62,370 bases of DNA from Rhodospirillaceae bacterium Spongia-Bin9. Its GTDB lineage: Bacteria; Pseudomonadota; Alphaproteobacteria; Bin65. The first letter of the stretch is position 1. Every line of letters begins with the position of its first letter. The stretch is taken from NCBI GenBank assembly GCA_900197615.1, contig FZLR01000005.1, positions 1-62,370 of the forward strand, given 5' to 3'. The notes below the pieces were generated by a model, which did not search any database, was not told where the DNA came from, and saw only the letters and a program-made list of their open reading frames with translations. Positions 1-62,370 of this stretch are shown here, piece after piece. Both the position numbers and the translations under genes were made by a program.

Positions 1-1191
1 GTCTGGAACGGCCTGCCCGACAAGGTGAGCGTGCTGGGCGAAGAGAAGTCCAGAGAATCGCTGGCGCCGGAACAGAAGCGGCTTCTGATCAACAATGTCC
101 GGAACTACGCCGCCGGCGATATCGTGAGCGGCGAGATCACCGACCTGGTGAAACAGGGCGCGGCGTCGTACCGGCGTCTGGAAGTCCTGTCTTCCTGGAT
201 CATGGCGGCGGCCATGGCCCTGCTGGCCGCGGTCGGACTGCTGGTGACCTACCGCAGCATTTCGCCCGCCATGCGGGCACGCAACCGGGTCGAACGGGTG
301 CTCCTGCTCCTGCTGATGGTGGCCTCTACCATCGCGATTCTCACAACCGTCGGCATCGTTCTCTCCCTGCTGTTCGAGGCGATGGCCTTCTTCGCCAAGG
401 TCTCCCCGGTCGATTTCCTGTTCGGCCTGGAATGGAGCCCGCAGACCGCAATCCGCGCGGACCAGGTCGGCGCGTCCGGCGCGTTCGGCGCAATTCCGGT
501 ATTCGCCGGCACGGCGCTCATTACCGTGATTGCGATGATCGTCGCCGTGCCGGTCGGCCTGTTTGCCGCCATATATCTGTCGGAATACGCGTCGAGCCGG
601 CTCCGGGCGACCGTAAAACCGGTCCTGGAGGTGCTGGCCGGCATCCCGACGGTGGTCTACGGCTTTTTCGCCGCCCTTACGGTGGCGCCGCTGATCCGGG
701 ACGCCGGCGCCGCCATCGGCCTGACGGTCGCGTCCGAAAGCGCGCTCGCCGCCGGCCTGATCATGGGCATCATGATCATCCCGTTCGTCAGTTCGCTGTC
801 GGACGACATCATCAACGCAGTGCCGCAGGCCCTGCGCGACGGCTCCTACGGCCTGGGCGCGACCCGGTCGGAAACGATCCGCCAGGTCGTGCTGCCCGCC
901 GCGCTGCCGGGAATCGTCGGCGCCGTGCTGCTCGGCGTCTCGCGCGCCATCGGCGAAACCATGATCGTGGTGATGGCGGCCGGCCTTTCGGCCAAGCTGA
1001 CGGTCAATCCCTTCGACGCAGTGACGACCGTAACGGTGCAGATCGTCACCAATCTCACCGGCGATCCGGAATTCGACAGCCCCAAGACCCTGTCCGCTTT
1101 CGCCCTGGGCCTGGTGCTGCTTCTGGTCACCCTGTGCCTCAACGTGATCGCCCTGCGGGTGGTCCAGAAATATCGCGAAAAATATGACTGA
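1..1191 (+). CDS. pstC: Phosphate ABC transporter permease PstC (5' end outside window)
   Basis: Inner-membrane permease of the high-affinity phosphate importer PstSCAB; with PstA it forms the phosphate channel. The frame is already open at base 1 (first residues VWNGLPDK), so the true start lies upstream and 396 residues are visible. Hydrophobic segments lie near residues 63-87, 96-127, 162-196, 210-235, 250-268, 305-330 and 364-390, and the cytoplasmic EAA loop (GLGATRSETIRQVVLP) that docks on PstB is clear. The stop overlaps the pstA start by eight bases, which suggests translational coupling. Any Pho box and pstS would be upstream of the window. Confidence 0.93.
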   Translation, partial: VWNGLPDKVSVLGEEKSRESLAPEQKRLLINNVRNYAAGDIVSGEITDLVKQGAASYRRLEVLSSWIMAAAMALLAAVGLLVTYRSISPAMRARNRVERVLLLLLMVASTIAILTTVGIVLSLLFEAMAFFAKVSPVDFLFGLEWSPQTAIRADQVGASGAFGAIPVFAGTALITVIAMIVAVPVGLFAAIYLSEYASSRLRATVKPVLEVLAGIPTVVYGFFAALTVAPLIRDAGAAIGLTVASESALAAGLIMGIMIIPFVSSLSDDIINAVPQALRDGSYGLGATRSETIRQVVLPAALPGIVGAVLLGVSRAIGETMIVVMAAGLSAKLTVNPFDAVTTVTVQIVTNLTGDPEFDSPKTLSAFALGLVLLLVTLCLNVIALRVVQKYREKYD

Positions 1192-2488
1192 TTCGGCCCA
1201 AAGCGTGCTGATTTCGGGCCAGAAGGAGAAGGTCCGGCGCGGCCTCGACCGGCGATTGCGGTCCGAACGGCGCTTCAGGGCCTACGGAATCGTGGCGATC
1301 GTCCTCGCCGTCCTGATGCTGCTGTTCCTGGTCGGCACGATCGTGTCGAACGGCTATTCGGCCTTTTCCCAGACCTGGATCGAGGTCGATGTCCTGCTGG
1401 ACGGGGAGCTGATCGCGCCCGACGGCAAGACCGATCCCGAAACCCTGCGCGAGGACGGCGATTTCCGCGGCGCGCTGATCGAGACGCTGGTCGCCGACTA
1501 CAAGCCGGAAGGGCGCGCCCAGGAAGACCTGCTCGTCGCCATGTTCAGCACGGACGCCGAGTGGACGCTGCAGCGCCATGTCATCGCGAACCCGGACCTG
1601 ATCGGCAGGAAAATCTCGATCTGGGTCAAGTCGTCGTCCGATATCGACCAGTTGACAAAGGGCGCCGTCCGCCGCGACTCGCCCGAATCGGGGCGGAGAT
1701 TGAAAGATTTGCAATTGCGCTGGTACGACCGGATGACGGCGGAAAACCGGGTCGAAACGCGCTTCAACAGCGGGTTTTTCTCCAGCGGGGATTCGCGCGA
1801 ACCCGAACAGGCCGGCATCTGGGGCGCAATCGTCGGCTCTTTCTTGACCATGCTCGTGACGCTGGTCCTCGCTTTCCCGGTCGGCCTCGCTGCGGCGGTC
1901 TATCTGGAAGAATTCGCGCCGAAGAACCGGCTGACCGACCTGATCGAGGTCAACATCAACAATCTGGCGGCCGTGCCGTCGATCGTGTTCGGCCTGCTCG
2001 GCCTGGCGGTCTTCCTGAACTTCTTCGAGTTGCCGCGCTCGGCGCCGCTGGTCGGCGGCATGGTGCTGGCGCTGATGACGCTGCCGACCATCATCATTTC
2101 GGCGCGCGCCTCTCTGCTGGCCGTGCCGCCGTCGGTGCGCGAAGCCGCGCTCGGCCTCGGCGCGTCGCGGGTGCAGGTCGTCTCGCACCATGTCCTGCCT
2201 TTGGCGATGCCCGGAATTCTGACCGGGACGATCATCGGCATGGCGCGGGCGCTCGGCGAAACGGCGCCGCTGCTGATGATCGGCATGGTGGCTTTCATCG
2301 TCGACATCCCCGGCGGGCCGACCGATGCGTCGACGGTAATGCCGGTCCAGATCTATCTGTGGGCGGACAGCCCGGAACGCGGCTTCGTCGAGAAGACGTC
2401 CGGCGCGGTCATGGTCTTGCTGGTCTTCCTGATCGTCATGAATGCGTCTGCCGTATATCTTCGCAAGAAGTTCGAGCGCCGCTGGTAG
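1184..2488 (+). CDS. pstA: Phosphate ABC transporter permease PstA
   Basis: Second permease subunit of the Pst phosphate importer. The 434-residue protein is of the long form: a membrane anchor near residues 33-57, then a soluble extension (about 60-200, the DUF3333-type N-terminal region of proteobacterial PstA), then the permease core from about 205 to the end. The EAA loop reads EAALGLGASRVQVVSHHVLP, followed by the conserved ARALGETAPLL. The ATG at 1184 lies inside the pstC stop region. pstB follows after nine bases, so pstCAB is one transcription unit. Confidence 0.94.
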   Translation: MTDSAQSVLISGQKEKVRRGLDRRLRSERRFRAYGIVAIVLAVLMLLFLVGTIVSNGYSAFSQTWIEVDVLLDGELIAPDGKTDPETLREDGDFRGALIETLVADYKPEGRAQEDLLVAMFSTDAEWTLQRHVIANPDLIGRKISIWVKSSSDIDQLTKGAVRRDSPESGRRLKDLQLRWYDRMTAENRVETRFNSGFFSSGDSREPEQAGIWGAIVGSFLTMLVTLVLAFPVGLAAAVYLEEFAPKNRLTDLIEVNINNLAAVPSIVFGLLGLAVFLNFFELPRSAPLVGGMVLALMTLPTIIISARASLLAVPPSVREAALGLGASRVQVVSHHVLPLAMPGILTGTIIGMARALGETAPLLMIGMVAFIVDIPGGPTDASTVMPVQIYLWADSPERGFVEKTSGAVMVLLVFLIVMNASAVYLRKKFERRW

Positions 2489-2497
2489 GAGACCGTC

Positions 2498-3331
2498 ATG
2501 GACGAGAACATCGCGGAAGCCATTGAGGCCGCACCGGCGGCGGCCACGTCCGACGCAGTCGTTGCAGAGACCTTTCGGGTCAAGATGACGACGCGAAACG
2601 TCAACGTCCATTACGCCGAAAAACACGCCCTGCGCGATGTCACGCTCGATATCGGCGAGCGCGAGGTCACGGCGCTGATCGGGCCGTCGGGCTGCGGCAA
2701 GTCCACCTACCTGCGCTGCCTGAACCGGATGAACGATACGATCGATATCTGCCGGGTCACCGGCCGGTTGGAACTGGACGGCCAGGATATCTATGACGAC
2801 AGCGTGGACGTGGTGCAGCTGCGCGCCAGCATCGGCATGGTGTTCCAGAAGCCGAACCCGTTCCCGAAGTCGATCTTCGACAATGTCGCCTACGGCCCTC
2901 GCGTCCACGGCCTGGTTTCCGACCGGGCCGATCTCGATCGGCTCGTCGAGCAAAGCCTGCGCAAGGCCGGCCTGTTCGACGAGGTGAAGGACCGGCTCGG
3001 CGATCCCGGCACCAGCCTGTCCGGCGGCCAGCAGCAGCGCCTGTGCATCGCCCGGGCGATCGCCGTGGGCCCGGAAGTGATCCTGATGGACGAGCCCTGC
3101 TCCTCCCTGGACCCGATCGCGACGGCGCGGATCGAGGAGCTGATCGACGAACTGCGCCAGAATTACACGATCGTCATCGTGACCCACTCGATGCAGCAGG
3201 CGGCGCGGGTTTCGCAGAAAACGGCGTTTTTCCATCTGGGCGACCTGATCGAGCAAGGCGAAACGCCCCGGATATTCACCAATCCGCGCGACGAGAAGAC
3301 CCAGGGATACATCACCGGCCGGTTCGGCTAG
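2498..3331 (+). CDS. pstB: Phosphate ABC transporter ATP-binding protein PstB
   Basis: ATPase that powers phosphate import through PstCA. In 277 residues I see Walker [10 protein letters not shown] (about 62-70), a Q-loop in VFQKPNPFP, signature LSGGQQQRL (about 173-181) and Walker B VILMDEP with the D-loop SSLDP, all typical of PstB. The start is ATG with a good ribosome site (AGGAG) seven bases upstream. An N-terminal Ala/Glu-rich extension of about 30 residues precedes the ABC fold. It is followed by phoU, the usual partner that links Pst to PhoR signalling. Confidence 0.96.
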
Positions 3332-3390
3332 GGCGACGCACCGGGACGTAGCGGCAGCGCTTGGAACAGACGGCCCGAGGAAAATCCAGG

Positions 3391-4110
3391 ATGGCATCGG
3401 AACATATCGTCAGCTCGTTCGACGAGGAATTGAACGAACTGAAAAACAAGGTCTCCGAGATGGGCGGCCTCGCGGAGGCGCAGCTGGTTAACGCCCTGGA
3501 GGCGATGCAGCGCCGCGACACCGAACTGGCGACCCGCACCATCGAGGCCGACGCCCGGGTCGACGAGATGGAGCGCGAGATCGACGCGTTCGTCGTGCAG
3601 TTGCTGGCGCTGCGCCAGCCGATGGCGAGCGACCTGCGGGAAATCATCGTCGCGCTGAAGATTTCGAGCGACCTGGAGCGAATTGCCGACTATGCGACCA
3701 ATGTCGCAAAGCGGACGGTTACGCTCGCGCAAAGCCCCCAGGTTCGACCGGCCCACGCCATCCCGCGCATGGTGCGCCTGGCGCTGTCGATGATCTACGA
3801 GGTGCTCGATTCCTATTCGGACCGGGACACCCAAAAGGCGATTGCCGTGTGGCGCCGGGACGAAGAGCTGGACGAAATGTATATCAGCCTGTTCCGCGAG
3901 CTGCTGACCTACATGATGGAAGACGCGCGCAGCATCTCCTCCTGCACCCATCTGCTGTTCATCGCCAAGAATATCGAGCGGGTCGGCGATCACGCGACCA
4001 ATATCGCCGAGTCGATCTATTATCTGGTCGAGGGCCGTCCCCTGTTGCAGTCGCGACCGAAGGGCGGGGACGAGGAATACGACCGGGTGGAAGCACCTCC
4101 GAGCCAATAG
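3391..4110 (+). CDS. phoU: Phosphate signalling regulator PhoU
   Basis: Peripheral cytoplasmic protein that, with Pst and PhoR, represses the Pho regulon when phosphate is plentiful. The 239-residue protein contains two PhoU three-helix repeats (about 8-115 and 120-220) with the usual metal-binding signature regions (ARVDEMEREIDAF and the second-repeat region ending RVGDHATNIAESIYYLVEG). I chose the ATG at 3391 because GAGG lies upstream at a good distance; a TTG at 3361 in frame would add ten residues without family support. Confidence 0.93.
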   Translation: MASEHIVSSFDEELNELKNKVSEMGGLAEAQLVNALEAMQRRDTELATRTIEADARVDEMEREIDAFVVQLLALRQPMASDLREIIVALKISSDLERIADYATNVAKRTVTLAQSPQVRPAHAIPRMVRLALSMIYEVLDSYSDRDTQKAIAVWRRDEELDEMYISLFRELLTYMMEDARSISSCTHLLFIAKNIERVGDHATNIAESIYYLVEGRPLLQSRPKGGDEEYDRVEAPPSQ

Positions 4111-4134
4111 ACCGGCGCCGGAGCGAGGAGGCCG

Positions 4135-4821
4135 ATGAGACCTTATATTCTTGTCGTCGAGGACGAAGCGCCGCTGATCACGCTGCTTCGCTACAATCTC
4201 GAGGAAGCGGGATTCGACGTCGAAGAGGCGACCGACGGCGAGGAAGCGCTGATCTCGGTGCGGGAGCGCCGGCCGGACCTGGTGGTCCTGGACTGGATGC
4301 TGCCGGTGGTTTCCGGCATCGAGGTGTGCCGCCAGTTCCGCCGCCGCCGCGAAACGCGCGACCTGCCGGTCATCATGCTGACGGCCCGCTCCGAAGAAGC
4401 CGACCGCATTCGCGGGCTGGACAGCGGCGCCGACGACTATATCTCCAAGCCCTTCTCGCCGAAGGAGCTGATCGCGCGGATCCGCGCCGTATTGCGCCGG
4501 ACCCGGCCGTCCATGTCGGCGGAGCAGCTTACCTTCGCCGATATCGAAATGGACCTGACCGCCCACAAGGTGACGCGCGGCGGCAGGGCGACCCATCTGG
4601 GACCGACCGAATTCCGCCTGCTGCGCCATTTCATGGAGCATCCGGGCCGGGTCTTCTCGCGCGAGCAACTGCTCGATTCGGTCTGGGGCCACGATGTCTA
4701 TGTCGAACCGCGCACGGTCGACGTGCATATAAGGCGCCTGCGCAAGGCGCTGGACGTCGGCCGCTCGCCCGACGTCATCCGCACGGTCCGCTCCGCCGGC
4801 TACGCGATGGAGCTGCAATAG
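4135..4821 (+). CDS. phoB: Phosphate regulon response regulator PhoB
   Basis: OmpR-family DNA-binding response regulator activated by PhoR in phosphate starvation. In 228 residues the receiver domain shows the acidic pair D10/E11, phosphoacceptor D53 (VVLDWMLP), T83 and K105; the winged-helix output domain covers about 130-226 and ends VIRTVRSAGYAM. It lies 24 bases after phoU with a strong AGGAGG ribosome site. No phoR lies in the window. Its promoters are expected to be Pho-box controlled, but none is visible between these genes. Confidence 0.95.
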   Translation: MRPYILVVEDEAPLITLLRYNLEEAGFDVEEATDGEEALISVRERRPDLVVLDWMLPVVSGIEVCRQFRRRRETRDLPVIMLTARSEEADRIRGLDSGADDYISKPFSPKELIARIRAVLRRTRPSMSAEQLTFADIEMDLTAHKVTRGGRATHLGPTEFRLLRHFMEHPGRVFSREQLLDSVWGHDVYVEPRTVDVHIRRLRKALDVGRSPDVIRTVRSAGYAMELQ

Positions 4822-4866
4822 GCGGATTTCGTCAGCCGCCGGATTGCGGCGCGCCGGGCGGCTCCG

Positions 4867-6297
4867 TTATGCCGAGCCGGGAGTCGGGCGGGCAGCAGCG
4901 TCTCCCGCCGCTTCCTCTTTCCCGTTGCGCTTGCGCCGGATGATTCCCAATCGCTCCAGACGGACCAGTACCAGGATCAGGATGACCGCCGGCGCGCCCA
5001 GCGCCGACGCATAGGCGAAGAACAGCACATAGCCCGCGGCATCGACGACGACGCCGGAAAAGCCGGCGACCAGCTTGCCGGGCAACAGCATGATCGAGGT
5101 CAGCAGCGCATATTGCGTCGCCGTGTACTGCACGTTCGTCAGCGACGACAGGTAGGCGATGAAGGCCGAGCCGGCCATCCCGGCGGCGATGCTGTCGGCG
5201 CTGACTATCGTCGTGAGCAGCCAGAAGCTGTCGGTCTGGATCAGGGCCATGAAGCCGAACAGCAGGTTGGTGGCGATCACCGTGAGCGCGGCGGTCATGA
5301 GCGCCGGCAGCACGCCGATGCGGGCCACGACGAAACCGCCGAACAGCGCGCCGCCGATCGCTGCGAACAGGCCGAACAGCTTGGTGGCGTTGGCGATATC
5401 GGTCTTGGAAAAGCCCAGGTCGATATAGAAGGGCCCCGCCATGACGCCCAGCGTGATGTCGGACAGGCGGTAGACGCCGATCAGCAGCAGAATCAGTAAG
5501 GCCCACCAGCCGTTGCGGCTGAAGAACTCGGTGAACGGCCCGATCACCGCGGTGCTGAACCAGGCCGCGATCCGGGTGACGGCGGTTTGCCGGCCGCCCC
5601 CGAGGCCGGCGGCGGCCTGGATCTTCGCCAGCAGCTCGTCGGTCGCTTCGGTCGCGGCCGACTCCGGCTCCGGCCGGATCAGAATGGTGACGATGCCGAT
5701 GAGCATGAAGGCGGCCATGACGGCATAGGCCGTGCCCCAATCGATATATTCGGCGAGGTAGAGCGCGAGCGCGCCGCCGACGATCTTGACCGCCAGCATA
5801 TAGCCGGCCTGGTAGGCGCCGGCCGTCGCGCCCTGCATGTGCTCCGGCGCACTTTCGATCCGGAAGGCGTCGAGCGCGATATCCTGGGTTGCGCTGCTGA
5901 ACGCTACGACGAAGGCGAACAGCGCCATCTGCCACAGATCGTTTTTCGGGTCGGTGAGCGCCATGCCGATCAGCCCGGCGATCACGCCCAGAATGGCCAG
6001 CAGGATCCAGCTTCGCCGGCGCCCCAACCGGCAGAAAGGTCGGGGAAGCTGTAACCGGTCGACCAGCGGCGACCACAGGAATTTGAAGCCGTAGGTCGCC
6101 GCGACCCAGCTGAAAAAGCCGATGGCGGTGCGGCTGACCCCGACATCGCGCAGCCAGACCGACAGGGTCGTAAAGACCAGAATCAAGGGCAGGCCGGCCG
6201 AAATGCCCATGAAGAACATGGTGACCACGCGCGGATCGCGATAGGCGCCGAGCGCCTGTCGCCAGGTCGGCGCCGGCCTTTCCGCAGCGTTTGTCAT
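4867..6297 (-). CDS. AmpG-family MFS permease
   Basis: Major-facilitator permease of the AmpG/acetyl-CoA-transporter-like branch. In AmpG the substrate is GlcNAc-anhydromuropeptide from cell-wall recycling, but the family is wider, so the substrate is inferred. The 476-residue protein has about twelve hydrophobic segments, an AmpG-like start (FFMGISAGLPLILVFTTLSVWL), the FKFLWSPLVDR loop and a SATQDIALDAFRIE motif near residue 150 that is characteristic of the family. It sits 66 bases downstream of the PfkB kinase on the same strand, so the two may be co-transcribed. It converges with phoB. Confidence 0.82.
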   Translation of the reverse strand: MTNAAERPAPTWRQALGAYRDPRVVTMFFMGISAGLPLILVFTTLSVWLRDVGVSRTAIGFFSWVAATYGFKFLWSPLVDRLQLPRPFCRLGRRRSWILLAILGVIAGLIGMALTDPKNDLWQMALFAFVVAFSSATQDIALDAFRIESAPEHMQGATAGAYQAGYMLAVKIVGGALALYLAEYIDWGTAYAVMAAFMLIGIVTILIRPEPESAATEATDELLAKIQAAAGLGGGRQTAVTRIAAWFSTAVIGPFTEFFSRNGWWALLILLLIGVYRLSDITLGVMAGPFYIDLGFSKTDIANATKLFGLFAAIGGALFGGFVVARIGVLPALMTAALTVIATNLLFGFMALIQTDSFWLLTTIVSADSIAAGMAGSAFIAYLSSLTNVQYTATQYALLTSIMLLPGKLVAGFSGVVVDAAGYVLFFAYASALGAPAVILILVLVRLERLGIIRRKRNGKEEAAGDAAARPTPGSA

Positions 6298-6363
6298 TTC
6301 CTGTCCCTCGACGGTGCGGCCGGCCCGGTCCGCAGCCCTGCTTCCGGCGGCAGCCGGAACGTG

Positions 6364-7356
6364 TCAACCCGTCTCTTCCGCCACAAGATCCTTGAGCGGG
6401 ACGGCGGGCCGCGCGCCGAAATGGCCGATGACCTCGGCGGCGCAGATACTGCCGAGGCGGCCGCATTCGGTCAGGCTGCGCCCGTGCGAGACGCCATGGA
6501 GGAATCCGGCGGCGTAGAGATCGCCGGCGCCGGTCGTGTCCACCGCCTTGTCGACCGGCTCTGCGCCGACCTCGATCGCCTCGTTGCCGGAAACGATCAC
6601 CGAGCCCTTCTCGCTGCGGGTCAGCGCCGCGATCTCGCACCGGCCGCGCACAGCGTCCAGCGCGGCGGCGAAATCGGCGGTTTCGTAGAGCGAGACGATC
6701 TCCTCCTCGTTGGCGAACAGGATATCGACATGGCCGTCGACCAGTTCGCGGAGTTCTGCGCGGTGCCGGTCGACGCAAAACGAATCCGACAGGCTGAGCG
6801 CGACCCTGCGGCCGGCGGCGTGGGCTGTCTGCGCGGCCTTGTAGAAGGCCGCCCTGGCCGGCGCCGGATCGAACAGATAGCCCTCCAGATACGCGATCCC
6901 GGCGTCGCGGACGACGGCATCGTCGACATCCTCCGGCCCAAACTGCGCCGAGGCGCCCAGGAAGGTCTGCATGGTCCGCTCGGCATCTTCCGTCACCAGG
7001 ATCAGGCAGCGGCCGGTCGGTTCGCCGTTCCGCGCCGGCGGGGTATCGTAGCCGACGCCGATGGCGCGGATGTCGTGGGTGAACACTTCGCCGAGCCGGT
7101 CGTCGCGCACCCGGCCGAAAAAGGCAGGCCGGCCGCCGAGCGACGCGATCCCGGCCATGGTGTTGGCCGCCGAGCCGCCGGACATTTCCGTCGCCGGGCC
7201 CATAGCGCCGTAGAGCGCTTCTGACGCCACCGTGTCCGCCAGCGTCATACCGCCCTTGCGGAGGCCGTGCCGCGCGATGAAGGCGTCGTCGGACGGGGCG
7301 ATCACGTCGACGATGGCGTTGCCGAGGCCGACAACATCGAATGCGGCGTCATTCAT
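6364..7356 (-). CDS. PfkB-family sugar/adenosine kinase
   Basis: Ribokinase-fold kinase of the alphaproteobacterial 'adenosine kinase' group (COG0524), expected to phosphorylate adenosine or a related nucleoside or sugar. In 330 residues I see the N-terminal VVGLGNAIVD strand, a GGSAANTMAGIASLGG substrate loop and the PfkB signature DTTGAGD near residues 273-279 with its catalytic Asp. I chose the ATG at 7356, which starts directly before the conserved AAFDVVGLGN; a TTG at 7401 would add 15 unlikely residues. Divergent from the EI24 gene across about 150 bases. Confidence 0.83.
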   Translation of the reverse strand: MNDAAFDVVGLGNAIVDVIAPSDDAFIARHGLRKGGMTLADTVASEALYGAMGPATEMSGGSAANTMAGIASLGGRPAFFGRVRDDRLGEVFTHDIRAIGVGYDTPPARNGEPTGRCLILVTEDAERTMQTFLGASAQFGPEDVDDAVVRDAGIAYLEGYLFDPAPARAAFYKAAQTAHAAGRRVALSLSDSFCVDRHRAELRELVDGHVDILFANEEEIVSLYETADFAAALDAVRGRCEIAALTRSEKGSVIVSGNEAIEVGAEPVDKAVDTTGAGDLYAAGFLHGVSHGRSLTECGRLGSICAAEVIGHFGARPAVPLKDLVAEETG

Positions 7357-7510
7357 CGGGAAGATGTCCGGTCTGGTGGAAAATTGCTGGACGGTCCCCA
7401 ACTATAGGCAGTGCGCCGCGGCGGCAAGTGCGGCGATCCACATGGCCCCGGGGCAGCCCGCGCGCCGCGGCTTTTTTCACGCACAGGAAGTTCGGCGAAA
7501 GGAAGCGCCC

Positions 7511-8203
7511 ATGGCATCGAACGAAGCCGTCCACACCGCCGGGTCGCTCGCCCGGGCGTTCGGTGCGCTGCTCAATCCGCGGATAAGCTGGGTCGTGCTG
7601 GTCAGCATCCTGCTCACCGTGGCAGCGCTGGCCGTTCTGTGGACGGTCGTGGCCTGGCTTCTGACCGGCATGGATATCTTCCGCTGGGGCTGGGCCAACT
7701 GGATCGTCGATACCTTCACCGGGCTGGCGATCTTCTTCGCCGTGCTGCTGGTGGCGCCGGCGGTCCTGCTGATGATTACCGGTTTATTCCTGTCTTATGT
7801 CGTCGCGGCGGTCGAGCGGCGGCACTATCCGCACCTGCCGGCCGCGCGGGACATTCCGCTGCGCGAAGACATTGTCGGCGTGCTCCGTTTCACCGGGCTG
7901 CTGCTGCTTCTGAACCTGCTGGTCCTGCCGCTCTATCTGCTGCTGCCGGGCGTCAACTTCCTGATTTCATGGACCCTGAACGGCTATCTGGCCGGCCGGG
8001 AATATTACGACCTGGTGGCCATGCGCCGGCTCGAGAAGCCTGACCGCACCGCGCTCCGCCGGGCCAATGGCGGCCGGGTTTTCCGCGCCGGCTTCGTCAT
8101 CGCCATGCTCATGACCGTGCCGGTCCTCAACCTGGTCATGCCCGTTGTCGCCGCCGCCTATATGACCCACAGGTTCCACGCGATCCGGGAAGGGACGCCG
8201 TAG
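7511..8203 (+). CDS. EI24/CysZ-like domain integral membrane protein
   Basis: Membrane protein of 230 residues with four or more hydrophobic segments (about 25-50, 72-100, 124-150, 190-225) and the EI24-domain pattern FLSYVVAAVERRHYP ... GYLAGREYYDLVAMRR. The fold is shared with the sulfate permease CysZ, but this branch has no proven substrate, so no transport function is assigned. The ATG at 7511 has AAAGGAAG upstream; an in-frame earlier start at 7232 would run across the divergent kinase gene and is not credible. The gene stands alone and converges with the amidohydrolase gene. Confidence 0.75.
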   Translation: MASNEAVHTAGSLARAFGALLNPRISWVVLVSILLTVAALAVLWTVVAWLLTGMDIFRWGWANWIVDTFTGLAIFFAVLLVAPAVLLMITGLFLSYVVAAVERRHYPHLPAARDIPLREDIVGVLRFTGLLLLLNLLVLPLYLLLPGVNFLISWTLNGYLAGREYYDLVAMRRLEKPDRTALRRANGGRVFRAGFVIAMLMTVPVLNLVMPVVAAAYMTHRFHAIREGTP

Positions 8204-8236
8204 GCCGCGCTGGCCAGAGCAGGCGCGGCGGCGCAG

Positions 8237-9409
8237 CTATCCCCGGGCCAGTTCCTGCTCGACCAGGGTGGCCCAGTAGCTGGCGCCGAGCGGCAGGATC
8301 TCGTCGCTGAAATCGTAGTGCGGGTTGTGCACCATGCAGCCGCCTTCCTCGCCGACGCCGTTGCCGATCCAGACATAGCTGCCGGGCTTGGCCTGGAGCA
8401 TGAAGGCGAAATCCTCCGAGCCCATGACCGGCGGATCGTCGACCGCGACGTTGGCCTCGCCGACCACCCTGGCGGCGGCGCGCGCGGCCTTCTGCGTCTC
8501 TTTGGCCGTGTTGACCAGCACCGGGTAGTTGCGCCGGTAGTCCAGCTCGGCAGCGATGCCGTGGGAGGTGGCGATGCCCTCAACCGTCTCGCGCATGCGG
8601 CGCTCGATCATGTCCCGGCCTTCCGGCGAGAGCGCCCGGCAGGTGCCGGAGAGCACGGCTTCGTCGGGGATCACATTGTCGGCCGTACCGGCGTGGAACT
8701 GGGTGACGCTGACCACGACGCTGTCGAGCGGATCGTTGGTCCGGCTGGCGATGGTCTGCAGGGCGTTCACCATCTGCGCGCCGACGACGACCGGATCGAC
8801 GGCATGGTGCGGCATCGCGGCATGGCCGCCCCGGCCCAGGATGCGGATTTCGAACAGGTCGGCCGAGGCCATCATCGCGCCGGTGCGCACGCCGATCCGG
8901 CCCTGCGGCATGCCCGGCCAGTTGTGCATGCCGTAAACCGCCGTGCAGGGAAATTTCTCGAACAACCCTTCGTCCACCATAACCTTGCCGCCGCCGCCGC
9001 CTTCCTCGGCGGGCTGAAAGATGAAATGCACGGTGCCGTCGAAATTCCGCGTCTCGGCCAGGTAGCGCGCGGCGCCGAGCAGCATGGCAGTATGGCCGTC
9101 ATGGCCGCAGGCGTGCATCTTGCCCTCGTGCTTCGAGCGGTAGTCGAACTCGTTCTTTTCCGGGAGGTTGAGGGCGTCGAGATCGGCCCGCAGCCCAATT
9201 GCCTTTGGCGAAGCGCCGGCCCGCAGCCGTCCGACTACGCCGGTTTTCGCCAGCCCGCGATGGACCTCGATGCCGAAGCTTTCCAGCTTGTCGGCAACGA
9301 CGTCGGCCGTGCGGTCTTCCTCGAAGGCGGTCTCGGGATGGGCATGGATATCCCGGCGCCAGGCGGTCATGTCGTCGTGGAAATCGGCGATGCGGTTGAT
9401 GACGGGCAT
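8237..9409 (-). CDS. M20D-family amidohydrolase (hippurate/N-acyl amino acid hydrolase type)
   Basis: Metal-dependent amidohydrolase of peptidase family M20D, which hydrolyses N-acylated amino acids such as hippurate or IAA conjugates. In 390 residues the signature elements are RRDIHAHPE, the metal-binding HACGHDGHTAMLLG, the catalytic and metal Glu pair in QPAEEGGGGG, GMHNWPG and the C-terminal GSEDFAFM. The start at 9409 follows a GAGGAGCGAG ribosome site. It has no signal peptide, so it is cytoplasmic. The exact acyl substrate cannot be read from the sequence. Confidence 0.88.
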   Translation of the reverse strand: MPVINRIADFHDDMTAWRRDIHAHPETAFEEDRTADVVADKLESFGIEVHRGLAKTGVVGRLRAGASPKAIGLRADLDALNLPEKNEFDYRSKHEGKMHACGHDGHTAMLLGAARYLAETRNFDGTVHFIFQPAEEGGGGGKVMVDEGLFEKFPCTAVYGMHNWPGMPQGRIGVRTGAMMASADLFEIRILGRGGHAAMPHHAVDPVVVGAQMVNALQTIASRTNDPLDSVVVSVTQFHAGTADNVIPDEAVLSGTCRALSPEGRDMIERRMRETVEGIATSHGIAAELDYRRNYPVLVNTAKETQKAARAAARVVGEANVAVDDPPVMGSEDFAFMLQAKPGSYVWIGNGVGEEGGCMVHNPHYDFSDEILPLGASYWATLVEQELARG

Positions 9410-9570
9410 GGGGCTCTCGCTCCTCGGTCGTGCGGCGGCCTGTTTAGCGCGCTTTGCCGCCCGGCGGAAACCGGTAAGGCACGGCAGTTGGAAGCGGCAT
9501 AATTTTCCCACACACCGCCGGCCCGAGCCGTTAATATTGCGCCTATAGGACCGAAACCACCGGGGCTGTC

Positions 9571-11286
9571 ATGCGCCACTATCTCGACATCGATCTTGCG
9601 ACCCGCACCGTCGAATCCCGCGAACTGAAAGGGCGGGAATTCGCCGAGGCCGGCCGCTATTTCATCGCCAAGACCCTGCTGAGGGACGGCGTCGCCAAGG
9701 TCGATCCGCTGTCGCCGGACAATCCGCTGATCTTCTCAGCGGGCCCCTTCGCCGGCACCAACTTCTCCAACGCCAACCGGCTCTCGGTCGGCTGCAAGAG
9801 CCCGCTGACCGGCGGGATCAAGGAATCGAACGCCGGCGGCACCTTCGCGCTCGCCATGGGCCATCTGCAGATCGCCGGCTTCACCCTGCACAACGCCTCG
9901 GACGACTGGGTCGTCATCCATATCGACAAGGAAGGCGCGTTCAGCTGGGATACGGCCGAGCCCTACATGGGCAAGGGCAATATCGAGGCTGCGGCCTTGC
10001 TGCACGAGAAATACGGCAGGAAGACCAGCGTCGCCCTGTGCAGCCCGGTCGGCGAATATCGGGGGCTGCTCGCCGGCATCGCGGTCAGCGACGCCGAGAA
10101 CCGCCCGGTGCGCCTCGCGGCGCGCGGCGGCGTCGGCGCGGTCATGGGCATGAAGAAGGTCAAGGCGATCGTCGTCGACAAGACCAAGATGCCCCCGTTG
10201 CACGACCGCCCGAAAGTGATGGGCGCGATCAAGGAATACGGCGCCAAGCTGCGCGAGCAGCCGGCGGTCCAGAACATGTCGACCTACGGCACCGCCATGA
10301 TGGCCGACTACACCAACACGGTCGGCGCCCTGCCGGTGCGCAATTTCAGCGCGGGCAGCATCGTCGATCCCAAGGAGGAAACCTTCGAGGCGGGCGGCGA
10401 CTTCATCTACAACCAGAATACCGAGCGCGGCGGCGATCCCTCCCACGCCTGCATGCCCGGCTGCCTGATCAAGTGCTCCAACATCTATGTCGACGAGAAC
10501 GGCGAGGAGGTCGTCTCGCCGCTGGAATACGAGACCATCGGCCTGCTCGGCACTAATTGCGGCCTGAAGGACCCGGACGACATCGCCCATCTGAACTTCA
10601 TCGCCAACGATCTCGGCATCGACACGATCGAGGTCGGCGCCATGCTGGCCATCCTGATGGATCATGGCGAGGCGGAATACGGCGACGTCGCCTTTATGGA
10701 ACGCGCGCTGGAGGATATCCGCGTCGGCAACGAGCGCGGCCGCATCCTGGCCCAGGGCACCGCCCGCGTTGGCGAGCATTACGGCATCGAGCGGGTGCCG
10801 GTGATCAAGAAACAGGCGATCAGCGCCTACGATCCGCGCGTTATCGAGGTAACCGGCATCTCCATGATGCTGACCGCCCAGGGCGCCGACCATACCGCCG
10901 GCAACCTGCCGGCCTACGATTGCACCGGCAAGACGATGAAGGACCTGGCCGAGGCCAGCTACGGCGTTCAGATAAACAGCGCCGTCGCCGATTCGCTTGG
11001 CCTGTGCGTGTTCGGCCGCACGGTCACGGACGTCAACCGCAAGCTGATCGCCGACGCCATCAACGATTCCTACAATATCGACGTGCCGCCGGAATTTATC
11101 GACGAGATCGGCGTGGAAACCCTCAGGCTGGAACGGGAGTTCAACCGCGAGGCCGGCTTTACGCTCGACGACGACGAACTGCCGGAATTCTTCCTGAAGG
11201 AACCGCTCGCCCCGACCGACAAGACCGGCCGGCTGCACGCCGCCGAGGTCAACGAGGCGATGGACGAGGTAGTGGCGGCCTGGTAG
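9571..11286 (+). CDS. Aldehyde ferredoxin oxidoreductase family tungsto/molybdoenzyme
   Basis: Cytoplasmic enzyme binding a W- or Mo-bis-pterin and one [4Fe-4S] cluster; family members oxidise aldehydes or reduce acids with ferredoxin or another carrier. The 571-residue chain covers the whole family length: N-terminal pterin-binding domain (LSVGCKSPLTGGIKESNAGG near 70-90), then cluster ligands in ACMPGCLIKCS (about 290-300) and the distal Cys in SLGLCVFGR (about 475). The first three ligands are spaced C-x3-C-x3-C, not the C-x2-C-x3-C of archaeal AOR. It neighbours a MOSC protein and an alcohol dehydrogenase. No ferredoxin-like small subunit is adjacent. Confidence 0.88.
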   Translation: MRHYLDIDLATRTVESRELKGREFAEAGRYFIAKTLLRDGVAKVDPLSPDNPLIFSAGPFAGTNFSNANRLSVGCKSPLTGGIKESNAGGTFALAMGHLQIAGFTLHNASDDWVVIHIDKEGAFSWDTAEPYMGKGNIEAAALLHEKYGRKTSVALCSPVGEYRGLLAGIAVSDAENRPVRLAARGGVGAVMGMKKVKAIVVDKTKMPPLHDRPKVMGAIKEYGAKLREQPAVQNMSTYGTAMMADYTNTVGALPVRNFSAGSIVDPKEETFEAGGDFIYNQNTERGGDPSHACMPGCLIKCSNIYVDENGEEVVSPLEYETIGLLGTNCGLKDPDDIAHLNFIANDLGIDTIEVGAMLAILMDHGEAEYGDVAFMERALEDIRVGNERGRILAQGTARVGEHYGIERVPVIKKQAISAYDPRVIEVTGISMMLTAQGADHTAGNLPAYDCTGKTMKDLAEASYGVQINSAVADSLGLCVFGRTVTDVNRKLIADAINDSYNIDVPPEFIDEIGVETLRLEREFNREAGFTLDDDELPEFFLKEPLAPTDKTGRLHAAEVNEAMDEVVAAW

Positions 11287-11294
11287 CCGCCGGC

Positions 11295-12161
11295 TCACTC
11301 GACCCGCACTGCGTCGCCTTTCTTCACCGTGCCGCCCCGGACGACGAAGGCGTAGACGCCGGCGCACGGGAGCGGCTCGTTTTCGAGCGCGGGGACGGCG
11401 ACCGTGTTGTGCGCGGCGATGGTGCGCAGGACGTGCGGATCCTTCCGCAGCCCTTCCTGCGCAAGCGTCGGGACCGAGCAGCGCGGCGCCGGATCGGAGA
11501 TACGCAGACGCACGTCGTCGCCGATTGCGATCTCCCGCCCGACCCAGCCGTTCTCGACGAAGCCCTGCGCGCCCTCGGGCGAGGCGATGACTATGTTGGG
11601 GCGAAAGCGGCGGACATCGAACGCCGAGTCCGGGCGCAGTTCGGCAAGGCGCGCCAGCGTCGCCGTGGTCATGAGATGGAGGGCGGCATAGTCGGAGAAC
11701 CGGCCCGCCATCATCAGTGCGCCGATATCGACGATAGTCTCCTCGTCGGCAAGCGGATCGAGGCGTTCGACGCTGACGGTTTCGGGCCGCTCCGCCATCA
11801 GCGCGACCGGCCGCCCGACGGTTTCGGAGAGGCGGGCATCCGCGTCCGGCTCGTTGCTGACCGCCGCCGTGCCGTCGGGCCAGACGATGCGCACCGGCGG
11901 AAGCGGCGCGCCGGCCTGCGGCGGCGTAACGAAATCGGCGGCGAGCGCGATCAGTCCGGCCCACTTCTTCGGGTGCTTGGCGCTCCCCACCCTACCGCTC
12001 GCCCGGTCGATCGCGGCATAGGCGCGGTCGCCCAGAATGCCGCCCTCGCCGACCGGCGCTTCATCGAGCATGGCGCCGGCCATGGATTTGACCGGATAGC
12101 GCCAGAGCGCTTTGACGGCGCCGCCGTCCCTTGGGTCTTTCCTCGCGTCTTGCGCGGCCAT
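11295..12161 (-). CDS. MOSC domain protein with MOSC N-terminal barrel
   Basis: Protein of 288 residues with the MOSC N-terminal beta-barrel region (LWRYPVKSMAGAML, about 20-130) and the MOSC domain (about 140-285, DVRRFRPNIVIASPEG). The MOSC Cys thought to handle the Mo-cofactor or sulfur is present in DPAPRCSVPT. Family members act in Mo-cofactor sulfuration or as mARC-like molybdenum reductases. It converges on the aldehyde oxidoreductase gene with only eight bases between stops, so a link through pterin-metal cofactor handling is plausible but inferred. Confidence 0.85.
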   Translation of the reverse strand: MAAQDARKDPRDGGAVKALWRYPVKSMAGAMLDEAPVGEGGILGDRAYAAIDRASGRVGSAKHPKKWAGLIALAADFVTPPQAGAPLPPVRIVWPDGTAAVSNEPDADARLSETVGRPVALMAERPETVSVERLDPLADEETIVDIGALMMAGRFSDYAALHLMTTATLARLAELRPDSAFDVRRFRPNIVIASPEGAQGFVENGWVGREIAIGDDVRLRISDPAPRCSVPTLAQEGLRKDPHVLRTIAAHNTVAVPALENEPLPCAGVYAFVVRGGTVKKGDAVRVE

Positions 12162-12361
12162 GATCGGTTTCCCCTTGCTGTCGGCGCGCCGTGGCGAGCC
12201 CTCCCGTTTCAGACACCTGCCGCCCGGTTACATGCGCCGATGATCTTCGGGATGTCGATCCCCGGGAGAATCTGCCGCGCTCCCTTCGCAATGCCGTACC
12301 GATGCGCTAACAGGGGCGCGTCGTACCGGAGCCCACACCCCTGCCACTAACGGAGCCTGCC

Positions 12362-13408
12362 ATGCGCTGCTGCGCCATCGTCGAATTCGGCAAACCCCTG
12401 GTCGAGATGGACCTGCCGACGCCGGAACCGGCCGGCGACGAGGTGCTGTTACAGGTGACCGGCTGTGGCGTGTGCCACAGCGACCTGCACATCCACGACG
12501 GCTTTTTCGACCTGGGCGGCGGCAGGAAAGCGGACCTGACCGGCAACTGCGAACTGCCGTTCTGCCTCGGCCACGAGATCGTCGGCACGGTCGCCGCGAT
12601 GGGCGAGACGGCGGCCGGCGTGGCAATCGGCGACAGCGTCGTGGTCTTTCCCTGGATCGGTTGCGGCGACTGCCCGGTCTGCGCGGCCGGGGACGAGCAT
12701 TTCTGCCCGAAGCACCGCTCGCTCGGCGTGGTGGCGAACGGCGGTTTCGCCGACCGGCTGATCGTGCCCCATGCGAAATACCTGTTCGATCACGGCGAAG
12801 TGCCCGGCGCACTCGCCTGCACCTATGCCTGCTCCGGCCTCACCGCCTTTTCGGCGATCCGCAAGGCGGCGAAGACCGGCGCGGGCCATATCGTCACGAT
12901 CGGCGCCGGCGGCGTCGGCCTCGCCGGGCTGGCGATCGCCCGGAACGTCACCGACGCCACAATCACAGTCTGCGACATCGACGACGCCAAGCTGGAAGCG
13001 GCGACCGCGATGGGCGCCGACCACGTCGTCAACAGCGGCGCCGCCGACGCCGCGAAGCAGGTCCGCAAGCTGACCGGCGGCGGCGCGACGGCCGTCGTCG
13101 ATTTCGTCGGCGCGGCGGCCTCGGTCGGTTTCGCCATGAGGGCCGTGGCGCGGCGCGGCACCATCGTCGTCGTCGGCCTGATGGGCGGGTCGCTGCCGCT
13201 GTCCGTTCCCCTGCTGCCGCTGACCGCAATGACGCTCACCGGCAGCTATGTCGGCAGCCTGGCGGAGATGACGGAGCTGATGGAACTGGCCCGCGCCGGC
13301 AAGATCCCCGCCCTGCCGGTCGAAAGGCGCCCGCTCGGCGAGGCCCAGAAGACGCTGGACGACATGAAGGCCGGGCAGATCGTCGGCCGGGTCGTCCTGG
13401 CGGCGTGA
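12362..13408 (+). CDS. Zinc-dependent alcohol dehydrogenase (MDR superfamily)
   Basis: NAD(P)-dependent medium-chain dehydrogenase of 348 residues. The catalytic zinc site is in GCGVCHSDLH (about 37-46) and GHEIVG; four structural-zinc cysteines lie in CGDCPVCAAGDEHFC; the Rossmann glycine motif is GAGGVGLAG (about 181-189). The fold and zinc ligands support alcohol to aldehyde interconversion; the substrate is unknown. It follows the aldehyde oxidoreductase/MOSC pair and might supply or remove the aldehyde, but it has its own start region and the opposite strand to the MOSC gene. Confidence 0.88.
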   Translation: MRCCAIVEFGKPLVEMDLPTPEPAGDEVLLQVTGCGVCHSDLHIHDGFFDLGGGRKADLTGNCELPFCLGHEIVGTVAAMGETAAGVAIGDSVVVFPWIGCGDCPVCAAGDEHFCPKHRSLGVVANGGFADRLIVPHAKYLFDHGEVPGALACTYACSGLTAFSAIRKAAKTGAGHIVTIGAGGVGLAGLAIARNVTDATITVCDIDDAKLEAATAMGADHVVNSGAADAAKQVRKLTGGGATAVVDFVGAAASVGFAMRAVARRGTIVVVGLMGGSLPLSVPLLPLTAMTLTGSYVGSLAEMTELMELARAGKIPALPVERRPLGEAQKTLDDMKAGQIVGRVVLAA

Positions 13409-13498
13409 TGCTATACTGGCGGCAGGGCCTGCTTGCTTCGCCCGCGCGCCATCGCCTATATCCGCTCGGAATATATAACCGGGGGAGGGGAGACCGGC

Positions 13499-14002
13499 AT
13501 GTCCGACGCCGACAGGGATGCTGAGCCGCAGCAGGTTTACACCCGTCATTTTCCGGTCTCGTGGCAGGAACTGCATCGCGACGCCAAGGCGCTGGCGTGG
13601 CGCCTGAGCAGCCTGAACCGTATCAGGGGCGTGGTGGCCGTCACCCGGGGCGGCCTGGTGCCCGCCGCCATCGTCGCCCGCGAACTGAACATTCGACTGA
13701 TCGATACCTTCTGCGTTTCGACCTACGACGACGAGGTCAAAGGCGAGGTCAAGGTGCTCAAGGCGGTCGAAGGCGACGGCGACGGCCTGTTGATCGTCGA
13801 TGACCTGGTCGACACCGGCGCCACCGCCAAGGTCGTCCGGGAATGGCTGCCCAAGGCGCATTTCGCAACGGTCTACGCCAAACCGGCCGGCCGGCCGATG
13901 GTCGATTCCTACGTCACCGAGGTCAGCCAGGACACCTGGATCCATTTTCCTTGGGATACCGAGGCCCAGTATGTAGCGCCGATTCGCGGCGGTCCGGATT
14001 AA
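13499..14002 (+). CDS. gpt: Xanthine-guanine phosphoribosyltransferase
   Basis: Purine salvage enzyme that joins guanine, xanthine or hypoxanthine to PRPP. The 167-residue protein has the PRPP-binding motif [14 protein letters not shown] (about 98-111), [13 protein letters not shown] near residue 45 and the C-terminal WIHFPWD base-binding region typical of Gpt. The ATG at 13499 is preceded by a strong GGGAGGGGAG ribosome site. The stop at 14000-14002 is directly followed by the EamA gene, whose presumed ribosome site overlaps the stop codon, so the genes are probably co-transcribed. Confidence 0.93.
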
Positions 14003-14014
14003 GGGGCGGCCGGC

Positions 14015-14947
14015 ATCGCCTCTCCGCCGCCTTATGCGCGTGGCTACCTACTCCTGATCGGCGTCGCCCTGGGCTGGGGTTTCAATTGGCCGCTGATGAA
14101 GATCATCGTGACGGAGGTTCCGGTCTGGCAGTTCCGCGGATTCAGCGGGATCGCCGCGGGCCTGCTGCTGCTGGGCCTTGCGATCGCGATGAGCCGGACC
14201 TCCGGCGAGGCCTGGAGAGCGCCGCGCGAGCAATGGGTGCGGCTGTGTCTGGCGGCGCTGTTCAACGTCACAAGCTGGTTCATTTTCATCGGTTACGGTG
14301 TGTCCATGATGGGGGCGGGCCACGCTGTGATCATGGGCTTCACGATGCCGCTATTCGCTGCGGTTTTCGGCGTAGCCTTTCTGGGCGAACCCATGACGCG
14401 CCGCCGTCTGGCCGCCCTTTGCCTGGGCGCAGCGGGCATTGCCGTACTGATGTCGCACGATTTCAGCGTGATCGGGGCCGAACCGCTCGGTTTCGTCCTC
14501 ACCCTGATCGGCGCGGCCCTGTGGGCGGTTGGCGTGCTCATCCAGAAACACACGCCATGGAAGATCGGCGTGCTGGCATTGGGCGGCTGGCAGATCTTGC
14601 TGGGATGCCTGCCGATCTTCGCGGTGTGCCTGGTCCTGGAGGATATCGTCTATCACCGGGCCAGCATGACGGTCTGGTGGGCGACCGCCTACCTGATCCT
14701 GATCGCGCTGGTGTTCTGCTATTTCGCCTGGTTCAGCGTGGTGAAAATATTTCCGGCCGGTATCTCGGCCATCGGTACGCTGCTGGTCCCCATCGTCGGC
14801 GTCGCCAGCGGCGTCGTCGTGCTCGGCGAACCGTTCGGCCTGCGCGACCTGATCGCGCTGGCCCTGATCGTCGGCGCCGTGGCGCTCGTCCTGCTGGTCC
14901 CGGCGGGCGATCCGGTAGCCGGTCGCCGCGCGCCCGGTCCGCGCTGA
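14015..14947 (+). CDS. EamA/DMT-family permease, copy 1, with apparent ATC start
   Basis: Ten-helix drug/metabolite transporter with two EamA repeats (about 10-150 and 160-300); substrate unknown. The first ATG in frame (14096) lies inside the first membrane helix, which in the adjacent paralogue begins near residue 6. Between the gpt stop and that ATG there is no ATG, GTG or TTG in frame. An ATC at 14015 sits eight bases after AAGGGG and would give MASPPPYARGYLLLIG, matching the paralogue in phase and length (310 residues). I infer ATC (or a mutated or misread ATG) as the start; CTG codons at 14054 and 14069 are weaker alternatives. Confidence 0.72.
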   Translation: MASPPPYARGYLLLIGVALGWGFNWPLMKIIVTEVPVWQFRGFSGIAAGLLLLGLAIAMSRTSGEAWRAPREQWVRLCLAALFNVTSWFIFIGYGVSMMGAGHAVIMGFTMPLFAAVFGVAFLGEPMTRRRLAALCLGAAGIAVLMSHDFSVIGAEPLGFVLTLIGAALWAVGVLIQKHTPWKIGVLALGGWQILLGCLPIFAVCLVLEDIVYHRASMTVWWATAYLILIALVFCYFAWFSVVKIFPAGISAIGTLLVPIVGVASGVVVLGEPFGLRDLIALALIVGAVALVLLVPAGDPVAGRRAPGPR

Positions 14948-14950
14948 GCC

Positions 14951-15871
14951 ATGGCGCCGGTCGGCGGCCTGATAACGCTGGTTGTGCTGTGGCTGGTCTG
15001 GGGCACGAGCTGGCCGGCCATGCGCACCGTGTTCCTCGAGCTGCCGGTCTGGCAGTTCCGGGCGGTGTCCTGCGCCGCCGCCGGGACCGTCCTGCTCGCG
15101 CTGGGCTACCTGCAGGACCGCAGCCGGTGGAAGGCGCCGCGCCGGATCTGGCCGCGCCTGATCGCGGCGGCTTTCCTGAACATGACCTGCTGGCACATTC
15201 TGACCGGCTTCGGCCTTCAGATCGTCGGCGCCGGCCATGCCGTCATCGTCTGCTACACCCTGCCGGTGTGGACGGCATTGCTGGGCGGCCTGTTCTATGG
15301 CGAACGGATCGCGGCGCGGACGATGGCCGCCCTCGTCCTGGGGATCGCGGGGGTCGCCGTTCTGCTGTCTGCGGGTTTCGATGCGCCCGGCGAGTGGTTG
15401 CGGGGCGATCAGCCGCTGGGCTTCGTATTCGTGCTGCTGGCGGCGATAACCTGGGCCGCCGGCACGCTGGTTATAAAACATTACGAATGGGGCGTTTCCA
15501 TGAGTGCGCTGGCCGGCTGGCAGCTCTTGATCGGCCTGGTCCCGATTGCGACGATCGCCCTGGCCAGCGAGCCGTTCGTGCTGCACCGCGCCAGCCTGGA
15601 GGCGACGCTTTCCGGCTTCTATGTGATCTTCGTCGCGATGGTGATGGGGTATGCCCTTTGGTTCCGCACCGTCCAGTCGATGCCCGCGACGATCGCCTCC
15701 ATCGGTACGCTGATGATTCCGGTGATCGGCCTTGGCAGCGGCGCTCTTCTTCTGGGCGAGCCGTTCGGCTGGCGCGAAATTACCGCGTTGGCGCTGGTCC
15801 TGAGCGCCATTGCCCTTGTGCTGTTCGTTCCGGCGCGGCGGCGGAGCGGCGCGAGCGAGCGGCCCGGCTGA
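14951..15871 (+). CDS. EamA/DMT-family permease, copy 2
   Basis: Inner-membrane permease of 306 residues with two EamA repeats and about ten hydrophobic segments. It is a tandem paralogue of the preceding gene: shared stretches include LPVWQFR near the end of helix 1, GAGHAVI and the closing GEPFG..E/D.IALAL motif. The start ATG is three bases after the upstream stop. The two gene products could act separately or as a pair; the family normally works as a single chain, so redundancy or different substrates is more likely. Substrate not deducible. Confidence 0.84.
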   Translation: MAPVGGLITLVVLWLVWGTSWPAMRTVFLELPVWQFRAVSCAAAGTVLLALGYLQDRSRWKAPRRIWPRLIAAAFLNMTCWHILTGFGLQIVGAGHAVIVCYTLPVWTALLGGLFYGERIAARTMAALVLGIAGVAVLLSAGFDAPGEWLRGDQPLGFVFVLLAAITWAAGTLVIKHYEWGVSMSALAGWQLLIGLVPIATIALASEPFVLHRASLEATLSGFYVIFVAMVMGYALWFRTVQSMPATIASIGTLMIPVIGLGSGALLLGEPFGWREITALALVLSAIALVLFVPARRRSGASERPG

Positions 15872-15882
15872 CCCGGATCGGC

Positions 15883-16734
15883 TTAAACGGAGACGTTATC
15901 GAGCAGGCGCGTTGGGCCGACGCGCGCCGTCGCCAGAAGGCGGGCCGGCCGATCCAGCGTTTCCAGCTCGGCGAGGTCCGCCGCGGCCCGGCACTCGACA
16001 TAGTCGACGGCGTCGAAGCCGGCATCGAGCAACTCCTGGCGGGCTGCCGCCGTTGCAACGTCGATGGCGCGGCCCTTTGCGATGGCCCGGGCGGTTTCGC
16101 GCAGAATGCGGTTCAGAGAGGCCGCAATCCGGCGCTGCTCGGGCGAGAGATACGCATTGCGCGATGACAGGGCGAGGCCGTCGGCTTCCCGCACCGTCGG
16201 GACAGGCGCCACGGTAACCGGCATATCCAGGTCGCTTGCCATGCGCTGGATCGCGATGAGCTGCTGGTAATCCTTCTCGCCGAAAAAGGCCTTGTCCGGC
16301 GCGGTCTGCATGAACAGCTTGCAGACCACCGTGGCGACACCGTCGAAATGACCGACGCGCACGGTGCCCTCCATCCCGGTCGTGACCCGGCCGACATGGA
16401 CCGCCGTCGCGAAACCTTCCGGATAGATGTCTTCGGCCACCGGGATGAAGGCGAGATCGGCGCGCACGTCGGAGAGCGCCTTGAGGTCTTTCTCCTCCTG
16501 GCGCGGATAGCGGTCCAGATCCTCGTCGGGATTGAACTGGGTCGGGTTGACGAAAATCGAGACGACGGTTCGGTCGCACTGGGCCCGCGACTGCCGGACC
16601 AACTCGATATGCCCGGCGTGCAGCGCGCCCATCGTCGGCACCAGGCCGACCGATTCGCCGCTGCGCCGCCAGCGAGCCACCGTATCGCGCAGCGCAGGAA
16701 TGGACCGGACCACCCGGGTGCGGAACGCCGCCAT
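15883..16734 (-). CDS. panC: Pantothenate synthetase PanC
   Basis: Joins pantoate and beta-alanine with ATP to make pantothenate, the CoA precursor. The 283-residue protein has the nucleotidyltransferase motif PTMGALHAGH (about 28-37), the FVNPTQF pantoate loop, GEKDYQQL and the SSRNAYLS (KMSKS-like) ATP loop. I chose the ATG at 16734, which gives the conserved family N-terminus; the frame stays open upstream but without homology. It lies 28 bases downstream of panB on the same strand as part of a panBC operon. Confidence 0.95.
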   Translation of the reverse strand: MAAFRTRVVRSIPALRDTVARWRRSGESVGLVPTMGALHAGHIELVRQSRAQCDRTVVSIFVNPTQFNPDEDLDRYPRQEEKDLKALSDVRADLAFIPVAEDIYPEGFATAVHVGRVTTGMEGTVRVGHFDGVATVVCKLFMQTAPDKAFFGEKDYQQLIAIQRMASDLDMPVTVAPVPTVREADGLALSSRNAYLSPEQRRIAASLNRILRETARAIAKGRAIDVATAAARQELLDAGFDAVDYVECRAAADLAELETLDRPARLLATARVGPTRLLDNVSV

Positions 16735-16762
16735 CGCCCTGACTGTTCCGGCGCCAGCCGCG

Positions 16763-17602
16763 CTATGCCGGTTTCGCCGCGCCGAAACAGAATTCGGCGG
16801 ACGGAAACTCGCGGGCCCGCACCTCGGCCGCATAGCGTCTTGCGGCATCTTCGACCGTCGGGGCGAGGTCGGTATAGCGTTTGACGAATTTCGGTTGAAA
16901 TTCCCCGAACAGGCCGAGAATGTCCTCGGTCACAAGAACCTGACCGTCGCAAGCCGGCGACGCGCCGATCCCGATGGTCGGCACGGAAACTTCTTCGGTG
17001 ATCCGCCGGCCCAGTGGCTCCGGCACGCCTTCGACGACGATGGCAAAGGCGCCGGCCTCGGCGATGGCGATTGCGTCGGAGCAAATCCGGTCGGCCGCCG
17101 CCTCGTCGCGTCCCTGGGCCTTGAAACCGCCGAATGCGTTCACCGACTGGGGCGTCAGGCCGACATGGCCCATGACCGGGATGCCGCAGCGAACCAGACG
17201 GTCCACGGTTTCCGCCATCTCCACGCCGCCTTCCAGCTTGATGCCCTGGCAGCGGACATCCGCCATGACCCGCGCACAGTTGCGGAAAGCCTGTTCCTTC
17301 GACTCCTGATAGGTCCCGAACGGCATGTCGACGATGACGCAGGCTTGCCCGGAGCCGCGCATCACGGCTTGGCCATGCGCGATCATCGTATCGAGGGTGA
17401 CGCCCAGCGTGCTGTCGAGCCCGTAGAGCACCATGCCCAGGCTGTCGCCGACCAGCAGCAGATCGACATGGGGGTCGAGCAGGCGGGCGACCGGGGTGGT
17501 ATAGGCGGTCAGGCAGACGAGCGGCGTGCCACCCTTGCGGGCGCCGATGTCGGGTGCGGTCCGCCGCCGGCCCACCGCCGGCGCTTCGCCCTGGACGCTC
17601 AT
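16763..17602 (-). CDS. panB: 3-methyl-2-oxobutanoate hydroxymethyltransferase PanB
   Basis: First committed enzyme of pantothenate synthesis, transferring a hydroxymethyl group from methylene-THF to ketoisovalerate. The 279-residue TIM-barrel protein has the metal-site sequence [23 protein letters not shown] and [10 protein letters not shown], and the C-terminal [15 protein letters not shown] typical of PanB. Start ATG at 17602. First gene of the panB-panC pair; the pathway's beta-alanine supply gene panD is not in the window. Confidence 0.95.
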
Positions 17603-17681
17603 GTTACGGGTCCTGATTCTGCCCGGAGTTGCGGTGCCGGCAAGAGTAGCGCAGCGCCGGGCAGGCGGAAACCGCGCGAAT

Positions 17682-19166
17682 TCATGCCGCGTTCTCAGGG
17701 CCCGCCCGATCGCCGCCCTGGGGAGCGGCGCCCTGCGGCAGGGTGATGCGGAAGTGGGTGTCCGACGCGCCGGTTGCGACCAGTTCGATGGCGCCGCCGT
17801 GGGCCGACACGATTTCGTGCGCGATCGCCATGCCGAGTCCGGTGCCGCTGGCGCCGGGCCGGGTGATGAACGGCTTGAACAGGGATTGGCGGATATCGTC
17901 CGGCAGTCCCGGACCGTCGTCGACGATGTTCACGACGATAAGGCCCGCGGCTGCCTCGGCGCGGGCGGTCACGGTCTGGGCGCCGGCCTGGGCCGCATTG
18001 CGCATCAGGTTGGACAGCGTCCGGAAAATCTGTCCGCGGTCTGCGAAGACCGTAAGGTCGCCCGGCATATCGCTGACGAAGGATGTCGCGGAATGTTCCG
18101 CCCCATGAAGCGACGCCAGCTCGAGCACCAGCTCGTTCAGGAAGAAATACTCGGCCTTGCGCGTCGCTTTCGGATCGCGGGCGAAGTCCAGGGTCTGGGT
18201 GCACAGGCGGACCGCACGGTCGATCGACCGAACGAGCGTCGGCGCGATCCGCTGGACGCCCGGATCCTCGCTGCTGGCGAGCCGGTCGGACACCAGCTGC
18301 GCCGCGGCCAGCATGTTGCGCAGGTCGTGATTGATCCGGGCGATCGCCGCGCCCAATGCCGCCAGGCGCTCGTTCTGGCGCAAGGTGGTCAGCAGGTTCT
18401 GCTGCAGATGGGCATATTCGTCCTGCGCCAGCCCAATCTCATCGAGGCGGCCGGTGGGCGGCAACATGCGCGTCTCATCGGTCGGATCGTCGCTGAACCG
18501 GACCATGTTGTCGGTCAGGCGCTGGACCGGCCGCACGATCAGCCAGTGCAGGGTGAGGAACACCAGCAGCGCCGTAAAGAAGGAAATGATCAGCGAGAGG
18601 ATCAGGATACGCTGGGAATATTCCAGCATGCCCCGGTGCAGCGCCGCATCGGAAATCAGCACTTCGAGGGCGGTCGCCGGGTCCCGCGGCGACGGGCCGA
18701 CGACCCGCAACACCTGGTCTCCGCCATTGATCAGGGTGTCGATCGCCTCCCAGATCAGGCGCAGGAAATCCGGATTCCCCAGGCTTACGCGTTTCGTCAC
18801 CCTGGGCGGCATGCCGGCCGTCATCGCATGGCGCGATCCGTCGGCGTGGCGGTGCACGATCGCCAGGGCCCGGGCGTGGGACAGCAGGCTCCGGCTCAGC
18901 TTCCGGCTCACCATACCGTCCGGCGCCGCCTCCAGCGCCAGGGTCGCCAGATGGGCGTCCGACAGGACATTCTCCAGATAGGCCTGCCGGTAACGCGCGA
19001 TCGACGGCAGGTAGATGAAGACCTCCGCAAGCATCACGAAGATCGCCGTCAGGATCAGCAGTTTGGTCGACAGGCCGGTGCCCCATGCGAACCGGCGCCG
19101 GGCCCCGAATCGCGCGGGGTGCGGGGCGTCTGCGTGCGCGTTACGGGCGCCGGACCTGCCGGTCAT
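17682..19166 (-). CDS. Membrane sensor histidine kinase (orphan)
   Basis: Two-component sensor kinase of 494 residues. Two membrane helices (about 33-55 and 187-210) flank a periplasmic sensor of about 130 residues; a HAMP-like linker follows ([10 protein letters not shown]), then an H-box with the phospho-acceptor His at 280 ([11 protein letters not shown]) and a full ATPase domain with N-box ([10 protein letters not shown]), G1 (DDGPGLP) and G2 (GTGLGMAI). No response regulator is adjacent. Its ATG is seven bases after the TVP38 stop, so both are translated from one message and the signal may concern the envelope. Confidence 0.86.
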
Positions 19167-19172
19167 GGCCCG

Positions 19173-19946
19173 TCAGTCGCCGGGCGCCACATCCGGCCGG
19201 CCGGCGGCCTTGCGGCGCTGAACCCGTTTGTAAACGACCGGCAGCATCGAAAGGATCGCCAAGCCGACCAGCGGCAGCAGGATTTCTGCCTTGAAGACGA
19301 TGCCGAGATCCGGCGAGCCGCCGCTTTCCAGCAGGGCGCCGATCCCGTTGCCGAGGCTGACATAAACCACCGAGCCGGGCATGATGCCGAAAAAGGTGGC
19401 GATCACATAGGTTCGCAGTTTGACGCCGAGGAATGCCGGGACCAGATTGACCAGCCAGAACGGGAATAGCGGAATCAGGCGCAATACCATCAGATAGGAA
19501 AAGGCATTCTCCCGGAACCCTTCTTCCATCCGGTGCAGCCAGCCTTCGGATTTCCGGCGCAGGATCGCGCCCAAGGCGGACCGGGCGGCGAGGAACAGGA
19601 TCGTCGCGCCGAGGGTTGCGGAAACGACAACGGCGATCGAGCCGGTGACGAGACCGAAGAAAAACCCGCCGACCAGCGTCGCAACAGCCCCGCCCGGGAT
19701 CGAGAAGGCGATCATGGCGGCGTAGGCCAGACCGTAGATGACCGGTGCCCAGATGCCGCGGGCTGCGATCCACTGCTCCAGCGCCTCGCGATGCTCGCGC
19801 AGCTGCTCGAAGCTGATATAGCGGTGCCAGCCCATGGCCAGGAACAGGGCCAGGCCGCACAGCAGGACCGCCAACGGCGCCACCCGCATCCAGCGGGACC
19901 GGGCATTCCGGGAGGTTGTTTCGGGGTTTGTCTGCGGGTCGGTCAC
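19173..19946 (-). CDS. TVP38/TMEM64 (DedA-like SNARE-associated) family membrane protein
   Basis: Inner-membrane protein of 257 residues from the GTG at 19946, or 238 from an ATG at 19889. The core (about 60-190) has the VTT-domain elements FSIPGGAVATLVGGFFFG, an RRKSEGWLHR segment and RLIPLFPFWLVNLVPAFLGV. Relatives include DedA-like proteins linked to lipid scrambling and envelope integrity; the exact role here is unknown. Its stop is seven bases before the histidine kinase start, so the kinase is in the same operon. Confidence 0.8.
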   Translation of the reverse strand: MTDPQTNPETTSRNARSRWMRVAPLAVLLCGLALFLAMGWHRYISFEQLREHREALEQWIAARGIWAPVIYGLAYAAMIAFSIPGGAVATLVGGFFFGLVTGSIAVVVSATLGATILFLAARSALGAILRRKSEGWLHRMEEGFRENAFSYLMVLRLIPLFPFWLVNLVPAFLGVKLRTYVIATFFGIMPGSVVYVSLGNGIGALLESGGSPDLGIVFKAEILLPLVGLAILSMLPVVYKRVQRRKAAGRPDVAPGD

Positions 19947-20271
19947 GGGACGGCGCGGTGCAGTCGGGCGGTAAAGTAGCGATCCATAGCGCGGCGGGCG
20001 GCGGTCGGACAGTGCAAATCGCTGTGACAATGCGCAAGCGCCCCCGGAACTCGCGAACGTGCGGATTCGTCGCCGCCCGCTGAGGCCTGGCCGTGTTGAC
20101 CGGACGGGCGCTCCATCCGTATATCCCGCTGAACGGCTTTCGGGCGCCGCCGGCGCCGGCGAGACCCCGACGGGACAGTCCGCCCCTGGCGGTATACCCG
20201 GCGGCGGCCAGCCGGCGTAACATACCGGCGGGCGATCCGGTTCGGCGCCGCAATTCAATGGAGTATGTCCG
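19947..20271 (+). promoter_or_regulatory. Intergenic region with rpmH operon promoter
   Basis: About 325 bases without a gene between TVP38 and rpmH. It holds a good sigma-70-type promoter reading right: TTGACC at 20096-20101, an 18-base spacer and TATATC at 20120-20125. This would start transcription near 20132 and give a leader of about 140 bases before rpmH. The leader has a GC-rich inverted segment (GCGCCGCCGGCGCC) near 20143-20160. A GGAG ribosome site at 20260 precedes the GTG start. Nothing else is seen. Confidence 0.6.
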
Positions 20272-20406
20272 GTGAAACGCACCTACCAGCCCAGCGTGCT
20301 GGTGCGCAAACGTCGTCACGGTTTCCGCGCACGGATGGCGACCAGGGGCGGCCGCCAGGTTCTGGCCCGCCGCCGCGCCAAGGGCCGCAAGCGGCTTTCG
20401 GCCTGA
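20272..20406 (+). CDS. rpmH: 50S ribosomal protein L34
   Basis: Small basic ribosomal protein of the large subunit, 44 residues from a GTG start: it opens MKRTYQPS, continues [17 protein letters not shown] and ends GRKRLSA, a full-length and typical L34. The start has GGAG eight bases upstream. It is the first gene of the conserved rpmH-rnpA-yidD-yidC cluster that usually lies near the chromosomal origin; dnaA and dnaN are not in this window. Confidence 0.97.
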
Positions 20407-20504
20407 CCTGCCGGCCCGGCGCCCGAGCGCCTTCGGGCGGCAACGCAATTTCGCAGCGCATTCGACAGATCGCCCACAGTCCGGCCAGCGGAACGCCCGA
20501 GAGG

Positions 20505-20927
20505 ATGCCAGCAGAACCGACCCTTCGGCGTCTCGAACGCCGCCCGGAATTCCTGCGGGTCCAGCACAAGGGGCGCCGCTGGATCGCGCCCGGGCTGGTC
20601 CTGCAGGCCTGCCCGGTCGCCAGGGCGGAAGGAGAAGCGCGGGCCGATATCGGCATCGGGCTTACCGCCAGCAAGAAAGTCGGCAACGCCGTCCAGCGTA
20701 ACCGGACGCGCCGGCGGCTCCGCGCGCTCGCAGCCGACGATCTGAAATGCCTCGCCAAGCCCGGCACCGATTATGTGCTGATCGCGCGCCGGGCCACGCT
20801 CACCCGCGCCTGGCCGGACCTGCAACGCGACCTCTACGAGGCCCTGAGGCGGCTGAATAAACTGCGCCGCCGAACTGCCGGGGCCGAAGCCGGGGATGAA
20901 GCCAGGGCCGGGGGGGAGGTCGCCTGA
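20505..20927 (+). CDS. rnpA: Ribonuclease P protein component
   Basis: Protein subunit of RNase P, which trims tRNA 5' leaders. The 140-residue protein has the family RNR motif ([13 protein letters not shown], about 66-78) and the preceding GLTASKKVG. The ATG at 20505 is chosen because homology begins at [13 protein letters not shown]; the ribosome site is poor (AGAGG almost touching the ATG), and the frame is open further upstream across rpmH. The C-terminus (last 25 residues) is an Ala/Gly/Glu-rich extension beyond the usual length and runs up to yidD. Confidence 0.92.
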
Positions 20928-20931
20928 CCCG

Positions 20932-21222
20932 ATGCCGTCCGCCGCCGCCCCGCCGACAGACCTTCCGCCGCCGAGCCCTGCTGCACGCCTGATCCTGATT
21001 GCGATCCAGGCCTACCGCCTCACCCTGTCGGCCCTGCTCGGCCGCCAGTGCCGCTTTGCGCCGACCTGTTCGGAATATGCCGCCGACGCCGTGCGCAGCC
21101 ATGGCGCCCTGCGCGGCGGATGGCTCGGCCTGAAACGGATCGGCCGCTGCCACCCCTGGGGCGGATCGGGCTACGACCCCGTGCCGCCGCGCCGCCCGAT
21201 GGAGCCGTCGCGTGGGACCTGA
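20932..21222 (+). CDS. yidD: Membrane protein insertion efficiency factor YidD
   Basis: Small membrane-associated protein that helps YidC/Sec insertion. In 96 residues it shows the family signature [29 protein letters not shown] and the closing GYDPVP. I chose the ATG at 20932, four bases after the rnpA stop; an ATG at 20896 inside rnpA is also possible. Its 3' end overlaps the yidC start (21212) by eleven bases, so yidD and yidC are translationally coupled. Confidence 0.9.
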
Positions 21223-23281
21223 ACGGACGGACAGCCACAACCTGATCATGGCGATCCTGTTTTCGATCGCCATCATCTTCGGGTTCCAGTTGATCTTCGC
21301 TCCGCAGGAGAAGCTCGGCCAGCGGGACAGCGACCAGCAGTCCGGTACGCAGCAGGGGCAGGACATCGCCGGAAAATCCCGTTCGAAAGCTCCGGTCCGC
21401 ATCGTCGACGACAAGCCCGTCCTGCCGCGCAGGGAGGCGCTGGCCGTGTGCAGCGACAGCGACGGGCAGTCCCTCAGAATCCCGATCAGGACCGAGGTCG
21501 TCACCGGATCGATCTGCCGGGTCGGCGCGGTGTTCGACGATTTGACCCTGGAGAAACACTGGGAGACCATCAAGAAGCAGGAACGGATCCACCTGTTGCG
21601 GCCCGGCCGCACGAAGGGCGCCTACTATGTCGGCATGACCTGGGAAGTGCCGGGCCGGAGCGAGGGTGTCGTGCCGGGGCCGGATACCGTCTGGCAGGCC
21701 GACCGGAAGACGCTCGAGGTCGGCAAGCCGGTGACGCTGACCTGGAAGAACGGCGACGGCGTCGAGTTCCGCCGCACCTATTCCATCGACCGGAAATATC
21801 TCGTGACGGTCGAGCGCAAAGTCGTCAACCGCAGCGGCAAACCCTTTGTGCTGCGGCCGACCGGATTCGTCCACCGCCATGGCGAGCCGAAGACTTTCGG
21901 CTTCTTCATTCTCAGCGAAAGCGGCCATGCGACCGTCAAGGAGCCGGGCGAAGAAAACTACATCACGGTAGGACAGGAAATCTTCGACAGCCCCCTGGAT
22001 TATTCCGACCTCAAGGACGAGGCCCAGAGTTACCGGTCGACCGGCGGTTGGATCGCCTTCAGCGACCAGTACTGGGCGGTCGCCCTGGCGCCGGACCAGA
22101 AGGAAAAATACGAATTCACCTTCGATCACCGGGACAAGTTCGAAGGCTTCGAGGACGTCTTCCGGACCTATTTCAAGACCGAGACCGACACCCGGCTCGC
22201 GCCCGGCGGGGAGATCGCCCGGACGCTCCGGATTCTGGCCGGACCCAAGGAGTCCGCCGCCCTCAAATCCTATGAAGAGAAATTCGGCATCCCGCGATTC
22301 AACTGGCTGGTCGACTGGGGCTGGTTCTTCTTTCTCACCCAGCCCTTCTATTTGCTGCTCCAGATTCTGTTCGGCTATGTCGGCAATTTCGGCGTCGCCA
22401 TCCTGATCGCGACGATCCTGGTCAAGATCGTTTTCTTCCCGCTCGCCAACCGCTCCTACCGCAGCATGAGCCGGATGAAGAAGCTGCAGCCGGAGATGAT
22501 GAAGCTGCGCGAGCGCTATGCCGACGACAAGCAGGCGATGAACCGGGAGCTGATGGCGCTCTACAAGGAGAAAAAAATCAACCCGGCTTCCGGCTGCCTG
22601 CCCATCCTGCTCCAGATTCCGGTGTTCTTCGCGCTGTACAAGACGCTGTTCATTGCCGTGGACATGCGCCATGCGCCCTTCTTCGGCTGGATCCAGGATC
22701 TTTCGGCGCCGGACCCGACGACCATCGTGAACCTGTTCGGCCTCCTGCCGTGGGGGCCTTCGGGCATCCCCTATGTCGATATCGGCATCTGGCCGATCAT
22801 CATGGGCGTCACGATGTTCCTGCAGCAGAAGATCAACCCGCCGCCGGCCGATCCGATGCAGCAGAAAATCTTCATGGCGCTGCCCTTCGTGTTCACCGTC
22901 ATGCTTGCGATCTTCCCGGCCGGGCTGATCATCTACTGGGCCTGGAACAACACGCTCTCGATCGGCCAGCAATGGGTGATCATGAAGCGCATGGGCGTCT
23001 GGGAGAAGAAGCAGGCCGCCGGCAACATCCGCGATCTGGTTCCGGCCGAGGGCGATTCCGGGGGCGAGTCCGCGGATACGGAGGAGGCCGGCGACGACGA
23101 GACGGCGGAGGCCAAACCGCCTCCGAAGCGTAAGGCCCCCGCTCCGGCCGGGGCCGGCGCCCATCCCGGGCGCAGCAAGCAGAGCCGCAACAAGCCGCCC
23201 GCCGACAAGTCCGGCAAGGGCCGCGCGAAAGGCGGACGGGGCCGCCGCGGCATCGGCGGCGGACGCGGCCGGCGCAAATAG
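21212..23281 (+). CDS. yidC: Membrane protein insertase YidC with long acidic-then-basic tail
   Basis: Inserts proteins into the inner membrane with or without Sec. The 689-residue protein starts at GTG: TM1 near 11-29 ([15 protein letters not shown]), a large periplasmic P1 domain (about 50-355), then the conserved five-helix core from about 365 to 590 ([50 protein letters not shown]). The last 99 residues are unusual: an acidic stretch (about 610-632), then 55 residues with 19 Lys/Arg and one Asp, ending in GRG/RR repeats. Such basic tails bind ribosomes in some YidC/Oxa1 proteins; that role is inferred here. Confidence 0.95.
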
Positions 23282-23312
23282 CCGGGCCGTAGCCGGACTG
23301 CAACGGGCGCCC

Positions 23313-23993
23313 ATGGACGACGCCGCACCGGAATCCGAAGTCGACGATCCTGAAGCTGGCGATCTCGAGGCCGGCGATCTCGAAGCCGGCCGGCTGCTCT
23401 TCGCGCAGGAATGCAGCTTCGTCGCCGGAGTCGTGCGCGTTGCCGGCCTTCCGCCGGAGGTGCTGCCGGAGGTCGCCTTTGCCGGCCGCTCCAACGTCGG
23501 CAAGTCGAGCCTGATCAACGCGCTGACCAACCGGAAAACCCTGGCGCGGACGTCCAACACGCCGGGCCGGACGCAGCAGATCAATTTCTTCGACCTCGGT
23601 GCCCGGCTCTATCTGGTCGACCTCCCCGGCTACGGCTATGCCCGGGCTTCGAAGGTGTCGGTGCAGCGCTGGAATGCGCTGATCCGCGATTACCTGCGCG
23701 GCCGGGCGCGCCTGCGCCGGGTCTGCCTGCTGGTCGACGCGCGCCACGGCCTGAAGCCGAACGACGAGGAGATCATGGCGCTGCTGGATACGGCGGCCGT
23801 CTCCTACCAGATCGTGCTGACCAAATCGGACAAGCTGCACGGCGGCGGCCTCACGGCCTGCCTCGACCGAACGGCGCGCGCCGCCGCGCGCCATCCGGCC
23901 TGCCATCCCGACATCGCTGCGACCAGCGCCGAAAAGGGGCTCGGCATTCGGGAGTTGCGCGCCGCCCTTGCCACGGTCGCCGTCCCGGCCTAA
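23313..23993 (+). CDS. engB: Ribosome biogenesis GTPase EngB (YihA/YsxC)
   Basis: Small GTPase needed for 50S subunit assembly. The 226-residue protein carries G1 GRSNVGKS (about 59-66), G2/G3 elements NTPGRTQQINFF and DLPGYGYA, and G4 TKSDKL. The N-terminus has an acidic tandem repeat (EAGDLEAGDLEAG, about 13-25) encoded by a near-perfect 15-base duplication, beyond the family core. It follows yidC after 31 bases in the usual order. Confidence 0.93.
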   Translation: MDDAAPESEVDDPEAGDLEAGDLEAGRLLFAQECSFVAGVVRVAGLPPEVLPEVAFAGRSNVGKSSLINALTNRKTLARTSNTPGRTQQINFFDLGARLYLVDLPGYGYARASKVSVQRWNALIRDYLRGRARLRRVCLLVDARHGLKPNDEEIMALLDTAAVSYQIVLTKSDKLHGGGLTACLDRTARAAARHPACHPDIAATSAEKGLGIRELRAALATVAVPA

Positions 23994-24053
23994 ACGGCGG
24001 CGGCATCTTCCGCTACAATCGGCTCCAGAAGACCAGACAGGAACGGCCGCCCG

Positions 24054-24968
24054 ATGGCTGACCGGAAATTCAATCTGACCGAAGCCAAGCAGTGGCTGCG
24101 CACGGCGCGGACCCTGACCGAGGCGTTGCCCTACCTGCGGCGCTACGACGGCCAGACCTTCGTTATCAAGTACGGCGGCCATGCGATGGGCGACCAGCGC
24201 CTGTCCGACAATTTCGCCAACGATATCGTGCTGCTGAAACATGCCGGCGTGAACCCGATCATCGTGCACGGCGGCGGGCCGCAGATCGGCCGGATGCTGG
24301 AGCGGCTGAATATTAGCAGCGAGTTTGTCGACGGCCTGCGGGTGACCGACGCCGAGACGGTCAACATCGTCGAGATGGTGCTCTCCGGCTCGATCAACAA
24401 ACAGGTCGTGCAGGCGATCTACAAGGCCGGCGGCAAGGCGATCGGCCTGAGCGGCAAGGACGGCGGCCTGATCCGCGCGAAGAAGCTGACCCGCAGCAAG
24501 CGCGATCCGGATTCGAACATCGAGCGCATCCTCGACCTCGGCTTCGTCGGCGAACCGGAGTTCGTCGACCCTGAAATCATCGAGGACTTGCTGGACAGCG
24601 GCCTGATCCCGGTGATCGCGCCGATCGGCGTCGGCGCCAAGGGCGAGACCTACAATATCAATGCCGACACGGTGGCCGGCGCGGTCGCTGCCGCCAGCGA
24701 GGCAATCCGCATGTTCCTGCTGACCGACGTGCGCGGCGTGCTCGACAAGCAGGGCGAGCTGGTTCCCGAGTTGAGCGTCGGCGCCGCGCGCGCCCTGATG
24801 GAGGACGGCACCATCGCCGGCGGCATGATCCCGAAGGTCGAAACCTGCATCCGCGCCATCGAGGGCGGCGTCGAGGCCGCGGTGATCCTGGACGGAAGGG
24901 TGCCCCATTCCATGCTGCTGGAAATCTTCACCGAAAGCGGCACCGGCACCCTGATCCGCGCGGACTAG
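24054..24968 (+). CDS. argB: Acetylglutamate kinase
   Basis: Second step of arginine synthesis: phosphorylates N-acetylglutamate. The 304-residue amino-acid-kinase fold has [10 protein letters not shown] (about 40-48), the VHGGGPQIG acyl-glutamate loop (about 70-78), [10 protein letters not shown] and [10 protein letters not shown] near the C-terminus. Length and motifs are those of the arginine-sensitive, hexameric alphaproteobacterial type. It follows engB after 60 bases and precedes the HAD gene after 17, so a shared transcript is likely. Confidence 0.96.
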
Positions 24969-24985
24969 GCCGGAGCGTCCGCGCC

Positions 24986-25669
24986 ATGCCCGACCTGTCC
25001 CATATCGGCCATTGGGTGTTCGACCTCGACAACACGATCTACCCGGCCGAGTGCAACCTGTTCGCCCAGGTCGATGTGCGGATCGGCGCCTATATCGCCG
25101 ATACCCTGGACCTGCCGCACGACGAGGCGCGCCGGATGCAGAAGGGCTTTTTCCGCCGCTACGGAACGACGATGAAAGGGCTGATGCAGGAATACGGCAT
25201 CGATCCGCACCATTTCCTCGATTACGTCCACGACATCGATTACAGCCCGGTCCCGCCGTCGGCGGACCTCGCCGCGGCGCTCGACCGGCTCGGCGGCCCG
25301 AAATACATCTTCACCAACGGTTCGGTGAAACATGCCGAGGCGGTGCTGGACCGGCTCGGCGTGGCGGCGCAGTTTATCGACATTTTCGATATCGCCGCGG
25401 CCGGCTTCGATCCCAAGCCGCTCGACCCGTTCTACGACCTGTTCCTCGCGCGGCACGGCATGGACCCCGGTTCCACCGTGCTGGTCGAAGACATCGCGAT
25501 CAACCTGGAGCCGGCCCACGCGCGCGGCATGACGACCGTTCATGTCCGCACGCAAAGCGAGTGGGCGATGAACGGCCACGACGCCGACTATATCCACCAC
25601 ACGACGGACGATCTGGTCGGTTTCCTGGAGGCGGCGGCCGCGTGGATGGGAGAAAATCAGCGCGCCTGA
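24986..25669 (+). CDS. Pyrimidine 5'-nucleotidase-type HAD hydrolase
   Basis: HAD phosphatase of 227 residues in the SDT1/pyrimidine 5'-nucleotidase branch. Motif I is VFDLDNTIYP (about 10-19, nucleophile and acid/base Asp pair), motif II FTNGS, motif III Lys in GFDPKPLDPFYD, and motif IV VLVEDIAINLEPA. The cap is the helical type between motifs I and II. The substrate is inferred from the branch (UMP/CMP or a phosphosugar); the gene commonly follows argB in alphaproteobacteria. Confidence 0.86.
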   Translation: MPDLSHIGHWVFDLDNTIYPAECNLFAQVDVRIGAYIADTLDLPHDEARRMQKGFFRRYGTTMKGLMQEYGIDPHHFLDYVHDIDYSPVPPSADLAAALDRLGGPKYIFTNGSVKHAEAVLDRLGVAAQFIDIFDIAAAGFDPKPLDPFYDLFLARHGMDPGSTVLVEDIAINLEPAHARGMTTVHVRTQSEWAMNGHDADYIHHTTDDLVGFLEAAAAWMGENQRA

Positions 25670-25744
25670 GAGTTCAGAACTTTTCCACGGGCTTGGCGCG
25701 GCGCGTCCAGCATTGCTACCCGCACGCCGTTGCTATTCCTAACC

Positions 25745-25787
25745 GTCATATCGACCGGAGTGGCTCGCAGAGCCGCGGAGTTGCTTC
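25745..25787. repeat. Left half of the GTCAT...CGACCGG interspersed repeat (copy 1)
   Basis: Reads GTCATATCGACCGGAGTGGC and continues GCAGAGCCGCGGAG, matching the first 40 or so bases of the 120-base elements at 37699 and 59252. The right half is missing; the sequence runs straight into the 3' end of the M48 peptidase gene. Confidence 0.6.
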
Positions 25788-25789
25788 GC

Positions 25790-26626
25790 CTATTTGCCCT
25801 CGACCGGTTTCAGCGGTTTGCCGGCCCGTACGTCTTCGATCGCAGAGATCAGGTGCGCGATGCGGCGGTTATTGCTCGGGTGGGTTTCCAGAAACCCGAC
25901 GGTGCCTGCGAAGGTGCCCGACGATCGCTCCGCCTTGGCGCGGCTCATGCGCAGAAGGGCGCTTTGCATCGCGGTCAGCGGCAATCCGGCCTTGTGCAGG
26001 ATGTAGACGGCCGTCCGGTCGGCCTCGATCTCCATTTCGGGGCTGTAGGCGGTCGCGCCGAATTCCCAGCCCAGGCGCGTCGAATCGCGAACGAGCTGCT
26101 GGCCGCCTCCCCCCGACCCGGCGGACGCAACCGCTGCGAGACCGCCGAGAAGCAGGCCGCCGATGATCGCGTTGAACTTCTTGCTCTCGACATGGCCGTA
26201 CATGACATGGGCGAATTCGTGCGCCAGCACCCCGGCGATCTCGGCGTCCGTCCCCATATGATGCACGAGGCCGCCGTAAACGCCGACATTGTCGTCGTCG
26301 TCGGCGAAGGCGTTGATGTCCTTCTTTTTCGTATGAACCAGGACCTTGGTCTCCAGCATCGGCTTGCACCGTTCATCGGGCAGCTTGAGCTCCGTACAGA
26401 CGGCATGGGAGGCGAGCCTGACCCGCCGCAGGACGCGGTTGACCGTCGGCACCATTTGCCCGGTGGCGGTCTTGCGCGGCGGGCCGACCTGCGCGTGCTT
26501 CAGCGTCGCTTCCGCCTCGGCCTTCTGGCGCTCGTCGGGTTCGGCGATATCGAGATGGGGCGTTGCGCAGCCGGCGATCGCGAGTGCGGTCGCGAACAGG
26601 GCCGGCATAAGACGAATGACGCGCAC
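25790..26626 (-). CDS. M48-family metallopeptidase, lipoprotein
   Basis: Zinc peptidase of 278 residues in the LoiP/BepA-like M48 group that acts on envelope proteins in the periplasm. The N-terminus is a lipoprotein signal (LMPALFATALAIAGC, Cys about residue 20). The zinc site is LAHEFAHVMYGH with the third ligand Glu in EMEIEADRTAV. The GTG start at 26626 follows GGGAGAAACC; an upstream ATG would put 22 non-signal residues ahead of the signal. No TPR domain is attached, unlike BepA. A striking palindromic site precedes it (26664-26691). Confidence 0.87.
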   Translation of the reverse strand: MRVIRLMPALFATALAIAGCATPHLDIAEPDERQKAEAEATLKHAQVGPPRKTATGQMVPTVNRVLRRVRLASHAVCTELKLPDERCKPMLETKVLVHTKKKDINAFADDDDNVGVYGGLVHHMGTDAEIAGVLAHEFAHVMYGHVESKKFNAIIGGLLLGGLAAVASAGSGGGGQQLVRDSTRLGWEFGATAYSPEMEIEADRTAVYILHKAGLPLTAMQSALLRMSRAKAERSSGTFAGTVGFLETHPSNNRRIAHLISAIEDVRAGKPLKPVEGK

Positions 26627-26663
26627 GATGGTTTCTCCCCCGTTTGTTCCTGGACTGGATCGA

Positions 26664-26691
26664 ATAGTCAACGATTGACTATCGTGAGTCA
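26664..26691. promoter_or_regulatory. Overlapping palindromes of TTGACT/AGTCAA half-sites (operator candidate)
   Basis: ATAGTCAA-CGA-TTGACTAT (26664-26682) is a perfect 8+8 palindrome with a three-base centre. Its right arm also pairs with AGTCAA at 26686-26691 across ATCGTG. So AGTCAA, TTGACT and AGTCAA half-sites alternate over 28 bases, 38-65 bases upstream of the M48 GTG start. It lies in AT-richer sequence and is followed by no T-run, so an operator is more likely than a terminator. Confidence 0.5.
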
Positions 26692-26743
26692 AGGGACATG
26701 GCGCGGAAGCGGTGTTTCGGTTGCCGCCTGTCGGGATCGGGCG

Positions 26744-27535
26744 CTAGGCCAGCCGGTGGACGATGCCGCTCAGATCGTCCGCTGCCGGAGGAAAGCGCTC
26801 GAACACCAGCGGATCGTGGCCGGGAATCACCATCTCCGGTTCGCTCGCCAGCGCCAGCGCCGTATCGAGCGCCGCCAGATATTCCTCGACATTGTAGATA
26901 ATCCAGAAGGGCCGCCGGTCGGTCAGGTTCTCGTAGTAGTGCGCCGCGTCCGAGGCCAGCACCATCCAGCCCTTCGCCGTATGCACCCGCACGATCTGCA
27001 GGCCCTTCGTATGCCCGCCGACCCGGTGGAGCGTCAGGCCCGGCGCCAGCGCGCCGTCGCCGTCATGGAAGGCGACGCGGCGCTCGAACACCCGGTGGAC
27101 CATGGCGGCGACGTGATCGGCCTCGAAGGCGTGGGCGATCGCCGGCTCGGTCATGCAGCGGCCGGTGGCGAAGGCCATCTCGTCGTCCTGGAGATGGAAC
27201 CGTGCGGCGGGAAAATCGGCGAAGCCGCCGGCATGGTCGTAATGCAGATGGGTGATGACGACATCGTGGAGGGCCGCCGCATCCAGCCCGATCAGCGCCA
27301 GCCCCTCGGCCGCGCTGCGCAGATGGATGCGCTGCCGTTTGGCGGCGTCGGCGGCGCTGAAGCCGGTATCGACCGCCCAGGCCCGCTCGCCCGCCGGATC
27401 GACCACGGCCCAGATGAAATAGTCCATCGCCATCGGCAAATCGTGGGGATCGCCGCCGAGAAAGACCTCGGACCGGCGCCCGATACGCTCGGCATATTTG
27501 ATGGCATAGATGCGGTAGTGGGGGAGGGTGGGCAT
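26744..27535 (-). CDS. MBL-fold hydrolase, N-acyl homoserine lactonase-like
   Basis: Metallo-beta-lactamase-fold hydrolase of 263 residues. The metal motif is THLHYDHAGG (HxHxDH, about 100-109), with later His in GGHTKG and the C-terminal PGHDP. The overall pattern (DTGFSAADAAKR early, AHYYENL late) resembles the AiiA/AttM lactonase-like branch, but many members have other esters as substrates. It is transcribed toward the M48 gene and divergent from the PhyH gene. No signal peptide. Confidence 0.82.
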   Translation of the reverse strand: MPTLPHYRIYAIKYAERIGRRSEVFLGGDPHDLPMAMDYFIWAVVDPAGERAWAVDTGFSAADAAKRQRIHLRSAAEGLALIGLDAAALHDVVITHLHYDHAGGFADFPAARFHLQDDEMAFATGRCMTEPAIAHAFEADHVAAMVHRVFERRVAFHDGDGALAPGLTLHRVGGHTKGLQIVRVHTAKGWMVLASDAAHYYENLTDRRPFWIIYNVEEYLAALDTALALASEPEMVIPGHDPLVFERFPPAADDLSGIVHRLA

Positions 27536-27720
27536 TCTTCTTCATCCCGGCGGAAACGCTTCTTTTTCGAGATCCAGATTGGCTCAACCCGCCGGCGGCG
27601 GATAGGGGAAAATCGGCGGCGATTTCCGACGGCGTCCGCCCGCAGCCGGCGAGTCTGTTTGCTTCGCCACCGACTCGTGGAATTATGGTGGGTAGCCTTG
27701 TCCCAAAAGCGCCATTCGCC

Positions 27721-28602
27721 ATGACCGCCAGCCTGGTCCGACTGCCCGCCACGGCGCCGCTCACAGACATCATTGCCGCGCTCGATGCCGATGGCGCCGC
27801 CATCGCCGAGGACTTTCTTGCGCCGGAGCAGCTCGAATCCCTGAACGCCGATTTCGACCGGATCGTCGGCAGGCTGGCGCCCGGCGTCCGCAATCCGACG
27901 ATGGCGGTCATGGAAGAATTCTACGGTGGGTCGACCGTCCGCTTCGACGGTCTGCCGGGCAAGTCGGCAGCCTTCGTGGAAATCATGCAATCGCCGATGC
28001 TGACCGGCCTGGCAGACCACTACCTGCTGCCCCATTGCCTCGATTACCTGTTCAACACCGGCCAGTTTATCGAGATCCGGCCCGGCGAAACCGCCCAGCG
28101 CCTGCACCGGGACGAGGATGCCTGGCGTTTCGGGCCCTTGGTCGCCGAAGGCCCGCGCGCCCAGCTCGAAGTCGAGGCGATGGTCGCGCTCTCCGATTTC
28201 ACCGCCGCGAACGGGGCGACGCAGGTCGTGCCCGGCAGCCATCTGTGGCCGGCCGACCGCGAGCCGGAACCGGAGGAAATCCTACAGGCCGAGATGCCGG
28301 CCGGCTCGGCGCTGCTCTATCTCGGCTCCACCGTCCATGGCGGTGGCGCCAACCGGACCGCGGCCGAGGCCCGGCGCGGTATGTTCGTCGGTTATGTCGT
28401 CGGCTGGCTGCGCACCGAGGAAAACATGTTCTTGACCGTGCCGCTGGATCAGGTGCGGGGTTTCCCCCGCCGCGTCCAGGAAGTGCTCGGCTACAAGGCT
28501 CACCGGGCCATTGGCGTCGTGGATGTCGGCGATCCGGGGGCGGTGCTGACCCGGCAGGCGCCCGGAGCCGTCCGCGTCCAGAGGAGCAATAAAAGCCTAT
28601 AG
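27721..28602 (+). CDS. Phytanoyl-CoA dioxygenase (PhyH) family protein
   Basis: Fe(II)/2-oxoglutarate-dependent oxygenase of 293 residues. The iron triad is seen as LHRDEDAW (His and Asp, about 125-130) and the distal His in STVHGGGANRT (about 204), with the 2-oxoglutarate Arg in EARRGMFVGY. Family members hydroxylate diverse small molecules; the substrate cannot be read from the sequence. I chose the ATG at 27721, where homology begins; an ATG at 27685 adds twelve residues. Confidence 0.85.
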   Translation: MTASLVRLPATAPLTDIIAALDADGAAIAEDFLAPEQLESLNADFDRIVGRLAPGVRNPTMAVMEEFYGGSTVRFDGLPGKSAAFVEIMQSPMLTGLADHYLLPHCLDYLFNTGQFIEIRPGETAQRLHRDEDAWRFGPLVAEGPRAQLEVEAMVALSDFTAANGATQVVPGSHLWPADREPEPEEILQAEMPAGSALLYLGSTVHGGGANRTAAEARRGMFVGYVVGWLRTEENMFLTVPLDQVRGFPRRVQEVLGYKAHRAIGVVDVGDPGAVLTRQAPGAVRVQRSNKSL

Positions 28603-28823
28603 CTGGACCGGTTCGTCCAATTCGGGCATTTCCCGACCTGTGGCCGAACCGTCATCATAGCGCAAACGGATCGGATCGACCTCTCGGCCCCGCTTGTCCG
28701 CCCTCGAACCTGGGGGTTCCGATGTCGTTCGGAATGCCGGTGGCCTGAACTTCAACCGGATTACACCCTAACCGAGCCGCCAGGCTGTCCGAATGGGCGG
28801 GGCCGCCTCAGTCCGCTATGCTC

Positions 28824-29699
28824 TTAATCGGCAACTGCAGGCTCGACAGGCTTTTCATCGTTTCGGATGGACATCGACACGGCGATCAGCACAACGGAGC
28901 CGCCAAGAATCGTCGCCATGTTCGGAACCTCGGTGAACACGATGAACGCCAGAACCGGCGCGAGCGGGGTTTCGAGAGCGCTCAATAGGGCCGTCTGTCC
29001 CGAAGGCACACGTTTTGCGCCTTCTGCCAATGTTATCGTGGCAACCGCAAACAGCAATCCGAACGCAGCCAGGACGAAAATCTCAAACGGTTCGGTACGA
29101 AACGGCGCGCCCAAAGCGAATGACAGGGGCAGCAAAAACAGCGATTGCAAAACAGACGGCCCTGCACTGGGTGTATCGGGGTATTTGCGATAAATGACCA
29201 TTATGGTGGCCATCGCCGCGGTCATGACGAGCGCAAGGGCATCGCCTTGAAGGCCGATCTGTCCGACGGAGCCTGAGACGATGATGCCCACGCCCAGAAA
29301 CGCGCAGAATGAGCCGACCAGTGTTCTGATCGCGATGCGTTCGCCAATGAATCGCCAGGCAAGCACCGCAGCAATCGGTGGGGCAATGGCGTAAATCAGA
29401 GAGACATTGGCGATGGATGTCAGCTTGAATGCAGGTATGAAAGCTGCCGTGCCGATCGCGCCGACAACGCCTACAGCCCAGCCACTGTATCCCATACCGA
29501 AAAAATTGTTCCGAAATGTGCCCTGGCCGATGGTCCAGCCAGTGGTAAGAACGGCCGCAAAAAGACCGCGCCAGAAGATTACTGCCCACGCTCCGGCCAC
29601 GACGCCCTTGGTGAATATACCGGCGGTGCTGTAGGTAACGGCGGCGGCGACAAGCAGCATGACCCCAATGGTGTACTCGGATCGCGTTTTCGAGGTCAT
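28824..29699 (-). CDS. EamA/DMT-family permease
   Basis: Ten-helix EamA permease of 291 residues with two repeats (about 10-140 and 150-285; VAAAVTYSTAGIFTKG, GAKRVPSGQTALLSALETPLAP). The ATG at 29699 has GGGAG upstream; 29729 is an alternative ten residues longer. Base composition is lower in GC than neighbouring genes, as in the divergent LysR gene, so the pair may have been acquired together. A GcvA-type LysR divergent from an EamA gene usually controls it. Confidence 0.83.
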   Translation of the reverse strand: MTSKTRSEYTIGVMLLVAAAVTYSTAGIFTKGVVAGAWAVIFWRGLFAAVLTTGWTIGQGTFRNNFFGMGYSGWAVGVVGAIGTAAFIPAFKLTSIANVSLIYAIAPPIAAVLAWRFIGERIAIRTLVGSFCAFLGVGIIVSGSVGQIGLQGDALALVMTAAMATIMVIYRKYPDTPSAGPSVLQSLFLLPLSFALGAPFRTEPFEIFVLAAFGLLFAVATITLAEGAKRVPSGQTALLSALETPLAPVLAFIVFTEVPNMATILGGSVVLIAVSMSIRNDEKPVEPAVAD

Positions 29700-29733
29700 T
29701 GGGAGGCTCCCACCGATTGCCGATCCCATTTCA

Positions 29734-29809
29734 CCATAGTTTTTCTGACCTATGGATACTCTTTACGATCGCAGCCGGTTTCGGAATTTCTGTTTTTCTC
29801 TATAGAGAA
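29734..29809. promoter_or_regulatory. Palindromic sites in the EamA/LysR divergent promoter region
   Basis: Two inverted repeats lie between the divergent genes: CCATAG-N10-CTATGG at 29734-29755 and the perfect 14-base palindrome TTCTCTATAGAGAA at 29796-29809. Both are AT-rich against a GC-rich background. They are candidate operators for the adjacent LysR regulator; no experimental motif is matched. Confidence 0.5.
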
Positions 29810-29824
29810 TAATGGGAGGTAGAG

Positions 29825-29878
29825 ATGATTGACAAACGAGAAGAATTAGAACAATACATTATATATTCTCAGGTGTAA
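29825..29878 (+). CDS. Candidate 17-residue leader peptide upstream of LysR
   Basis: ATG at 29825 is preceded by a strong ribosome site (GGGAGG, five-base spacer) and encodes MIDKREELEQYIIYSQV with a TAA at 29876-29878, three bases before the LysR ATG (29882). The LysR gene's own ribosome site (AGGTG) lies inside the last codons. Codons are AT-rich (TTA, ATA, CGA), unlike the rest of the window. It could couple translation of LysR to the leader; whether it is made is unknown. Confidence 0.4.
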   Translation: MIDKREELEQYIIYSQV

Positions 29879-29881
29879 TAA

Positions 29882-30811
29882 ATGACCCGCCCCCTTCCGC
29901 CACTGAACGCGTTGCGTGCCTTTGAAGCGGCTGCCCGCCATCTGAGCTTCAAATTGGCGGCAAAGGAGTTGAACGTGACACCTGCGGCTGTGAGCCACCA
30001 GGTGAAAGCGCTCGAAGACCTGCTCGGTGTGCCTCTGTTTCGCCGGCTGACCCGCGCGCTTCGGCTAACCGAAGCGGGTCAGGCGGCTTTGCCTGCACTG
30101 ACCGAAGGATTCGACAAGCTGGTGGAGGGTGCGAAGCGGATACGCGCTTATAGCGATAGCGGGGTTCTGACGATCAGTGTCAGCCCGTCCTTCGGATCGA
30201 TGTGGCTTGTCCCCAGGCTCGACCGGTTTCGCAGCAGACACCCCGATATCGAAATCAGGATCGACGGCACCGACCGCCTGGTGGATGTTACCGGCGGCGA
30301 AGTGGACGTGGCGTTGCGCTACGGGCCCGGCAACTACAAAGGGGTGCAGGTCGATTTTCTGTTTAACCAGTTCAACACCCCTGTGTGCAGTCCGGCTCTT
30401 CTGGAAGGGGGCAAGGCGCTGTTGCGCCCCGAAGATCTTCGCCACCACACTCTCCTGCATATCGAATGGAAAGACGCGGACGCCAGCTGGCGCATGTGGC
30501 TTATGGCGGCGGGTCTGCATGATATCGAGCCGACCCGCGGGCCGCACTTCACACAAGAAAGCATGGCCGTACAAGCCGCGCTCGATGGTCAGGGCGTTGC
30601 CTTGATCGGGGACAGGTTGGTGGCGGATCATCTCGCCGCCGGGCGGCTTGTCTGTCCGTTTCACCCGGACCTCAAGACACCGCTGAAGTTCTCCTATTAC
30701 CTGCTGAGCGCCAGAAACGGCACGACAAAGAAAGTCGCTGCATTCCGCAATTGGCTGCTGGGAGAAGTGCAGGAGCATTGTATCGGCAGCGAGACGGAAT
30801 GCCGCCAATGA
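29882..30811 (+). CDS. LysR-family regulator, GcvA-like
   Basis: DNA-binding regulator of 309 residues. The winged HTH occupies about 6-65 (LNALRAFEAAARHLSF, AAKELNVTPAAVSHQVKALE) and the effector domain about 90-300. The opening PLPPLNALRAFEAAARH and the substrate-domain motif TVSVSPSFGSMWLVPRL (here TISVSPSFGS) are typical of the GcvA/AmpR subgroup. It is divergent from the EamA permease gene, its likely target. Translation may depend on the short leader ORF just upstream. Confidence 0.88.
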   Translation: MTRPLPPLNALRAFEAAARHLSFKLAAKELNVTPAAVSHQVKALEDLLGVPLFRRLTRALRLTEAGQAALPALTEGFDKLVEGAKRIRAYSDSGVLTISVSPSFGSMWLVPRLDRFRSRHPDIEIRIDGTDRLVDVTGGEVDVALRYGPGNYKGVQVDFLFNQFNTPVCSPALLEGGKALLRPEDLRHHTLLHIEWKDADASWRMWLMAAGLHDIEPTRGPHFTQESMAVQAALDGQGVALIGDRLVADHLAAGRLVCPFHPDLKTPLKFSYYLLSARNGTTKKVAAFRNWLLGEVQEHCIGSETECRQ

Positions 30812-31075
30812 CGAATGCCTTCTCCAAGGTCGTGCGGGACGAATGACCTTCCGCCGCGCGCCGGCCGGCTCCCGCTCCGCTCCCGAGCCCCGCTGCCGGA
30901 CGACACCCGCGCCTGGGTGTCATCCAGAAAAATCCTTTGAAAGGTAAGCGCGCGGCCATACCGCCCTTGCGGTCGGTCTGTCCGAAGCCGCAGTCTGCGG
31001 CGATGTTCCGGAGGTCGATGGTGTCCACTATCGGCGACCCGATCGACCGAGGCGCGGCTACGCCAAAAGCTTACG

Positions 31076-31888
31076 TTATGGCAATCGCTCCGGCCCCGCT
31101 TCTTCCGGCGCCGCATCCGCCCCGCCCTCCGGGCTCTCGCTGTAGCGCACCCATTCCCGGCGCGCGCGGCCGGTCAGCTGCCACCATAGCAGGAGCGCCT
31201 GATAGGGGATGTTCCGGCGGCGCAGCTGGTGCCACTGTTTCTGCCGGCGCGAGATCGACTGCTTCGACGGCTCGATGTCCGACTCCGACGGGCGTTGCTG
31301 GATGACGGACGGATTGACCTGCACCGGCCTGACGCGGCGCGCGGCTTTCGACAGGCGCGGATCGAACAGCAGGCGGTCGGTCGACACGCTCGCATCCCGG
31401 AACGCCGCGAGGACGATGCCGGCCGCGTCCCGGTTTATGAGATAGCCGGCGGACCCGGCGTTCCAGCGCACGATCCGCCGCAGCTCCCGGCCGCTCGGCG
31501 TTTGCCCGCAGCGGGGGCCCTGGAGGTCTTTCAGACGGTTCGGCCGTTCGAGCTTGATGAGCCCGGTGCCCTCGGGCCACCAGCCGGTCGGGCCGCACAC
31601 CGCCGGCAGGTCGCGCGCCAGTTCCGCGTCGTCTTCGAGGATCATGGCCGCGCCGCTCTCCGTCGCCAGGAACCGGCGCAGGGCTTCGCTGTGGCTCAGC
31701 ATGCAGGCCTTCGAGCCGGCGCGCATCAGCGGGTTGCGGTCGGCCAAGTCCCCGGCCGGCAGCCGGCGGGCGTCGACGGCGGGTACGCGCTCGAACGGCA
31801 GGCCGAGCCGGCCGAGGTCGGCGGCGATCGTCTCGAGCCGGTCGGGGCGGCGGTCCAGGTTGATGACGTACACCGGCAGATGGGTCAC
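31076..31888 (-). CDS. Glycosyltransferase family 25 (LPS biosynthesis type)
   Basis: Glycosyltransferase of 270 residues of the Lex2B/LgtF-like family 25, which adds galactose or glucose to lipooligosaccharide. Motifs are VYVINLDRRPDRL (about 5-17), ACMLSHSEALRRF (about 60-72) and the DxD-like MILEDDAEL (about 80-88). The GTG at 31888 overlaps the TGA of the upstream VOC gene (GTGA), so translation is coupled to an unrelated function. The C-terminal 40 residues are basic then acidic. The acceptor is unknown. Confidence 0.82.
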   Translation of the reverse strand: MTHLPVYVINLDRRPDRLETIAADLGRLGLPFERVPAVDARRLPAGDLADRNPLMRAGSKACMLSHSEALRRFLATESGAAMILEDDAELARDLPAVCGPTGWWPEGTGLIKLERPNRLKDLQGPRCGQTPSGRELRRIVRWNAGSAGYLINRDAAGIVLAAFRDASVSTDRLLFDPRLSKAARRVRPVQVNPSVIQQRPSESDIEPSKQSISRRQKQWHQLRRRNIPYQALLLWWQLTGRARREWVRYSESPEGGADAAPEEAGPERLP

Positions 31889-32523
31889 GGTCGGCCGGTC
31901 CCCCGGCCCCGCCTCAGCGACGGGTCTTTGAGCGTCGTGTCCTGGCCCGGCGGGGCGTCGTCGAGAGCGTCCTCCAGGCTGAAGACCTCGCGCCATTCTT
32001 CGGGCGGGCGGATCGCGGAGGCGCCGTCCGGGCCGTCGGGCACCACCCGGTCCAGCCCCCAGTAGATTTCCAGCCAGTGGCCGTCAGGGTCGCGGAACTC
32101 GACGGCGACCTGCGCGCCGGCGCGCCGCCGGCCCTCGAACAGGATTTCGACGCCATGGGCCTCCAGATGCGCGCGCGCCTTCAGCACCTCGTCGACGGCG
32201 GCGACCTCGAAGGCCATGTGGTGCATGCCGGCGCGGTCCTCCGGCGGCGCGCCCGCGCCGACCAGGGCGACGCCGTGATGGTCCGCATTGCAGCGCATGA
32301 AGACCATTCCGCCGTCCATCATCGTGTCGGGGTAGACGTCCGAGACCCGGAAGCCGAGCACCTTGGTATAGAAATCGACCGAACGCTCCAGGTCGGCGAC
32401 ATAGAGCACGACATGGCCGATCTTGCGGATGTCGAAGGGCAGCGGCCCGTCCGGCGCCTTGTCGCGCAGAACCTGCGCCTCCGGGCCGGCCAGCGCCTTG
32501 TAATCGATCACGCCCCGCGGCAT
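31885..32523 (-). CDS. VOC-superfamily protein, extradiol dioxygenase/glyoxalase type
   Basis: Vicinal-oxygen-chelate protein of 212 residues with one VOC module pair (about 33-165). The likely metal ligands are His in KIGHVVLYV, His in HHMAFEV and Glu in HWLEIYW, as in class I extradiol dioxygenases. The sequence is shorter than classical two-domain ring-cleavage enzymes. Its position near the gal genes makes an aromatic role possible, but glyoxalase or other lyase activity fits equally. The last 40 residues form a charged tail. Confidence 0.8.
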   Translation of the reverse strand: MPRGVIDYKALAGPEAQVLRDKAPDGPLPFDIRKIGHVVLYVADLERSVDFYTKVLGFRVSDVYPDTMMDGGMVFMRCNADHHGVALVGAGAPPEDRAGMHHMAFEVAAVDEVLKARAHLEAHGVEILFEGRRRAGAQVAVEFRDPDGHWLEIYWGLDRVVPDGPDGASAIRPPEEWREVFSLEDALDDAPPGQDTTLKDPSLRRGRGTGRP

Positions 32524-32851
32524 TGGCGCCTCCTCGTTCCGTGTGCCGTTGCCCTCCCGATCCTTCCCCCTCTTCGGAAAGGGAAGCGGTCGGGCGCAGC
32601 GAGGTCGATGGGGGTGCCGTCAAGACCTCGAACCAAACGCCTGGCGGCGCGGCGCGTCTTCCGACGCGCCACCCCCACCTGTCCTTCCCCTCTCAAGAGG
32701 GGGAGGCAATGGGAATAGGGATTGTAGCGCCCGACGGCGCTGCCGGAAAGAAACCCGACCCCGTCTCTCACCTCGACGCCATCGGTGCTATTATGCCGGC
32801 AGCGGGCGGGAGAACCACCGCAGTTTCGGTTCGGCGCAATCGGGCAAGGCG
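32524..32851. other. Gene-free stretch with C/G-run inverted repeats
   Basis: About 330 bases between the divergent VOC and UPF0261 genes. Contains CCTTCCCCCTCTTCGGAAAGGG near 32570-32592 (imperfect hairpin) and CCCCTCT-CA-AGAGGGG near 32688-32703, the kind of short C/G-rich palindrome scattered in alphaproteobacterial intergenic DNA. No T-run follows either, so they are not standard terminators. An in-frame open extension upstream of the UPF0261 ATG is compositional. No clear promoter boxes seen. Confidence 0.5.
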
Positions 32852-34081
32852 ATGGTCGACAGGACGATTCTCGTCGTCGGGACCTACGATACGAAGAACC
32901 CGGAGCTCGCCTATATGGCGGAGCGGATCCGGACGCTCGGCGGCGGCGTGCTGACCATGGACATCGGCGTGCTGGGCGAACCGGCGGCTCCCGTCGATTA
33001 TTCGAGGCGCGACGTCGCGGCGGCGGGCGGCAGTTCGATCGGGGCCGCGGTCGAGGCCGGCCACGAGAACGCCGCCATGCAGATCATGGCCAAAGGCGCC
33101 TCGGCGCTCGCCGCCGGCCTGCACCGGCAGGGGAAATTCCACGGCATCGTCATTCTCGGCGGCACCATGGGGACCGACGCGGCGCTCGACATCTGCAAGG
33201 CGCTGCCGCTCGGCGTGCCGAAATATGTCGTCTCGACAATCGCCTTCTCGCCGCTGATCCCGCCCGACCGGCTCTCGGCGGATATCCAGATGATCCTCTG
33301 GGCGGGCGGCCTGTACGGGCTGAACTCCGTCTGCAAGGCGACGCTCAGCGAGGCGGCCGGGGCCGTGCTCGGCGCGGCGCGGGCAGCCGAGGCGCCGGCG
33401 GACGACCGCCCCGTCGTCGGCATGACCTCGCTCGGATCGGGCTCCATGCACTACATGCTGACGCTGAAGCCCGCCCTGGAGGCGCGCGGCTACGAGGTCG
33501 CGATCTTCCACGCCACCGGCATGGGCGGGATGGCGTTCGAGAACATCGCGTCGCGGGGCGGGTTCTGCTGCGTCATGGATTTCACGCTCGTCGAGCTCGG
33601 CAACCGGATGATGGGCTCCGTCGTCGAGGCCGGGGAAGATCGCCTGCTTGGCGCCGGCCGGGCCGGCATTCCCCAGATCGTCGCGCCGGGATACCTCAGC
33701 CTCGTGCACATCCCGGCCTGGCAGGACCCGCCGCCCCGCTTCGCCGACCGGCCGTTCCACATCCACAACCGGCTGATCAAGTCGGGGCTGCTCAATGAAG
33801 CGGAGCGCCGGGAGATCGCCCGCGAGGTCGGCCGGCGGCTGGCGCAGAGCACGGGTCCGGTGCATTTCATCCTGCCCGCGCAGGGCATCGTGAAATGGGA
33901 CCGGCCCGGCTACGAGGCGCACGATCCGGCGGGGATGGCGGCCTTCTCCGACGAATTGCGGAAATCCGTCCGGCCGCCCGCGTCGATGACCGAGCTCGAC
34001 TGCCACATCAACGACGCCGAATTCGCCGAGGCGGCGCTGGAGATTTTCGACGCCTGGGTCGCCGACGGGACGGTGGGGTGA
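32852..34081 (+). CDS. Tm-1-like ATP-binding domain protein (UPF0261)
   Basis: Protein of 409 residues in the UPF0261/Tm-1-like family, named from the plant virus-resistance protein Tm-1. Two Rossmann-like halves are visible (about 1-190, VVGTYDTKNPELAYMAERIR, ILGGTMGTDAAL; and about 195-405, GMTSLGSGSMHYMLTLKPALE). Bacterial copies often adjoin Liv-type transporters and a TIM-barrel partner; here the liv operon is adjacent, on the opposite strand, but the partner is absent. Biochemical function is not established. Start ATG at 32852 begins at the homology. Confidence 0.85.
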   Translation: MVDRTILVVGTYDTKNPELAYMAERIRTLGGGVLTMDIGVLGEPAAPVDYSRRDVAAAGGSSIGAAVEAGHENAAMQIMAKGASALAAGLHRQGKFHGIVILGGTMGTDAALDICKALPLGVPKYVVSTIAFSPLIPPDRLSADIQMILWAGGLYGLNSVCKATLSEAAGAVLGAARAAEAPADDRPVVGMTSLGSGSMHYMLTLKPALEARGYEVAIFHATGMGGMAFENIASRGGFCCVMDFTLVELGNRMMGSVVEAGEDRLLGAGRAGIPQIVAPGYLSLVHIPAWQDPPPRFADRPFHIHNRLIKSGLLNEAERREIAREVGRRLAQSTGPVHFILPAQGIVKWDRPGYEAHDPAGMAAFSDELRKSVRPPASMTELDCHINDAEFAEAALEIFDAWVADGTVG

Positions 34082-34096
34082 GGCCCTGTCGAAGGG

Positions 34097-34838
<742 letters not shown>

Positions 34839-34846
<8 letters not shown>

Positions 34847-35618
34847 GGCCGTGGCCCAGATAGACGGCGCGGACGCGCTCGTCCGCCGCGATTTCGTCCG
34901 GCGGGCCGGAGGCGAGGACGGCGCCTGAGACCAGCACCGTGATCCGCTCGGCGAAGCGGAACACGACATCCATATCGTGCTCGATGATCATGATGGCGAT
35001 GTCCGCCGGCAGCGCCGCAATGGCGTCGAGGATGATGTGGGATTCGGCGCCGGGCACGCCGGCCGAGGGCTCGTCGAGCAGCAGCACCCGCGGTTCGAGG
35101 GCGAGCGCGATGGCGATCTCGACCAGGCGCTGGCGGCCGTAGGGCAATTCGTCGATGGTCCGGCCGGCGTCGTCCTGCAACTGGACCATCTCGACCAGCC
35201 GCTCGGCCTCGGCGACGACCTCGGGCCGGCTGCCGACCGGGCGGAACAGGCCGGTCGCCACGCCCATGCGCTCGGCCACGGTGAGGTAGATGTTCTCCAG
35301 CACCGTCAGGCCGTTGAACAATGTGTTGATCTGGAAGGTCCGCACCAGGCCGCGCTTGACCCGCTCGTGCTCGGCCAGCCCGGCGATGTCGAGGCCGTCG
35401 AGCAGCACCGATCCGCCGGTCGGCGGCAAAGCCCCGGTCAGCAGGTTGACGAAGGTCGTCTTGCCGGCGCCGTTCGGCCCGATCACGGCATGGCGCGCGC
35501 CGGCCTCCAGCGCGAAATCGATGTCGCGCGCGACGACCAGGGCGCCGAAATTCTTGCACAGGCCCTTGGTTTCCAGAACGGGGTTCTCATGAACGGCGGG
35601 CCCAAGATCGGCAGTCAT
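34839..35618 (-). CDS. livG: Branched-chain-type ABC transporter ATPase LivG
   Basis: First ATPase of the Liv-type importer, 259 residues. Walker A GPNGAGKTT (about 45-53), a Q-loop in RTFQINTLF, the divergent signature ELPYGRQRL and Walker B VLLLDEPSAGV, with EHDMDVVF at the H-loop. The signature is YGRQR instead of LSGGQ-like YGxQR, a normal LivG variant. The ATG at 35618 overlaps the livM stop by four bases. The ATPases would form a LivG-LivF heterodimer on LivHM. Confidence 0.9.
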
Positions 35619-36628
35619 GGCGTCCGCTCCCGGAAGCGGCGGATCAGCGGGTCGAACACGCCGAGCAGGCCGCGCGGCGCGAACAGGACCGTGACGATGA
35701 GGGCGACGCCGACCACCAGCTCCCAATAGGGCGGATCGGTGCCGAGCACGGTCTCTGTCAGGTTCTCCAGGATTGTGAACACGGTGACGCCGATGAAGGC
35801 GCCGTAGAGCCGGCCCGTGCCGCCCAGGATCAGCATGATGAGGATGTTGCCCGACATCTCGAATTCGTAGACGCCGATCGTGATGTTGCCCTGGACCTGG
35901 ACCCAGATCGCGCCGGCGACCCCGGCGATCATGGCGGCGATGACATAGACATGGCGCATGCGCTGCTGCACCGGCGTGCCGATGGCGTGCATGCGGCGGA
36001 CATTCTCGCGGATGCCGACCAGCGAGCGGCCGAACGGCGCATGGACGACCGTGCGCGCGACCAGGAAGCCGAGCACCAGGAAGGCGAAGGCGTACCAGTA
36101 GTTCGTCGTGTAGTAGAGCACGTCGAACGGGAACAGGCCGAGGATGGCGGTGTTCTCGAAATTGATGCCGTCGAAGCCGCCGGTGATGTCGTCCAGGTCC
36201 TTGGCCAGTTCGTAGAGGATGATCCCCAGCGCCATGGTCAGCATCAACAGCGTGAGTTCCCGTGTGCGCAGGATGATCCAGCCCGAAACCCAGCCGAGCA
36301 GGCCGGCGGTGACCGCACCCAGCGCGAGGGCGGAAATCGGCTCCTGCCAGCCGGCGTCGGCGAGGAGGGCAGCGGTGTAGGCCCCGGTGCCGAAGAAGGC
36401 GGCGTGGCCGAGCGAGACGATCCCCGCATAGCCGACGATCAGGTCGAGCGAGATCGCAAACAGGATCAGCACGAGAATCTGGGTCGCGAGCAGCCGGTAG
36501 CCGGGAAACAGGAAATAGACCGCGATGGCAAGGATCCACGGGATCAGCTCGATCGCGCGGAAGCGGTGGGCGCGCAGCAGGGCGCCGGCGGCGGCGCCAT
36601 TATTCGTCCGGGGTGTCGGGACGGTCAC
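35615..36628 (-). CDS. livM: Branched-chain-type ABC transporter permease LivM
   Basis: Permease of 337 residues from a GTG start, with about nine hydrophobic segments and the LivM marks LFAISLDLIVGYAGIVSLGHAAFFGTGAYTAAL (seen in pieces, about 55-90), GFDGI and the EAA-like loop FGRSLVGIRENVRRMHAIG. It is the partner of LivH, whose stop is one base upstream of this start. Substrates of such importers include branched amino acids, amides, urea and aromatic acids; only the context favours the last. Confidence 0.9.
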   Translation of the reverse strand: MTVPTPRTNNGAAAGALLRAHRFRAIELIPWILAIAVYFLFPGYRLLATQILVLILFAISLDLIVGYAGIVSLGHAAFFGTGAYTAALLADAGWQEPISALALGAVTAGLLGWVSGWIILRTRELTLLMLTMALGIILYELAKDLDDITGGFDGINFENTAILGLFPFDVLYYTTNYWYAFAFLVLGFLVARTVVHAPFGRSLVGIRENVRRMHAIGTPVQQRMRHVYVIAAMIAGVAGAIWVQVQGNITIGVYEFEMSGNILIMLILGGTGRLYGAFIGVTVFTILENLTETVLGTDPPYWELVVGVALIVTVLFAPRGLLGVFDPLIRRFRERTP

Positions 36629-36629
36629 G

Positions 36630-37505
36630 TCAGGCTTTTCCCAACAGGCCGTGCGGCCGCCACAGCAGCACGATGAAGGTCACGCCGTAGATGAAGAAGC
36701 CGCCGCCCTCCGGCAGGAAATACTTGCCGGCAAAATCGATGATGCCGAGCAGCAGGGCGGCGACGAAGGTGCCGCGGATGTTGCCCAGCCCGCCGACCGC
36801 GACGACGATCAGGAAGATCACCAGATATTCGAAGGCGAACACCGGCTTCAGCCCGCCCAGAATCTGAATGCCGAGGCCGCCGCCGAGCGCCGCCATGCCG
36901 CTGCCCAGCGCGAAGATGATCGTGAACAGCCGGCCGGTCGGGATGCCGCAGGATTCCGCCATGCGCCGGTTGTCCACCGCCGCGCGCACCTGGGCGCCGA
37001 TCTTCGTGCGCTCCAGGCCGAAGAACAGCGCCGCCACGATGACGCCCCCGGCGACGATCATGAAGGCGCGGTAGACCGGGATGTTCTTGAAGCCGAGGTC
37101 GACGTCGCCGAGCAGGATTTCCGGCAGCAGGATATTCTGCGGGTCCGGCCCCCATACGAAGGAAACCCCGGCGACCGAGACGAAGACGATGCCGATGGTG
37201 AACAGCACCTGGTCGAGCTCCGGCCGGCCGTAGACATGGCGGTAGAGCAGCCGGTCCATGACCGCGCCGAGCGCCGCGACAAGGAAGAAGGCGATCACCA
37301 GGGCCAGCAGGTAGGGCACGCCCAGCGGCGCCACCAGCTTCACCGTGATGTAGCCGCCGACCATGGCGAAGGCGCCGTGGGCCAGGTTGACGAAGCCCAT
37401 CAGCCCCATCGTGATCGACAGGCCGACCGAGATGATGAACAGCAGCATCGCGTAGGCGACGCCGAAAACCAGGATCGTGGTCGCGATATCGAAGGCTGCC
37501 GCCAT
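36630..37505 (-). CDS. livH: Branched-chain-type ABC transporter permease LivH
   Basis: Permease of 291 residues with eight or so hydrophobic segments. LivH features are SITMGLMGFVNLAHGAFAMVGGY (about 31-50 in pieces), the cytoplasmic loop VRAAVDNRRMAESCGIPTGR and the end EYLVIFLIVVAVGGLGNIRGTF. ATG at 37505. It leads livH-livM-livG-livF, all with overlaps or one-base gaps. The binding-protein genes lie upstream across a 354-base spacer containing a hairpin and a repeat. Confidence 0.9.
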   Translation of the reverse strand: MAAAFDIATTILVFGVAYAMLLFIISVGLSITMGLMGFVNLAHGAFAMVGGYITVKLVAPLGVPYLLALVIAFFLVAALGAVMDRLLYRHVYGRPELDQVLFTIGIVFVSVAGVSFVWGPDPQNILLPEILLGDVDLGFKNIPVYRAFMIVAGGVIVAALFFGLERTKIGAQVRAAVDNRRMAESCGIPTGRLFTIIFALGSGMAALGGGLGIQILGGLKPVFAFEYLVIFLIVVAVGGLGNIRGTFVAALLLGIIDFAGKYFLPEGGGFFIYGVTFIVLLWRPHGLLGKA

Positions 37506-37859
37506 TCAGCATTCCTCTGCGATATGGCGCCAGGAGAATCCAACGGGCGAGGCGGGGCGTCCCCCCTCCCCCCAGGGGAGGGGGATTCGGGCGGTCGCAC
37601 AGCGTTTTTGCCGAAGACTCATTCAGGGAATGGCGTGTCTGGGAACAAAACGGTCAATCGACAGACACGCAACCGCGGCGGCTGGCCCGCCCCTTGCCGT
37701 CATATCGACCGGAGCGGCCCGCAGGGACGCGGAGCGGAGATGTCTTTCCTGCGCGGTGCAGGGCCCAAAGCACCGTAGCGGAAAGATTTCTCCTCTCCCT
37801 TCGGTCGGTCGAAATGACGGTTCGGGGCTACTTCGAAACTGCGGATCGGTCCCGAACCG
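37506..37859. other. Spacer between binding-protein gene and livH
   Basis: About 350 bases without a gene inside the presumed binding protein-liv operon. It holds a very stable hairpin with perfect 10-base arms (CCCCCTCCCC/GGGGAGGGGG, 37562-37584) and the 120-base interspersed repeat listed separately at 37699-37818. Read on the minus strand, both are transcribed after the binding-protein gene and before livH, where they could trim or stabilise the message. No promoter is obvious. Confidence 0.55.
37699..37818. repeat. 120-bp palindromic interspersed repeat (copy 2)
   Basis: Begins GTCATATCGACCGGAGCGG and ends TCGGTCGAAATGAC, so the termini are inverted copies of GTCATNTCGACCG. The same ends, and the same 120-base length, bound the copy at 59252-59371, while the interiors differ more. 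The inner part is also partly self-complementary (GCGGAGATGTC / AAGATTTCTCC). It resembles the widespread GTCATTCCGACCGGAGCG-type bacterial repeats. No ORF inside. Confidence 0.7.
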
Positions 37860-39062
37860 CTACTTGCCGCAGCGGCCGATCTTCAGCTCCTTGCACTTGT
37901 CCTTCACGGCTTCGAAGGTCTTCAGCTTCTTCTGCCGCAGCGTGCCGTTGTCGTCGTAAACTTGGGCGACATAGACATTCTGGACGATTTCGCGGGTTTC
38001 CGGATCGATCATGATCGGACCGCGCGGGCTGTTGTGCTTCCAACCCTTCAGGGCCGCAATCGCGCCGGCGGCCGTGATCTTGCCGCCCTTGGCCGACTTG
38101 ACGATGTGGAACACCGCGGCCATGCCGTCATAGCCGCCGACGCCGACGAAGTCCGGCGTCGACTTGGCGCCGTAGGCCGCCTTCCAGGCCTTGACGAATG
38201 CCCGGTTTACGGGCGTCGCCAGATCGGCATGGTAGTGGTGCGCCGTGATGACGCCAACCGCCGCCTTGCCCATGCCCTGGAGCTGCGTGTCCTGCGTGAT
38301 GTCGCCGGGGCCGACCAGCTTGACGCCGGCCTTGCGCATGCCGAGCGCCTGGTAGGTCTTGGCGACGCCCGCGGCATGGTTGCCGGCCGGCACGAAGACG
38401 TAGAAGCAACCCGGCTTCTTGTCTTTCACGCGCTGGAAAAAGGGCGTGAAGTCCGGCGCCTCGCGCGGGCCGCCCATCGGGATCGAATCGATCACCTTGC
38501 CGCCGGCCCCTTCGAAGCCGCGCGCGAAGGCGGCGACGCTGTCCTTGCCCGGCGGATAGTTGGTGTAGCCCGAAATCGCCGTCTTGCAGCCCATCTCCTT
38601 CGCGGCATGCTCGCCCATGATGTAGCCGGCCTGCCACATGGTGAAGGACACCCGCACGATGTTCGGCGACATGTTGGTGATAAAAGCCGTGCCGGCGTTC
38701 ATGATGACGAACGGCATCTTGCCGGCGGTCGCCAGCGGCGCGATCGACATGGCGTTGGGCGAGAAAATCACGCCGCCGAGGATTTCGACCTTCTCGCGGG
38801 CGATCAGTTCCTGCGCCGCCGCCTTGGCGATCGGCCCGCCGGGCCGCTTCGAATCGCGCACGATCAGCTTGATCGTGTCGCCGCCCAGCTCCTTGGCGTG
38901 CAGTTTCATATAGAGCCGCGCGCCCTTTTCCATCTGGTCGCCGAGCTGCGCCGCGCCGCCGGATTTGGGCGCGATGAAGCCGACCTTGATTTCCCGCGCC
39001 TCGGCCGCCGCAGCAAAGGCGACGGTGCCGGCGAGGATGAGTCCGGTGGTATGTTTCAGCAT
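37860..39062 (-). CDS. Liv-type ABC transporter substrate-binding protein, copy 1
   Basis: Periplasmic binding protein (peripla_BP_6 fold) of 400 residues with a signal peptide (TTGLILAGTVAFAAAAEA, cleaved before REIKVGF). The fold starts KVGFIAPKSGGAAQLG and includes the ligand-region segments IFSPNAMSIAP and MNAGTAF. It ends ELKIGRCGK. It is a close duplicate of the gene immediately upstream (same length, most residues identical by eye). It should deliver the ligand to LivHMGF downstream. Ligand unknown; nearby gal genes suggest an aromatic or dicarboxylic acid. Confidence 0.88.
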   Translation of the reverse strand: MLKHTTGLILAGTVAFAAAAEAREIKVGFIAPKSGGAAQLGDQMEKGARLYMKLHAKELGGDTIKLIVRDSKRPGGPIAKAAAQELIAREKVEILGGVIFSPNAMSIAPLATAGKMPFVIMNAGTAFITNMSPNIVRVSFTMWQAGYIMGEHAAKEMGCKTAISGYTNYPPGKDSVAAFARGFEGAGGKVIDSIPMGGPREAPDFTPFFQRVKDKKPGCFYVFVPAGNHAAGVAKTYQALGMRKAGVKLVGPGDITQDTQLQGMGKAAVGVITAHHYHADLATPVNRAFVKAWKAAYGAKSTPDFVGVGGYDGMAAVFHIVKSAKGGKITAAGAIAALKGWKHNSPRGPIMIDPETREIVQNVYVAQVYDDNGTLRQKKLKTFEAVKDKCKELKIGRCGK

Positions 39063-39111
39063 GATAATCCTCCCTTCGGATACGGCTGAAGCGACAGACT
39101 AGCGGAATCCG

Positions 39112-40314
39112 CTACTTTCCGCACCGGCCGATCTTCAGCTCCTTGCACTTGTCCTTGACCGCTTCGATGGTCTTCAGCGTCTTGTGGCGCAGGGTGCCGT
39201 TATCGTCGACGACCTCGGCGACATAGATGTTCTGGACGATGTCGCGCGTGACCGGATCGACCATGATTTTCCCGCGCGGGCTGTTGTGGGTCCAACCCCG
39301 CAGGGCCTCGATCGCGCTGTCCGCCGCAATCTTGCCGCCCTTGGCCGACTTGACGATGTGGAACACCGCAGCCATGCCGTCATAGCCGCCGACGCTGACG
39401 AAATCGTTCACCGCATCCTTGCCGTATTCGGCCTTGAACGCCTTGCGGTAGGCTGCGTTTACCGGGTTTTCGAGATCGGCGTGATAGTGGATGGCGATGG
39501 TCGTGCCGGCGATGGCCGGGCCGATGCTCTGCAGTTGCAGGTCGTGGGTGAGGTCGCCGGGGCCGATGAATTTGATGCCGGCCTGCTTCATGCCCAGGGC
39601 AACAAAAGTCTTGGATGCGCCCGCGGCATGGTTGCCGCCCGGCACGAAGACGTAGAAGCAGTTCGGCTTCTTGTCCTTGACCCGCTGGAAGAAGGGCGTG
39701 AAGTCCGGCGCTTCGCGCGGGCCGCCCATCGGGATCGAATCGATCACCTTGCCGCCGGCGCCCTCGAAGCCGCGCTTGAAGGCCGCCACGCTGTCCTTGC
39801 CCGGCGGATAGTTGGTGTAGCCGGAGATCGCCGTCTTGCAGCCGAGCGCGTTGGCGGCGTGCTCGCCCATGATGAAGCCGGCCTGCCACATGGTGAAGGA
39901 CACCCGGGCGATGTTCGGCGACAGGGTTGTGATCCAGGATGTGCCGGCATTCATCACCACGAAAGGCACTTTGGCCGCGGTCGCCAATGGGGCGATCGAC
40001 ATGGCGTTGGGCGAGAAGATGACGCCGCCCAGGACTTCGACCTTCTCCCGCGCGATCAGCTCCTGCGCCGCGGCCTTGGCGATCGGCCCGCCCGGCCGCT
40101 TGGAATCGCGCACGATCAGCTTGATCGTATCGCCGCCCAGCTCCTTCTCGTGCAGCTTGATATAGAGCCGCGCGCCCTTTTCGAGCTGTTCTCCGAGCTG
40201 GGCTGCGCCGCCGGACTTGGGCGCGATGAAACCGACCTTGATTTCCCGCGCCTCGGCCGCGGCGGCCAGCGCGATGCTGCCGGCCAAGATCGTTCCTGTC
40301 GTGAACCTGAACAT
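39112..40314 (-). CDS. Liv-type ABC transporter substrate-binding protein, copy 2
   Basis: Tandem paralogue of the downstream binding protein, also 400 residues with a signal peptide (FTTGTILAGSIALAAAAEA) and the same ending ELKIGRCGK. The chosen ATG at 40314 follows GGGAGGAATGC, a strong ribosome site. The two proteins differ mainly in the second lobe (for example around residues 255-300, LTHDLQLQSIG versus ITQDTQLQGMG), so their ligands may overlap. Two receptors for one permease is a known Liv arrangement. First gene of the operon. Confidence 0.88.
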   Translation of the reverse strand: MFRFTTGTILAGSIALAAAAEAREIKVGFIAPKSGGAAQLGEQLEKGARLYIKLHEKELGGDTIKLIVRDSKRPGGPIAKAAAQELIAREKVEVLGGVIFSPNAMSIAPLATAAKVPFVVMNAGTSWITTLSPNIARVSFTMWQAGFIMGEHAANALGCKTAISGYTNYPPGKDSVAAFKRGFEGAGGKVIDSIPMGGPREAPDFTPFFQRVKDKKPNCFYVFVPGGNHAAGASKTFVALGMKQAGIKFIGPGDLTHDLQLQSIGPAIAGTTIAIHYHADLENPVNAAYRKAFKAEYGKDAVNDFVSVGGYDGMAAVFHIVKSAKGGKIAADSAIEALRGWTHNSPRGKIMVDPVTRDIVQNIYVAEVVDDNGTLRHKTLKTIEAVKDKCKELKIGRCGK

Positions 40315-40527
40315 GCATTCCTCCCTTCGGTTCCGGCGGCCGGATCGGGGATGCCGCCCCCGCCGCCTCTTCACCGGCCATTTCTACGGGCCGAACCGCC
40401 CGCTCGGCAACCCGCTATCCGGGCCGGGCTTTTGACGGGATGTATGACGATGCGCGATATCTTCGTGCCTACCTTCATCGATCGGCTATGGGAAATGGAC
40501 CTGGGCAATTTCATCGACTATAAGTCA

Positions 40528-40563
40528 TTGACATACTATTGCGCGACACGTATCTTATACCGT
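40528..40563 (+). promoter_or_regulatory. Promoter of the toxin-antitoxin pair (possible leaderless start)
   Basis: TTGACA at 40528-40533, exactly 17 bases, then TATCTT at 40551-40556: a near-consensus promoter. The expected start of transcription is about 40563, one base from the GTG start codon at 40562. There is no ribosome-binding sequence before the GTG, so the mRNA may begin at its start codon. Confidence 0.6.
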
Positions 40564-40903
40564 GACCATTGTAACCGTTGTCGAGACCCCGGAGTTCCAG
40601 CGCCGCGCCCGCGCAATAATGAACGACGAGGAGCGTATGGAACTAATCGACTTCGTGGCCCGCAATCCGATGAGCGGCGCGCCCATAGGCGGCGGTGTTC
40701 GAAAATTCCGTTTTGCGCGGCCCGGCGGCGGCAAGAGTGGCGGCTACCGGGTGGTCCATGTCTACAGTCCCGAGGACGGAAACCCGGTCATTCTGATCAC
40801 GGTGTTCGCCAAGAACGAAAAATCAAACCTGAGCAGGTCCGAGACCGAGGCGGTCAAGTTGCTCGGCAAGGCGCTCAATGAATCTTACAAGAGAAAGCGA
40901 TGA
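40562..40903 (+). CDS. RelE/HigB-type toxin
   Basis: Type II toxin of 113 residues in the RelE/ParE superfamily branch annotated as 'RelE-like/HigB2' that pairs with an XRE antitoxin encoded downstream. Marks are EFQRRARAIM early, GVRKFRFARPGGGKSGGYRVVHVY (positions about 47-70, in part) and ITVFAKNEKSNLS. The GTG at 40562 is the only start before the conserved N-terminal strand; the ATG at 40618 would remove it. Its stop overlaps the antitoxin ATG (ATGA). Predicted to cut mRNA on the ribosome, by family. Confidence 0.83.
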   Translation: MTIVTVVETPEFQRRARAIMNDEERMELIDFVARNPMSGAPIGGGVRKFRFARPGGGKSGGYRVVHVYSPEDGNPVILITVFAKNEKSNLSRSETEAVKLLGKALNESYKRKR

Positions 40904-41202
40904 GTGACGCATTCGACAGTATCGAAAGGGGCTTGAAGGAAGCTCTGGCCCACGCGCGAGGCGAAGGTCCCGCCGCGGTCCACGAGATCGATGTCCCGGA
41001 ACCGGATGTTAAGGCGATTCGGGCCGGCACGGGTCTTTCGCAAGCCCAGTTCGCCAAGAGCATCGGTGTCAAGAAAGGCACGCTCCTCAACTGGGAGCAT
41101 CGTCGGCGGCGACCCGAAGGTCCGGCCCGCGTTCTGCTCGCGATGATTGCCCGGGATCCTCGGATCGTTCAGCGTATCCTGGGCACACGATCTTCCATTT
41201 GA
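40900..41202 (+). CDS. XRE-family antitoxin
   Basis: Antitoxin of 100 residues. The N-terminal half (about 1-42) is charged and likely wraps the toxin; an XRE helix-turn-helix occupies about 45-92 (RAGTGLSQAQFAKSIGV, TLLNWEHRRRRPEGPARVLL), the NadS/HigA pattern. The ATGA overlap with the toxin gene indicates coupled translation. It would neutralise the toxin and repress the promoter at 40528. The module separates the binding protein genes from galB, and galB follows after 21 bases on the same strand. Confidence 0.83.
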   Translation: MSDAFDSIERGLKEALAHARGEGPAAVHEIDVPEPDVKAIRAGTGLSQAQFAKSIGVKKGTLLNWEHRRRRPEGPARVLLAMIARDPRIVQRILGTRSSI

Positions 41203-41223
41203 GTTCGTTGCCAGGAGAACGCC

Positions 41224-41958
41224 ATGAGCGACCGGAAGACCGCGCTTGTCGTCAGCGCCCATGCCGCGGATTTCGTCTGGCGCTGCGGCGGCGCGATCGC
41301 GCTGCACCGGGAGCGCGGCGTCGATGTCACGGTCGTCTGCCTGTCCTTCGGCGAGCGCGGCGAGAGCGCGCGGCTGTGGAAACAGGAGGGCGCGACGCTG
41401 GACAAGGTGAAAGCCGTGCGGCGCAAGGAGGCGGAGAAGGCCGCCGATGTCCTCGGCGCCCACGACCTGATCTGCTTCGACCTCGGCGATTATCCGCTCA
41501 CCCTTGACGCGGAAGCGAAACACCGGCTGGTCGACGTGCTGCGCGCCGTGCAGCCGTCCTTCATCCTGACCCATTCCAAATACGATCCCTACAACACGGA
41601 CCATATGGCAACCACGGCCTTCACCATGGAGGCGCGCATGATTGCCCAGGCCTGGGGCCACAATCCGGGCGAGCAGGTGCTGGGCGCACCGCAGATGTAT
41701 CTGTTCGAGCCCCATCAGACCGAGCAGATGGGCTGGGTGCCCAACGTCTTCCTCGACATCACCGGCGTGTGGGACAGGAAGCGCGCCGCCATCGAGTGCA
41801 TGGAGGGGCAGCACCATCTCTGGGCCTACTACACCAACGTCGCGGAGAACCGGGGCAACCATTTCCGGCGCAATTCCGGCGGCATGGCCGGCGGGAGGGA
41901 CTGCAAATACGCCGAGGGCTTCCAGGCCGTGTTCCCGCGTTGCGTGGACGAACTGTGA
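41224..41958 (+). CDS. galB: 4-oxalomesaconate hydratase GalB-like (PIG-L family)
   Basis: PIG-L/LmbE-fold metalloprotein of 244 residues. The metal ligands are [13 protein letters not shown] (HxxD, about 11-23) and [12 protein letters not shown] (about 118-129). The AHAADFVWR opening is that of GalB, the zinc hydratase turning 4-oxalomesaconate into 4-carboxy-4-hydroxy-2-oxoadipate in gallate breakdown, not of GlcNAc deacetylases (AHPDD). Followed by the aldolase and tautomerase of the same pathway with overlapping stops and starts, which strongly supports this role. Ribosome site AGGAG. Confidence 0.85.
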
Positions 41959-42632
41959 TGGACAATGTCGTCGCCCGGAATATCGAGCGGGCCGATCCGG
42001 CGGTCGTTGCGGCGCTCGGCGAGTGCGGCGTCGCGACGGTCCACGAGGCCCAGGGCCGCACCGGCCTGCTCGCCTCGTATATGCGGCCGATCTATGCCGG
42101 CGCGGCGGCGGCGGGCTCGGCCGTCACCATCCTCGCGCCGCCGGGCGACAACTGGATGGTCCATGTCGCCATCGAGCAGCTGCAGCCCGGCGACATGCTG
42201 GTCCTGGCCGTGACCTCGCCGTCGGACGCCGGCTATTTCGGCGACCTGCTGGCGACCTCCGCCCGGGCGCGCGGCGCGGCCGGGCTGGTCACCGATACCG
42301 GCGTGCGCGACGTGAAGGATCTCACCGCCATGTGCTTCCCGGTCTGGTCGAAGGCCGTGTGCGCCCAGGGCACGGTGAAGCGGACGCCCGGATCGGTCAA
42401 CGTGCCGGTGGTCTGCGCCGGCGCACCGGTCCGGCCCGGCGATGTCGTTATCGGCGACGACGACGGCGTTTGTATTGTCCGGCGCGAGGATGCCGCCGAC
42501 GTGCTGGCGAAGGCTCTGGCCCGGATCGCCAGTGAGGAGGAGAAGCGCCAGCGCCTCGCCGGCGGCGAGCTGGGGCTGGACATGTACGACATGCGCGGCG
42601 ACCTCGAAGCCGCCGGCCTGAAATATGTCTGA
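41958..42632 (+). CDS. galC: 4-carboxy-4-hydroxy-2-oxoadipate aldolase (RraA-like)
   Basis: Class II pyruvate aldolase of the RraA/HMG-CHA fold, 224 residues. It splits 4-carboxy-4-hydroxy-2-oxoadipate into pyruvate and oxaloacetate. Active-site elements are [14 protein letters not shown] (about 23-36) and the D-x-G-x-R-D motif in [12 protein letters not shown] (about 112-123). Homologous to GalC/LigK/ProA aldolases; RraA itself is shorter (about 160 residues). The ATG shares its A with the galB TGA (TGATG). Overlaps galD by eight bases. Confidence 0.87.
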
Positions 42633-43695
42633 GAACCTCCCGGGCGGCGTGCGCTGCCTGTGGATGCGCGGCGGCACGTCCAAGGGCGGCTATTTCCTCG
42701 CCGACGACCTGCCGGCGGACCCGGCTGCGCGCGACGCATTTCTGCGCCGGGTCATGGGTTCGCCCGATCCGCGCCAGATCGACGGCATGGGCGGGGCCGA
42801 TCCGCTGACCTCGAAGGTCGCGGTCGTGTCGCCGTCCGGACGCGCCGGCGTCGATGTCGACTATCTCTTCCTGCAGGTGAGTGTCGACGAACCGCTGGTC
42901 TCCGATGCCCAGACTTGCGGCAACATCCTCGCCGGGGTCGGCCCGTTCGCCATCGAGCGCGGGCTGGTGCCCGCGCGCAGCGGGGAGACACCGGTGACGA
43001 TCCATCTGGAGAACACCGGGCAGACCGCGGTGGCGACGGTGCAGACGCCGGGCGGGGCGGTCTCCTACACCGGCGATGCGCGGATCGACGGCGTGCCGGG
43101 TGCCGCTGCGCCGGTGCCGCTGCAATTCCGGGACACTGCCGGGGCGACCTGCGGCGCGCTGCTGCCGACCGGCCGGGCGGGCGACCGGGTCGACGGCATC
43201 GAGGTCACGCTGATCGACAACGGCATGCCCTGCGTCGTGCTGCGCGCAGCAGACGCAGGGATCGCCGGAACCGAGAGCCGCGAGGCGCTGGACGCCGAAG
43301 AGGCGCTGAAGATCCGGCTCGAGCGCCTGCGCCTGGCCTGCGGCCCGCCGATGAATCTGGGCAATGTGGTGGCGAAGACGGTGCCGAAGATGACCCTGGT
43401 GAGCGCACCGCGGGACGGCGGGGCAATTTGCACGCGCACCTTCATCCCGCACCGCTGCCACGCGACCATCGGCGTGCTCGGCGCGGTCAGCATCGCAACG
43501 GCCTGCCTGCTGCCCGGCTCGCCGGCCAATGCGCTCGCCGACCTGCCGCCGGGCAATCCCAAGACACTGGAGATCGAGCACCCGTCCGGCCAGACTTCGG
43601 TAATCGCGACCCTGGCCGACGATGGCAGCGTCGCCTCGGCGGCCATCCTGCGCACCGCCAACAAGTTGATGGACGGCACAGTCTTTGCAGGCTAG
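42625..43695 (+). CDS. galD: 4-oxalomesaconate tautomerase (PrpF family)
   Basis: PrpF/DAP-epimerase-fold isomerase of 356 residues. It opens with the PrpF signature [16 protein letters not shown] (about 9-24), continues [15 protein letters not shown] and has the catalytic-type Cys in [17 protein letters not shown] (about 96-112); the C-terminal half contains [14 protein letters not shown]. In gallate and protocatechuate 4,5-cleavage pathways GalD/LigU converts the keto or enol acid to the GalB substrate. Last gene of the overlapping galB-galC-galD run. Confidence 0.87.
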
Positions 43696-43758
43696 CACGG
43701 GCGCGTTTGCCCGCCTGATCGCTTTAGCCTGACCGACCGAGCCGGAGCGCTGCTGCCC

Positions 43759-44646
43759 ATGACCCGCATCGACATTCAATTCAGCCTGTTCTCGGCTTTC
43801 TATTCGCCGCTCATCGCGACGATGGCGGGCGGATTCCTGGCCGAGGAGGGACTGGAAGCCGACTGGTCGGTCTCGCCGCCGGGCGTCTCGGCCATCGCCG
43901 CACTGAAGGACGGCTCGGCTCATGTCGTCCAATCCGCCCTGAGCCAGGCCTTCGGACCTTTGTCGAAGGGCGAGAATCCCGGCGTCGTCCATTTCGCCCA
44001 GATCAACGAGATGGACGGTTTTTTCCTGACCGGGCGCGAACCGGACCCGGACTTCGCCTGGGACAAGCTCGAAGGCGCGGAGGTCGTGCTGTTCGGCGGC
44101 GGCCAGCCGCTCGCCATGTTCAAATACGCCTGCCACAAGGCCGGCATCGACTACGGCCGGCTGAACGCCATCCATCCCGGCAATGCCGCCGACATCGACC
44201 GGGCCTTCCGCGCGGGGCGGGGCGCCTATGTTCAGCAACAGGGACCGTTCCCCCAACAACTGGAAGCCGACGGCGTCGGCCATGTCGTCGCCCAGGTCGG
44301 GCTGCAGGTCGGCCGCTGCGGCTTCTCCAGCCTGTGCGCCCGGCCGGACTGGCTGGAGACCGATATGGCGAAAGCCTTCACCCGCGCCTACCGCAAGGCC
44401 CGGCGCTGGCTCAACGAAACGCCGGCAGAAGATGTCGCCCGCGCCGAGGACTCCTGGTTTCCGGACATCGACCTGCCGGTGCTGGAGCGCTGCATCGCGA
44501 CCTACCAGCGGCTCGGCTGCTGGGCGCCGCAAATCGAGATTACGCCCAAGGCCTTTGAAGCGACGCTGGATATCTACGAATACAACGGCCTGATCGGCGA
44601 GCGCTTCGCCTACGACCGGGTCTGCGCCCGACCGCCGGAAGGCTGA
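43759..44646 (+). CDS. NMT1/THI5-like protein without signal peptide
   Basis: Protein of 295 residues with the NMT1/THI5-type binding-protein fold (FSLFSAFYSPLIATMAGGFLAEEG in pieces, about 8-31; VSPPGVSAIAALKDGSAHVVQSA). Members are usually secreted ligand receptors of ABC importers, yet this chain begins directly with the first strand and has no signal peptide or lipobox, and no permease is adjacent. It lies 63 bases after galD and overlaps the operon direction, so it may be a cytoplasmic binding protein or enzyme for an aromatic intermediate. Function unknown. Confidence 0.7.
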   Translation: MTRIDIQFSLFSAFYSPLIATMAGGFLAEEGLEADWSVSPPGVSAIAALKDGSAHVVQSALSQAFGPLSKGENPGVVHFAQINEMDGFFLTGREPDPDFAWDKLEGAEVVLFGGGQPLAMFKYACHKAGIDYGRLNAIHPGNAADIDRAFRAGRGAYVQQQGPFPQQLEADGVGHVVAQVGLQVGRCGFSSLCARPDWLETDMAKAFTRAYRKARRWLNETPAEDVARAEDSWFPDIDLPVLERCIATYQRLGCWAPQIEITPKAFEATLDIYEYNGLIGERFAYDRVCARPPEG

Positions 44647-44651
44647 AGCCG

Positions 44652-45215
44652 ATGTCCCGCTATGACGAGATCGACCTCGATAATCTCACGCCGGCCCAGC
44701 AGGCGGTGGCGGACGAGATTGCCGGCGGGCCGCGCGGCTCGCTCCGGGGGCCGTTCGTGCCCTGGCTGCTCAGCCCGGAGATGGCCGATCCGGCCCAGCG
44801 GCTCGGCGCCTTCCTGCGCTTCGGTTCCGTCCTGCCGCAGCGCCTGAAGGAACTGGCGATCATCTTCACCGCCCGCCGGTGGGACGCCGGCTTCGAATGG
44901 AGCGTCCACGCGAAACTGGCGCTCGACGCCGGCCTGCCGCGCGATGTCGTCGAAGCGATCGCCCGCGGCGACACGCCGGAATTTCCAGAGGCGGACGAGG
45001 CGCTGATCTACCGGGCCTGCCGGGAGATGTATGAGACGCGGCGCTTCTCCAACGCCACCTTCGCGGACCTGAAGGCGCTGCTCGGGCCGCAGGGCGTTGC
45101 CGAACTGGCCGGCCTGCTCGGTTACTATGCCCTGGTCTCGATCACGCTCAACGCCTTCGAGGTGCCGGCGCTGGACGACGGCACGGTTCCGCAACTCGCG
45201 AAACTCGGTCGATAG
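44652..45215 (+). CDS. Carboxymuconolactone decarboxylase (CMD)-family protein
   Basis: Alpha-helical CMD/AhpD-fold protein of 187 residues (RLGAFLRFGSVLPQRLKELAIIFTARRWDAGFEWSVH in pieces, about 55-93). The His in EWSVH is kept, but the AhpD CxxC redox pair is absent, so it is of the decarboxylase-like, not peroxidase-like, branch. It starts five bases after the NMT1-like gene, so it belongs to the gal operon. Exact reaction unknown; a side or proofreading reaction on a lactone or keto acid is possible. Confidence 0.8.
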   Translation: MSRYDEIDLDNLTPAQQAVADEIAGGPRGSLRGPFVPWLLSPEMADPAQRLGAFLRFGSVLPQRLKELAIIFTARRWDAGFEWSVHAKLALDAGLPRDVVEAIARGDTPEFPEADEALIYRACREMYETRRFSNATFADLKALLGPQGVAELAGLLGYYALVSITLNAFEVPALDDGTVPQLAKLGR

Positions 45216-45224
45216 CCGACTCGC

Positions 45225-45575
45225 TCAGAACAGCCGGCCGCCATCCGGCACGTCGCGGTCGACGCCGATCAGCACGACCTCGCCGTCTTCGTCCGGGAAG
45301 CCGAGCACCAGGATCTCCGACATGATGTTGGCGATCTGCTTGGGCGGGAAGTTGAGCACCGCCGCGACCTTGCGGCCGACCAGCTCCTCCGGCGCGTAGT
45401 GCGCGGTGATCTGGGCCGAGGATTTGCGCATGCCGATGGCTTCGCCGAAATCGACGGTCAGGATGTAGGCCGGCTTGCGGGCCTTCTCGAACGGTTCGGC
45501 GGTCAGGACCGTGCCGACCCGGATATCGACCTTTTGAAAATCCGCCCAGGAAATCGTGTCCGCAATCGCGCTCAT
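45225..45575 (-). CDS. tRNA-binding OB-fold protein, CsaA-like
   Basis: Protein of 116 residues equal to one tRNA-binding OB domain (DIRVGTVLTAEPFEKARKPAY in pieces, about 17-37; SSAQITAHYAPEELVGRKVAAVLNFPPKQIANIMSE). It matches CsaA, a dimeric export-related chaperone in Bacillus, and the EMAP domain of MetRS. Start at 45575. It converges with the CMD gene with nine bases between stops. Confidence 0.88.
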   Translation of the reverse strand: MSAIADTISWADFQKVDIRVGTVLTAEPFEKARKPAYILTVDFGEAIGMRKSSAQITAHYAPEELVGRKVAAVLNFPPKQIANIMSEILVLGFPDEDGEVVLIGVDRDVPDGGRLF

Positions 45576-45647
45576 GCGCGGCTTATAGCAACTCGGGCGC
45601 GCCGCCCGCCGCTATAGTCGCCGCACCCCTTTCGAAAAATTGGCGGA

Positions 45648-46289
45648 TCAGGTCGCCGGCGCCGGGTCGGCGTCGAGATCGGGCGCGTCGTCCGCGCGCC
45701 GCCCGCGGCCAAAGGGCGAGCGCATGGTGGCGACCTGTTCGGCCCGCTTGAGGTTGCGGTCGAGCGCCGCCATGGTCTTCGCCATGTCCTCGCTGTCGTC
45801 GCGCAGCCAGACCTGAACCGTCGCGGCAAAGACGACCGCAAGGCCCTTGACCCGCAGGCCGCCGAACCAGCCTGCCGTGCTAATGCCCGCAGCCTCCAGC
45901 ATCCAGCGCATCGAGCGCAGCAGCCGGCAGCCGCCGCACAGCATTTCGGCGATGCCGCCCCCGCCGGCGTCGCGCACGACGGCGCGGATGCCGTCCTTGT
46001 ACGGATTGAGCGCGTCGAAGCGCTGCATCAGGATATCGAACAGCCGGTCGCGGTAAGACGTGTCCTCGTCCGCGGATTTCTGCGCGCCCTCCAGGACGAT
46101 CCGGTCGACATGGCGGAACAGGCCGTCGAGCACGGCTTCCTTCGAGTTGTAGCGCGCGTGCAGTTCGGCGAGCGTGAGGCCGGCCTCTTCCGCAATGTCG
46201 GCAAGCCGCGTCCGGCGCCAGCCGATGCCGGCGGCCACCTGCATGGCGGCGGCATGGATGTCGCTGTCGGCAATAGTCTCCTGGGCCAT
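45648..46289 (-). CDS. TetR/COQ9-like regulator
   Basis: Protein of 213 residues with an N-terminal TetR-type helix-turn-helix (about 8-55: AAMQVAAGIGWRRTRLADIAEEAGLTLAELHARYNSKEAVL in pieces) and a C-terminal helical region related to alphaproteobacterial COQ9/TetR proteins. The ATG at 46289 is preceded by GGGAG. It is divergent from the sigma factor gene across about 185 bases. Whether it binds DNA or, like COQ9, a lipid is open; the complete HTH favours regulation. Confidence 0.72.
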   Translation of the reverse strand: MAQETIADSDIHAAAMQVAAGIGWRRTRLADIAEEAGLTLAELHARYNSKEAVLDGLFRHVDRIVLEGAQKSADEDTSYRDRLFDILMQRFDALNPYKDGIRAVVRDAGGGGIAEMLCGGCRLLRSMRWMLEAAGISTAGWFGGLRVKGLAVVFAATVQVWLRDDSEDMAKTMAALDRNLKRAEQVATMRSPFGRGRRADDAPDLDADPAPAT

Positions 46290-46473
46290 CGGTCGCTCCC
46301 TGAAACTGCCGGGGTATATTGCCCATTCTAGCACGGAATTAGGTCGCAGCGGTTCCAATTGTCGGCCGATTGTGCGAATTTCGCCGGGCCGGGCGGTACA
46401 CATCGCGCCGCCCTCGGCACCGCGAAAGCCTTCCCGCCCGATCGGCCGAAGGCGGGCAATCCGGATCGCCGCC

Positions 46474-47313
46474 ATGCCCCGGCCTGGTTCTGGATATCTG
46501 TTTCGAAGAGGCGGACCGACGCTCTCCGTGTCGGTCGAGGAGGAGCGCGATCTCGCCCGGCGCAGCCAGGCCGGCGACCGCGAGGCGTCGGACCGGCTGT
46601 TGCGCGCCCATCTGGCCTTCATCGTCAGCATCGCCCGGAAATACCGGCGCTACGGCGTGCCCATGAACGACCTGGTGCAGGAAGGATCGATCGGCCTCCT
46701 GCACGCCATCCGGAAATTCGATCCGGCGGCGGGCGCCCGGCTCTCGACCTACGCCCGCTGGTGGGTGCGCGCCGCGATCCAGGATCATGTTGTGCGTTCC
46801 TGGTCCCTGGTGCGCATCGGCACCACGGCGGCGCAAAAGGCCATGTTCTTCCATTTGCGCCGCAAGATGGCCGGGCTTCGGGCCGGCGCGGAGCCCATGA
46901 CCGAGGACAGGCTGCGCCCGGTCGCGCGGAAATTCGGCGTCCCGCTGAAGGAAGCGATGGCGATGGCCCGGCGCGCCGCGGAACGGGACTGGTCGCTCAA
47001 CCAGCGCATGCGCGCCGACGACCCGGCCGAATGGGGCGACCGTCTGGCCGACGAGCGGGAAAGCCCGGAGGAGGCCGCGGCCGGCGCCAGTACCGAGCGC
47101 TTCCGCCGCGGCCTGATCGCCAAGGCGCTCAAGTCATTGAGCGGCCGCGAGCGGACCATCATCGCCGCCCGTTTCCTGGCCGAGACCCGCAGGACGCGCG
47201 GCGCCATCGCCGCCGATCTCGGCATCTCGCGCGAACGGGTCCGGCAGCTCGAGATGTCCGCCCTGGACAAACTCCGCCGCCTGATCGGCCGCAAGGGCTG
47301 GGAAGCGATTTAG
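46474..47313 (+). CDS. rpoH: RNA polymerase sigma factor RpoH (sigma-32 type)
   Basis: Heat-shock-type sigma factor of 279 residues. Region 2 contains NDLVQEGSIGLLHAIRKFDP and STYARWWVRAAIQDHVVRSWSLV; directly after comes the RpoH box AQKAMFFHLRRK (about 125-136), which marks the sigma-32 group. Region 4 has LGISRERVRQLEMSALDKLR. Alphaproteobacteria often carry two RpoH proteins; the divergence here (short N-terminus starting MPRPGSGYLF) fits the secondary RpoH2 type, inferred. Start chosen at the first ATG before the conserved core. Confidence 0.87.
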   Translation: MPRPGSGYLFRRGGPTLSVSVEEERDLARRSQAGDREASDRLLRAHLAFIVSIARKYRRYGVPMNDLVQEGSIGLLHAIRKFDPAAGARLSTYARWWVRAAIQDHVVRSWSLVRIGTTAAQKAMFFHLRRKMAGLRAGAEPMTEDRLRPVARKFGVPLKEAMAMARRAAERDWSLNQRMRADDPAEWGDRLADERESPEEAAAGASTERFRRGLIAKALKSLSGRERTIIAARFLAETRRTRGAIAADLGISRERVRQLEMSALDKLRRLIGRKGWEAI

Positions 47314-47428
47314 CGCCTACCCGTCATCGAACGAATCTTCCGGGGGCTCCGTTCGGTTCGGGCATGCGGTTCGGATTGCCTGCCGGAGAAGGCGGCGCGG
47401 CTTTCCTGCCCTGCCGGCCCGGCAGCGG

Positions 47429-48334
47429 CTACGGGTTCACGAGCTCCAGTCCGAGGGTGCGGACCAGTTCCGGCACTTCTTTGAGGATGAAGGCGCGAAA
47501 GGCGAGCGCTACCGGGCTCGGCACGGACTCGCTCCGGCTCAGCAAACCGACGACGCGCCAGACATTCTCATCGGCCAGGTCGAGGGCGACAACGCCCTCC
47601 GGCAGATCGATGGCCGCCAGCGCCGGAAGCAAGGTCGTTCCGAAGCCGGTCTTCGCAAGCGCGAGCAACGACGTCACATTCCGGACGTGTATCGATGCCC
47701 TTTCCGACAGGGCTTTGTAGCCCGGCACGTCGATGGTCTCGGACGCACCGTTCAGGATCAGGCTTTGGCCCTCGAGATCGGCCCAACGGACGAGGTCTCC
47801 GGCGACCGCCAGATCGCAGTCGGCGTTGCAGATGACCTTGAAGCGATCCCGAAACAGCGGTTCGAAGGCCGCCGTTGTGTGAGAGAGAGGCCGGCCCGCA
47901 ATTCCGAGATCCGCCTGTCCTGCTTCGACGGACCTGAGGACGTTCCGGCTATCGGTGTCCAGAAGCTCGATTTCGACGCCGGGCCGGTCGAGCACGAAGC
48001 CGGGCAGCAACGACGGGACGAGATTTGCCGCAACCGACGGAACGGAGGCGAGAGCAAGGCGGCCGAGCCGGTTCCTGGCATAGGCGCGGATGCCGTCGAT
48101 CGTCCGGTCGTAGTTCTGGATCTGGAGGCGTCCCGTTTCCAGCATGAACGCGCCGAGAGGCGTCAGGCTGTTCTTGCGATCTGTCTGGAAGAGCTCGCCC
48201 CCCACTTCGCGCTCCAGTTGCTTGAGCGTCATGGAAACCGCCGAGGCGGTTCGGCAGAGCCTTTCGGCCGCATCCTTGATGTTGCCGGCTTCGGCCACGG
48301 TGACGAATGTCCGTAGTGTTTCCAGTTTGATCAT
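47429..48334 (-). CDS. LysR-family transcriptional regulator
   Basis: LTTR of 301 residues. The HTH is at about 3-60 (LETLRTFVTVAEAGNIKDAAERL, ASAVSMTLKQLEREVGGELF) and the effector domain at about 90-295. It stands divergent to the betaine-type ABC operon with a 486-base region between, so it probably controls it. The frame stays open far upstream of the ATG at 48334 through antisense of the ABC genes, but protein similarity ends at this ATG. Confidence 0.87.
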   Translation of the reverse strand: MIKLETLRTFVTVAEAGNIKDAAERLCRTASAVSMTLKQLEREVGGELFQTDRKNSLTPLGAFMLETGRLQIQNYDRTIDGIRAYARNRLGRLALASVPSVAANLVPSLLPGFVLDRPGVEIELLDTDSRNVLRSVEAGQADLGIAGRPLSHTTAAFEPLFRDRFKVICNADCDLAVAGDLVRWADLEGQSLILNGASETIDVPGYKALSERASIHVRNVTSLLALAKTGFGTTLLPALAAIDLPEGVVALDLADENVWRVVGLLSRSESVPSPVALAFRAFILKEVPELVRTLGLELVNP

Positions 48335-48820
48335 GGCGATCGCGTTACAGAATATTTGAAAATAGTGGTGATAATTTCGATCCGATTGAAGCTCGGTCAA
48401 TAGCGCGGCGTCGGTCCCGTCCACTGCCGCTTTCCCATCGAACTTCAGATGTGTTGAAGTTAGAATAAAAAATTTCGAATTGCTTGAAAGAACCCGCCCT
48501 TCCATGCTGCCCGATGAGACTGTGGCGCCAGTGCCGATTCTGACAGAGACCGAACCGGATATCGCGCTTTTGGTCGGGGCATTCGCGGTCGAGACGCTCC
48601 GGCAGGAAAATGACGGACAGGAGCGGATTTTGGCTGGCAGGCAACAGCTTCGCCGGCGGCGGCGAAGCGGGTCGGTCGATGCTCGACTATTGTGCCGCCC
48701 GACACTCTTTAGTTTGATAGATTTAGTTAGATAGATCGGGTATCCGAATGGCCCCGCCATTATCGCGGCGGCGCTATCGGCGGTCTGCTGTATACAAACA
48801 AACCCAGGGAGTGATTGAAA
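48335..48820. promoter_or_regulatory. LysR/ABC operon divergent control region with 14-bp tandem repeat
   Basis: About 490 bases without a gene, clearly AT-richer than the flanks. It holds two adjacent 14-base direct repeats TTTAGTTTGATAGA and TTTAGTTAGATAGA (48708-48735, 13 of 14 identical), a CTTCA-N7-TGAAG inverted repeat near 48442-48458, and a TATACA box at 48791-48796 ahead of the ABC start. These are candidate regulator and promoter sites; the LTTR is the obvious candidate protein. The remainder shows no gene. Confidence 0.5.
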
Positions 48821-49840
48821 ATGCGAAATCTGAAATTGACGCTCGCAGCAGCGGCCATCGCGGCCGTTGCAGCGGCGCCGGGAACGAGCCAGGCGGCGAC
48901 CGGCTGCGGCACCGAGGACGAGATCACGATCGCCAGCATGACCTGGATGTCGGGCATCGTGCTGGCGCAGACCGCGCACCGCATCCTCACGGCAGGTTAT
49001 GGCTGCAATGCCAAGCTGGTGCCGGGCGATACGGTGCCGACGGCAACCAGCATGCTGACCAAGAACAAGCCCCATATCGCGCCGGAGCTCTGGATCAGCA
49101 CGGCGTCCTCGATCTGGGAGAAGATCAAGAAGAAGGGCAACGTCTACAAGGCGAGCGACGTGTTCAGCGAGGGCGGCAAGGAAGGCTGGTGGATTCCGGA
49201 CTATGTCGCCAAGGCCAACCCCGGCCTCAAGTCGATCGGCGATCTCCAGAACCCGAAATACATGAAGCTCTTCGTCGAGGCGCAGAGCGACGGCAAGGGC
49301 CGGCTCTATGCCTGCCCGCCGGGCTGGGCGTGCGAGATCATCAACGGCAACCTGTTCAAGGCGCTGGGCCTCGCCAAGGCGAACTACCAGCTCTTCTCGC
49401 CGGGTTCGGGCGCCAACCTGAAGGCGTCGATCGCGCGCAGCGTGACGCGCAAGAAGGCGATCCTGGCCTACTATTGGGGTCCGACGGCAGTGATCGGCCG
49501 CTACAAGCTGGTACGCCTGAACATGCCGGCCTACGACGCCAAGAAGTTCCTGTGCCTGACCGACAAGAACTGCACCGATCCGCAGGTTTCGGGCTGGAAG
49601 GCCGGTGAGGTCGCGGTCGCGGTCGTGACCAGCCTCAAGAAGAAGGCCCCGAACGTCGCGGCCTTCCTCGGCAAACTGCAGGTGCCGAATGCGGTTATCA
49701 ACTCGGTGCTGGCCTGGGGCGACGACCGCAAGGCGAGCCCGGAAGATGTCACCGACCATTTCCTGAAGACGCAGCAGGCGGTCTGGACCAAGTGGGTGCC
49801 GGCCGACGTTGCGGCGAAGGTAAAAGCAAGCCTCAAGTAA
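48821..49840 (+). CDS. Glycine betaine/choline-type ABC substrate-binding protein (OpuAC/ProX)
   Basis: Periplasmic binding protein of 339 residues with a signal peptide (LTLAAAAIAAVAAAPGTSQA). The OpuAC fold has the aromatic cage candidates in MTWMSG, ELWIST..SIWEK, GWWIPDY and CPPGWACE, typical of quaternary-amine receptors. The ATG at 48821 is used; a TTG two codons earlier is less likely. Four extra Cys (CPPGWAC, CLTDKNC) could form disulfides. Followed by a terminator-like hairpin and then the permease and ATPase genes. Confidence 0.87.
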   Translation: MRNLKLTLAAAAIAAVAAAPGTSQAATGCGTEDEITIASMTWMSGIVLAQTAHRILTAGYGCNAKLVPGDTVPTATSMLTKNKPHIAPELWISTASSIWEKIKKKGNVYKASDVFSEGGKEGWWIPDYVAKANPGLKSIGDLQNPKYMKLFVEAQSDGKGRLYACPPGWACEIINGNLFKALGLAKANYQLFSPGSGANLKASIARSVTRKKAILAYYWGPTAVIGRYKLVRLNMPAYDAKKFLCLTDKNCTDPQVSGWKAGEVAVAVVTSLKKKAPNVAAFLGKLQVPNAVINSVLAWGDDRKASPEDVTDHFLKTQQAVWTKWVPADVAAKVKASLK

Positions 49841-49864
49841 GAAGAGGCGCCATCGCGAAGCGAT

Positions 49865-49905
49865 CGGCGGGCGTCCCTTGCGGGCGCCCGCCGGTTCTTT
49901 TTGCG
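49865..49905 (+). terminator. Rho-independent-type hairpin between binding protein and permease genes
   Basis: CGGCGGGCG (49865-49873) pairs perfectly with CGCCCGCCG (49885-49893), followed by GTTCTTTTTG. It lies 25 bases after the binding-protein stop and 130 bases before the permease start, so it can partly end transcripts and give more receptor than permease. Confidence 0.8.
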
Positions 49906-50033
49906 CTCGGAACCTTACGGATCGACCGGGTCGGTAGTAAGGTCTAATTCTCCGGCTGCCGCCGGTGCGCCCGGTCTTCCCTGGCGTCGCGTGTGCGGCC
50001 ATCGCCGGAGCCCGCGGGGAGGCGGTATCCGGC

Positions 50034-50906
50034 ATGGCCCAGGAATTTCCCGAACTTTTGGATATGCGGGCGGTCCGCATCGGCATCGACGATTCGTTCA
50101 ACTGGGTCGTCGAGCACTGGAGCGAGACGCTGGAGGAGATTTTCCTGCCGATCGTCCATCTGCTGCGCGCGATCGAGGACTTTCTGCTCTGGATGCCCTG
50201 GTATGTCGTCGTTCTGGCGATCGCTGGGCTCGGCCTCGCGGCGACCCGCAGCAAATGGGTCGCCCTGGGGCTCGGCGTCATGATGTTCCTGATGGGCTTC
50301 TTCGGCCTGTGGGAGCCGGGCATGAAGACGATCGCCCTGATGCTGACGGCAACCTTTCTGGCCATAATCGTCGGCATCCCGATGGGCATCGTGATGTCAC
50401 GCTCGGACCGGGTCGAGCGCATCGCCCTGCCGGTGCTCGACATCATGCAGACGATGCCGATCTTCGTCTATCTCATCCCCTTCGTCATGCTGTTCGGGCC
50501 GGGCAAGATTCCCGCGCTGCTCGCGACCATCGTGTTCGCGGTGCCGCCGGTCATCCGCCTGACCAACCTCGGCATCCGCCATGTCGACCGCGAGGTCGTC
50601 GAGGCCTTCACCGCCTTCGGAGCGACGCGGCGGCAACTGCTGTTCGGCGTCCAGGTCCCGCTGGCCATGCCGACGATCATGGCCGGCATCAATCAGACGA
50701 CGATGATGGCGCTGTCCATGGTTGTGATCGCGTCGATGATCGGCGCGGGCGGGCTCGGCTACCAGGTCCTCCAGGGCATCCAGCGCCTGGAGATCAGCCG
50801 CGGCCTGCTCGCCGGCCTCGCCATCGTTTTCCTCGCTGTCATCTTCGACCGCATCGCGCAGGCCTATGGCAAACGCGTGCAGCAGCACCTCCATCTGGGG
50901 CACTGA
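50034..50906 (+). CDS. Quaternary-amine ABC transporter permease (ProW/OpuAB)
   Basis: Permease of 290 residues with an amphipathic N-terminus (about 1-50) and five to six membrane helices (about 58-80, 83-105, 108-130, 150-180, 215-245, 260-285). The EAA loop is VVEAFTAFGATRRQLLFGVQVPLA (about 184-207). The ATG at 50034 follows GGGAGG. With the OpuAC protein upstream and the CBS-containing ATPase downstream (4-base gap) it forms a complete importer for betaine, choline or a similar compound. Confidence 0.9.
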   Translation: MAQEFPELLDMRAVRIGIDDSFNWVVEHWSETLEEIFLPIVHLLRAIEDFLLWMPWYVVVLAIAGLGLAATRSKWVALGLGVMMFLMGFFGLWEPGMKTIALMLTATFLAIIVGIPMGIVMSRSDRVERIALPVLDIMQTMPIFVYLIPFVMLFGPGKIPALLATIVFAVPPVIRLTNLGIRHVDREVVEAFTAFGATRRQLLFGVQVPLAMPTIMAGINQTTMMALSMVVIASMIGAGGLGYQVLQGIQRLEISRGLLAGLAIVFLAVIFDRIAQAYGKRVQQHLHLGH

Positions 50907-50910
50907 GACG

Positions 50911-52152
50911 ATGGCACAGCAAGAAATCAAGATCGGGATCGAGAATGTCTACAAGATTTTCGGTCCCGATCCGGGAAGCGTCCTCGACCGGGTGAAAGGC
51001 GGCGCCAGCAAGCAGGATCTGCTCGAGGATACCGGCCACACCATCGGCATCCGCGATGTCAGCCTCGATATAGGGGTCGGCCAGATATTCGTCGTCATGG
51101 GCCTGTCGGGCTCGGGCAAATCGACCCTGATCCGGCACATCAACCGGCTGATCGAGCCGACCGACGGGCGGATTCTGGTCGACGGCGAGGATGTACTCCG
51201 GCTCGACGCCGAGGCGCTGCGCCATCTGCGGCGCTACAAGATGAGCATGGTGTTCCAGCGCTTCGCCCTGCTGCCGCACAAGACGGTGATCGACAACGTG
51301 ATGAGCGGCCTGCAGATTCGCGACGAGGCCGGCGGCGGTATCGCAAAGCGGCTGGGTCTGTCGTCGGGCAAGGCGAGCGCAGAGGCGCGGGAGCGGGCCC
51401 AGGCCCAGGTCGACCTGGTCGGATTGCAGGGTTTCGAGAACCAGTATCCGAGCCAGCTTTCGGGCGGCATGCAGCAGCGCGTCGGCCTGGCGCGCGCACT
51501 GGCGACCGACGCCGAGGTGCTGCTGATGGACGAAGCCTTCAGCGCGCTCGATCCGCTGATCCGCAACGACATGCAGGATCAGCTGATCCAGATCCAGAAC
51601 GAGCTCAGCAAGACCATCGTCTTCATCACCCACGATCTCGACGAGGCCCTGCGCATCGGCGACCATATCGCGATCCTCAAGGACGGAGAGTTGCGCCAGG
51701 TCGGCCCGCCGGAGGAAATCCTGATGGCGCCGGCCGACGACTATGTCAGCCGCTTCGTCAAGGATGTGAACCGGGGCCGGGTCATCACGGTCGGCAGCAT
51801 CGCCAACGACTATCCGACGGTAGTGTTGGGCGCGGCCGGTTTCTCCGACGCCCTCGCCAAACTGGAGGCGAGCGAGCGCAACACCGTCTATGTCTGCGAC
51901 GGAGACGGCCGGCCGGTCGGTGCGGTAACGACGAAGATGGCGCAGGAAGGCCGGGACCTCAGCGGCCCGATCGCCGACGACGCGAAGCTCGATCCCGTGC
52001 AGACGGTGGACAGCGCCGCCGTGATCGAGGACATGCTGCCGCTGTCGATGAAAACCGAAGTGCCGGTCGCGGTGCTGGACGGAGACGGCGCGCTAGCCGG
52101 CGGCGTGCCGCGCCGCACCGTGCTGTCGGCCCTGGTCCGCCGGGAGGAATGA
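50911..52152 (+). CDS. Quaternary-amine ABC transporter ATPase with CBS region (ProV/OpuAA)
   Basis: ATPase of 413 residues. Walker A GLSGSGKST (about 64-72), signature LSGGMQQRV, Walker B VLLMDEAFSALDP, then a C-terminal CBS pair (about 285-410; VYVCDGDGRPVGAVTTKM, VAVLDGDGALAGGVPRRTVL). In ProV/OpuA the CBS region senses ionic strength. An insertion with KASAEARERAQ between Q-loop and signature is typical of ProV. ATG at 50911, four bases after the permease stop. Confidence 0.91.
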   Translation: MAQQEIKIGIENVYKIFGPDPGSVLDRVKGGASKQDLLEDTGHTIGIRDVSLDIGVGQIFVVMGLSGSGKSTLIRHINRLIEPTDGRILVDGEDVLRLDAEALRHLRRYKMSMVFQRFALLPHKTVIDNVMSGLQIRDEAGGGIAKRLGLSSGKASAEARERAQAQVDLVGLQGFENQYPSQLSGGMQQRVGLARALATDAEVLLMDEAFSALDPLIRNDMQDQLIQIQNELSKTIVFITHDLDEALRIGDHIAILKDGELRQVGPPEEILMAPADDYVSRFVKDVNRGRVITVGSIANDYPTVVLGAAGFSDALAKLEASERNTVYVCDGDGRPVGAVTTKMAQEGRDLSGPIADDAKLDPVQTVDSAAVIEDMLPLSMKTEVPVAVLDGDGALAGGVPRRTVLSALVRREE

Positions 52153-52226
52153 GGAGCGGCGGACGGGGACCGGTCGAGCGTTCCGGCTGTTTTCCGTGGT
52201 TTCGGGTCAGCCCGAGGCCTGCGGAT

Positions 52227-52706
52227 TCAGCGCCGCGCCGCGAAGAATTGCTTCAGCAGCGCGGCGGCGTCGCTCTCGCCCAGCCCGTCGTAGATGTCCG
52301 GCCGGTGATGGCAGGTCGGTTGCTCGAACAGGCGTCCGCCGTGCAGCACCGCGCCGCCCTTCGGATCGGTCGCGCCGAAATAGAGCCGGTCGAGGCGGGC
52401 GTGGGCGATGGCGCCGGCGCACATCGCGCAAGGCTCCAGCGTCACATAGAGGTCGCAACCGGCGAGGCGGCTGCGGCCGAGCGCTTCGGCGGCGCGCCGG
52501 ATCGCCAGCATTTCGGCATGGGCGGTCGGGTCCTGCCGAGCCTCGGTCTCGTTGCCCGCGCGGGCCAGGACCCGGCGCCCGTCCCGCAGCACGATGACCG
52601 CGCCGACCGGCACCTCGTTACGCCCGGCAGCCAGGCGCGCTTCTTCCAGCGCCAGGTCCATCGGGCTGACGCCGTGCGGGAGCGTGTTGTCCGGTTCCGC
52701 GCTCAT
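52227..52706 (-). CDS. tadA: tRNA-specific adenosine deaminase TadA
   Basis: Converts the wobble A34 to inosine in tRNA-Arg(ACG). The 159-residue protein has the zinc and catalytic motifs HAEMLAIR (about 60-67) and PCAMCAGA (about 90-97) of the CDA fold. Starts at the ATG at 52706; the frame is open upstream but the homology begins at MDLALEEARLAA. Divergent from gatC, with the gatCA promoter between. Confidence 0.93.
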   Translation of the reverse strand: MSAEPDNTLPHGVSPMDLALEEARLAAGRNEVPVGAVIVLRDGRRVLARAGNETEARQDPTAHAEMLAIRRAAEALGRSRLAGCDLYVTLEPCAMCAGAIAHARLDRLYFGATDPKGGAVLHGGRLFEQPTCHHRPDIYDGLGESDAAALLKQFFAARR

Positions 52707-52850
52707 ACGGCTTTCGTGACGCCGGCGGCCGGCCGCGGTCAAGCCCCTTCGCGCGCCAGCAGGGCCGGCGATGCGCCAAATGATCTGTGGTCCGGTTTGC
52801 CGGCGGGGTGCTAGGGACCGCGCGAACTGCTGGGCAAGCGGAGTGCCGTC

Positions 52851-53138
52851 ATGGCGCTGGATACCGATACGGTGCGCCGGATTGCACATCTGGCGCGGGT
52901 GCGCGTTCCCGAAGCGGAACTGGAGCCGCTCGCCGGGGAGCTCTCCAACATCCTGACCTGGGTCGAACAGCTCGGCGAGGTCGACACGGAGAATGTGCCG
53001 CCGATGACCAGCGTCGTCGCCGTCCGCCTGCCGATGCGCGAGGATCGCGTCGACGATGGCGGCAAGGCGGAGGCGATCCTGTCGAACGCGCCGGAGGGCG
53101 CGCCGGGCTTCTTCGCGGTGCCGAAAGTCGTCGAATGA
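52851..53138 (+). CDS. gatC: Glu-tRNA(Gln)/Asp-tRNA(Asn) amidotransferase subunit C
   Basis: Small stabilising subunit (95 residues) of the GatCAB complex that amidates misacylated tRNA. Family features are [19 protein letters not shown] (about 5-23), [21 protein letters not shown] and the ending [18 protein letters not shown] at 52851. Its stop overlaps the gatA ATG (ATGA at 53135-53138). Confidence 0.95.
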
Positions 53139-54622
53139 CGGGCGGGCTGACCGATCTCACCCTCGCCGGGGCGCGGGCCGGGTTGGCGGCCGGCGACTTC
53201 ACGTCGGAGGAGCTGACCCTGGCGCATCTCGGCGCCCTGGAAGAAACGAGGCCGCTCAACGCCTTCATCGCCGAGACGCCGGAGCGCGCGCTGGAGATGG
53301 CGCGGGCCTCGGACGCGCGCCGGGCGCAGGGCCAGGCCGGCATGCTCGAAGGCCTGCCGATTGCGGTCAAGGACCTGTTCTGCACCCAAGGCGTCCAGAC
53401 GACCGCGGGCTCGCGCATTCTCGGCGGCTTCGCGCCGCCCTACGAATCCACCGTGACCGCCAATATGTGGACCGAAGGCGCGGTCATGCTGGGCAAGACC
53501 AACATGGACGAGTTCGCCATGGGCTCGTCCAACATGACCTCGCATTACGGCCGGGTCGAGAATCCGTGGCGCGCCGCCGGCAGCAACCGGGCGCTGGCGC
53601 CGGGCGGCTCTTCCGGCGGATCGGCGGCGGCGGTGGCGGCCCGTGCCGCGCCTGCCGCCACCGGAACCGATACCGGCGGATCGATCCGCCAGCCCGCGGC
53701 TTTCTGCGGCATCGTCGGCATGAAGCCGACCTACGGCCGCTGCTCGCGCTGGGGCATCGTCGCCTTCGCTTCGTCGCTCGACCAGGCCGGGCCGATTACC
53801 CGGACGGTTTGGGATTCCGCGATCGTGCTGCGCGCCATGGCCGGGCACGATCCGAAAGATTCGACCTCCGTGCCCGCCGCGGTGCCGGACTACGAGGCCG
53901 CGCTCACCGGCGACATCCGCGGCCTGCGCATCGGCATCCCCGCCGAATACCGCATGGAGGGCACGCCGGAGGCCATCGTCGCGCTCTGGGAACGGGGCAA
54001 GGACTGGCTGAAGGCGGCAGGCGCCGAGATCGTCGACATCGGCTTGCCGCACACGAAATATGCCCTGCCGGCCTACTATATCGTGGCGCCGGCCGAGGCC
54101 TCGTCCAACCTGGCGCGCTACGACGGGGTGCGCTTCGGCCTGCGCGAAACCGGCGACGGCGCCGACCTGACCGAGATGTACGAGGCGACCCGGGGCGCCG
54201 GCTTCGGTGCGGAGGTCCGCCGGCGCATCCTGATCGGCGCCTATGTCCTCTCCGCCGGTTATTACGACGCCTATTACATCAAGGCCCAGCGGGTGCGCAG
54301 CCTGATCGCGCAGGATTTCGCCGACGCCTTCGGCCGGGTCGATGCGATCCTCACGCCGACCACGCCGACCGCCGCCTTCCCGCTCGGCGAGAAGATGGAC
54401 GACCCCATCGCCATGTATCTGAACGACGTGTTCACGGTCCCGGCGAGCATGGCCGGCCTGCCGGCGATTTCCGTACCCGCCGGGCTGGACGATGACGGCC
54501 TGCCGCTCGGCCTGCACCTGATCGCCAATGCGTTCGAGGAAGAGACGCTGTTCCGCGTCGCCGGGGTGCTGGAGGCGGCGGCCGGGTTTACGGCCCGGCC
54601 GGAGACCGCAGCAAAGGCCTAA
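53135..54622 (+). CDS. gatA: Glu-tRNA(Gln)/Asp-tRNA(Asn) amidotransferase subunit A
   Basis: Glutaminase subunit of GatCAB, 495 residues, amidase-signature family. The catalytic triad is Lys in PIAVKDLFC (about 77), cis-Ser in [11 protein letters not shown] (about 156) and the Ser nucleophile in [11 protein letters not shown] (about 180). It supplies ammonia for Gln- or Asn-tRNA formation. gatB, usually the next gene, does not follow; an RHH gene converges instead, so gatB must be elsewhere. Confidence 0.96.
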
Positions 54623-54840
54623 CCCTCCAGCCGGGCCCGCAGCCAGGTCACGACATGGAGGCGCAGGGCGCTGGACAGGTTGCCGTCGGCCGCTTCGTCG
54701 ACCTCGGCGATCAGGCTGCCGAGCGATCGGCCCTCGGCGGCCGCCTTCTCTTTCAGCGCTTCCCAGAACGGCGCTTCCAGCGATACGCTGGTCCGGTGCC
54801 CGCGGATCGTCACCGAGCGCTTTTCGATCCGGTCCGTCAT
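54619..54840 (-). CDS. Ribbon-helix-helix domain protein
   Basis: Small basic-acidic protein of 73 residues with an RHH fold ([42 protein letters not shown] in pieces, about 7-49). This type of RHH gene is often found after fumC in alphaproteobacteria. Its stop overlaps the gatA stop by four bases. A degenerate copy of its 5' end lies at 55341-55410. Function unproven; a DNA-binding or adaptor role is expected from the fold. Confidence 0.8.
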
Positions 54841-54855
54841 CGCGGAGCGATTGCC

Positions 54856-55098
54856 ATGCTGATCCTCAAACCGGGTTGCGAATGCTGCGACCGGGACCTG
54901 CCGCCCGACAGCGCCGGGGCGCGCATCTGCAGCTTCGAATGCACCTTCTGCGCCGACTGCACGGAGACCCGGCTGAACGGCGTTTGCCCCAACTGCGGCG
55001 GCAACCTCGTCCCCCGCCCGATCCGCCCGGCGGGCAGGCTGGCGAAGTTTCCGGCCTCGACCGAGCGGGTGTTCAAGCCGGAGGGCTGCGCCGCCTGA
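54856..55098 (+). CDS. DUF1272 zinc-ribbon-like protein
   Basis: Protein of 80 residues matching DUF1272: it starts MLILKPGCECCDRDLPPDS and holds paired cysteines (CECC, CSFECTFCADC, CPNC) fit for zinc, followed by GGNLVPRPIRP. Function unknown. It lies on the plus strand between the RHH gene and the fumC fragment, within the duplicated area. Confidence 0.85.
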   Translation: MLILKPGCECCDRDLPPDSAGARICSFECTFCADCTETRLNGVCPNCGGNLVPRPIRPAGRLAKFPASTERVFKPEGCAA

Positions 55099-55134
55099 GC
55101 CATGCGCTCACCCGCGGTGAAAGCGGGCGCGGTC

Positions 55135-55325
55135 CTCACCCCGGCCGCGTCATCTTCTCCGGACGGACCCAGGCGTCGAACTGTTCCCCGGTCAGCAGGC
55201 CCAGCTTCACGCCGGCCTCCTTGAGGGTCGAGCCGTCGGCATGGGCGGTCTTGGCGATCTTCGCCGCGTTGTCGCAGTCGATATGCGGGTTGAACGCGGT
55301 CAGCGGCATCGGCGAATCGCTCATC
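55135..55325 (-). pseudogene. Duplicated 3' end of fumC (last ~62 codons)
   Basis: This 190-base block repeats the end of fumC (56157-56347) without gaps. The first 110 bases from the stop side differ at about one position; divergence rises toward the other end (DCDNAAK versus GYDNAAK). It encodes [21 protein letters not shown] and ends KMTRPG, but has no catalytic part and opens by chance with an ATG (MSDSPMP), which corresponds to an internal fumC Met. Non-functional remnant of a tandem duplication. Confidence 0.85.
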
Positions 55326-55340
55326 CCCTGTGCCTCCTCT

Positions 55341-55410
55341 CCGGCGCTTCGAGCAATACGCGCGTCCAGTGCCCGCGGATCGCGACGGAGCGCTTTTCGA
55401 TCAGATCCGC
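55341..55410 (-). pseudogene. Remnant of RHH gene 5' end
   Basis: Read on the minus strand, it encodes [23 protein letters not shown], clearly related to codons 2-24 of the RHH gene at 54619-54840 ([23 protein letters not shown]). The start codon is lost and the match breaks off after 24 codons, then runs within 15 bases into the fumC fragment. It marks the junction of a tandem duplication. Confidence 0.75.
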
Positions 55411-55426
55411 AAACGGAAACCTCCCG

Positions 55427-55720
55427 TCACGCCGCGTCGCGCGGGCGGATGGCGCGCAAGGCGTCAGCCTGGTCCCGCGCCGCGATATCGAGTTCGTAGC
55501 GGTCCTGGAGGTTCATCCAGCTTCGGGCGTCGGTGTTGAAATACCGCGCCAGACGCAACGCAGTCTCGGCCGTAATACCGCGGCGGCCGCGGACGATCTC
55601 GGAGATCCGCGCTGGCGTCACGCCGATCGCTTTCGCCAACCCGGTGGCGGACAACGCGCACGGCTCCATGAAGTCGTGTTTGAGAATCTCGCCCGGGTGA
55701 ACCGGCTCCAGTCGGGTCAT
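55427..55720 (-). CDS. higA: HigA-family antitoxin (XRE)
   Basis: Antitoxin of 97 residues, VapI/HigA type: opens EPVHPGEILKHDFMEP and has an XRE HTH (SATGLAKAIGVTPARISEIVRGRRGITAETALRLARYFNTDARSWMNLQ in pieces, about 24-75). ATG at 55720, 22 bases after the HigB stop. Its product should bind the toxin and repress the module's promoter. Confidence 0.9.
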   Translation of the reverse strand: MTRLEPVHPGEILKHDFMEPCALSATGLAKAIGVTPARISEIVRGRRGITAETALRLARYFNTDARSWMNLQDRYELDIAARDQADALRAIRPRDAA

Positions 55721-55742
55721 GTGCCTGCCTCCTCGAACGGCG

Positions 55743-56021
55743 TCAGTGGTAATCGACGATTTCGGCGTCATAGGCGTCTCCGTCCTCGAAGAGGAAGCAG
55801 AGGCGCCATCGATCGTTGATACGGATGCTGTACGAACCTTTGCGGTTGCCCCGCAGCGCCTCGAGTCGATTGCCGGGCGGCGCCCGCAGGAAATCGAGTG
55901 TCGCAGCCGCCTCCAGTTGCGCAAGCTTGCGCTGAGCGACCCGCTCGAACCCGACGAAACGCGACACCCGATAGCCGTTGGCCAACCGTTCCGTGTCCTT
56001 GCAGCGGAAGCTCCGGATCAT
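55743..56021 (-). CDS. higB: HigB-type toxin (RelE superfamily)
   Basis: Type II mRNA-cleaving toxin of 92 residues: MIRSFRCKDTERL opening, RLEALRGNRKGSYSIRINDRWRLCF (in pieces, about 52-76) with the GSYSIRINDRWR motif of HigB, and an acidic end. The toxin gene precedes the antitoxin gene, as in higBA loci. It lies between fumC and the remnant block, so it was part of or inserted into the duplicated segment. Confidence 0.9.
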   Translation of the reverse strand: MIRSFRCKDTERLANGYRVSRFVGFERVAQRKLAQLEAAATLDFLRAPPGNRLEALRGNRKGSYSIRINDRWRLCFLFEDGDAYDAEIVDYH

Positions 56022-56157
56022 ACAGCCTGAATTATCGCATCTCGATATACGAAATCAAGGCAGCCAGGCGAATTGCAGTCCATCGGGCGCCGGCCCGGCC
56101 CCGGTCCCCTCGCTTCGAGGAGGCCGGGCCGGCGGCGCGCAGATGTCCGAAAAATTC

Positions 56158-57558
56158 TCACCCCGGCCGCGTCATCTTCTCCGGACGGACCCAGGCGTCG
56201 AACTGTTCCCCGGTCAGCAGGCCCAGCTTCACGCCGGCCTCCTTGAGGGTCGAGCCGTCGGCGTGGGCGGTCTTGGCGATCTTCGCGGCGTTGTCGTAGC
56301 CGATATGGGGATTGAGCGCAGTCACCAGCATCAGCGAATCGCTCATCAGCCGGTCGATCCGCGCCTCGTTGGCCTCGATGCCGCTCACGCAGTTGTCGGC
56401 GAAGGAGACGCAGGCGTCGGCGATCAGGCGGATCGACTGCAACAGGTTGTGGATAATCACCGGTTTGAACACGTTGAGCTCGAAATGGCCGTTCGAGCCG
56501 GCGACGGTGACCGCGGTGTGGTTGCCGATCACCTGGCAGCACACCATGGTCAGCGCCTCGCACTGGGTCGGGTTGACCTTGCCGGGCATGATCGAGGAGC
56601 CCGGCTCGTTGGCCGGCAGGATCAGCTCGCCGAGGCCGGAGCGCGGGCCCGAGCCGAGGAAGCGGATGTCGTTGGCGATCTTCATCAGCGAAGCCGCCAG
56701 CACGTTCAGCGCTCCCGACGCCTCGACCGCCGCATCGTTCGCCGCCAGCGCCTCGAACTTGTTGCGCGCGGTGCGGAAGCGGAAGCCGGTAATGTCCGAC
56801 ACCCGCGCCGCAAACGCCTTGTCGAACCCCTTCGGCGCGTTGAGGCCGGTGCCGACCGCCGTGCCGCCCTGGGCCAGTTCCGACAGGCGCGGCAGGGTCT
56901 GCTTCACCCGGTCGATGCCGTATTTCATCTGCTGGACATAGCCGGAGAATTCCTGGCCGAGGGTGAGCGGCACGGCATCCTGGGTGTGGGTCCGGCCGAT
57001 CTTGATGACCCGGGCGAAGGCCCGGCGACGCTCGTCCAGCGCGTCGTGCAGGTGCCGGAGCGCCGGCAGCAGCAGCGTCTCGATCCGATCGACCGCCGCA
57101 ATGTGCATGGCGGTCGGGAAGGTGTCGTTGGAGGACTGGCTGCGGTTGACATGGTCGTTCGGATGGACCGGATCCTTCGAGCCGATCTCGCCGCCCATCG
57201 TCTCGATGGCCCGGTTGGCGATCACTTCGTTGGCGTTCATGTTCGTCTGGGTGCCGGAGCCGGTCTGCCACACGACGAGCGGGAAGTGGTCGTCCAGCCT
57301 GCCGTTCATCGTCTCGGTCGCGGCCCCGACGATCGCCTTGCCGATCTTCCTGTCCAGCGCGCCCTGCTCCATGTTCACTTCCGCCGCCGCCCGCTTGAGC
57401 ACGCCGTAGGCATGGATGACCTCGCGCGGCATCCGCTCCTCGCCGATGCGGAAATTGCCGAGCGAGCGCTGGGTCTGCGCGCCCCAATAGCGGTCCGCCG
57501 GCACCCTGACGGCGCCCATCGTGTCGGATTCCGTGCGCATTTCCGGTTTGTCGGCCAT
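56158..57558 (-). CDS. fumC: Fumarate hydratase class II
   Basis: Iron-free fumarase of the TCA cycle, 466 residues, homotetramer. Motifs: WGAQTQRSL near the start, [36 protein letters not shown] and the superfamily signature [11 protein letters not shown] (about 316-326). ATG at 57558. Its 3' end (about 190 bases) is repeated at 55135-55325. Divergent from the Rieske oxygenase gene. Confidence 0.96.
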
Positions 57559-57736
57559 CGTCCTTCGCCCGTGCTGAGGGGGAGCTGGTACGGACAGGAT
57601 GTAACCCGCGCCGCGCCGGCGGTGAACCGGCAGCGGCGACGCATGACGGGCCTGCCCGGACTGTTGGCTTTCCCCGCTTTGACGCCGCCGCGCCTTGGTA
57701 TAGGCTACCGGCAAAATACCTTCCGGAGGGAACGCC

Positions 57737-58813
57737 ATGACGAACATTGCGACGCTGCCGGCCCCGCGCAACGCCTGGTATGTCGGCGCCTGGACCCACG
57801 AAGTGACCGAAAAGCCGCTGGCGCGGACGATTCTGAACCAACCGGTCGTGCTGTTCCGCGGCCCCGACGGCAAGGCGGCGGCGCTGGAAGACCGGTGCAG
57901 CCACCGGGCGACCCCGCTGTCGCTCGGCGAAGTCACCGGGAAGGGCCTGCAATGCGGCTATCACGGCCTCACCTTCAACGGCGACGGCGACTGCGTCTTC
58001 ATCCCCGGCCAGGACAGCATCCCGCCCCAGGCCTGTGTCCGCGCCTTTCCGGTCGTGGAGCGCCAGGGCATCGTCTGGGTGTGGACGGGCGACCCGGAGC
58101 GGATCGAGAATTCGACCCTGGTCGACTGGCCGTGGAACGACGACGCCGAGAACTGGCCCGTCCGCTACGGCCGGATGCACATCAAGTGCAACTACATGCT
58201 GGTCATGGAAAACCTGATGGACCTGACCCACATCCCCTACATCCACCGCAAGACCATCGGCGGCGGCGACCAGGCGGGCCAGGTCAACGCCGAGATGATC
58301 ACGAAGCGGACGGATATGGGCGTCCACTACATCCGCTGGATGGACGGCATCCAGCCGCCGCCGACCTATGTCAAGGCGGCCGGGTTCGCCGACGGCGCGA
58401 AGGTCGACCGCTGGCAGGAATTCGAATATGTCGCGCCGATCACGGTGCTGCAATGGACCGGCGCACTGGAGATCGGCCGGGGCGCGCGGGAGAACCGCGC
58501 CCAGGACGGCGGCTTCCAGCTGCGCATCTATCACGGCGCGACCCCGGAAACCGACACCAGCTGCCATTACTACTTCGCGATCAACAACGGCTGCATGGCG
58601 CGCAGCGAGGCCGACAACGACAAGCTGTTCCAGGAGATCTGGGACACCTTCCTGGAAGACATCGACTTCGTCGAACGGCAGCAGGCCTGCCTGGAGGCCG
58701 ATCCCGAGCGTCCGCTGGTCGATATCAGGCACGACAGCGCGCGCATCCAGGCCCGCCGCAAGATCGAGCGGATGGTCGCGGCCGAAAGCGCGATGGCGGT
58801 GGCGGCCGAATAG
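57737..58813 (+). CDS. Rieske aromatic-ring-hydroxylating/O-demethylating oxygenase (VanA-like)
   Basis: Oxygenase alpha subunit of 358 residues. The Rieske cluster ligands are CSHRATPL (about 55) and CGYHGL (about 75), C-x-H-x17-C-x2-H. The catalytic-domain iron ligands include [10 protein letters not shown] (about 164-173). The layout resembles vanillate O-demethylase VanA and related monooxygenases. A reductase gene (VanB) is not adjacent. GGAGGG ribosome site. O-demethylation could feed the gal pathway, but the substrate is inferred only. Confidence 0.86.
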
Positions 58814-58818
58814 ACCGC

Positions 58819-58881
58819 CTGCCGCCGCGGCAGCGTCCGCTGAAATAACGCCGGACCGGGGGCGGCCTGCCGCCGCGGCAG
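58819..58881. repeat. Twin 15-bp palindromes
   Basis: CTGCCGC-C-GCGGCAG occurs at 58819-58833 and again, identical, at 58867-58881, 48 bases apart. They directly follow the Rieske stop. No T-run follows, so they are not classical terminators but could form stable hairpins in its 3' message. Confidence 0.7.
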
Positions 58882-58910
58882 GGCTGCACCGGCGTTCCGG
58901 GGTTCCGGCA

Positions 58911-58950
58911 TGTCATGAAATGTCATGATTTGTCATGATGTGTCGTGGCG
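58911..58950. repeat. Iterated 10-bp repeat, cluster A (TGTCATGANN x4)
   Basis: Four head-to-tail units with exact 10-base period: TGTCATGAAA, TGTCATGATT, TGTCATGATG and the degenerate TGTCGTGGCG. The core TGTCATGA is one base from the perfect palindrome TGTCATGACA. A 27-base stretch (58911-58937) is identical to cluster C. Confidence 0.9.
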
Positions 58951-58972
58951 ACACCGCGGGCCGCGATAATAC

Positions 58973-58982
58973 AGACCGGTCT
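58973..58982. promoter_or_regulatory. Palindrome AGACCGGTCT (operator-like)
   Basis: Perfect 10-base palindrome in AT-rich surroundings (GATAATAC before, ATATTTTG after). The core resembles operators of TetR-family regulators of the NemR type (AGACC...GGTCT), an established motif class, but no tetR gene is adjacent. Confidence 0.35.
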
Positions 58983-59177
58983 ATATTTTGCATTTTTTTG
59001 CCATAGGGCTGGTGCCATTTTCCTCCATTTTCGGCGCGGAATCCGCAGAAATCTGCCATTCCCGCTCTGACGGCTGCGAACCGGCGAGGGCCGGTTGTGT
59101 GTATAATTTCCCAGGCCTTCCGCATCGGACGGCCGCGCTGCCGCCGCAGCTGCGCCGGAGGGGTGCTTTCGGGCAGG

Positions 59178-59220
59178 CGTCATGAACAGGCGTCATGACA
59201 TATCATGGATTGTCGTGTCC
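59178..59220. repeat. Iterated 10-bp repeat, cluster B
   Basis: CGTCATGAAC (59178-59187), a 3-base gap, then three units in a 10-base period: CGTCATGACA, TATCATGGAT, TGTCGTGTCC (59191-59220). A degenerate version of cluster A. Confidence 0.75.
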
Positions 59221-59251
59221 GGCTTCCAGGTCGCCCCGTCTGCCGACATTC

Positions 59252-59371
59252 GTCATTCCGACCGGAGCGGACGCCAGTCCGCGAAGCGGAGGAATCTCGT
59301 TGCAGGACTCCTGTGCCCGTTCGATGGATCGAGCCGGGATCCCTCCACTCGCTTCGCTCGGTCGTGATGAC
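59252..59371. repeat. 120-bp palindromic interspersed repeat (copy 3)
   Basis: Starts GTCATTCCGACCGGAGCGG, ends CGGTCGTGATGAC; inner GCGGAGGAATCTC pairs loosely with GGGATCCCTCC. Same length and ends as the copy at 37699. It sits between clusters B and C. Confidence 0.75.
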
Positions 59372-59390
59372 GGGACAAGGTATTCGCAGA

Positions 59391-59420
59391 TGTCATGAAA
59401 TGTCATGATTTGTCATGTTC
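59391..59420. repeat. Iterated 10-bp repeat, cluster C (TGTCATGANN x3)
   Basis: TGTCATGAAA, TGTCATGATT, TGTCATGTTC with exact 10-base period. Its first 27 bases repeat cluster A, 480 bases away, in the same orientation. Confidence 0.9.
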
Positions 59421-59603
59421 GCTCCCTTCCGGCCCGGCCCCTCGCTATGACAGACCGGTTCGGGCACCGTGTTTTTTTCGCACCCGATCCGCCTGTCCGG
59501 GGCAGGGCAAAACGCCGGGCCGGCCGCCGCCCCGTTGTCGATGCCGCCGGTTTGTCGAAGATGGCCGTCCCCGGCGGCCGGCGCCTGCCGAAGATACAGG
59601 TTT

Positions 59604-59618
59604 GTTCATATAATGTTC
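59604..59618 (+). promoter_or_regulatory. Alphaproteobacterial-type LexA (SOS) box over a TATAAT
   Basis: GTTC-ATATAAT-GTTC: the direct repeat GTTC-N7-GTTC is the LexA operator of many alphaproteobacteria (established for Rhizobium, Rhodobacter and Caulobacter). The spacer includes TATAAT (59609-59614), as in true SOS promoters. No gene is obvious to the right; an Arg-rich 46-codon frame begins at 59627 and FkbM lies antisense. Confidence 0.5.
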
Positions 59619-59812
59619 CTGTGCGGATGTCAAGCCCATGCGCGCGGCGCCCCCGTCCGGGTTCCGGCCCGGGGAGTCCTCTGCTAAAGGGGCAGGGCCG
59701 CGCGCGCTGGGAACGGGTGCGCTGCGGCGCGGGGCCGGAAGGCGGGGCGGACAAGGCCTCAATTTAGGATTCCATGTCGAGAAACGGGGTGGTGTACAAC
59801 CTGCCCGGCAAG

Positions 59813-60634
59813 TTACTCCGGCAATTCCGGCAAGCCGCCGTCGCGCGTTCCGTAGGTCAGTATCCGGCCGCGCTCGCGCGTGCGCACCGTGAATCCGGCG
59901 TCTCGCAGCAACGCCTCGCAAGCGGCCGATGTTCTCCCGCCACGGCGCTCGGGCCCGGTATCGAGGGCGATGCGCGCGGTCCGCCGGAGCAGTTCCCGCC
60001 CTCCTTCCAGCACTTCCGGTTCCGCGCCTTCGGCATCGCATTTGAGGAAGGCGAGCCCGTCGATCCCGTGGTCCCCGGCGATCCGGTCCAGGGTCGTGGC
60101 GCGGCGGCGAATGGTGCCAGTCGTCATTTCGGGGACATCAGCGCCGAAAATCGAACTGTCCGCTTTCGAAGCGGCAAAAGTGAAAGTCAGTTCTTCCTCG
60201 GCGTTCCAGACCAGCGCATCGATCACGGTTACGGATTCCCGGCCCGCCAGATTCCGTCTGAAGCAGGCGAGGGCGTCAGGATCGGGTTCGACGGCGTAGA
60301 CGGCCCGTCCCCGGTTCAGCGCCAGGAGAGCAAACTCCCCGACATGCGCACCGACATCGAGAACCGGACCGGGCGGCGGGTCGAGAGCGGTGAACAGGTA
60401 CTGGCGGTCGAGCAGGCGCAGGCGGGCGGCCAAGCCTTTTTTGTACTGTCGCCAACTTACGGGCGATACGCGAAACACCGACCCGTCGCCGGCCGCGATA
60501 CGGCAATAGCCGTCGACATCGCGCAATTGCAACGGCACGCGCCTCTGATATCCGATTGCGGCCTTCAGTCGATGCAAGGCGAATTTGAACCGCTCCGCCC
60601 GGCGCAACCCTCTCGCATCTTTGTGAACCGTCAT
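59813..60634 (-). CDS. FkbM-family methyltransferase
   Basis: SAM-dependent methyltransferase of 273 residues. The SAM site is VLDVGAHVGEFALLA (about 91-105) with EPDPDALACFRRNL, and the FkbM hallmark FLKCDAEGAEPEVLEG (about 203-218). Members methylate sugars or polyketides; with a GT61 gene and a GT4 remnant beside it, a surface-polysaccharide role is likely. ATG at 60634. Divergent from the remnant and GT61. Confidence 0.86.
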   Translation of the reverse strand: MTVHKDARGLRRAERFKFALHRLKAAIGYQRRVPLQLRDVDGYCRIAAGDGSVFRVSPVSWRQYKKGLAARLRLLDRQYLFTALDPPPGPVLDVGAHVGEFALLALNRGRAVYAVEPDPDALACFRRNLAGRESVTVIDALVWNAEEELTFTFAASKADSSIFGADVPEMTTGTIRRRATTLDRIAGDHGIDGLAFLKCDAEGAEPEVLEGGRELLRRTARIALDTGPERRGGRTSAACEALLRDAGFTVRTRERGRILTYGTRDGGLPELPE

Positions 60635-60678
60635 GTATTCCCCACCGATTCAGGACGGGCCCTCCTAGAAACGCTGTT

Positions 60679-60825
60679 ATGGCCCATATCACGATTCCGA
60701 TTCCGAATCTCGGCGGCGGCGGGGCGAAGCGGACGGCGCTCAAAACCGCCGGTGGGCTGGCAGCCGGCGGTCTTCGCGCTACTCTCGGCCAACACCTTCC
60801 CGGACCGCGCCTAGGACGGCCGTGA
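60679..60825 (+). pseudogene. Remnant of a GT4-type glycosyltransferase (5' end)
   Basis: The frame encodes MAHITIPIPNLGGGGAKRTA, then LKTAGGLAAGGLRATL, closely resembling the N-terminus of family-4 glycosyltransferases (LGGGGAERVALNLANGLAARGH-type), then stops after 48 codons; the following 56 bases show no continuation before GT61. It is a truncated gene start left in the FkbM-GT61 spacer. Recognition is by motif only. Confidence 0.5.
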
Positions 60826-60881
60826 TACTTGAATACGGCCACCAAGCCGGCTGACACCGGTCAAGCTCAACGGAGCCTCCG

Positions 60882-62078
60882 ATGCGATATGCGCCGCGCT
60901 GGCGTGTCTTCATTCCGACAAGCCGGCAACTTCGCTTCGCGGCAACGCAACGGCTTGAGCGGGTGGCGCCCGGCCTGTGTCCGATCATCTCGCTGAGCAC
61001 CCGAGATGCCGATTTCGACGCAATGGCGGCGCACGGTCCCTTCACCATCGTTGAAGCAGCCGAAACGCCCTTCCCGCCCAAGTGGATGGCACGATTCGAC
61101 TTGGACTTTGCATCGGAACTCCAACGCGACGGACTCGTACCGGCAGCTTCCGAACTCGAATTGCAGTTCGCCTTGTTCGAGGACGCCTGGGTGTTCGGCC
61201 ACACCGGGCAGGTCGTCGACGCCCGCACCAACCGGTCGATCAGGCCGGTGAACAGGGGCTCCGCTGTTCCGGGCATTCTTTCGGCTCGGCAGCTCGACGG
61301 GATCGCATTCAGCCTCCTGACCGGTGTTCCAGGGAAACGAAGAAACTACTATCACTTCCTGATGGAGAAGCTGCCCGAGCATCTTGCAGCGCTGCAGGCT
61401 GCGGTAACTGCGTTTGGCCGGCTCACACTGTTGCTGCCGGCGACCGACCACCCGCTCGAAGCCGCGCTGGTGTCGGAGGCCCGGCGGCGTTTCCCCGATC
61501 TCCCGGTCCGCCGGGTCCGCACGTCCGAAAAGCTGCGGTGCGAGGCCGTCGTATTCCATCGCGTCGAGCGGTCGAGCATTTTTCGCACGCCGGCAAGCAG
61601 GCGCCTCCTGTCGATGCCGGTCGATGCGATGCGTCATTCCCTGCAGGTCTTTCCACCTACCGAAAGGACGCGGCGCCTGTTCGTCTCGCGAGCCGACGCC
61701 CGAAAACCCCGCCTCCTGAACGAGGACGAGGTGTTCGCGCGGATCGAGCGTTTCGGTTTCGAGCGCGTGACGCCGGGGCGCCTCCCGCTCGCCGAGCAGG
61801 TTGCACTGTTTTCTGGGGCGCAGGCCGTAGCCGGTCCGCACGGCGCGGGGATGACCAACCTCGTCTTCATGCCGGAAGGCGGCGCGGTGATAGAGATATT
61901 CGGCCGGAGCCTTGCGCACGGCGCCTATGCCTGGCTCTCCCATCTTGGCGGGTGCGCCTACGGGTATGTCGTTTCGGACGAGACCGTGGAACGACTCGAC
62001 TACAGGCTGACGGGCGCGGCGCTCGACGTCTTCGAGCGCGAGGTCGAGGCGGCCGTGGAGCGAATATCGCCGCGATAG
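60882..62078 (+). CDS. Glycosyltransferase family 61 protein
   Basis: DUF563/GT61 glycosyltransferase of 398 residues. The C-terminal half (about 200-395) holds the family motifs: RLFVSRADARKPRLLNEDEV, a helix rich in FERVTPGRLPLAEQVALF and the diagnostic GPHGAGMTNLVFMPEG (about 318-333). The N-terminal half is less conserved. It lacks a signal peptide or membrane segment. Likely adds a sugar to a capsule or LPS, inferred from the neighbouring FkbM gene. ATG at 60882 with GGAG upstream. Confidence 0.87.
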   Translation: MRYAPRWRVFIPTSRQLRFAATQRLERVAPGLCPIISLSTRDADFDAMAAHGPFTIVEAAETPFPPKWMARFDLDFASELQRDGLVPAASELELQFALFEDAWVFGHTGQVVDARTNRSIRPVNRGSAVPGILSARQLDGIAFSLLTGVPGKRRNYYHFLMEKLPEHLAALQAAVTAFGRLTLLLPATDHPLEAALVSEARRRFPDLPVRRVRTSEKLRCEAVVFHRVERSSIFRTPASRRLLSMPVDAMRHSLQVFPPTERTRRLFVSRADARKPRLLNEDEVFARIERFGFERVTPGRLPLAEQVALFSGAQAVAGPHGAGMTNLVFMPEGGAVIEIFGRSLAHGAYAWLSHLGGCAYGYVVSDETVERLDYRLTGAALDVFEREVEAAVERISPR

Positions 62079-62099
62079 CCCCCGCCCCATCCGGAGAAG

Positions 62100-62175
62100 T
62101 GGCGCCCCCAAGGGGAATCGAACCCCTGTTTCCGGCGTGAGAGGCCGGCGTCCTAGGCCGCTAGACGATGGGGGC
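62100..62175 (-). tRNA. tRNA-Glu (CTC)
   Basis: Read on the minus strand: acceptor GCCCCCA pairs with TGGGGGC, discriminator G, CCA encoded (62100-62102). The D-arm is GTCTAGCGGCCTAGGAC, the anticodon stem CCGGC/GCCGG with loop CTCTCAC (anticodon CTC) and the T-arm AGGGGTTCGATTCCCCT. All stems pair, total 76 bases. Confidence 0.95.
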
Positions 62176-62240
62176 GCAGTGCGGGGAAAGGCACCTGACG
62201 GTGGACGGGGAGCGATAGCGCAGCGCGCGGCGTGCGGCAA

Positions 62241-62285
62241 GTCCCCCGCTTCCCGGTCCCCCGCTGCCCGGTCCCCCGCATGGCG
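62241..62285. repeat. 15-bp tandem repeat (3 units)
   Basis: GTCCCCCGCTTCCCG, GTCCCCCGCTGCCCG and the degenerate GTCCCCCGCATGGCG lie head to tail just upstream (promoter side) of the tRNA gene. Only one base separates the first two units. Confidence 0.7.
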
Positions 62286-62316
62286 AGCACGCGGCCCGGC
62301 AGGTCCCGCCGCCCGC

Positions 62317-62370
62317 TCAGCGCTGCGCCGTCTCCCAGCCCGCCGCCGTCCAGGCCGGGGCGGCCGAGGG
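62317..62370 (-). CDS. Possible 3' end of an unidentified gene
   Basis: On the minus strand an open frame enters at the window edge and ends with TGA at 62317-62319, encoding PSAAPAWTAAGWETAQR. Its Trp-rich tail looks like a protein C-terminus, but 17 residues are too few to identify it. Confidence 0.25.
   Translation of the reverse strand, partial: PSAAPAWTAAGWETAQR

Follow-up and report, generated by a model that had tools for sequence, protein, structure and literature searches.

Phased 10-bp repeat arrays dispersed over alphaproteobacterial chromosomes are candidate DNA sites of a chromosomal TerS-like protein family

Introduction

Several described systems pair a protein with short repeated DNA sites. 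In REP/RAYT systems, a protein gene has an adjoining repeat and many solo repeats lie between genes; the protein is a Y1 transposase and the repeat unit is a hairpin. Phage satellites such as SaPIs carry their own small terminase (TerS). Tandem direct repeats about one turn apart are read by an oligomer in the case of MraZ or PhoB/OmpR, and the period of the Pho box is 11. Small terminases are familiar from viruses, in which they find a site on the viral genome. In the TerS ring of SPP1-like phages and SF6, adjacent HTHs are spaced by roughly one B-DNA turn, and DNA has been proposed to wrap around the ring (PMC4737164, accessible text).

The system described here shares with phage TerS/pac (SPP1/SF6, PF03592) an N-terminal HTH of the same family and repeats in or beside the gene, and its array period of 10 bp compares with the spacing of about one DNA turn given for the SF6 ring HTHs in the accessible text of PMC4737164. 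In contrast to the phage system, the TerS-like gene is chromosomal, multicopy and away from a large terminase at the loci read, the sites are dispersed over the chromosome, and 10-bp arrays were absent at eight phage TerS genes. As in REP/RAYT, a gene, an adjoining repeat and many intergenic solo repeats occur together, but the protein is TerS-like (PF03592) rather than a Y1 transposase, and the unit is a phased direct repeat rather than a hairpin. The system also resembles SaPI-type satellites in having a chromosomal TerS and, presumably, a dedicated site for it, although no integrase or island was seen at the loci read, Terminase_3 was absent from 14 of 14 genomes and Terminase_6N was absent from the genome studied here (G000). 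Finally, tandem direct repeats about one turn apart, presumably read by an oligomer, are a feature in common with MraZ or PhoB/OmpR, but the motif and the protein family are different and the arrays are not limited to one type of operon or regulon. The TerS domain, the LexA box and dispersed repeats are each known singly; as far as our searches reach, the pairing of chromosomal TerS-like genes with dispersed, genus-specific phased arrays is not known. No such system was found in the titles and abstract beginnings of the papers listed by text searches of an open-access library, which is weak evidence of absence.

Results

Phased arrays in the window

The window, the whole stretch of 62,370 nucleotides analysed, belongs to genome G000 (4.06 Mb, 316 contigs; genomes are numbered G and loci L below). 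As the earlier note had described, it contains a gene-free region between convergent genes: a codon-score heuristic gene caller found no gene in 58814-59812, which is flanked on the left by a Rieske/vanillate-demethylase-type oxygenase gene (57737-58813, + strand) and on the right by an FkbM-type methyltransferase gene (59813-60634, - strand). Array A (58911-58950, + strand) consists of four units in 10-bp register, the fourth degenerate (TGTCATGAAA TGTCATGATT TGTCATGATG TGTCGTGGCG), and array C (59391-59420, + strand) of three units in exact 10-bp register (TGTCATGAAA TGTCATGATT TGTCATGTTC); the repeated unit of both is TGTCATG. Array B (59191-59220, + strand) has three degenerate units, also in 10-bp register (CGTCATGACA TATCATGGAT TGTCGTGTCC). 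The exact 10-base periodicity first claimed for all three clusters was confirmed on the sequence for A and C, but in B it is confined to 59191-59220; an out-of-phase unit copy at 59174-59185 lies 13 bp, not 10, from the next array B unit. Likewise, an identical stretch in A and C does exist, and its length is 28 bases (58910-58937 = 59390-59417), not the 27 claimed. In total, nine matches to TGTCATGANNTGTCATGA (three or fewer mismatches) were found in the window, against 0.16 expected, and none of 100 shuffles reached nine.

Further repeated elements surround the arrays. A LexA-like box by motif match, GAAC-N7-GAAC on the - strand (GTTC-N7-GTTC on the + strand), lies at 59604-59618 and is referred to as module Z; with three or fewer mismatches, the extended motif matches at 23 places in the genome, this one included. 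A possible -35 element by sequence, CTTGAC, is located at 59629-59634 on the - strand, and GTCAAG is also present 10-12 bp from the LexA-like box in other aligned copies of module Z. A promoter at 59604-59634, as predicted from these motifs, would read toward array C, and might drive a hidden RNA such as the earlier note had considered. A diverged intergenic repeat (59252-59373, boundaries set by eye, no strand assigned), which starts with GTCATTCCGACCGGAGC and ends near ATGACGG, also adjoins arrays elsewhere in the window genome. Module Y, ACAGACCGGTCTATA with the palindromic core AGACCGGTCT, is present at 58971-58985 (+ strand), with a second, diverged copy at 59450-59475 (+ strand). The AGACCGGTCT core followed by a run of T occurs near arrays at 12 places in the genome, and by its appearance module Y looks like a regulator site.

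A known RNA family was considered as the source of the arrays and rejected, as only a tRNA (62103-62175) reached the cut-off in 56000-62370. Upstream in the window (55135-56347), two genes lie between fumC (56158-57558) and a second copy of the fumC 3' end. One gene (55743-56021) encodes a HigB-like toxin, and the other (55427-55720) is HTH antitoxin-like. The copied gene end is 191 nt long, is 94% identical and carries the FumaraseC_C domain. It looks as if a HigB-like module had inserted at fumC and the gene end had been repaired by a copy.

Dispersal and form of the arrays

In G000, the array pattern has 82 matches on 33 contigs (two or fewer mismatches) and the reversed pattern has none; a single local centromere or origin, which the earlier note had considered, does not agree with this dispersal. 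When 31 genomes were searched with one mismatch allowed, six of the seven genomes of the genus, G000 included, had 49-71 matches each, and G006 of the same genus had one. At this threshold no array match was found in four of four sister-genus genomes, and the other 20 genomes had one match in G025 and none in the rest. In addition, exact three-unit arrays were found in at least 114 stretches of species genomes; 108 of those listed are in alphaproteobacterial MAGs, many of the listed stretches being from the same few genomes. The array-bearing MAGs fall into two groups, lineage 1 (the window genus) and lineage 2 (other MAGs). The assignment was made by hand on the basis of the record names; L165 comes from a lineage-2 MAG but was counted in lineage 1 on account of its match to L024. 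The lineage-2 genomes G031-G037 have 40-138 three-unit matches each (three or fewer mismatches), again with none for the reversed pattern. G005 and G038 are one genome, with the same contig places, and some of the array-rich bins are presumably sponge symbionts. By the earlier note's own condition, a specific binding function would be unlikely if arrays stood at hundreds of loci with no phase constraint or were absent from all close relatives. The results do not refute such a function: we found dozens of loci with the 10-bp phase kept, and close relatives have arrays.

The form of the arrays was compared in a set of 268, from which the duplicates L001-L008 and the non-alphaproteobacterial loci L062, L068, L086, L116 and L122 had been removed. 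Three units are present in 151 arrays, two in 59, four in 51 and five in five, and the two longest arrays (9 and 14 units) belong to one planctomycete locus. Removal of L047, L069 and L153 as well left 263 arrays for the counts of flanks, follow-on bases, small frames, spacing and TerS homology. Among adjacent exact units up to 40 bp apart, the spacing is 10 in 377 of 399 and never 9 or 11, a count made on 238 of the 263 arrays (those with less than 300 bp on the 3' side were dropped) and on loci mostly picked by a 10-bp pattern. Three-unit arrays (63 of lineage 1 and 77 of lineage 2) have AAA after unit 1. After unit 2, lineage 2 has TTT, and lineage 1 has A or T and then two T; the palindrome TGTCATGACA, to which the motif had been likened, is not the conserved unit, since AAA follows unit 1 and mostly T follows unit 2. 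The conservation of the unit itself is inflated by the search patterns used. Moreover, arrays within one locus are non-independent, and therefore array-level counts overstate the number of events.

With the heuristic caller, 267 of the 268 arrays lie outside called genes. Every orientation of the neighbouring genes is represented, and among the listed matches the strand polarity of the arrays is mixed on some contigs. When orthologous pairs were aligned, the gene-nearest array was kept in five of six, with non-homologous sequence beyond it; the exception was L014/L163, in which the first arrays fail to align. At L097 (bin65), the genes that flank two arrays in G000 (L025, L030) flank one array region, which suggests rearrangement at these repeats. 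Two simple sources of the arrays were rejected. A signal for one gene type does not agree with neighbours that are diverse metabolic genes with no dominant orientation. One long conserved transposon does not agree with the patchy similarity 3' of the arrays in an all-against-all comparison (81% over 275 nt for L025/L030, about 60-75% for most), nor with modules Y and Z at variable spacing and unconserved intervening sequence, and no element boundary was found.

TerS-like genes beside the arrays

Reverse-strand frames that end in arrays, together with recurrent neighbours, led to small-terminase HTH proteins. All three such proteins scanned match PF03592 (L022, E 5.1e-10; L158, E 1.4e-12; L053, E 5e-6), and all three have the N-terminal Terminase_2 HTH domain expected of phage TerS. 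A profile compared with solved structures matched the SF6 small terminase (4zc3, 2cmp, 3zqp; E 1.2e-5 to 5e-5). A single-chain AlphaFold model (226 residues, pLDDT 67.7) is confident in the HTH part and not in the rest; a Foldseek search with it gave SF6 TerS chains as the first four rows (E 0.06-0.33) and no match at E 0.001. The earlier note's reading of the clusters as repeated sites, in phase with the helix, on which a DNA-binding protein would act cooperatively is supported, and on these sequence comparisons the TerS-like (PF03592) proteins are a candidate family for it.

A profile search of both sides and both strands detected TerS homology beside 14 of the 263 arrays (13 loci), and in every case it was antisense and 3' of the array; another match is the L158 gene viewed from an opposite-strand array. 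For the other 249 arrays, no TerS homology was found within 1.3 kb, and the TerS profile search around arrays found none beside those of the window. No other gene family recurs in a fixed place and orientation beside arrays. Most simply, the window arrays would be solo remnants of elements made of a TerS gene plus an array.

At 17 of 25 loci, the TerS gene ends inside an array: in 16 an array unit supplies the TGA stop codon, and in L187 the stop falls in CCTGAC units. At L195 the array is 18 bp beyond the stop, so that stop and array coincide or lie no more than 18 bp apart at 18 of 25 loci, which is the pac-site arrangement of repeats in or adjoining terS. The array is 107-555 bp from the TerS stop at L173, L175 and L184, and no array was found near the stop at L174, L176, L177 and L196 (for L176 within 174 bp of downstream sequence). 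The association was also scored with an array test, in which three units of 10-bp period near a stop were compared over 7 columns and a score of 6 or more was counted. All nine lineage-2 genes scored 6 or 7, and the test was positive for 7 of 17 genes in lineage 1 and 5 of 9 in the sister genera. In contrast, none of eight phage TerS genes was positive (best score 4). Elsewhere in the class, 22 TerS-like loci in 18 genomes likewise scored 4 at best; up to 11 candidates per genome were scored for this set, and L273-L275 had been dropped for want of a tblastn hit (22 of 25 kept). Among 61 window genes, one scored 6 or more, namely the oxygenase gene beside array A. Of 96 gene ends at other loci, 11 were positive: seven TerS genes, three convergent neighbours that share an array with a TerS gene, and one unexplained frame at L190.

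The recognition helix reads SARQTG or SARQSG in 25 of the 26 lineage-1 and lineage-2 proteins; the exception, L205, carries a deletion at that position. In lineage 2, small reverse-strand frames with strong ribosome-binding sites also end in the array, for example at L127, L134, L058 and L060; they have shared starts (MTATDPRP..., MPKTRRR...), and for most of them the codon score is negative. Nine TerS-like genes are also present in G113, which belongs to a different family of the class, and no 10-bp array was found in the seven copies examined.

Two TerS subfamilies were distinguished in lineage 1. Subfamily (i) adjoins mnmG by Pfam match, with mnmE on the other side in L173, and its flanks match between species. 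Four of five subfamily (i) loci have mnmG-like frames and a perfect parS sequence. At L022/L173 (G000 contig 166), a perfect TGTTTCACGTGAAACA, which we take to be the parS consensus, lies between the TerS-like gene and mnmG. GAAC-N7-GAAC stands upstream of the HTH in eight of nine subfamily (ii) loci with upstream sequence and in none of five subfamily (i) loci, a count made without L186, L189 and L197, which are cut at their 5' ends. The GTTC-N7-GTTC direct repeat is given as the alphaproteobacterial LexA motif in the accessible texts of PMC3323433 and PMC8565304, and module Z of the window (59604-59618) fits this pattern. Among the 238 arrays with at least 300 bp on the 3' side, 50 of 114 in lineage 1 have a LexA motif no more than 450 bp away on that side and 2 of 114 have one on the 5' side; in lineage 2, 2 of 124 arrays have one on the 3' side. 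These motif matches point to possible LexA control of subfamily (ii) and of array elements.

Co-distribution and sister-genus arrays

TerS-like matches were found in every array-rich genome (G000-G005, G031-G038), and none was found in G006 and G039, which have one array match each. G000 has three (two genes and a fragment); with fragments and split pieces counted, there are five in G001, three in G002, four each in G003 and G004, and eight in G005. G031-G037 have 4-17 each, many of them partial, and those of G033 are partial only. Diverged TerS-like genes are present in the sister genera (one in G007, three in G008, six in G009 and three in G010), and G011 and G017 have one weak match each.

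At five of the nine sister-genus loci tested (G008-G010; sister genus g3), the TerS 3' end carries a different 10-bp array: AAAGCCAA in L191, L192 and L181, TGTTGACG in L199 and AAAGTAGG in L200. No 10-bp array was found at the TerS 3' end of L178, L179, L190 and L198. Pairs of AAAGCCAA (one or no mismatch) number 87 in G008 and 41 in G010, with none for the reversed pattern there, and none was found in G000, G006, G007, G009 or G031. AAAGTAGG is not dispersed, having four matches at two loci of G010. In G007 and G009, TerS-like genes are present and arrays were not found. The recognition helix is NAAPYG in L191 and L192 and differs again in L199 and L200. That a sister genus with diverged TerS proteins has a different array motif lends support to the candidate protein. 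However, L181 has a AAAGCCAA array and a third helix unlike that of L191/L192, which breaks a one-to-one match of helix and array; its array may be a chance neighbour, because it resembles the two-orientation solo layout of that genus. On contigs 148, 200, 219, 256 and 308 of G008, AAAGCCAA units in minus/plus/minus order have constant spacing, like copies of a small element.

Discussion

We consider it likely, judging from sequence comparison, that the clusters of the window are DNA sites of a chromosomal TerS-like (PF03592) HTH family, present as solo copies; that the protein binds the arrays and acts there is what we infer. The one-turn spacing of HTHs in the SF6 ring fits the 10-bp array period, and by this analogy a three- or four-unit array could be what a ring-forming TerS reads. 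A TerS-like oligomer, probably a ring as in phage SF6/SPP1, would form on the array, and successive HTHs would dock on successive units, one DNA turn apart. The window arrays, as putative remnants of TerS-plus-array elements, may still be bound in trans, and the array C remnant appears to carry a LexA-box promoter-like stretch that would face the array. Specific reading of the arrays is put forward as a hypothesis, because the isolated SF6 domain was reported to have little sequence specificity in DNA binding (PMC4737164, accessible text).

The role of the protein is the least certain part. We think that a domesticated, partly damage-regulated chromosome-binding protein is more likely than active DNA packaging, and such a role fits the vertical copies and the mnmG/parS-side gene. 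The TerS system would be dispensable in the genus, because it is absent from G006. More specifically, and tentatively, it is possible that partly damage-regulated rings of a domesticated TerS clamp tens to more than 100 phased arrays, either to organise the nucleoid from the mnmG/parS-side copy or to mark the chromosome for capture by passing capsids, and that helix and array change together between genera.

Alternatively, the arrays may be a selfish dispersed repeat, in which a TerS gene plus array spreads or recombines and decays to functionless solo arrays. Solo arrays far outnumber TerS genes, many copies lie at contig ends, and the intergenic content past the array differs between species in the aligned pairs. 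Decay also occurs, since L012 has an array and TerS fragments where L158 has an intact frame. However, retention of the gene-side array in five of six orthologous pairs, with the rest changed, argues against a mere repeat, as does the finding of neither an element boundary nor a mobilising enzyme at the loci, and we regard this alternative as somewhat doubtful.

Pac-like packaging appears unlikely. Here the arrays would be start points for a helper phage or a gene-transfer particle, each array a selfish transfer origin, with LexA tying the system to induction. The TerS domain is indeed present (PF03592, SF6 chains), GAAC-N7-GAAC is upstream of eight of nine subfamily (ii) genes tested, and the array is in or beside terS, much as the SPP1 pac site extends over the beginning of the small terminase gene (PMC4737164, accessible text). 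Nevertheless, a search for large terminases with the families Terminase_3 and Terminase_6N found the Terminase_3 large subunit in none of 14 genomes and Terminase_6N in four of nine (among them G005, marginally, G010 and G032); Terminase_6N was missing from four of seven array-bearing genomes searched, including G000. Furthermore, several TerS loci have flanks common to species and are thus vertical, and the eight phage TerS genes lack a 10-bp array. According to the accessible part of PMC6854486, the small terminase of a known gene-transfer agent lacks the N-terminal DNA-binding domain, and packaging sites of such agents are not known. Resident packaging is weakened because Terminase_3 was found in none of the 14 genomes and Terminase_6N is absent from the window genome.

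It is very improbable that another DNA-binding protein, such as an OmpR/PhoB-type regulator, reads head-to-tail TGTCAT half-sites and that TerS is simply a frequent neighbour. The half-site does recall the Pho box, but the array period is 10, not the 11 of the Pho box, the TerS stop lies inside the array at 17 of 25 loci, and the array motif differs where TerS has diverged. A translation-stop cassette, in which three 10-bp units give TGA in all reverse-strand frames, can practically be dismissed: the modal size of three (151 of 268 arrays) and the ending of TerS and other small frames in arrays would suit it, but it is weakened because the sister-genus arrays AAAGCCAA and AAAGTAGG have no TGA in the repeated unit, and all seven TGTCATG bases, not TGA alone, are conserved in lineage 1 (a conservation inflated by how arrays were selected).

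With the arrays read as sites of a TerS-like protein, the link between a small-terminase domain and tens or more than 100 chromosomal sites rests on position, orientation, distribution and a motif specific to the genus. If the binding is true, a three-unit TerS site with one-turn spacing would exist in nature, and would offer a direct test of the proposed DNA wrapping around the ring. It would also raise the question of whether packaging proteins have been put to new use by cells in organising, protecting or exporting the chromosome.
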